Positions 1 through 21,246 of a stretch of DNA of 21,246 nt are shown piece after piece. How positions within the stretch are numbered: the stretch's first letter is position 1; each line of letters begins with the position of its first letter. The stretch spans positions 1-21,246 of IMG/VR virus record IMGVR_UViG_3300044701_002018. One strand, written 5' to 3'. Source of the stretch: a virus. The translations under genes were made by a program, and so were the position numbers. The notes beneath the pieces are model-generated. The model had not been told where the DNA came from. It did not search any database and was given only the letters and a program-made list of their open reading frames with translations.

Positions 1-1
1 T

Positions 2-499
2 GCGATCGAATTATGCCTTAGGTATAAGAAAGTAAAGCAAGTAAAATTTACAGCATACACCTATCTGTCCATTCCGATGACCATGCACAAACTAGGCATC
101 GAATACGAACTGATTCCAGAAAAATGGACTGGAGAATATAGATTTTATGGCACTGACATTTGGGATAGTGCTAGACGATTAGAAAATAATATGTACCAGC
201 CGGGAATGATGCAATGCCTGAGCTTTGGTCATAACAAGCCTTTACAAATAGGTCACGGTGGTGCTATACTATTAGACGATTACGAAGCATATGATACACT
301 ATTACAACAACGATATGATGGTAGGGACCTTAGATTCTCGCCGTGGCAGTCACAACAAACGTTCATGGTGGGCTACCATTATCGGCCCACTATTGAAGAC
401 GCAAGAATTGGTTTGGAAAAATTATACTTTGTAAACGAGCCACCTAAATACCACGAATACCCAGATCTAAGAGAAATTACAATTATTGGAGACAACTAA
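2..499 (+). CDS. DegT/DnrJ/EryC1/StrS-type PLP aminotransferase, 5' end missing
   Basis: The reading frame is open from the window edge, so the N-terminal part lies upstream. Visible features match the sugar aminotransferase family: a segment LSFGHNKPLQIGHGGAILLDD-like block (near 225-290) in which the Lys after GHN sits where the PLP-binding lysine is expected, followed by the Gly-rich GHGGA turn, and then the VGYHYRPTIEDARIGLEKL block that matches the usual 'nyRm...A.igl.qL' segment. These enzymes transfer an amino group from glutamate to a keto-sugar nucleotide. The protein ends only about 30 residues after that block, whereas family members usually have roughly 100 or more further residues, so this is a short version. 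The stop overlaps the folE start by one base (TAATG), suggesting translational coupling. The substrate is unknown; a role in sugar modification of a phage product is only an inference. Confidence 0.8.
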   Translation, partial: AIELCLRYKKVKQVKFTAYTYLSIPMTMHKLGIEYELIPEKWTGEYRFYGTDIWDSARRLENNMYQPGMMQCLSFGHNKPLQIGHGGAILLDDYEAYDTLLQQRYDGRDLRFSPWQSQQTFMVGYHYRPTIEDARIGLEKLYFVNEPPKYHEYPDLREITIIGDN

Positions 500-1233
500 T
501 GGTTTACGAAAAAATGTATGAAAACAATGACGATACTGAAATAAAATCGCCTTTGTACAAAGATATTCTAGCTAAAATGCAACGAGATAAAAAGCGTTAT
601 TGGGCAGGGGACAACATAAGTGATTATATTAACGAGGTTGATAAAGAACGTCTTATTGACGAAGCAACTGCGGCATTTGAAACAGTACTCGACACACTGC
701 TAATTGATAGAGCAACTGATCCTAACAGTCAAGGCACTGCTCGTCGACTAGCTAAAATGTATTTCAATGAATTAATGTCAGGTAGATATGAAGCGACTCC
801 AAACGCAACTGCATTTCCGAATGACTCTGAAGGAAAATATGAAGGAATGCTTGTTGTCCGGTCCGAGCTCAAAAGTGTTTGCAGCCATCATCACCAGCCT
901 GTTTCTGGTGTGGCTTACATCGGTATTATTGCTGGCCCCAAACTTATTGGCCTATCAAAATATACCCGTATTGCTCAGTGGTGCGCCCGACGTGGAACGC
1001 TTCAGGAAGAACTTTGTATGGACATTGCACGAGAAATCGAATTTGCGACTGGAAGTGGGGATGTGGCTGTATACATACAAGCGGAACACGGATGCTGTAC
1101 AAATCGAGGGATTATGGCGCACAGTAGTCTTACCCAGACCACCGTACTAAAAGGTGCGTTTAAAACAGATTCGTCAACAAAGAAAGAGTTTTTTGACAAC
1201 GTTAAACTACAACAAGAGTTTGCACCAAGATAA
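499..1233 (+). CDS. folE: GTP cyclohydrolase I (FolE)
   Basis: Catalyses GTP to 7,8-dihydroneopterin triphosphate, the entry step shared by folate and 7-deazaguanine (queuosine/preQ0) synthesis. The 244-residue protein has the FolE signature: SVCSHHHQPVSG at 126-137 with zinc ligands C128 and H131, the IGLSKYTRIAQ block at 150-160, the LQEELCMDIA helix, and AEHGCCTNRG at 195-204, where C199 would be the third zinc ligand. The canonical CEHH reads CSHH here, one position off the usual Glu. About 55 extra N-terminal residues precede the core, which is within the range of the family. It starts on an ATG overlapping the upstream stop. Because queD and queE follow within 6 kb, the likely role is supplying the 7-deazaguanine pathway; folate supply together with the DHFR at the far end is an alternative. 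Confidence 0.95.
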   Translation: MVYEKMYENNDDTEIKSPLYKDILAKMQRDKKRYWAGDNISDYINEVDKERLIDEATAAFETVLDTLLIDRATDPNSQGTARRLAKMYFNELMSGRYEATPNATAFPNDSEGKYEGMLVVRSELKSVCSHHHQPVSGVAYIGIIAGPKLIGLSKYTRIAQWCARRGTLQEELCMDIAREIEFATGSGDVAVYIQAEHGCCTNRGIMAHSSLTQTTVLKGAFKTDSSTKKEFFDNVKLQQEFAPR

Positions 1234-1243
1234 GGAGATTAAA

Positions 1244-1921
1244 ATGGAATACGCTTTACCTTACAAAACTGCTTCAGAGATTAACACAGCAATGGGCCGT
1301 GTGTATGGCAACATGGCGTTGGCCGTGTTCACTAGTATGATTGTTAGTGCATTAGTATCATCTAACACTGCCTTAATGGCCTTTTTGTTTACAGGCATTA
1401 TGAAATGGATAGTTATATTTGCACCATTGGCTGCTATATTTGCAGTAGGGTTTGTGTTAGGTTCAAATCCTAGTCGCTCAGTGGCACAATTATGCCTACA
1501 CGGTTTTGCAGCATTAATGGGCATTAGCTTCGCTACAATTTTTGTTGTTTATACCACAGCCAGTATTGCCAGTGCGTTCTTTGGTGCCGGCATCTTGTTC
1601 TGTGTAATGAGCGTGTACGGTTATTTCACTAAACAGAGTCTTGACAGTATAGGAAAGTACCTAATAGTAGCCTTAATCGCCATTATTATCACAAGCATCG
1701 TAAATATCTTTATCGGATCGTCTGCTCTTCAAACAGTAATCAGTGCCGCAGCAGTTGTAATCTTTTTAGGCCTGACTGCATATGACACTCAAAAGATTAG
1801 AGAACAGATTATGGAATCGGATGGTCCAGCGGTTGAAGTAATGGGTGCTCTAACACTATATTTAGATTTCATTAACTTGTTTCTAAGTTTGCTTCAGCTA
1901 TTTGGTATAAAGAAAGAATAA
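1244..1921 (+). CDS. Bax inhibitor-1 (BI-1/YccA/YbhL) family membrane protein
   Basis: A 225-residue, very hydrophobic protein with about seven membrane segments. The C-terminal signature is characteristic of bacterial BI-1 proteins: LTAYDTQKIREQ followed by GALTLYLDFINLFLSLLQLFG just before the end. Bacterial homologues such as YccA interact with the FtsH membrane protease and others act as pH-sensitive calcium leak channels; which applies here is unknown. The start chosen is the ATG at 1244, preceded at good distance by AAGGAGA; an in-frame start further upstream would overlap folE deeply and lacks a ribosome site. It probably belongs to the folE transcript. In a phage such a protein could protect membrane proteins from host FtsH or affect lysis timing, but that is inference. 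Confidence 0.9.
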   Translation: MEYALPYKTASEINTAMGRVYGNMALAVFTSMIVSALVSSNTALMAFLFTGIMKWIVIFAPLAAIFAVGFVLGSNPSRSVAQLCLHGFAALMGISFATIFVVYTTASIASAFFGAGILFCVMSVYGYFTKQSLDSIGKYLIVALIAIIITSIVNIFIGSSALQTVISAAAVVIFLGLTAYDTQKIREQIMESDGPAVEVMGALTLYLDFINLFLSLLQLFGIKKE

Positions 1922-1926
1922 CATGA

Positions 1927-2151
1927 ATGTCCGACGATGATGATGTAAAAGTAAATTTAGACAAGTTTAAACCAAAAAAACCTAAATTAGCAGTACCAAC
2001 AGAATTTTTAGATAATGCTAAAAGTTACGATGATAAGTTGATGTTAGTAAAGTTTTTAACCGAAAAGGAAAAAAACCGAGTTGTATTGATAGTTAAAAAA
2101 ATGATAGCACAAGGTATTCGAGAATCTAACCAAAAGAAAGGACTGAAATGA
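1927..2151 (+). CDS. Small charged protein of unknown function
   Basis: A 74-residue protein, acidic at the very N-terminus (SDDDDVK) and strongly basic afterwards, with a predicted helical C-terminal half (EKEKNRVVLIVKKMIAQGIRE). No family is recognised. The stop overlaps the next start (ATGA at 2148), so it is probably translated with the following gene. An ATG three bases upstream, at 1924, is in the same frame and could also be used. No good Shine-Dalgarno sequence is visible. Confidence 0.6.
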   Translation: MSDDDDVKVNLDKFKPKKPKLAVPTEFLDNAKSYDDKLMLVKFLTEKEKNRVVLIVKKMIAQGIRESNQKKGLK

Positions 2152-2336
2152 AAATCGAAGACAAACTTAGTAAAATAGGTGACAGTTTTACTGTAAATAT
2201 GTATGACAATGGCTTTATGTTTGAAGCCAGCGGACGTACCGAAGACGGCGACTGGGCCGGCACTAAAATTCTATGTAATACGTTGGATGAATTGGTGCAA
2301 CTTATCAAAGAAGCATCGGCAATGGAAAGAGATTAA
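2148..2336 (+). CDS. Small conserved-looking phage protein of unknown function
   Basis: A 62-residue acidic protein starting on the ATGA overlap with the upstream gene; AAAGGACTG precedes the start as a ribosome site. The pattern MYDNGFMFEASGRTEDGDW followed by a C-terminal helix resembles small beta-beta-alpha proteins common in T4-like phages, but no function can be assigned. It is the last gene before the terminator at 2356. Confidence 0.65.
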   Translation: MKIEDKLSKIGDSFTVNMYDNGFMFEASGRTEDGDWAGTKILCNTLDELVQLIKEASAMERD

Positions 2337-2343
2337 ATATCTT

Positions 2344-2372
2344 TTGACTTTAAATAAAAAAAGTTGTATATT
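2344..2372 (+). promoter_or_regulatory. Sigma70-like promoter overlapping a terminator
   Basis: TTGACT (2344-2349) and TATATT (2367-2372) are separated by exactly 17 bases, each one mismatch from consensus. The -10 box lies inside the left arm of the terminator hairpin. Transcription would begin near 2379, downstream of the left arm, so the new transcript would not form the terminator. It is well placed to drive the S8 protease gene. Confidence 0.6.
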
Positions 2373-2392
2373 TTCTATACAACTTTTTTTTT
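2356..2392. terminator. Strong rho-independent terminator, probably bidirectional
   Basis: A perfect 15-base stem (2356-2370 pairing with 2376-2390) with loop TTTTC. The right arm ends in a run of T and the left arm begins with a run of A, so it can terminate transcription from either side. It closes the folE-BI-1 transcript. Confidence 0.9.
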
Positions 2393-2402
2393 GAATAAAT
2401 CT

Positions 2403-4337
2403 ATGCGTAAACTTATTTTTTTACTAAGTTTTTTTGCTGCCTCTTTTTCTCACTCACAAACAGCAGAATATCAAGCTGGAAGATTTCTATCTCCGATCAA
2501 TGCCAACTCGGCTTATCTGCGTGGTTACACTGGAGCCGGTAGTACCATACTTATAATTGATACCGGTATTAATTTTAACAGTCCAGAATTTAAAAACAAA
2601 ATACTCAACAGTATTGACTATACCGGCACAGGAATTTTGGATAAAGTAGGACACGGTTCAAATGTTGCTTCTATTGCTGCCGCAGCGCAAGATGGTAAAG
2701 GAATGATGGGAGTAGCATATGATGCCAATTTGTTAATTGCCAAAGTCACTAATAATAATTCATATAATTTTAGCAATGCCTTGAGAGCAATACAATGGGG
2801 AGGATCACAAGGTGCCATTGTTGCCAACATAAGCGCCAATGTTGTTTCTAATGCAAATTATATAAGCTACACCAAACAGATAAGTCCGGGCGTTTATCAA
2901 AATACTCATCCGGTATACGGTGGCACCAACTATTATAATCTAGAAAAACCCAGTGATTGGGCCAATGCACTAAAGGGTAATAATATTATTTTGGTAGTAT
3001 CGGCTGGCAATTCTGGCCGAGCCTATCCGGACAATCCGGCAACATTTGCAACTGCTACAGATGCTGACGGAAATCTCATGCTAGGCGGACGGATGCTGAT
3101 TGTGGGCAATTGGGATCAATTGCGTAACAGACCTCACATTACTTCTAATCTTGCTGGTACTATATGTAAAAATGTTGCCAACGGCGCTTGCCAGGATCAA
3201 TATCGTATTAGTGATTTTTATATTATGGCCCCAGGAACAGCCAACTATGGCGTTTCTGCAAACGGATATGTTGGTATGACTGGTACTAGCCAGGCAACAC
3301 CTGTTGTAGCAGGTGCGGTTGCAATTATAAATCAAATGTGGCCAAATATGAAACCCGAGAATATTGTTCAACTGTTGTTAGTTACAGCAAATAAAAATAT
3401 TCCAAATTACAATCCAGCCACAATGGGACAGGGACTTCTTGATCTTAATCGTGCCACACAACCAATTGGGGTACTAACTATTCCAACTACCGGCCGTGTT
3501 GGTGTCGGTGGTGTGATTGCTACGCCGCTGATAACCAGTGGTAGTGCAAGTCTCGCCAAAATAAGTTCTGTAATGGTACTTGATTCTTTTGAAAGAGATT
3601 TTTACACAACCGGTCGTTCGTTGACTATTGCACAACCTGTTACTGAGTTTAATCCTGCTCAGTCTTCAATGCCTTATCGCACACATAATAGTTATTCACT
3701 GTTTAATAATTACATCGATTCTGTTGCATCAAAAGCACAAAATATTGAAATGAAAATGTATTTTGATGGACGGTCAAACAATCATATGATTGAGATTGGG
3801 CGCAAATGGGAATACGATAAAATTGATTTTTCATTTTCAGGCGGTGGCTTTCAGGAAACAGGAAGCTGGTTAGGATCAAGCGGAACATCTAACAGTTATA
3901 CCACATATAGCCATATGTCAATTACAAATCATCTATCAGATAGCGATAGAATTTTTGGAACAGTTGGTTATGGTGTAACATCTGCTAACTTTAATAACGG
4001 ACTGTTCACCTTGGGATCAGTACAAAGTTATACCTGGAATGTTGGCGTAGAACACGACCTAGATGACAAACAAACTGTGGGATTAATGTTAAATCAACCC
4101 GTTACTGTTGTAAACACATCAACAACAGTAAACGTTCCAGTTGGAATGGATTCTCAAGGTGCTATTCAATTTAATCAGCAACGTGTTAGTCTGACTCCGG
4201 ATGTAAAAGAACTTCGACTTGGCGCTTATTATAAAACCAATAATGTTGTTGGATACGTTGAACGTAGACAAAATTACCTTGGACAAAGTGGTATATACAA
4301 TGATGTAGTAGGTGTAGTAGCTAACTTTTCTTTCTAA
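2403..4337 (+). CDS. Secreted subtilisin-family (S8) serine protease with autotransporter-like C-terminal barrel
   Basis: The 644-residue protein starts with a signal peptide (MRKLIFLLSFFAASFSHSQ). Residues about 38-350 form a subtilase domain with a full catalytic set: D53 in IIDTGI, H84 in GHGSNVAS, oxyanion N203 in SAGNSG, and S296 in GTSQATPVVAGA. Residues about 445-644 are rich in alternating hydrophobic/polar strands and aromatic residues and end in VVGVVANFSF, the terminal-Phe pattern recognised by the outer-membrane assembly machinery. This is the layout of an S8 autotransporter of Gram-negative bacteria, although the barrel part is shorter and less typical than the usual 12-strand domain. 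An in-frame ATG at 2364 lies in the terminator; 2403 is preferred because it gives a clean signal peptide. No Shine-Dalgarno is visible. It has its own promoter and is unlike its neighbours, suggesting acquisition from a bacterium. The target of the protease is unknown. Confidence 0.9.
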   Translation: MRKLIFLLSFFAASFSHSQTAEYQAGRFLSPINANSAYLRGYTGAGSTILIIDTGINFNSPEFKNKILNSIDYTGTGILDKVGHGSNVASIAAAAQDGKGMMGVAYDANLLIAKVTNNNSYNFSNALRAIQWGGSQGAIVANISANVVSNANYISYTKQISPGVYQNTHPVYGGTNYYNLEKPSDWANALKGNNIILVVSAGNSGRAYPDNPATFATATDADGNLMLGGRMLIVGNWDQLRNRPHITSNLAGTICKNVANGACQDQYRISDFYIMAPGTANYGVSANGYVGMTGTSQATPVVAGAVAIINQMWPNMKPENIVQLLLVTANKNIPNYNPATMGQGLLDLNRATQPIGVLTIPTTGRVGVGGVIATPLITSGSASLAKISSVMVLDSFERDFYTTGRSLTIAQPVTEFNPAQSSMPYRTHNSYSLFNNYIDSVASKAQNIEMKMYFDGRSNNHMIEIGRKWEYDKIDFSFSGGGFQETGSWLGSSGTSNSYTTYSHMSITNHLSDSDRIFGTVGYGVTSANFNNGLFTLGSVQSYTWNVGVEHDLDDKQTVGLMLNQPVTVVNTSTTVNVPVGMDSQGAIQFNQQRVSLTPDVKELRLGAYYKTNNVVGYVERRQNYLGQSGIYNDVVGVVANFSF

Positions 4338-4339
4338 CA

Positions 4340-4894
4340 ATGAGCAAAATTTATTACAGTGATAAACAAATTCGTAATGCATTGCATTCGATAATTCGCA
4401 GCATTAACAACGACCATTGGCGTCCTGATTATATTGTAGGACTCAATCGTGGCGGCCTTGCTCCTGCTGTAATGTTAAGTCATTACTTAAACATTCCTAT
4501 GCATACACTGAATGTTAGTTTAAGAGATGGTGCAGACATTGATTGCGAAAGTAATTTATGGATGGCCGAAGATGCATTTGGTTATGTACCTTCTGAACAA
4601 AGAGGTGAATCGGGAACACAAGTAGATCCTGCAAATCGTAAAAATATATTAATAGTAGACGATATTAACGATACTGGTGCAACTATGAATTGGATCAAAC
4701 AAGATTGGCAATCTAGTTGTTTGCCCAATCATGACGCTTGGAATCGAGTCTGGAACAATAACGTACGGTTTGCTGTATTAGTAAATAACGAAGACAGTAA
4801 ATTTAAAGACATTGACTATTCAGGTATTAATATCAATAAATTAGAGAACCCCGTTTGGATTGTTTTTCCTTGGGAAGCTTGGTGGGAACAATGA
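4340..4894 (+). CDS. Phosphoribosyltransferase-fold protein (type I)
   Basis: A 184-residue protein with the type I phosphoribosyltransferase core: a beta-alpha start with PDYIVGLNRGGLAPAVMLSHYL at about 29-50, and the PRPP-binding loop ILIVDDINDTGATM at 103-116. Near the end is NPVWIVFPWEAWW, resembling the C-terminal 'ivfPWE' segment of hypoxanthine/xanthine-guanine type enzymes. Such enzymes join a purine base to PRPP; the phage substrate is unknown. A region of about 35 residues (65-100) rich in acidic residues separates the two blocks, as a hood might. It starts two bases after the stop of the protease gene and overlaps the next gene by ATGA. In this context a base-salvage role linked to modified guanine is possible but not shown. 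Confidence 0.85.
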   Translation: MSKIYYSDKQIRNALHSIIRSINNDHWRPDYIVGLNRGGLAPAVMLSHYLNIPMHTLNVSLRDGADIDCESNLWMAEDAFGYVPSEQRGESGTQVDPANRKNILIVDDINDTGATMNWIKQDWQSSCLPNHDAWNRVWNNNVRFAVLVNNEDSKFKDIDYSGININKLENPVWIVFPWEAWWEQ

Positions 4895-5226
4895 TAGCTC
4901 TACCACCTGGTTGTACTGTAACTTATGCAGTTTGGGTCGATGTTGACAAGTTAACCAACGAAATGGTTGAATGGTACGGTATGATCGGCGGCGTGGTATG
5001 GAAGGATAAATGGTATGATATGCGTGGCAGAGAACAATCTGTACACTATGTAAGCTACGGTAAGGGCAAACGCTGCCATCATCATCAGAATGGTAACGGT
5101 GGTACAAGACTGCACTTTCACGGCGATGATGCTAGTACCGCTAGTATGTTTATTATAAAATTCTTTGATCATATTATAGCAAACAACTTACAAGAACAGA
5201 TGGAACGGTTGGCTCAGGATGCATAA
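4891..5226 (+). CDS. His-rich conserved phage protein of unknown function
   Basis: A 111-residue protein. The ATG at 4891 overlaps the stop of the phosphoribosyltransferase gene (ATGA) and is preferred over an earlier in-frame ATG at 4855. The central part carries a striking cluster, KRCHHHQNGNGGTRLHFHGDD, with one Cys, five His and two Asp, which could be a metal site. No enzyme family is recognised. The start overlap suggests it is co-translated with the phosphoribosyltransferase. Confidence 0.75.
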   Translation: MIALPPGCTVTYAVWVDVDKLTNEMVEWYGMIGGVVWKDKWYDMRGREQSVHYVSYGKGKRCHHHQNGNGGTRLHFHGDDASTASMFIIKFFDHIIANNLQEQMERLAQDA

Positions 5227-5234
5227 ATATTTTT

Positions 5235-5414
5235 ATGTGGACAATAGTAATAATGCTACACGCAGTATCGCCCAATTTGCCTCCGTCAAAAGGATCTATA
5301 GTTTTTCCAACAACAGGATACGAAGAATGTCTGAAAACACGAGATGCAGTCATACGAGGCTGGGCATCAGATCGGTATCGTGTAACAGCTAACTGTATTC
5401 TAATGAAGCAATAA
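5235..5414 (+). CDS. Small two-cysteine protein with hydrophobic N-terminus
   Basis: A 59-residue open frame (ATG at 5235, TAA at 5412) fills an otherwise unexplained gap. It begins with a short hydrophobic stretch (MWTIVIMLHA) and has two cysteines, C32 in YEECLKTRDAV and C54 in TANCILMKQ at the very end. The same plan (hydrophobic start, S/Y-x-x-C-x-x-A/T-R, final C-I/V-x-x-x-K) is seen in the 68-residue product at 13787. The two may belong to one family of small exported proteins with a disulfide. No Shine-Dalgarno is obvious; CATAAATA lies just upstream at 5222. Confidence 0.55.
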   Translation: MWTIVIMLHAVSPNLPPSKGSIVFPTTGYEECLKTRDAVIRGWASDRYRVTANCILMKQ

Positions 5415-5419
5415 CAAAA

Positions 5420-5427
5420 TATAAATA
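5420..5427 (+). promoter_or_regulatory. T4-like late promoter motif TATAAATA
   Basis: An exact match to the TATAAATA core used by T4-like late transcription, in the 98-base gap upstream of queD. Related CATAAATA octamers occur at 5222-5229 and 12697-12704. In AT-rich DNA such matches arise by chance, so this is only a candidate. Confidence 0.35.
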
Positions 5428-5464
5428 AATTTCTACACAGCGGCCTTTCTGGCATTCATCCCGC

Positions 5465-5494
5465 TTTACAAATTCTGCAAGCCTATGCTAAAAT
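5465..5494 (+). promoter_or_regulatory. Sigma70-like promoter upstream of queD
   Basis: TTTACA (5465-5470) and TAAAAT (5489-5494), spacing 18, one mismatch each from consensus. Transcription would begin near 5501, just before the AGGAG ribosome site of queD. Confidence 0.45.
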
Positions 5495-5504
5495 TTAACA
5501 TAGG
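5482..5504 (+). promoter_or_regulatory. Inverted repeat overlapping the queD ribosome binding site
   Basis: CCTATG (5482-5487) pairs with CATAGG (5499-5504) around an 11-base AT-rich loop. The right arm includes the first bases of the AGGAG ribosome site of queD, so in a longer transcript the hairpin could hide it. It overlaps the promoter candidate at 5465-5494, so the repeat may instead be an operator or chance. Confidence 0.35.
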
Positions 5505-5512
5505 AGAATAGC

Positions 5513-6091
5513 ATGACAACAATTAATGTTGATGTAGGGAATCAACCACCCGAACAAGCAGTTGCAACTTTAGAACAACTTGGTGCATTTGGTAATCAAC
5601 CAAGAACTTACAAATATACCAGTACCAAAGAGTATCACGACGCCTTTCCTTGTGCATATCGGCAATGGCGAGCCGACAGCCACTGCAACCTAATTCACGG
5701 TTACTCATTTTCAATGAAGTTCTACTTTGGAACCAATGATCTAGATGTACGTAACTGGGCTGCTGACTACGGTGGCCTGAAAGAACTTAAAAGAGTATTA
5801 GAAGATCAGTTTGACCATACCTTGATCGTAGCACAAGATGATCCCGAACTAGAAACATTCAAATTGCTACAAGCCAAGAACATGGCCAAGATTGTGGTGT
5901 TGCCCCGACTAGGTTGCGAAGGACTTGCAGATCAACTATACAAATATGTGAATGGTGTATACATTCCAGATATGTGGGGGCCTAGCGAAGCGGCTAGACT
6001 CTGGTGCTATAGAGTAGAAGTACGAGAAACACAAGCAAATATGGCTTTCCGCGAAGGTCATCGTGAGTGGAATGAGGATCTATTTGTATGA
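5513..6091 (+). CDS. queD: QueD-like 6-carboxytetrahydropterin synthase, divergent zinc site
   Basis: QueD converts dihydroneopterin triphosphate (the FolE product) to 6-carboxytetrahydropterin. The 192-residue protein has the family framework: SHCNLIHGYSF at 56-66, the WAADYGGLKELKRVLEDQFDHT block at 82-103 (D101-H102), the GCEGLADQLYKYV segment, and VEVRET with E172. Compared with E. coli QueD, the catalytic Cys (C58) and the first His of HGH (H62) are kept, but the His of the AAHR motif is Tyr (Y49 in CAYRQW) and the second His of HGH is Tyr (Y64). Two of three expected zinc ligands are thus changed. The N-terminal about 30 residues are extra. It starts after AGGAG with a promoter candidate close upstream, and overlaps the next gene by ATGA. 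It could be a clade with another metal site, or an altered activity. Confidence 0.85.
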   Translation: MTTINVDVGNQPPEQAVATLEQLGAFGNQPRTYKYTSTKEYHDAFPCAYRQWRADSHCNLIHGYSFSMKFYFGTNDLDVRNWAADYGGLKELKRVLEDQFDHTLIVAQDDPELETFKLLQAKNMAKIVVLPRLGCEGLADQLYKYVNGVYIPDMWGPSEAARLWCYRVEVRETQANMAFREGHREWNEDLFV

Positions 6092-6300
6092 ACGAAAGAC
6101 TTCAAGAACTTGCTACACAAGCCGGATATAAAGATTTTAATTATGCTATTATTGCTCATAAATTTGCCGATCTTATTATTCAGGAGTGTATTAAAATAGT
6201 TCATGAGCAAGATAAAATTCCCGAAGGATTCTTGTATCCAAAATCTGCACACATACACGAATTGGCAATCAAACAACATTTTGGAATAGACAATGAGTAA
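6088..6300 (+). CDS. Small conserved phage protein of unknown function
   Basis: A 70-residue, mostly helical protein (MNERLQELATQAGY...FADLIIQECIKIV). Short proteins with this 'NERiqeLa.qAg...faelIv.eC' pattern are frequent in T4-like phages and have no known function. It is sandwiched by overlaps between queD (ATGA) and queE (8 bases), so it is translated with the two deazaguanine genes, though nothing in it indicates an enzyme. Confidence 0.75.
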   Translation: MNERLQELATQAGYKDFNYAIIAHKFADLIIQECIKIVHEQDKIPEGFLYPKSAHIHELAIKQHFGIDNE

Positions 6301-7150
6301 AATCAAAGTAGCAGAATTATTTTATAGCATACAAGGCGAAGGACGCTATATGGGTGTCCCTAGTGTTTTCTTACGCACGTTTGGTTGCAACTTTAAATGT
6401 GCCGGCTTCGGTATGCCAAGAGGTGAATTGAGTCGAGAAGCAGAGTCGGTTGATCCTTCTAAATACGCTCGTTACGAAGAACTTCCTCTGGTGAGTACAG
6501 GATGTGACAGTTATGCGTCGTGGGATCCAAGATTTAAAGATCTAAGTCCTGTACTAACTTCAGATGCTATTGTAGAACGCATTATGGAAATTCTTCCTTT
6601 TGGTAAATGGAAGGATGAGCATCTTGTTATTACAGGAGGCGAGCCTCTATTAGGTTGGCAGCGTAGTTACGAGGATCTATTAAACCATCCTCGTATGCAA
6701 AAGTTAAAAGAAATTACTTTTGAAACTAATGGCACCCAGGAGTTATCTAAAGAGTTTAGACATTACTTGTTAGATTGGACACTAAATCCAAAATTTGGTC
6801 GTAGAGGATACAATGCTCTTACATTTAGTGTAAGTGCTAAACTTCCGGCTAGTGGTGAGCTATGGACGGATGCTATTAGACCAGACATTGTTCGTAGTTA
6901 CGAAGAATTAGGTCATACCTATCTCAAGTTTGTTGTAGCCACAGAACAAGATGTTGAAGATGCATTAAAAGCTCGAGATCAATATCGAAATGCAGGATTT
7001 AAAGGTGATGTGTATCTTATGCCAGTAGGTGGTGTAGAAAGTGTTTATTCCTTGAATAATCGTGCAGTAGCATTACTAGCTATGAAACACGGACTGCGTT
7101 ATAGCGATAGATTGCAAGTACCGTTGTTTAAAAATGAATGGGGAACTTAA
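6293..7150 (+). CDS. queE: QueE-like radical SAM 7-carboxy-7-deazaguanine synthase, with insertion in the cluster motif
   Basis: QueE turns 6-carboxytetrahydropterin into 7-carboxy-7-deazaguanine using S-adenosylmethionine and a 4Fe-4S cluster. The 285-residue protein opens with VAELFYSIQGEGRYMGVPSVF, the standard QueE start, then FGCNFKCAGFG at 30-40. The usual CX3CX2C is interrupted: C32 and C36 are present, but the third cysteine appears to be C71 in STGCDSYASW, after about 34 residues, since the Asp following it matches the usual WCDT. ITGGEPLL at 113-120 is the SAM-binding segment and FETNGT at 143-148 is the expected next block. A displaced third cysteine is known in some QueE enzymes (CX14CX2C in Burkholderia), so activity is plausible. 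The stop overlaps the next start by one base. Confidence 0.9.
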   Translation: MSKIKVAELFYSIQGEGRYMGVPSVFLRTFGCNFKCAGFGMPRGELSREAESVDPSKYARYEELPLVSTGCDSYASWDPRFKDLSPVLTSDAIVERIMEILPFGKWKDEHLVITGGEPLLGWQRSYEDLLNHPRMQKLKEITFETNGTQELSKEFRHYLLDWTLNPKFGRRGYNALTFSVSAKLPASGELWTDAIRPDIVRSYEELGHTYLKFVVATEQDVEDALKARDQYRNAGFKGDVYLMPVGGVESVYSLNNRAVALLAMKHGLRYSDRLQVPLFKNEWGT

Positions 7151-7356
7151 TGACCGAAACAAGAGCAAGGACTTTAACAAGGATGTTTACATATAGAATA
7201 ACCGCTTGGTTATTTACTATATTTTGGACCTATTTGTTTACTGGAGATATAGGAAGTGCTACCGGATTTGCAACTGCCTTGCATATTCTATTAAGTATCG
7301 ATTATTATATCCACGAACGAATCTGGTTAAAAATAAAATGGGGGAAAACAGAATAA
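7150..7356 (+). CDS. DUF2061-like small membrane protein
   Basis: A 68-residue protein with two hydrophobic segments, beginning with RTLTRMFTYRITAWLFT and ending with SIDYYIHERIWLKIKWG. The Arg-rich start, the Thr-Gly-Asp turn between the two segments and the 'yYiHERiW' end match the DUF2061 family of predicted membrane proteins. Its function is unknown. The ATG at 7150 overlaps the queE stop (TAATG) and is chosen over an in-frame ATG at 7138 inside queE. It shares one base with the next start. Confidence 0.75.
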   Translation: MTETRARTLTRMFTYRITAWLFTIFWTYLFTGDIGSATGFATALHILLSIDYYIHERIWLKIKWGKTE

Positions 7357-7769
7357 TGTACTTAGATGGAATATTTGATATGTTTGAATGGTTAAAAAAG
7401 AAAAAGGACCAACCCAAAAATGAAAAGTCCGAGGATCAAGTTAAATCAAAATCTGCTAAAGATTTAGCCACAGAAGCAGGAGAACCTTACGTAAGTGTAA
7501 TTAAGGTAGACCTAGATGCTGATGATGTTGGTAATGGTGCATTTGAACTCGATTGGAACGAAATCTTTATTGCAAGATTGGTCAAGGCCGGCTTTATGCA
7601 AAAGAAAGAAGATACCGAAGCAGAAATTGTGGATCGGTGGTTTCAAAGTGTTTGCAGAAATATTCTCAATGAGAACTATGAACAATGGGAAGCCAATCAG
7701 CCCGTTGATGCTAGGCCTCGTCGCGTGGATCGTAATGACTTAGGAAACGGAAGAACTGAAATATCGTGA
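7356..7769 (+). CDS. Conserved phage protein of unknown function
   Basis: A 137-residue protein: a Lys-rich N-terminal stretch (about 14-40), then EPYVSVIKVDLDADDVGNGAFELDWN and a helical C-terminal half with FIARLVKAGF and IVDRWFQSVCRNIL. The 'G.FELDWN..F...L...G' plus 'VdrWFqsVCRNi' pattern is recalled from cyanophage-type T4-like genomes, where it is unassigned. The ATG at 7356 overlaps the upstream stop (TAATG); earlier starts would lie inside the membrane-protein gene. The stop overlaps the GTG start of the next gene. Confidence 0.8.
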   Translation: MYLDGIFDMFEWLKKKKDQPKNEKSEDQVKSKSAKDLATEAGEPYVSVIKVDLDADDVGNGAFELDWNEIFIARLVKAGFMQKKEDTEAEIVDRWFQSVCRNILNENYEQWEANQPVDARPRRVDRNDLGNGRTEIS

Positions 7770-8698
7770 TATTGATTGTTGGAAGTACATCCAGATTAAC
7801 TGCCGAATTCTCTGTAATTCACAGTATAGGCCCTTCGACGTTGTTTCAGGGGCAAGTAATTGACGAATCACTGATATATCACACCTCTCTTGCTGATTGT
7901 CGAAATTTAGAACAATTTTTAACAAAATTTAAATTAATTTATTGGGCAAACTCTGCTATTTCTGAGTTTAACAATTATCAAGATTATTTCGAAACATTAT
8001 ATCTATTAAAATCGCATGGAAATGTAATTGGTATAGACAATGTAGATCCGTATAATATAAAAAATTTTTCTGCAATTAAAAATGACGAATCAAACATAGT
8101 CTTCTTTGGATGTAGTCATACTGCCGGCGGACATCATCATACTAAAGACACCGAATATGTAAATTTACTATCAACACATTTCAATCAACCAATCTTAAAT
8201 CTAGCCGAAAGTGGCAAAGGTAATTTTAGATCTTTTGACCTTTTTAATAATCTAGAATTTTACAAAAATCAAAAGGTTATTTTACAGTTAACTGATTTTG
8301 CACGATTGAAATTTTATCCGGACAGTTTGCCTACTACTGTTTTTAAAGAATCACAGCTTTACAAGATAAAAAACAGATCTTATTTTGATGTTTACAACGA
8401 TAAACAATTGATCTACATGACATTAACTAGACTAGATAGTGTTATAAAATATAGTAGATCATTTGGGTTAAATTTTGTATTTTTTTATCTTGGGGATACA
8501 CCAAATTTTAGCAACATACCAGAGAACGATTTTTATAAAAAAACAGTAGAGTATTACTTACTGGATTATAAAGAATATATACCAAATATTCTACAAAGAA
8601 ATGTTGATAGAGGCACGGACAATTTACATTATGGTCCTCTTAGTCACAAAATTTGGGCCAACGAAATTATAAATAAAATTCAAACTTTATATCCATGA
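7766..8698 (+). CDS. SGNH-hydrolase-like protein
   Basis: A 310-residue protein. An N-terminal section of about 105 residues is of unknown type. It is followed by VFFGCSHTAGG at 112-122, matching SGNH block I (G-x-S-x-T), and near the end DNLHYGPLSHKIWA (D285, H288) matching the block V Asp-x-x-His dyad. SGNH proteins are esterases, lipases or carbohydrate deacetylases; the substrate here cannot be told. The start is GTG, overlapping the preceding stop as GTGA. Its base composition is markedly AT-rich compared with neighbours. The next gene also encodes an SGNH-like protein and overlaps it by ATGA, so the two are likely co-translated. Confidence 0.65.
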   Translation: MILIVGSTSRLTAEFSVIHSIGPSTLFQGQVIDESLIYHTSLADCRNLEQFLTKFKLIYWANSAISEFNNYQDYFETLYLLKSHGNVIGIDNVDPYNIKNFSAIKNDESNIVFFGCSHTAGGHHHTKDTEYVNLLSTHFNQPILNLAESGKGNFRSFDLFNNLEFYKNQKVILQLTDFARLKFYPDSLPTTVFKESQLYKIKNRSYFDVYNDKQLIYMTLTRLDSVIKYSRSFGLNFVFFYLGDTPNFSNIPENDFYKKTVEYYLLDYKEYIPNILQRNVDRGTDNLHYGPLSHKIWANEIINKIQTLYP

Positions 8699-9399
8699 TC
8701 TTATACGTAAACGGAGATAGCCATAGTGCAGCAGCCGAGGCAGTTAATCCATACTGTTTTGCTGAAGATGATCCTTTATATAGGGCACTAGGACGAATCC
8801 CACATCCTGACAACGAACGTGCAAGTTATGGTTGCAATATTGCAAACCAGTTGTATGCTATATTACATTGTGATGCCGAATCGGCCAGCAGTAATGCAAG
8901 AATAATTCGAACTACTAAGAATTATCTCAATGAGCACAAGCCCGATATTATTATCATTGGATGGGCAACTTGGGAGAGAGAAGAATGGTTTCATAATAAC
9001 ACTTACTATCAAGTTACCGCCGGCGGGCAAGATCGACTACCGCCCGAATTAAATGAAGCTTATAAAAAATGGGTAATAGATACTGCTAATCATATAGCAA
9101 AAAACGAATTATCCAATCACGACACAATATGGAATTTTCATTGCTATTTGCAAGATCTAAATATACCTCATTTCTTCTTCAACACTTATAATTGTTTTGC
9201 ACATATTCGATTGAACGATTTGCCTAAAAAAGATTGGGGCGATTGTTATCTTTATCCTTATTTGGAAGAGTTTACTTATTATAATTGGTTAAAATCAAAT
9301 AATTTCCAAACGGTCAATCCAAGATCATATCATTTTAGGGCAGATGCTCATAGAAAATGGGCAGAATTTCTTTTGCCTTACTTGACCAAGTTGTTATAA
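8695..9399 (+). CDS. Second SGNH-like phage protein
   Basis: A 234-residue protein that opens with ILYVNGDSHSAAAEAV, a block I-like G-D-S motif, continues with DIIIIGWATWEREEW at about 84-98, and ends with FRADAHRKWAEFLLPYL, where D-A-H fits the C-terminal Asp-x-His dyad of SGNH enzymes. Proteins with the 'NGDSHsAaAEAV' start are recalled from T4-like cyanophages as unassigned. The substrate is unknown; acyl or acetyl groups on host glycans would be natural candidates. It starts in the ATGA overlap with the first SGNH-like gene. Confidence 0.7.
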   Translation: MILYVNGDSHSAAAEAVNPYCFAEDDPLYRALGRIPHPDNERASYGCNIANQLYAILHCDAESASSNARIIRTTKNYLNEHKPDIIIIGWATWEREEWFHNNTYYQVTAGGQDRLPPELNEAYKKWVIDTANHIAKNELSNHDTIWNFHCYLQDLNIPHFFFNTYNCFAHIRLNDLPKKDWGDCYLYPYLEEFTYYNWLKSNNFQTVNPRSYHFRADAHRKWAEFLLPYLTKLL

Positions 9400-9400
9400 T
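9372..9400 (+). promoter_or_regulatory. Possible promoter upstream of the 5'-3' exonuclease gene
   Basis: A perfect TATAAT (9395-9400) preceded by GTTG, as in other promoters of the window. The -35 region is weak (TTTGCC at 9372-9377, spacing 17). Transcription would begin near 9407, ten bases before the start codon. Confidence 0.45.
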
Positions 9401-9416
9401 ATGCTACTATTAATAC

Positions 9417-10406
9417 ATGAGATATCTAATTGTAGACACAGCCAATACATTCTTTCGTGCTCGCCATTCTGCAAGCCGTCAATCGGACACCTGGGATAAG
9501 TTAGGGTTCGCAATTCATGTTACCTTGGCGTCAGTTAATAAAGCGTGGAGAGAACATCAAGCCGATCACGTCGTATTCTGTTTGGAGGGACGGAGCTGGC
9601 GCAAAGATTTCTATGAACCCTACAAGAAGAACCGTGCAGTCGCGAGAGCTGCGCTCACGGAAGCGGAAGCTGAAGAGGACCGACTTTTTTGGGAAACTTT
9701 CGATAATCTTAAGACTTTTCTTGCTGAGAAAACTAATTGCACCGTGCTCCAACACAGCGAGCTCGAAGCAGATGATCTTATCTCTGGTTGGATCTGGAAC
9801 CATCCCAATGACAGTCATATCATTGTTTCTTCCGACACTGACTTTCACCAGTTACTGGCGCCGAATGTACAACAATATAATGGTGTTGCCGACGAGCTTC
9901 ATACACTAGAAGGTATCTTTGATAAAAAGGGTAAACTAGTAATTGACAAGAAAACCAAAGCGCCAAAAGTCATACCTAATCCAAAATGGATCCTGTTTGA
10001 GAAGTGTATGCGCGGAGATCCGACAGACAATGTGTTTTCCGCCTATCCGGGTGTTAGGACCAAAGGTTCCAAGAACAAAATTGGTCTCACTGAAGCTTTT
10101 GCTGACCGGGATAAAAAAGGATTTGATTGGAACAACCTTATGCTTCAAAGATGGACAGATCATAACGGTCTGGAGCATAGAGTATTAGACGATTACAATC
10201 GCAATGTTACTCTAGTAGATCTTACTGCACAGCCCGAGGATATCAAAGCAAAGATTAATGAAACTGTACACACAGGTGCTGTAAAGAAAAGTAGACCAAT
10301 GGTAGGTGCTCAGTTTCTCAAGTTCTGTGGCAAGTACGAACTTAACAGACTTAGTGAACATTCATCAAATTATGCAGAATTATTAAGTGCAGAGTATCCC
10401 GAATGA
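9417..10406 (+). CDS. 5'-3' exonuclease / RNase H (T4 Rnh-like, FEN family)
   Basis: A 329-residue member of the T4 RNase H/flap-nuclease family, which removes RNA primers and 5' flaps during phage DNA replication. Acidic metal-binding residues fall in the expected blocks: D7 in LIVDTAN, EADD at 117-120, SSDTDF at 138-143 with D140 and D142, and RGDPTDN at 199-205 with D201 and D204, followed by the AYPGVRTKGS helix-hairpin segment. The 'GRSWRKDFYEPYKKNR' arch-base region at 58-73 with conserved Arg and Lys is also present. Its length is close to T4 Rnh (about 305). It starts 17 bases after a TATAAT box and overlaps the next small gene by ATGA. Confidence 0.92.
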   Translation: MRYLIVDTANTFFRARHSASRQSDTWDKLGFAIHVTLASVNKAWREHQADHVVFCLEGRSWRKDFYEPYKKNRAVARAALTEAEAEEDRLFWETFDNLKTFLAEKTNCTVLQHSELEADDLISGWIWNHPNDSHIIVSSDTDFHQLLAPNVQQYNGVADELHTLEGIFDKKGKLVIDKKTKAPKVIPNPKWILFEKCMRGDPTDNVFSAYPGVRTKGSKNKIGLTEAFADRDKKGFDWNNLMLQRWTDHNGLEHRVLDDYNRNVTLVDLTAQPEDIKAKINETVHTGAVKKSRPMVGAQFLKFCGKYELNRLSEHSSNYAELLSAEYPE

Positions 10407-10540
10407 TTACATTACTTGACTTGCAACTGTGGATCTTATTTCAAGGCATGATTACTGCCGTAGCCTGGCGGTTCTTGGGATTTGGTGGCCTGTTTGGTAG
10501 TTTGTTAGGTGCATTTCTTTACCTCTCAATTTTCAGATGA
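10403..10540 (+). CDS. 45-residue membrane protein of unknown function
   Basis: A short frame (ATG at 10403, TGA at 10538) that fills the gap between the nuclease and the next gene exactly, overlapping both by ATGA. The product is very hydrophobic, with FLGFGGLFGSLLGAFLYLSIF forming one glycine-rich membrane segment after a Trp/Gln-containing N-terminal part that may form another. The perfect overlaps on both sides support it as a real gene. Function unknown; a holin-like role is conceivable but unsupported. Confidence 0.65.
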   Translation: MITLLDLQLWILFQGMITAVAWRFLGFGGLFGSLLGAFLYLSIFR

Positions 10541-10764
10541 CATATACTGCACACAAATCCAATGTCCGGACTATTAAACAAAACGATCCTGACTTTTATA
10601 TTCATGATGGGTTACAGACTGTAGGCCGTGCTGTGTTGACTATTCATGCCGAATGTCCTGAAAGTCACGCTATTTACATACACCAAGCATTAAGTAGAGG
10701 ATATATTTCATTGACCAGTAATGTAAAAGACAATGAACTGGTATGGGAGACTTTGAGTAAATGA
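10537..10764 (+). CDS. Small protein of unknown function
   Basis: A 75-residue soluble-looking protein. The pattern (GRAVLTIHAECPESHAIYIHQAL then GYISLTSNV) suggests a beta-alpha-beta fold, but no family is recognised. It overlaps genes on both sides by ATGA, within a tightly coupled run from the nuclease to 12478. Confidence 0.7.
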   Translation: MTYTAHKSNVRTIKQNDPDFYIHDGLQTVGRAVLTIHAECPESHAIYIHQALSRGYISLTSNVKDNELVWETLSK

Positions 10765-11135
10765 CCACGTGGCTAATATTAGCCTTGCTATTCGTTAAAC
10801 ACTTTCTAGCAGACTTCTGTTGGCAAAGTGATCGTATGATCCGAGACAAAGGGCATCTTGGTAGATTGGGCGGATTGCAACACGCCGGTCTCCACGGTGC
10901 CTTGACCTATGTTATTTTAATGCATTTTTTAGGTCTACAAGCTTGCATTATGCTGGCCGTGTTTGATGCTACTATACATTATTTCATCGACTTCTTGCAT
11001 CGTCGAGCCACCGTTCGACTAAGCACAGATTCGGATGGCTTTTGGATGTGGATCGGTATTGATCAATTTTTGCATACACTAGTTTATCTAATAATAGGTT
11101 TCGTAGTTTCAATTCTAACAATAGAATACATATGA
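10761..11135 (+). CDS. DUF3307-like membrane protein
   Basis: A 124-residue protein with about four membrane segments. LFVKHFLADFCWQSDRMIRDKG near the start, QHAGLHG at about 50-56, IHYFIDFLHR at about 72-81 and IDQFLHTLVYLI near 99-110 match DUF3307, whose conserved His and Asp residues lie at membrane ends ('H.laDF.lQ', 'H...iD', 'DQ.lH'). The family is widespread in bacteria and phages with no proven function. It overlaps neighbours by four bases on both sides. Confidence 0.8.
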   Translation: MTTWLILALLFVKHFLADFCWQSDRMIRDKGHLGRLGGLQHAGLHGALTYVILMHFLGLQACIMLAVFDATIHYFIDFLHRRATVRLSTDSDGFWMWIGIDQFLHTLVYLIIGFVVSILTIEYI

Positions 11136-11476
11136 TTAAAACTTTAAGCAGTGGTTCGCAACACATTACAGTAAGCGGGGGTTACCCAAATAACCCTCCT
11201 ATCAGTCCAGGCGCCGTGGGTGCAGGTATGGTACGATACAATCCAAACATACAACAAATGGAAGTGTATGATGGTGTAAGTTGGTACGGAATAAACAATC
11301 ATGCTACGGTTGATCTAGGTATGACCAGCAAGGAAGTTATTGAGTGGGCGCACAAAAAAATGCTAGAGGAACAAAAGTTACAAGAACTTATGGAACGGCA
11401 TCCAGGTCTAAAAGAATTAAAAGATAAATTTGAAATGATGCGAGTATTATGTTTAGAAGAGGAGAAATCGCAATGA
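11132..11476 (+). CDS. Conserved phage protein of unknown function, tail-fibre-like N-terminus
   Basis: A 114-residue protein in two parts: residues 1-55 are Gly/Pro/Ser-rich with GAGMVRYNPNIQQMEVYDGVSW, the repeat-like 'G.vRYN...q.EvyDG..W' seen in phage tail and virion proteins; residues 60-114 are charged and helical, with SKEVIEWAHKKMLEEQKLQEL. The combination may be a small virion or assembly factor, but this is inference. The final bases overlap the next start by ATGA. Confidence 0.75.
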   Translation: MIKTLSSGSQHITVSGGYPNNPPISPGAVGAGMVRYNPNIQQMEVYDGVSWYGINNHATVDLGMTSKEVIEWAHKKMLEEQKLQELMERHPGLKELKDKFEMMRVLCLEEEKSQ

Positions 11477-11748
11477 AATGGTTAAAAAGACGACTTCGTG
11501 ATTGGTTAAACAGTGAGGATGAAATTAGATTGCAGCGAGCCACAGTAGTAGAAAGAGATAGATCAGCGCCTGCACAAAACGGTATGAACTTTTGTTTGTA
11601 TCAAGCAGTCGGTGGCCACATTCTTGAATCTCGCACTTATAATCAAAAGACCGATCGCACCGACGGAACACTATATATGATTCACGACGACGAAGATTTT
11701 GCCAGGCAAGTGGCACAGGCTATTATGTTGGAACAAATGAAACTATGA
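11473..11748 (+). CDS. Small conserved phage protein, paralogous to the next gene
   Basis: A 91-residue protein. The ATG at 11473 overlaps the upstream stop; an earlier in-frame start at 11449 is inside that gene. After a basic N-terminus (KWLKRRLRDWL) it has FCLYQAVGGHILESRTYN, then TLYMIHDDEDFARQVAQAI. The next gene has the same order of elements (HGGYVIKVSTGYG, MYVIDDSKDLGQELGKIV), so they are probably related copies of one small fold. Function unknown. Confidence 0.75.
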   Translation: MKWLKRRLRDWLNSEDEIRLQRATVVERDRSAPAQNGMNFCLYQAVGGHILESRTYNQKTDRTDGTLYMIHDDEDFARQVAQAIMLEQMKL

Positions 11749-12008
11749 GTAATTATACAATGGCCGGATCAGTTGCAGCAGGTCCCTTATCAGTAAGTGA
11801 AATCAACCTCGGAGCCTGGTCGTCGGAAACTAACAAGCTGCCAAACAAAAAAATATCATTTGATGTTCATACCGCACACGGCGGCTACGTGATAAAAGTG
11901 TCTACAGGATATGGTAATGAAGGCGAGATGTATGTGATAGATGACAGCAAAGATCTTGGCCAAGAATTAGGCAAAATTGTAACACATCATACATTAGCAA
12001 AATCATGA
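11745..12008 (+). CDS. Small conserved phage protein, paralogous to the previous gene
   Basis: An 87-residue protein overlapping the previous gene by ATGA. Its C-terminal 50 residues (HGGYVIKVSTGYGNEGEMYVIDD, then DLGQELGKIV) follow the plan of the upstream protein: two beta strands with Gly-Gly, a turn with Gly/Thr, a strand ending in IDD/HDD and a final helix. The N-terminal 30 residues differ. No function is known. Confidence 0.75.
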   Translation: MSNYTMAGSVAAGPLSVSEINLGAWSSETNKLPNKKISFDVHTAHGGYVIKVSTGYGNEGEMYVIDDSKDLGQELGKIVTHHTLAKS

Positions 12009-12478
12009 GTGAACTGATAGCCAAACCTGTTGTAAAAAATAAATTTTGGGTAGTCGAAGAATCCGGAAATAAAATAGCAACAATACAAGCACGAGATGAC
12101 GGTGGCTATGCCTATGTACACGACGAATTGAGAGAATATTTCCCTAGTGTTAAAAATTTAAAACAAAAATATAATATTAAATTTGGATCAGCTGACAAGA
12201 TTAAAAAAGAAAATCTTAAAACGGTATACGGATATCCAATTACAGGTCGCGCATACAATCAGGTCTGGGATATTCAAAAGAAACTGCCAATTTTTAGTAA
12301 AACTTTAAAAAGTAAAAGTTTTTTTTGTGCCGGTCATTATCTAATAAAGTTAAATCAAGAATGGGTAGAGCATTTTTGTCCTAAGAATTTAACTGTGAGT
12401 CGTTACGAGTATGTAGGACCGTTTAAAACACGTGAAGAAATGCGTAAAGCACTTAAAGGAATAAAATGCAAAAGTTAA
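12005..12478 (+). CDS. Conserved phage protein of unknown function
   Basis: A 157-residue basic protein that overlaps its upstream neighbour by ATGA. The visible elements are KFWVVEESGNKIATIQ (a short beta hairpin), GYAYVHDE, VYGYPITGRAYNQVWDIQKKLP, KSKSFFCAGHYLI, WVEHFCPKNLTVSRYEYVGPFKT. The 'KSKSFfCAGyYl' and 'FCPK...l.RYeY.GPFkT' blocks are recalled from cyanophage-type genomes without an assigned function. The two Cys at about 108 and 125 could bind metal or nucleic acid; this is a guess. Confidence 0.75.
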   Translation: MSELIAKPVVKNKFWVVEESGNKIATIQARDDGGYAYVHDELREYFPSVKNLKQKYNIKFGSADKIKKENLKTVYGYPITGRAYNQVWDIQKKLPIFSKTLKSKSFFCAGHYLIKLNQEWVEHFCPKNLTVSRYEYVGPFKTREEMRKALKGIKCKS

Positions 12479-12675
12479 GTTTGTCTATAAAAAATTTCAA
12501 TGACAAAATAAAGATAATGAATCAAACTGGTAGCAAACAGTTATCTTTATCTGCAGATGAAGCAAGAAATCTACATACTGATATATTTAATTTATTGACT
12601 AATATAGCGGAGTTGCAATCACAACCAGAGCAACCAAAATCCACGTCAATAAATTTTGATGGGGGCAGTTTTTAA
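12466..12675 (+). CDS. Small conserved phage protein of unknown function
   Basis: A 69-residue protein overlapping the previous gene by 13 bases; an internal ATG at 12517 is an alternative start that would avoid the overlap. The middle reads LSLSADEARNLHTDIFNLLTNIAEL (a long helix), and the end is INFDGGSF. The 'LSa.eARNLH.DI..LL..I.eL' helix plus '.DGG.F' tail is a pattern recalled from T4-like cyanophages. No function is known. It is the last gene of the coupled run that starts at 9417. Confidence 0.7.
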   Translation: MQKLSLSIKNFNDKIKIMNQTGSKQLSLSADEARNLHTDIFNLLTNIAELQSQPEQPKSTSINFDGGSF

Positions 12676-12696
12676 CTTAAACTACCCATATATTAG

Positions 12697-12710
12697 CATA
12701 AATATATAAT
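12697..12710 (+). promoter_or_regulatory. Candidate promoter: CATAAATA plus TATAAT
   Basis: CATAAATA (12697-12704), a T4-like late promoter-like octamer, runs directly into TATAAT (12705-12710). No good -35 box is seen at the expected place. The next start codon is at 12724 with AAGGA before it. Confidence 0.4.
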
Positions 12711-12723
12711 CAAGGAATAAAGT

Positions 12724-13011
12724 ATGTCTAGACCTAAACCAACAGTGTTATTAGAACACGTTAATAAATCTAATTATAAAACCGATCAGGTACTAAGTAG
12801 CGAAGGCATATGGGCGGTTTTTTACGATGATAAACCAATTAATTTAAAGAGTTCAAATATGTTGGTTGCTTACCCTGGTCCCAAATACAAAAAAGTCAGC
12901 TTTAGCAATAGCGGACACGCTATCAATCTTTGCAAAAAACTTAACACTCTTTTCAAAACAGACAAATTCACAGTGGTCTTAATGAAACAAGGTGACCAAG
13001 TCTACCCATAA
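12724..13011 (+). CDS. Conserved phage protein of unknown function
   Basis: A 95-residue protein preceded by AAGGAATAA and a promoter candidate. Recognisable elements are GIWAVFYDDKPINLK at about 28-42, KYKKVSFSNSGHAINLCKKLN at about 55-75 and FTVVLMKQGDQV at the end. This 'WAVfYd..PiNLk ... FsN.GHAi.La..LN' pattern occurs in T4-like marine phages and has no assigned function. The last 20 bases overlap the GTG start of the next gene. Confidence 0.75.
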   Translation: MSRPKPTVLLEHVNKSNYKTDQVLSSEGIWAVFYDDKPINLKSSNMLVAYPGPKYKKVSFSNSGHAINLCKKLNTLFKTDKFTVVLMKQGDQVYP

Positions 13012-13357
13012 TCAGCAGAGTTATACCGAAGGCATACTAGCAGCAGCCGGATTCAGCTCGTCTGAATATCCGCAATACATCCGAGTTTGGTGGTGGAATC
13101 ATACAGATTCCGCTAATCTTAGACTAAGCAAGCCAGGATTGCAGTTTATTAAAAAATTTACAAAGATACCTGTGTACAATTGTGTCTTGTCTGATCCGTT
13201 AAAAAATCGAACCCTTGTACAACTGAGCCGCCTAATGACTTGTCCATACTATATACACAAAATCAATGAAATATCCGTACTTGGCGAACAAGAGTTTGTT
13301 ATGTTAAAATTACACGCGGATAACCTTCAACAATACCTGGACAACTTGCAACTTTAA
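12992..13357 (+). CDS. Conserved phage protein of unknown function, GTG start
   Basis: A 121-residue protein. No ATG is available near its 5' end; the GTG at 12992 (20 bases inside the previous gene) is the most likely start. The elements are YIRVWWWNHTDSANLRLSKPGLQFI at about 29-53 and LMTCPYYIHKINEISVLGEQEFVMLKL at about 81-107, with a DNLQQYLDNLQL end. The 'WWWN...NLRLs..G..F' and 'cPYYi......i.vl.E.ef.mL.L' pattern is recalled from phages with no assigned function; the beta-rich end could be a binding domain. Confidence 0.7.
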   Translation: MTKSTHNQQSYTEGILAAAGFSSSEYPQYIRVWWWNHTDSANLRLSKPGLQFIKKFTKIPVYNCVLSDPLKNRTLVQLSRLMTCPYYIHKINEISVLGEQEFVMLKLHADNLQQYLDNLQL

Positions 13358-13363
13358 CAAGCG

Positions 13364-13392
13364 TTGCACATAATTCGCGTTTTGCATATAAT
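13364..13392 (+). promoter_or_regulatory. Sigma70-like promoter
   Basis: TTGCAC (13364-13369) and a perfect TATAAT (13387-13392), spacing 17. Transcription would start near 13399, leaving a 20-base leader with a strong AAAGGAGG ribosome site (13407-13414) before the gene at 13419. Confidence 0.75.
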
Positions 13393-13418
13393 ATATAGTC
13401 TTCACTAAAGGAGGCTTT

Positions 13419-13754
13419 ATGTTTGCTCGTACATATATTGCAAAATATGCAACACGAAATAACAAAAAAGCAATAGTTCAATATTACAAAATACCCGCAA
13501 CAGAAAAATGGGTAGAATATATGTTGGACAAGCACGATGTTAACAAAATACTAATGGATAGCGATTTTGCAACAAAAATGGACTTGTTAGAAGTTTTGCA
13601 AGTTTTAGAGCGCAAAATAGACTATATGTATAAGCATCCAAATTTTGAGTTTAAAAAAGCAACAGATTTGTTTCATAGGCTCAAAAATGCAACTAAAGTT
13701 GCACCTTTAGCAACACCTAAAACTGTTGCTAAAAAGCAACGCAAAAAACGGTAG
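13419..13754 (+). CDS. Basic protein of unknown function
   Basis: A 111-residue protein with its own promoter and the strongest ribosome site of the window (AAAGGAGG), so probably well expressed early. It starts with a Tyr/Lys-rich segment, has a helical middle (KILMDSDFATKMDLLEVLQVLERKI) and ends in a strongly basic tail (VAPLATPKTVAKKQRKKR) of the type that binds nucleic acid. No family is recognised. Its coding DNA is unusually rich in GCAAC/GTTGC. Confidence 0.75.
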   Translation: MFARTYIAKYATRNNKKAIVQYYKIPATEKWVEYMLDKHDVNKILMDSDFATKMDLLEVLQVLERKIDYMYKHPNFEFKKATDLFHRLKNATKVAPLATPKTVAKKQRKKR

Positions 13755-13780
13755 ACTATAAAGACTCATTTTGTTATAGT
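13752..13780 (+). promoter_or_regulatory. Sigma70-like promoter giving a possibly leaderless transcript
   Basis: TAGACT (13752-13757) and TATAGT (13775-13780), spacing 17. The spacer shares AAGAC-CATTTTGT with the promoter at 13997. The expected start of transcription, about seven bases after the -10 box, coincides with the ATG at 13787. The -35 box overlaps the stop of the preceding gene. Confidence 0.65.
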
Positions 13781-13786
13781 TTGAGT

Positions 13787-13993
13787 ATGAAATTTATTTT
13801 ATTATATGTTGCATTAAATACAAACCCAACAATGTTGGGTAGTTACGATTCTATTAACAGTTGCAAAAATGCAATTCGTACAATTTATCTGTCACAAGTG
13901 TTTAAAAATATGCAACACTCAGATGTTGCCAATCAATTAACAGATACTTGGTTGCAACATCAACAAGAGTATGTTTGTGTTGCTAAAAAGTAA
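13787..13993 (+). CDS. Small two-cysteine protein with hydrophobic N-terminus
   Basis: A 68-residue protein (ATG at 13787; a TTG two codons earlier is the only nearby alternative). It begins MKFILLYVAL, has SINSCKNAIRT around C26, and ends YVCVAKK with C64. The plan resembles the product at 5235: a short hydrophobic start, one Cys in a 'C..a.r' helix, and one Cys four residues from a Lys-rich end. It may be exported with a disulfide. There is no Shine-Dalgarno, and the promoter position predicts a leaderless message. Confidence 0.65.
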   Translation: MKFILLYVALNTNPTMLGSYDSINSCKNAIRTIYLSQVFKNMQHSDVANQLTDTWLQHQQEYVCVAKK

Positions 13994-13996
13994 CGG

Positions 13997-14025
13997 TTGT
14001 CCAAAAAGACCCATTTTGTTATACT
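13997..14025 (+). promoter_or_regulatory. Sigma70-like promoter
   Basis: TTGTCC (13997-14002) and TATACT (14020-14025), spacing 17, with a spacer nearly identical to that of the promoter at 13752 (AAGACCCATTTTGT versus AAGACTCATTTTGT). Transcription would start near 14032, with a leader of about 40 bases and TAGGAGAG as ribosome site for the gene at 14072. Confidence 0.7.
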
Positions 14026-14071
14026 ATGTGTGTTGGGTAGTTAATTTTAACTGTAATTTATAGGAGAGTAT

Positions 14072-14533
14072 ATGTCTAAGACTTTTACTTTTGCGGGTAC
14101 TTGCGTTGAGAACGGCGCTGTTGTTTACAAATTTGCTAACGACACTAACCGTGCTAAAGCACTTGAGCGTTTTGGTTGCACTGATGTTAACATGGTTGAG
14201 CTGCCAAACGCTATGGATAAAGAGGCTGCTGTTGCTTATTTGGCTACTGTGGGTATGACTGCTACTAAAGCCCCTCGTGCTGCAAAGGCTGCAAAGCCTG
14301 CTGCTGCAAAGCCTACAAAGGCTGTGGCTGCTAAACTGCCTAAAGTTAAGACTACTGGCGACGACGAGGTTACTCGCGAGTCTTATGCTGAGGCTATGAG
14401 CGAGCGTAGTGCTAACGGCATGCCGGTTGTGTCGTTTGCACAATACAAGCGTGATGCGGCTAAGGCTGTGGCGTTCTTTGCCAAATGTGACACTAAACTT
14501 GCGGCTAAACGTGCTGCGGGTAAAGCTCTGTAA
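14072..14533 (+). CDS. Probably abundant protein with Ala/Lys/Pro-rich linker, unknown function
   Basis: A 153-residue protein in three parts: a compact N-terminal domain (1-63, SKTFTFAGTCVENGAVVYKF...), a histone-tail-like linker rich in Ala, Lys and Pro (64-95) and a helical basic C-terminal domain (100-153, TRESYAEAMSERSANGMPVVSFAQY). Codon use differs from most neighbours: all eight Glu are GAG, six of seven Arg are CGT and the seventh is CGC, and Ala and Thr are mostly GCT and ACT. Neighbouring genes favour GAA and also use AGA/CGA. With its own promoter, good ribosome site and terminator, this points to high expression or a different origin. A nucleic-acid-binding role is likely from its charge but not shown. 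It sits just before the MoxR gene. Confidence 0.8.
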   Translation: MSKTFTFAGTCVENGAVVYKFANDTNRAKALERFGCTDVNMVELPNAMDKEAAVAYLATVGMTATKAPRAAKAAKPAAAKPTKAVAAKLPKVKTTGDDEVTRESYAEAMSERSANGMPVVSFAQYKRDAAKAVAFFAKCDTKLAAKRAAGKAL

Positions 14534-14540
14534 TATAATG

Positions 14541-14584
14541 AGCGTCTGTTGTGTAAAAGCGACAGACGCTTATTCTGTTTTGTA
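14541..14584 (+). terminator. Rho-independent terminator
   Basis: AGCGTCTGT (14541-14549) pairs perfectly with ACAGACGCT (14562-14570) around a 12-base loop, followed by an interrupted T-rich tail. It lies eight bases after the stop of the gene at 14072. Confidence 0.75.
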
Positions 14585-14591
14585 CTATAAT
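14563..14591 (+). promoter_or_regulatory. Possible promoter upstream of the MoxR gene
   Basis: A perfect TATAAT (14586-14591) preceded by TTTTGTAC; the -35 region (CAGACG, 14563-14568, spacing 17) keeps only the GAC core and lies in the right arm of the terminator. Transcription would begin near 14598 and the AAGGAG site precedes the ATG at 14624. Confidence 0.45.
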
Positions 14592-14623
14592 AATGTTTCA
14601 CACGTTGAATAAGGAGATTGTAA

Positions 14624-15730
14624 ATGGCTGTAACTGAAACCCGTACGGTGACGCCCGAAGAGGCACGTAGCCGTATCCTACGCTCGTTCAAGCACCAGCG
14701 TCCGTTGTTCCTGTGGGGTCCGCCAGGCGTTGGCAAATCTGAAGTAGTAGCCGATATTACAAATGAACTCGGCGGTTATATGATCGACTTGCGTCTGAGT
14801 CAAATGGAGCCAACTGACTTGCGCGGTATTCCGTTCTTTAATAAAGACAAGGGTCTTATGGATTGGGCTCCCCCAATCGACTTGCCGGACGAAGAGCTTG
14901 CTGCACAATATCCTATTGTAGTGCTGCTGCTTGACGAAATGAATTCGGCTGCACCCGCTGTTCAGGCTGCTGCATATCAGTTAATTTTGAATCGACGCAT
15001 TGGCAAATATCACTTGCCAAAAAATGTTGTAATGGTTGCCGCGGGTAACAGAGATAGCGACAAGGGTGTTACTTATCGTATGCCTAGTCCGCTAGCAAAC
15101 CGTTTCGTACATTTGGAGGTTCGTCCTGACTTTGAATCTTGGCAGACTTGGGCTGTCAAGAACAAGATCCATCCGGATGTTGTTGGTTATCTAAGCTTTG
15201 CTAAAGCCGATATGTTTGACTTTGATCCGCGTAGTAATAGTCGTTCGTTCCCGACACCGCGTAGTTGGACCTTTGCTAGTCAGTTCTGCAACGACGAGGG
15301 TGTTAGTGCCGCTGAACTTACAGATCTGATTGCAGGTTGTGTCGGTGAAGGTACCGCGGTCAAGTTTATGGCTCATCGTAAACACGCGGCCAATCTACCC
15401 AAACCAGAAGACATTCTGTCGGGTAAAGTTAAAGAACTCAAGACCAAAGAGATTTCGGCTATGTACTCGCTGACAACTTCGATGTGCTACGAGTTGCAAG
15501 ACTACTACCAGAAGAATGGCAAGGACAAGATTGTTGACTTCCATAAAATGGCGGATAACTTCCTTCGTTTTATGATGGATAACTTTACTACCGAAGTTAC
15601 TGTTATGGGTGCTCGTGTTGCTCTTACTACGTACAACCTGCCAATGGTTCCCGGCAAGATGCCAAGTTTTGATGAGTTCCATCAGCGTTTTGGTAAGTAC
15701 GTGCTAGCGGCAGCTGGTTCGAGCAAGTAA
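14624..15730 (+). CDS. MoxR-type AAA+ ATPase
   Basis: A 368-residue ATPase. GPPGVGKS at 32-39 is the Walker A motif, VVLLLDE at 99-105 the Walker B motif, VAAGNRD at 138-144 the sensor 1 region with N142, and SPLANRFVHLEV at 155-166 contains the arginine expected as finger R160. MoxR ATPases work with VWA-domain proteins as chaperones that insert metals or remodel protein complexes. The partner here is almost certainly the VWA/metallopeptidase protein at 16156. The gene follows a possible promoter and the AAGGAG ribosome site, and ends before a terminator-like hairpin. It uses more GC-rich codons than the small genes around it. Its target in the infected cell is unknown. Confidence 0.92.
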   Translation: MAVTETRTVTPEEARSRILRSFKHQRPLFLWGPPGVGKSEVVADITNELGGYMIDLRLSQMEPTDLRGIPFFNKDKGLMDWAPPIDLPDEELAAQYPIVVLLLDEMNSAAPAVQAAAYQLILNRRIGKYHLPKNVVMVAAGNRDSDKGVTYRMPSPLANRFVHLEVRPDFESWQTWAVKNKIHPDVVGYLSFAKADMFDFDPRSNSRSFPTPRSWTFASQFCNDEGVSAAELTDLIAGCVGEGTAVKFMAHRKHAANLPKPEDILSGKVKELKTKEISAMYSLTTSMCYELQDYYQKNGKDKIVDFHKMADNFLRFMMDNFTTEVTVMGARVALTTYNLPMVPGKMPSFDEFHQRFGKYVLAAAGSSK

Positions 15731-15749
15731 GTTTAATCGCGTGTGAGGC

Positions 15750-15784
15750 AGGGGCAGGACCTGGTCCGTAAGACCCCTTTTTTT
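15750..15784 (+). terminator. Rho-independent terminator-like hairpin
   Basis: AGGGG (15750-15754) pairs with CCCCT (15774-15778), enclosing an inner GGACC/GGTCC hairpin (15757-15767), and is followed by a run of seven T. It lies 20 bases after the MoxR stop, and its T run ends three bases before the start codon of the next gene. Confidence 0.7.
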
Positions 15785-15787
15785 ATT

Positions 15788-16105
15788 ATGCAATATTTTG
15801 TTGAAAAACTAGACAAGCGACACACAGGTTGGAACCGTTGGCGATACCGACTACGAATACAAAATGACTTTAGTACGGCTAGAACTCATTATAAAAATTT
15901 TCATACGTTAAGGGCTTGGATGATTGAGCAGTATGGGTTAAGTTCAGAAAGAGACCAATTCGAATCTATTGCTGTGTCCTGTAAAGGTTCGGTATCATTT
16001 GATCCGCCTTGGGCGTGGCACGTGGACCGCGATTATCCAAATAACATGTATATCTATATTCGTAATGACGCGGTCCTTAGTAACATTCAACTAAAATGGC
16101 ATTGA
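15788..16105 (+). CDS. Small protein of unknown function
   Basis: A 105-residue protein rich in aromatic and basic residues (RHTGWNRWRYRLRI near the start, FDPPWAWHVDRDYPNNMYIYIRND near the end). The pattern of alternating strands suggests a small beta-rich fold; no family is recognised. The ATG at 15788 is chosen, but it has no ribosome site and lies right after a terminator-like T run. A GTG at 15743 in the same frame is an alternative, which would place the hairpin inside the coding region. The stop overlaps the -35 box of the next promoter. Confidence 0.65.
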   Translation: MQYFVEKLDKRHTGWNRWRYRLRIQNDFSTARTHYKNFHTLRAWMIEQYGLSSERDQFESIAVSCKGSVSFDPPWAWHVDRDYPNNMYIYIRNDAVLSNIQLKWH

Positions 16106-16130
16106 CTATAAATCTCTTTCGCGTTATAAT
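16102..16130 (+). promoter_or_regulatory. Strong sigma70-like promoter
   Basis: TTGACT (16102-16107) and TATAAT (16125-16130) with a 17-base spacer, the best match to consensus in the window. Transcription would begin near 16137, with AAGGAG before the ATG at 16156. Confidence 0.8.
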
Positions 16131-16155
16131 ATACACATAGTTAAGGAGCTCGTAA

Positions 16156-17427
16156 ATGGCAGATTCTACAGTAATTGACAAAGCAAAAGCAGTAACCGTA
16201 ACTGATCCGCGCACAGATGCTGCGGCTCGAGAAAAACTTACTACTGCTCGTATCGGCTTGCTACTAAAGGCTCCGTTCTTTGGACAGCTGGCTACTAGAA
16301 TGACACTAACCAATGCAGATGCTTGGTGCGGTACTGCTGCAACCGACGGACGCAAGTTCTATTACAATAGCGAGTTCGTTAATAAGATGCCGCTTAAACA
16401 GCTTGAGTTCCTAGTCGGGCACGAGATTCTTCACGCTGTTTATGATCATATGGGCCGACGCGGTGATCGTATGCCTCGTCTAAGTAACATTGCTGCCGAC
16501 TACTGCGTCAATCAAGATCTTGTTGAACAACGCATCGGCGAGAAGATTAGCGTAGTACCTATTCTGTACGACGCCAAATTCAAAGGACAGAGTTACGAAG
16601 AAGTGTACGACTATCTGTACCAAAATGCAGACAAGATTAACATGGACCAACTTGAGCAAATGGTTCTCGACGATCACTTGGAAGATGGTGACGGCGATGG
16701 AGAAGGTGGCGATGGTGATGGCGGTGAAGGCGGCAAAGGTGGGCGTCCGCGGTTAAGCAAAGAAGAAGCACAGGCTATCCGTGATGAGATCAAGGGTGCT
16801 GTAATTGCAGCAGCTCAAGCCGCAGGCGCAGGCAACTTGCCTGCAGGCGTCAAGCGTCTGCTCAAAGACATCACTGCACCAGTTATTGGTTGGAAGGAAT
16901 TGCTGCAACAACAGATTACCGCAGTAATTAAAAACGACTACACTTGGGCTAGACCAAGTCGTCGAGGTTGGCACATGGATGCTATTATGCCCGGACTCAA
17001 GCCTGGCGACATGATTGATATCTGTATAGCAATGGACCAGTCTGGATCTATTAGCGAAGAAGACAGTCGTGCGTTCCTGGGTGAGATTAAAGGTATTATG
17101 GAGGCTTTCGACGAGTACAAGATTACGCTGTGGTGTTTTGATACTGAGATCTATAACTGCCAAACTTTTACGAGCGATAACATCGACGACATTATGAACT
17201 ACGAGCCAATGGGTGGCGGCGGCACTGACTTTATGGCTAACTGGGAATTTATGAAAGCCGAGAACATCGAACCTAAAAAGTTCATTATGTTTACTGACGG
17301 TATGCCGTGTGGCGAATGGGGCGAAGAAGAATACTGCGAAACTATTTGGATCATTAAAGGCAACCCGTCGTGTGAACCACCTTGGGGTATTTGGGCACAC
17401 TATGAAGAAGCTGCGAGAGGACGTTAA
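16156..17427 (+). CDS. VWA-domain protein with HExxH metallopeptidase-like domain (DUF2201/COG3864 type)
   Basis: A 423-residue protein. The N-terminal domain (about 20-170) carries GHEILHAVYDH at 88-98, the HExxH zinc-peptidase motif (H89, E90, H93). An acidic Gly/Asp linker follows (177-198), then an Ala-rich helical section. The C-terminal domain (about 285-415) is a von Willebrand A fold with a complete MIDAS: DQSGS at 294-298, T357 in GGGTDF and D381 in FTDGMP. This two-domain plan matches the putative metallopeptidase/VWA-like family that pairs with MoxR ATPases. The gene has its own strong promoter and AAGGAG site and follows the MoxR gene, with one unknown gene in between. Four or more Cys near the C-terminus (C385, C394, C406) could bind metal. 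Whether it cleaves proteins or only uses the fold to bind them is open. Confidence 0.9.
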   Translation: MADSTVIDKAKAVTVTDPRTDAAAREKLTTARIGLLLKAPFFGQLATRMTLTNADAWCGTAATDGRKFYYNSEFVNKMPLKQLEFLVGHEILHAVYDHMGRRGDRMPRLSNIAADYCVNQDLVEQRIGEKISVVPILYDAKFKGQSYEEVYDYLYQNADKINMDQLEQMVLDDHLEDGDGDGEGGDGDGGEGGKGGRPRLSKEEAQAIRDEIKGAVIAAAQAAGAGNLPAGVKRLLKDITAPVIGWKELLQQQITAVIKNDYTWARPSRRGWHMDAIMPGLKPGDMIDICIAMDQSGSISEEDSRAFLGEIKGIMEAFDEYKITLWCFDTEIYNCQTFTSDNIDDIMNYEPMGGGGTDFMANWEFMKAENIEPKKFIMFTDGMPCGEWGEEEYCETIWIIKGNPSCEPPWGIWAHYEEAARGR

Positions 17428-17700
17428 ATGAAAAGATTCGGACGTTTTGCAAAATGGTTTGTAAGTAAATGCGGCTGGTTTGAGGCGTTGTTGTTTACGT
17501 CCTCGTTTACTTTAGTAGGAGGCCTTACAGCCGGCGAAGGAACCACTCGCAATATCTTTTGGGGCATAGCTGTATGCTTAAACGTGCTAGCAGCATTGAT
17601 TTTTGTTGCGTGGGGTGTCCGAAATATGTGGCGAGAATTTGTCAAGCACGACGAACGAGTGTTTGACATTCTGAAGAAGGAGAAGATTGATGGACAGTGA
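17428..17700 (+). CDS. Small membrane protein with two membrane segments
   Basis: A 90-residue protein starting directly after the VWA gene stop (TAAATG). A basic aromatic N-terminus (KRFGRFAKWFVSK) leads into one hydrophobic segment (about 18-36) and a second (NIFWGIAVCLNVLAALIFVAW, about 42-62), with a charged C-terminal tail in the cytoplasm. No family is recognised. The end overlaps the next small gene. Probably transcribed with the VWA protein. Confidence 0.7.
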   Translation: MKRFGRFAKWFVSKCGWFEALLFTSSFTLVGGLTAGEGTTRNIFWGIAVCLNVLAALIFVAWGVRNMWREFVKHDERVFDILKKEKIDGQ

Positions 17701-17851
17701 TATGAAATGGTTTATGATAATAATGTCTACTTTAGTTATTATTCCGTTGCTTGGCATTGGCATTGATCATTGGCGCCAACAAGAATGCCGCTTAGAGCTT
17801 GCTCGAACTGGCTGGTACACTCCTGCAGAAATTAATGAGGTATGTAAATGA
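17690..17851 (+). CDS. Small single-pass membrane protein with two cysteines
   Basis: A 53-residue frame (ATG at 17690) overlapping the preceding gene by 11 bases and the next by ATGA. One membrane segment (WFMIIMSTLVIIPLLGIGI) is followed by HWRQQECRLELARTGWYTPAEINEVCK, with Cys at 33 and 52. The 'TPaEI..vC' tail with paired cysteines resembles that of the next protein. It is below usual gene-calling size but the overlaps support it. Confidence 0.65.
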   Translation: MDSDMKWFMIIMSTLVIIPLLGIGIDHWRQQECRLELARTGWYTPAEINEVCK

Positions 17852-18021
17852 TCAATAAAGAGTTCATCTTAGTTGTAATAGCCATTGCAATAGGAACGGT
17901 ATTGGCTTTGGCTTATTTTCCTGACGATCGTCGCGTGATTGATTGTAGTATAGCCGAAATCAGTCCAGACTATACTACGGCAATGAAAGAAGCTTGTAGA
18001 AAAGAAAGGATGGCACGATGA
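17848..18021 (+). CDS. Small single-pass membrane protein with 'CSIAEISPD' tail
   Basis: A 57-residue frame (ATG at 17848, TGA at 18019) overlapping both neighbours by ATGA. One membrane segment (FILVVIAIAIGTVLALAYF) is followed by an outside tail with DCSIAEISPDYTTAMKEACRK, two Cys 17 residues apart. Short proteins with 'C..aEISPD......eCR' after a membrane anchor are recalled from T4-like phages. Function unknown. Confidence 0.7.
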   Translation: MINKEFILVVIAIAIGTVLALAYFPDDRRVIDCSIAEISPDYTTAMKEACRKERMAR

Positions 18022-18257
18022 AAGTAGAACTGACCAACGAAGCCGTCGATGGACTAATGCATAGTATTTTGCTGCAAGACTATCAAGGATTATGCGTTGA
18101 TATTCAACGACTAGAATCCGCAAAAGAATTAGCAAAATATCAACGGGAAGATTTGGAGCATAACTATCGCTATCGTAATGCAATGGAAACACTTCTCGAA
18201 TACTATATTGGATTCAACTGGAAAGAACAACTAGGGGACAACGATGGAACCAATTAA
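18018..18257 (+). CDS. Small helical phage protein of unknown function
   Basis: A 79-residue acidic helical protein (LTNEAVDGLMHSILLQDYQ..., then EDLEHNYRYRNAMETLLEYYIGF). It resembles small T4-like phage proteins with a 'LT.e.vd.i....L..dy' start and a coiled middle. It overlaps the upstream gene by ATGA and the next by 14 bases. No function is recognised. Confidence 0.75.
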   Translation: MKVELTNEAVDGLMHSILLQDYQGLCVDIQRLESAKELAKYQREDLEHNYRYRNAMETLLEYYIGFNWKEQLGDNDGTN

Positions 18258-18531
18258 TTTTGAAGATATCAAAGCAAGCAAAAAAGTTAAAAAACTTATT
18301 GCTGATTTGCAAGATCGGCTATTACTTACAGAAGATGCACTAGAGGATATTACTAGAGCTGCTGAAATCGTTGAAGTAACCGGTCAACGAGAAATCCTTA
18401 GTACCTGGATCGAACAATCAAATGAGTTTCTAAAAAATCGTATTGTGCGTCCTGACTCTAGTATCGGTGCTGACGAACAAAAAATCCTTGTTATAACCGA
18501 CGAAACAGAAGGTAACAAGAATGTTACGTAA
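18244..18531 (+). CDS. Helical acidic protein of unknown function
   Basis: A 95-residue acidic protein whose first 70 residues are predicted helical (VKKLIADLQDRLLLTEDALEDIT), ending in a flexible tail. It overlaps neighbours by 14 and 11 bases. No family is recognised. Confidence 0.7.
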   Translation: MEPINFEDIKASKKVKKLIADLQDRLLLTEDALEDITRAAEIVEVTGQREILSTWIEQSNEFLKNRIVRPDSSIGADEQKILVITDETEGNKNVT

Positions 18532-18814
18532 CGGCGAAGCCAATCCGTTAACAGTACACGGACTGCGAGAATTAACTCGCAGTCCACCTCATTTTGTCCA
18601 AGTAAAATTTGAGCTACGTTGTGGTCGTAAACAAATAACTGACTGGATTTGGGAAAACTTTGAAGGTCGTTTTTGGTTTGATGATTTATATTTTGCTACA
18701 GAAGGCGGATCTATTGCAATGACTGCCTGTGCTGCATTTGAAATACCCGGCGAAGCCAGTATGTTTTCATTGATGTTAGATCAAATACAAACATATTCGA
18801 ATTCTCTTACATAA
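18521..18814 (+). CDS. Small protein of unknown function
   Basis: A 97-residue protein with AAGG before the start. It contains FVQVKFELRCGRKQITDWIWENFEGRFWF, which reads as a strand followed by an amphipathic helix, and ends in a Met/Ser-rich helix. Last gene of the coupled run from 16156. No family is recognised. The following 62 bases are AT-rich; only a weak AAATAAA/TTTATTT hairpin (18821-18839) is seen there. Confidence 0.7.
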   Translation: MLRNGEANPLTVHGLRELTRSPPHFVQVKFELRCGRKQITDWIWENFEGRFWFDDLYFATEGGSIAMTACAAFEIPGEASMFSLMLDQIQTYSNSLT

Positions 18815-18876
18815 AAATAAAAATAAACCTCTTTTATTTCTCTGTTAAATATTAGTAACTTTAATGGAGAATTCAA

Positions 18877-19098
18877 ATGGATCAAAATCCACAAACACCC
18901 GAAGAACCTAATTTATCTTTATCAGATTTAGTTTTACTTCTAAATCTAATTAGGGTTACTACAGAACGCGGTGCTATCAAAGCCGATGAATTGAGCGCGG
19001 TCGGTACAGTTTACGACAAGCTTGTTAAATTCTTAGAAGCAAGTGGCGCCATAAATAAACAGGCACCCAAAGATCCTGCACAGGATCAACCAGCTTAA
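18877..19098 (+). CDS. Conserved small phage protein of unknown function
   Basis: A 73-residue acidic protein with TGGAG before its ATG. The core LSLSDLVLLLNLIRVTTERGAIKADELSAVGTVYDKLVKFL (about 13-53) matches a pattern frequent in cyanophage-type T4-like genomes ('L.lsDl..l...I...seRGAfkadEls.VG.vYdkl..FL') with Pro/Gln-rich ends. Function unknown. Its place directly before the next two conserved genes also looks familiar from such phages. Confidence 0.8.
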   Translation: MDQNPQTPEEPNLSLSDLVLLLNLIRVTTERGAIKADELSAVGTVYDKLVKFLEASGAINKQAPKDPAQDQPA

Positions 19099-19115
19099 AA
19101 TCAAGGAGAAACTAA

Positions 19116-19790
19116 ATGTTAAAGCACGTTGGTAAACACAACGATAAGCGTTGTGTAATTGTTTTTCGAAAAATTCCAGATCTAGAACATATGGCCTTAG
19201 TAATCTACAGTGACCTATTACCTAGAATGGTTCACGACGAAGTAATGAGAGCCGTGGAAAGTCCTCAAGGCCAAGAAGCAAAAGAAATTAGCGATGTTTT
19301 GTTTAGAACTATTATGGCAGATGGTACCAACTGTCTTGAAAGTTTACATCGCAATGGCCTAATGAAAAAAGTGCCTACCAATCAAGTTCTAGTAACACCA
19401 ACAACTACCAGTAGTGTTCGTTTAGATGAGCTCAACGATATTCTCGACGAGATGCAAAAAGGAGAAGAAGCTCTTAAAAGACTCCAGGATCTCGATGCAA
19501 GTCGCGGAATGACTGGAAAACAATCTCCACGTCGTGCCGAAATTCAAGAACTCGGCGAAAGAAAAACTAGAGAGGCACAAGGTAATACAAGTGCCGCGGC
19601 AATGTTGTCTGGTTTGTTGTCCGATTCTGACCTAGCCGCTCAAAGGCTCGAGCAGGCTGTTAAAATGGAAGAGAGTGCTAAACAACTATTAGCAGAGGCC
19701 GAAAGATTAAAAGCAGAAGCAGAAAGTTTAAGTCCAAAGGTAGACAATGCCGGAACAAAAGCCAAAAAAACAAAAGAGCAAGCGGCTTAA
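19116..19790 (+). CDS. Conserved T4-like phage protein with C-terminal coiled coil
   Basis: A 224-residue protein with AAGGAG before its ATG. The N-terminal 105 residues form a conserved domain (MLKHVGKHNDKRCVIVFRKIP, HMALVIYSDLLPRMVHDEVM, EISDVLFRTIMADG, then KKVPTNQVLVTP). The C-terminal 110 residues are charged and repetitive and should form a coiled coil (about 165-210, QRLEQAVKMEESAKQLLAEAERLKAE). The domain is recalled from marine T4-like phages without a function. It overlaps the next gene by 44 bases in a different frame. Confidence 0.8.
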   Translation: MLKHVGKHNDKRCVIVFRKIPDLEHMALVIYSDLLPRMVHDEVMRAVESPQGQEAKEISDVLFRTIMADGTNCLESLHRNGLMKKVPTNQVLVTPTTTSSVRLDELNDILDEMQKGEEALKRLQDLDASRGMTGKQSPRRAEIQELGERKTREAQGNTSAAAMLSGLLSDSDLAAQRLEQAVKMEESAKQLLAEAERLKAEAESLSPKVDNAGTKAKKTKEQAA

Positions 19791-20082
19791 TTTAAACGCA
19801 AAATCCCAATGGGAATCTATTTTAAAATCAGTCGAGAAAAAAGAAATTCCTATTACAATGTTAGAAAGTGTCAATGTAAATCTAACTGACGGAACTATTG
19901 TTAACATTAACATTAAAGAACTTCTATTAGAAGGAAATGATCCTGATCTCTTAGAGACTATGTTAAAAGCCAAACTCAGTCAGTTAGATTATATCATTGA
20001 AGACATTGATTTTTTTATTTCTGTATCTGCTGTGCAAAAAGCAGTTCAGCCTGCTACCGACGAATTATTAAAAAATTTATGA
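19747..20082 (+). CDS. Conserved phage protein of unknown function
   Basis: A 111-residue protein beginning 44 bases inside the previous gene, with a Lys-rich start and a well-formed domain: WESILKSVEKKEIPITMLESVNVNLTDGTIVNINIKELL at about 22-60 and YIIEDIDFFISVSAVQKAVQPATDELLKNL at the end. The '.vPi.ml..v.v.L.DGt.v.i.i.elL' part suggests a beta-rich fold that binds a partner. The real start may be a few codons later, which would shorten the overlap. It overlaps the dihydrofolate reductase gene by ATGA. Confidence 0.75.
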   Translation: MPEQKPKKQKSKRLNLNAKSQWESILKSVEKKEIPITMLESVNVNLTDGTIVNINIKELLLEGNDPDLLETMLKAKLSQLDYIIEDIDFFISVSAVQKAVQPATDELLKNL

Positions 20083-20588
20083 TATGTACTATATTTGCCA
20101 CAGACCAGGTGGGAACATTTGGTAATCGTGGGACATTGCCTTGGCCTATGCACAAAGAAGATATGGACTGGTTTCGAGATCATACTCACAATCAAGTTGT
20201 AGTTATGGGCAGAAAAACTTGGGATGATCCTAAAATGCGAAAACCGTTGCCGGATCGAATTAATTGTGTTATTACAAACAAACCATTGAATGGTTATCCA
20301 ACTGTTAGACGCTTGTCTGGTGACTACAAACAGCAGATACGCGAACTTAAAGAACTATTTCCAGGAAAAAATATTTTTATAATTGGCGGACCCGATATAA
20401 TATTTGAATGTAAAGATTTGATCGATTACGCATATATTACACATCGAAGAGGTGCAGCATTTAGTGATGTTCGAATTGATTTAAGAGCATTTATGACTGG
20501 AATGCGTATCATAAGTTCTAGACCTAGCACAGATAAAATGTTAAACTTTAGTGTATACAAAAACGTAGATATCTTTAGACCTTTATAA
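20079..20588 (+). CDS. Dihydrofolate reductase
   Basis: Reduces dihydrofolate to tetrahydrofolate with NADPH, regenerating the cofactor used by thymidylate synthase. The 169-residue protein has the family blocks: GTLPWPMHKEDMDWF at 18-32 (D28 in the place of E. coli D27), VVVMGRKTWDDP at 40-51, LPDRINCVITNK at 57-68, and NIFIIGGPDIIF at 98-109 with the double Gly of the NADPH site. Length is normal (E. coli 159). The stop is directly followed by the thymidylate synthase ATG, so the two are co-translated, as in T4 (frd-td). Confidence 0.95.
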   Translation: MICTIFATDQVGTFGNRGTLPWPMHKEDMDWFRDHTHNQVVVMGRKTWDDPKMRKPLPDRINCVITNKPLNGYPTVRRLSGDYKQQIRELKELFPGKNIFIIGGPDIIFECKDLIDYAYITHRRGAAFSDVRIDLRAFMTGMRIISSRPSTDKMLNFSVYKNVDIFRPL

Positions 20589-21246
20589 ATGGAACAACAA
20601 TACTTAACAGCATTGCGTGATGTTTTAGAAACAGGGACACGCAGAGATGATCGCACGGGCATAGGTACCATAAGCAAGTTTGGTATGCAACAACGCTATG
20701 ATCTGTCCAAAGGTTTTCCTGCTGTTACTACAAAGAAACTGGCCTGGAACGCAGTAGTCGGCGAGCTGCTTTGGATGATTGAAGGTTCAGGTGATGAACG
20801 TAGACTAGCCGAAATTACGCACGGTACTAGAGATGGTGTTGTAACTATTTGGACTCCTAATGCTCTTGCTCCTTATTGGAAAACAAAGGCAAAATACAAT
20901 GGTGACCTAGGCCGTGTGTACGGTGTACAATGGCGTAAATGGCGTGCCATTAAGCCTAGAGAAACTGAAGGAACTTTCAAAGACAGTTTTGGTACTACTT
21001 ATCGCAGAACAGGTAACAATGTAGAAGTAAGAGAAGTCGATCAACTAAGAAATCTAATCGACGGAATTCAAGCAGATCCATACGGACGAAGACATATATT
21101 AACAGCGTGGAACCCTGGTGAATTAGAAGCCATGGCTCTGCCCCCGTGTCACTGCTTTGCACAGTTTTATGTAGCAGATGGCAAACTCAGTTGTCAGATG
21201 TATCAAAGAAGTTGCGACATGTTTCTAGGTGTACCTTTTAATATCG
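20589..21246 (+). CDS. thyA: Thymidylate synthase, 3' end beyond the window
   Basis: Converts dUMP to dTMP with methylene-tetrahydrofolate; dihydrofolate is then recycled by the adjacent reductase. The 219 residues in the window match Thy[16 protein letters not shown] at 18-32, FPAVTTKKL at 43-51, [11 protein letters not shown] at 58-68, [11 protein letters not shown] at 108-118, [14 protein letters not shown] at 163-176 (R167, R168 bind the phosphate) and LPPCHCF at 184-190 with catalytic C187. An Arg/Thr-rich insertion of about 30 residues follows GVQWRKWR (about 120-148). The frame is open to the last base, so roughly the last 60-90 residues are missing. Confidence 0.96.

Follow-up and report, generated by a model that had tools for sequence, protein, structure and literature searches.

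The subtilisin-like autotransporters NalP, SphB1, EprS and AasP process surface proteins, and for two of them, NalP and SphB1, the targets belong to the very cell that makes the protease (PMC9289746, PMC9977779). Together with Ssp they belong to Group 15 of type Va, whose members share a common layout of a signal peptide (with a lipobox in some), an N-terminal S8 protease domain and a C-terminal outer-membrane beta domain. Type Va proteins are recognised by an N-terminal signal peptide, a 12-stranded barrel ending in an aromatic residue and homology of the C-terminal beta domain to PF03797, and Group 15 is further recognised by a beta-helix stalk of about 200 aa. When we searched the literature for autotransporters or outer-membrane proteases encoded by phages, nothing specific emerged; the word 'protease' is absent from a review of superinfection exclusion (PMC11436027), as is the word 'phage' from a review of autotransporters (PMC9289746).

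The window analysed here is a 21,246-bp virus record from IMG/VR (IMGVR_UViG_3300044701_002018), linear and probably a fragment. It encodes an S8 protease that resembles the Group 15 proteins in layout (Table 1). Unlike them, it is phage-encoded, comprises 644 aa, lacks the stalk, has a beta domain that is not of the PF03797 type and possesses its own host-type promoter. Its reading frame is counted from an ATG, and an alternative TTG start is possible at position 2364.

Table 1. Features of the protease gene and its immediate surroundings (positions in the window).
Feature	Position	Strand	Details	Basis
Sigma-70-type promoter, TTGACT-17-TATATT	2344..2372	+	10/12 matches; 30 nt upstream of ATG	
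Inverted repeat with A-run/T-run	2356..2391	+	perfect 15-bp arms; overlaps -10	
S8 protease, predicted to end in an outer-membrane beta region	2403..4337	+	whole ORF, 644 aa	
Signal peptide	2403..2456	+	about residues 1-18; cleavage near SHS-Q	sequence
Subtilase catalytic domain	2532..3422	+	residues 44-340; triad D53/H84/S296, oxyanion N203	
Linker	3492..3710	+	about residues 364-436; conserved ...VMVLDSFERDF... motif; short helices just N-terminal of beta region	
C-terminal beta region	3717..4334	+	residues 439-644; 13 strand segments; last residue F644	
Phosphoribosyltransferase gene	4340..4894	+	2 nt downstream of protease	

Pfam recognises a single domain in the protein, Peptidase_S8 (PF00082, E=1.8e-30, above the cut-off), spanning residues 44-340. 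The first-pass annotation of this DNA had pointed to an intact D53/H84/S296 triad with N203; these residues are indeed at those positions and are invariant in 43/43 aligned relatives, so that the domain, the Asp-His-Ser triad and the oxyanion Asn of peptidase family S8 are all present. The more confident of two AlphaFold2 (AF2) models agrees, with a Foldseek TM score of 0.90 to Bacillus lentus subtilisin. Values of dN/dS, where computable, were 0.05-0.16 in both halves of the gene, which supports purifying selection, as judged from sequence comparison. The subtilase fold is shared by proteases of other phages, namely Bacillus phages SP-15 and Goe3 and Agrobacterium phage Atu_ph07, whose likeness to the query is confined to the S8 domain.

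The N-terminal sequence MRKLIFLLSFFAASFSHSQ has the look of a Sec signal peptide, in agreement with the first-pass annotation, and a heuristic scan gave the same result. Export signals are conserved among the relatives: a simple heuristic scan, rather than a trained predictor, found them in 82 of 85 unique sequences with a complete 5' end, three of these 82 being of the lipoprotein type, and in the remaining three a signal peptide appears once a GTG start is allowed. The cysteines fit this picture. The window protein has only two, C255 and C263, which are candidates for a disulfide, and all 43 aligned relatives have an even number (39 with two, four with four), both columns being cysteine in 41/43; among other long ORFs of the same loci, odd and even counts were balanced (111 vs 109). 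Such an even count fits a disulfide that would form outside the cytoplasm.

Between the protease domain and the beta region lies a linker of about 75 residues (364-438) that AF2 models mostly as loop and short helices. With eight aligned sequences, the AF2 model reached a mean pLDDT of only 55, with C-terminal blocks at 75-90; with 43 sequences, the mean pLDDT rose to 88.2 (pTM 0.78) and 13 strand segments were placed between residues 439 and 640. The first-pass annotation had put a barrel at residues 445-644, and modelling bears out outer-membrane-type beta strands over 439-640. Foldseek searches with the first model retrieved subtilisins and, with weaker scores, the outer-membrane barrels V. 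cholerae OmpT, TodX, OmpG, FapF and EspP. With the second model, subtilisins led the PDB matches, the passenger of the Ssp autotransporter ranked 13th and no barrel stood among the best 50, so the likeness to solved barrels derives from the lower-confidence first model. Of the type Va barrel, then, we find 13 modelled strand segments, an aromatic end and barrel matches from that first model; a topology of 12 barrel strands and one pore-crossing segment could be read off the DSSP string alone, and we do not claim it as a result. An alternating-hydrophobicity test of the strands was inconsistent, being clear in only some of them. Of 86 unique relatives with a complete 3' end, 82 have an aromatic last residue (F, W or Y), against a background of 101/731; in the four exceptions F is the last residue but one. 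That residues 439-644 form an outer-membrane-type all-beta region ending in F644 is thus a well-supported prediction, as is the outer-membrane location of the protein.

In five relatives (L051, L057, L058, L077 and L070) the match to the query is wholly or mainly in the S8 domain, and the differing C-terminal region still ends in F. This suggests that beta domains may have been exchanged beneath the same protease.

How close is this protein to true autotransporters? Among PDB sequences the protein matches 8e7f best, which is the Serratia subtilisin-like autotransporter Ssp, and in NCBIfam residues 19-358 align below threshold with the autotransporter EprS (64 bits vs a cut-off of 1700). Pfam and hhalign both speak against homology of the beta domain to PF03797. 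None of the 43 relatives matches PF03797 at E<=10, whereas an EprS-like positive control (L079) scored 210 bits and also carried a PATR repeat, which was not recognised in the phage protein. A comparison of the C-terminal profile with a bacterial autotransporter profile by hhalign gave a probability below 2%, the latter profile being modest (of 23 barrel sequences, some were unusable, six because of frame errors, and a few more overran the barrel). The beta-helix stalk of Group 15 is likewise missing, its place being taken by the short linker. The autotransporter-like layout proposed at first pass therefore stands as regards the signal peptide, triad, paired cysteines, aromatic end and modelled beta region, and falls as regards PF03797 membership. 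On the evidence, the phage protein is minimal and autotransporter-like in layout, and lies outside the sequence criterion for membership of the class.

The missing stalk and missing PF03797 homology would also suit an inward-facing arrangement, in which the beta domain is an ordinary anchor and the protease stays on the periplasmic side, where it would cleave periplasmic proteins or those of the envelope-stress response. We consider this improbable, because the order of passenger, linker and C-terminal beta domain matches that of autotransporters and three relatives carry lipoprotein signals like those of NalP and SphB1.

The gene was originally described as flanked by its own promoter and a strong terminator. 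The promoter is borne out by the relatives, in that a strong sigma-70-like promoter lies within 110 nt upstream of 26/42 protease genes vs 89/757 other ORFs of the same loci. The enrichment is large (odds ratio 12, p=2e-13; shuffles 0.6%), with p-values that overstate it because relatives are not independent and the ORF starts of the controls are mechanical; the promoter rule was fixed, but the comparison was made after the pattern had been noticed by eye. Once relatives more than 55% identical were removed, 15/24 protease genes kept the promoter, and some protease lineages are without a recognisable one. The downstream terminator, in contrast, is unsupported, since only 2 nt separate the protease stop at 4337 from the next ATG and a scan of 1900-4900 returned no terminator-like site, using a search that needs G-C stem pairs and that also misses the A/T-rich hairpin upstream of the protease. 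The phosphoribosyltransferase is probably on the same transcript as the protease. The upstream hairpin (-13.8 kcal/mol, z -4.9, with A7/T9 runs), the sole terminator-like hairpin near the gene, more likely terminates the upstream transcription unit or acts as an operator.

A promoter of this type implies, as far as sequence can tell, transcription by the host RNA polymerase, which would be compatible with early expression without proving it. This bears on whether the same exported protease might instead aid lysis, weakening the envelope or freeing progeny from surface material late in infection. Such a role would suit the outer-membrane location, and proteolysis could conceivably free virions from debris, but the host-type promoter found in most relatives and the placement of the gene in a DNA-metabolism block argue against late expression. 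With no lysis gene recognised near the protease either, we regard a lytic function as unlikely.

The block in question is conserved. Thirty-eight contigs have a neighbourhood like that of the window, with the order kept in 31/31 upstream and 32/34 downstream where the flank suffices. Upstream lie genes for DNA polymerase, a glycosyltransferase-like protein, a nucleotide-sugar epimerase, a DegT-like protein and FolE; downstream follow the phosphoribosyltransferase, QueD, QueE, a 5'-3' exonuclease, a MoxR-like ATPase and a VWA protein. The first-pass statement that the protease has no link to phage DNA metabolism consequently survives for function and fails for position. In a second type of neighbourhood, the protease follows a helicase and precedes a primase and DnaB-like helicase; its proteases nest inside the first group in the tree, which suggests that the gene may have been transferred between phage lineages.

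Several neighbours were also noted. Just upstream of the protease, 1154-1921 (+) encodes a membrane protein of the Bax-inhibitor-1/YccA type (PF01027, E 9e-51) that weakly resembles YccA, a modulator of FtsH, and has no PHROG match; L042, too, carries a homologue close to its protease. FolE, QueD and QueE homologues (499-1233, 5513-6091 and 6293-7150) make up a partial 7-deazaguanine pathway, as in DNA-modifying phages, and a related order is seen in PA5oct and Phosso. Positions 2-499 hold a fragment of a DegT-type sugar aminotransferase, and in relatives (e.g. L077:7491-9031) genes for a nucleotide-sugar epimerase and glycosyltransferase-like proteins adjoin the protease; the sugars concerned could be destined for DNA or for the cell surface. 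Two adjacent ORFs at 7766-9399 give weak matches, the first to GDSL/SGNH hydrolases and the second to DUF6071.

Enzymes that assist entry can be part of the phage particle, and the protease might be such a virion component that digests surface layers as infection begins. This is very improbable, as its signal peptide would send the protein to the envelope and not to assembling virions, and no structural gene was recognised adjoining the protease in the window.

Is the gene truly of phage origin? S8 autotransporters are bacterial, and one apparent phage match, in Pseudomonas phage Y5, resembles EprS DNA from a bacterium, so a bacterial gene introduced through misassembly had to be considered. 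The chance of this is negligible. An independent contig is 100% identical across 2583-11704, which, with the fixed gene order on both sides elsewhere, dispels the first-pass concern about an assembly join near 2340-4340. The GC content of the gene matches that of the window (39.2% vs 39.4%). In five of 44 records, of 62, 164, 178, 302 and 344 kb, a terminase (PF03237) shares the contig with the protease, most of the other records being shorter fragments. Furthermore, distances among the proteases correlate with distances among the QueE proteins (r 0.73), exonucleases (0.65) and DNA polymerases (0.71; Mantel tests, 0/2000 permutations).

The relatives are numerous among uncultivated viruses. 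A scan of IMG/VR with the 43-sequence alignment found confirmed relatives on at least 251 contigs, of which 80 were kept; earlier scans had yielded nine viral loci with the single protein and 76 with an eight-sequence alignment. The best BFVD match to the model is A0A6J5TBB6, a 'Peptidase S8/S53 domain containing protein' from an uncultured phage of the Caudovirales, which aligns over its full length (TM 0.80/0.76, 688 columns) at 27% identity and is annotated by its protease domain alone. Among 50,697 phage records searched by tblastn, no match covers 80% of the query, and the PA5oct and Phosso isolates, which share part of the gene order, gave no protease in the stretches read or among the tblastn matches. 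It thus appears that no cultured phage among those searched carries the full gene; its apparent absence from PA5oct and Phosso indicates that it is dispensable in some relatives.

Two apparent carriers were set aside. The best match among the phage records, Pseudomonas phage Y5 (L079, OQ572407.1), is an unverified record whose sequence is probably bacterial, because an EprS-like protein stands beside an ornithine-carbamoyltransferase-like gene; its region 51174-60160 resembles P. aeruginosa chromosomal DNA, with an EprS-like autotransporter and molybdopterin oxidoreductase-like and ornithine carbamoyltransferase-like genes. The match in a human-faecal 'Bacteriophage sp.' (L080) is a 288-aa protein that lacks a beta domain and is surrounded by genes of bacterial type.

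Bacterial counterparts exist and are rare. L078, from a gammaproteobacterial MAG, and L082 have a layout and C-terminal type like those of the phage protein, again without PF03797; the former sits in a bacterial polysaccharide-gene context and the latter is a lipoprotein. L078 was the only relative in a scan of genome_contigs, and profile searches of two genome samples gave 2/369 and 3/398 at E<=1e-40. In the tree, a phage-only group of 33 rows includes the window protein (support 80/96, below the starred level), and both bacterial proteins join other phage rows, which indicates that the protease has probably been exchanged between phages and bacteria.

Subtilases are classic secreted degradative enzymes and the relatives derive from many environmental metagenomes, which raises the idea of a 'public-goods' enzyme with which infected cells gain amino acids from extracellular protein or harm neighbouring cells or grazers. 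We think this quite unlikely, given that the conserved membrane-type C-terminus does not point to free secretion and the gene tracks phage core genes.

Taken together, sequence, comparison and model support a phage origin, an intact active site, export, an outer-membrane-type C-terminus and a promoter of its own. Our favoured reading, which we hold to be probable, is that this is a phage-encoded, outer-membrane-anchored subtilisin-like protease that trims the surface of the infected cell by means of a minimal layout like that of type V secretion. Transcription by the host RNA polymerase would start at the sigma-70 promoter of the gene itself, probably early in infection, and the signal peptide would direct the product to the host Sec system for export, with one disulfide forming outside the cytoplasm. 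The beta domain would then be inserted into the outer membrane via its terminal aromatic signal, leaving the subtilase domain outside the infected cell, either tethered or released. Since neither sequence nor profile links the beta domain to the PF03797 translocator, we infer that the passenger is exported via or together with it. Outward orientation, early timing and surface-protein substrates we likewise infer, along with a role in exclusion. Once outside, the protease may trim host surface proteins, which would most plausibly keep further phages from adsorbing and progeny from re-adsorbing; loss of the receptor for competitors and progeny would be the most economical benefit to the phage. 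Taken alone, the exclusion role is a tentative proposal, to which we give rather less than even weight. A broader proposal, that large phages widely employ self-anchoring surface proteases, expressed early from host-type promoters, for proteolytic superinfection exclusion with a translocator unrelated in sequence to PF03797, is possible and, in our view, more doubtful still.

To conclude, the protease is a conserved phage family, more than a single stray gene. If our reading is true, large phages equip the cells they infect with an active surface protease and so control the host surface, a mode of action that our literature searches did not find described, and the family would add a possible translocator without sequence relation to PF03797. 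It would also be common rather than a curiosity, given the number of related contigs in IMG/VR. The family suggests that these viruses may reshape the surface of their host during infection.
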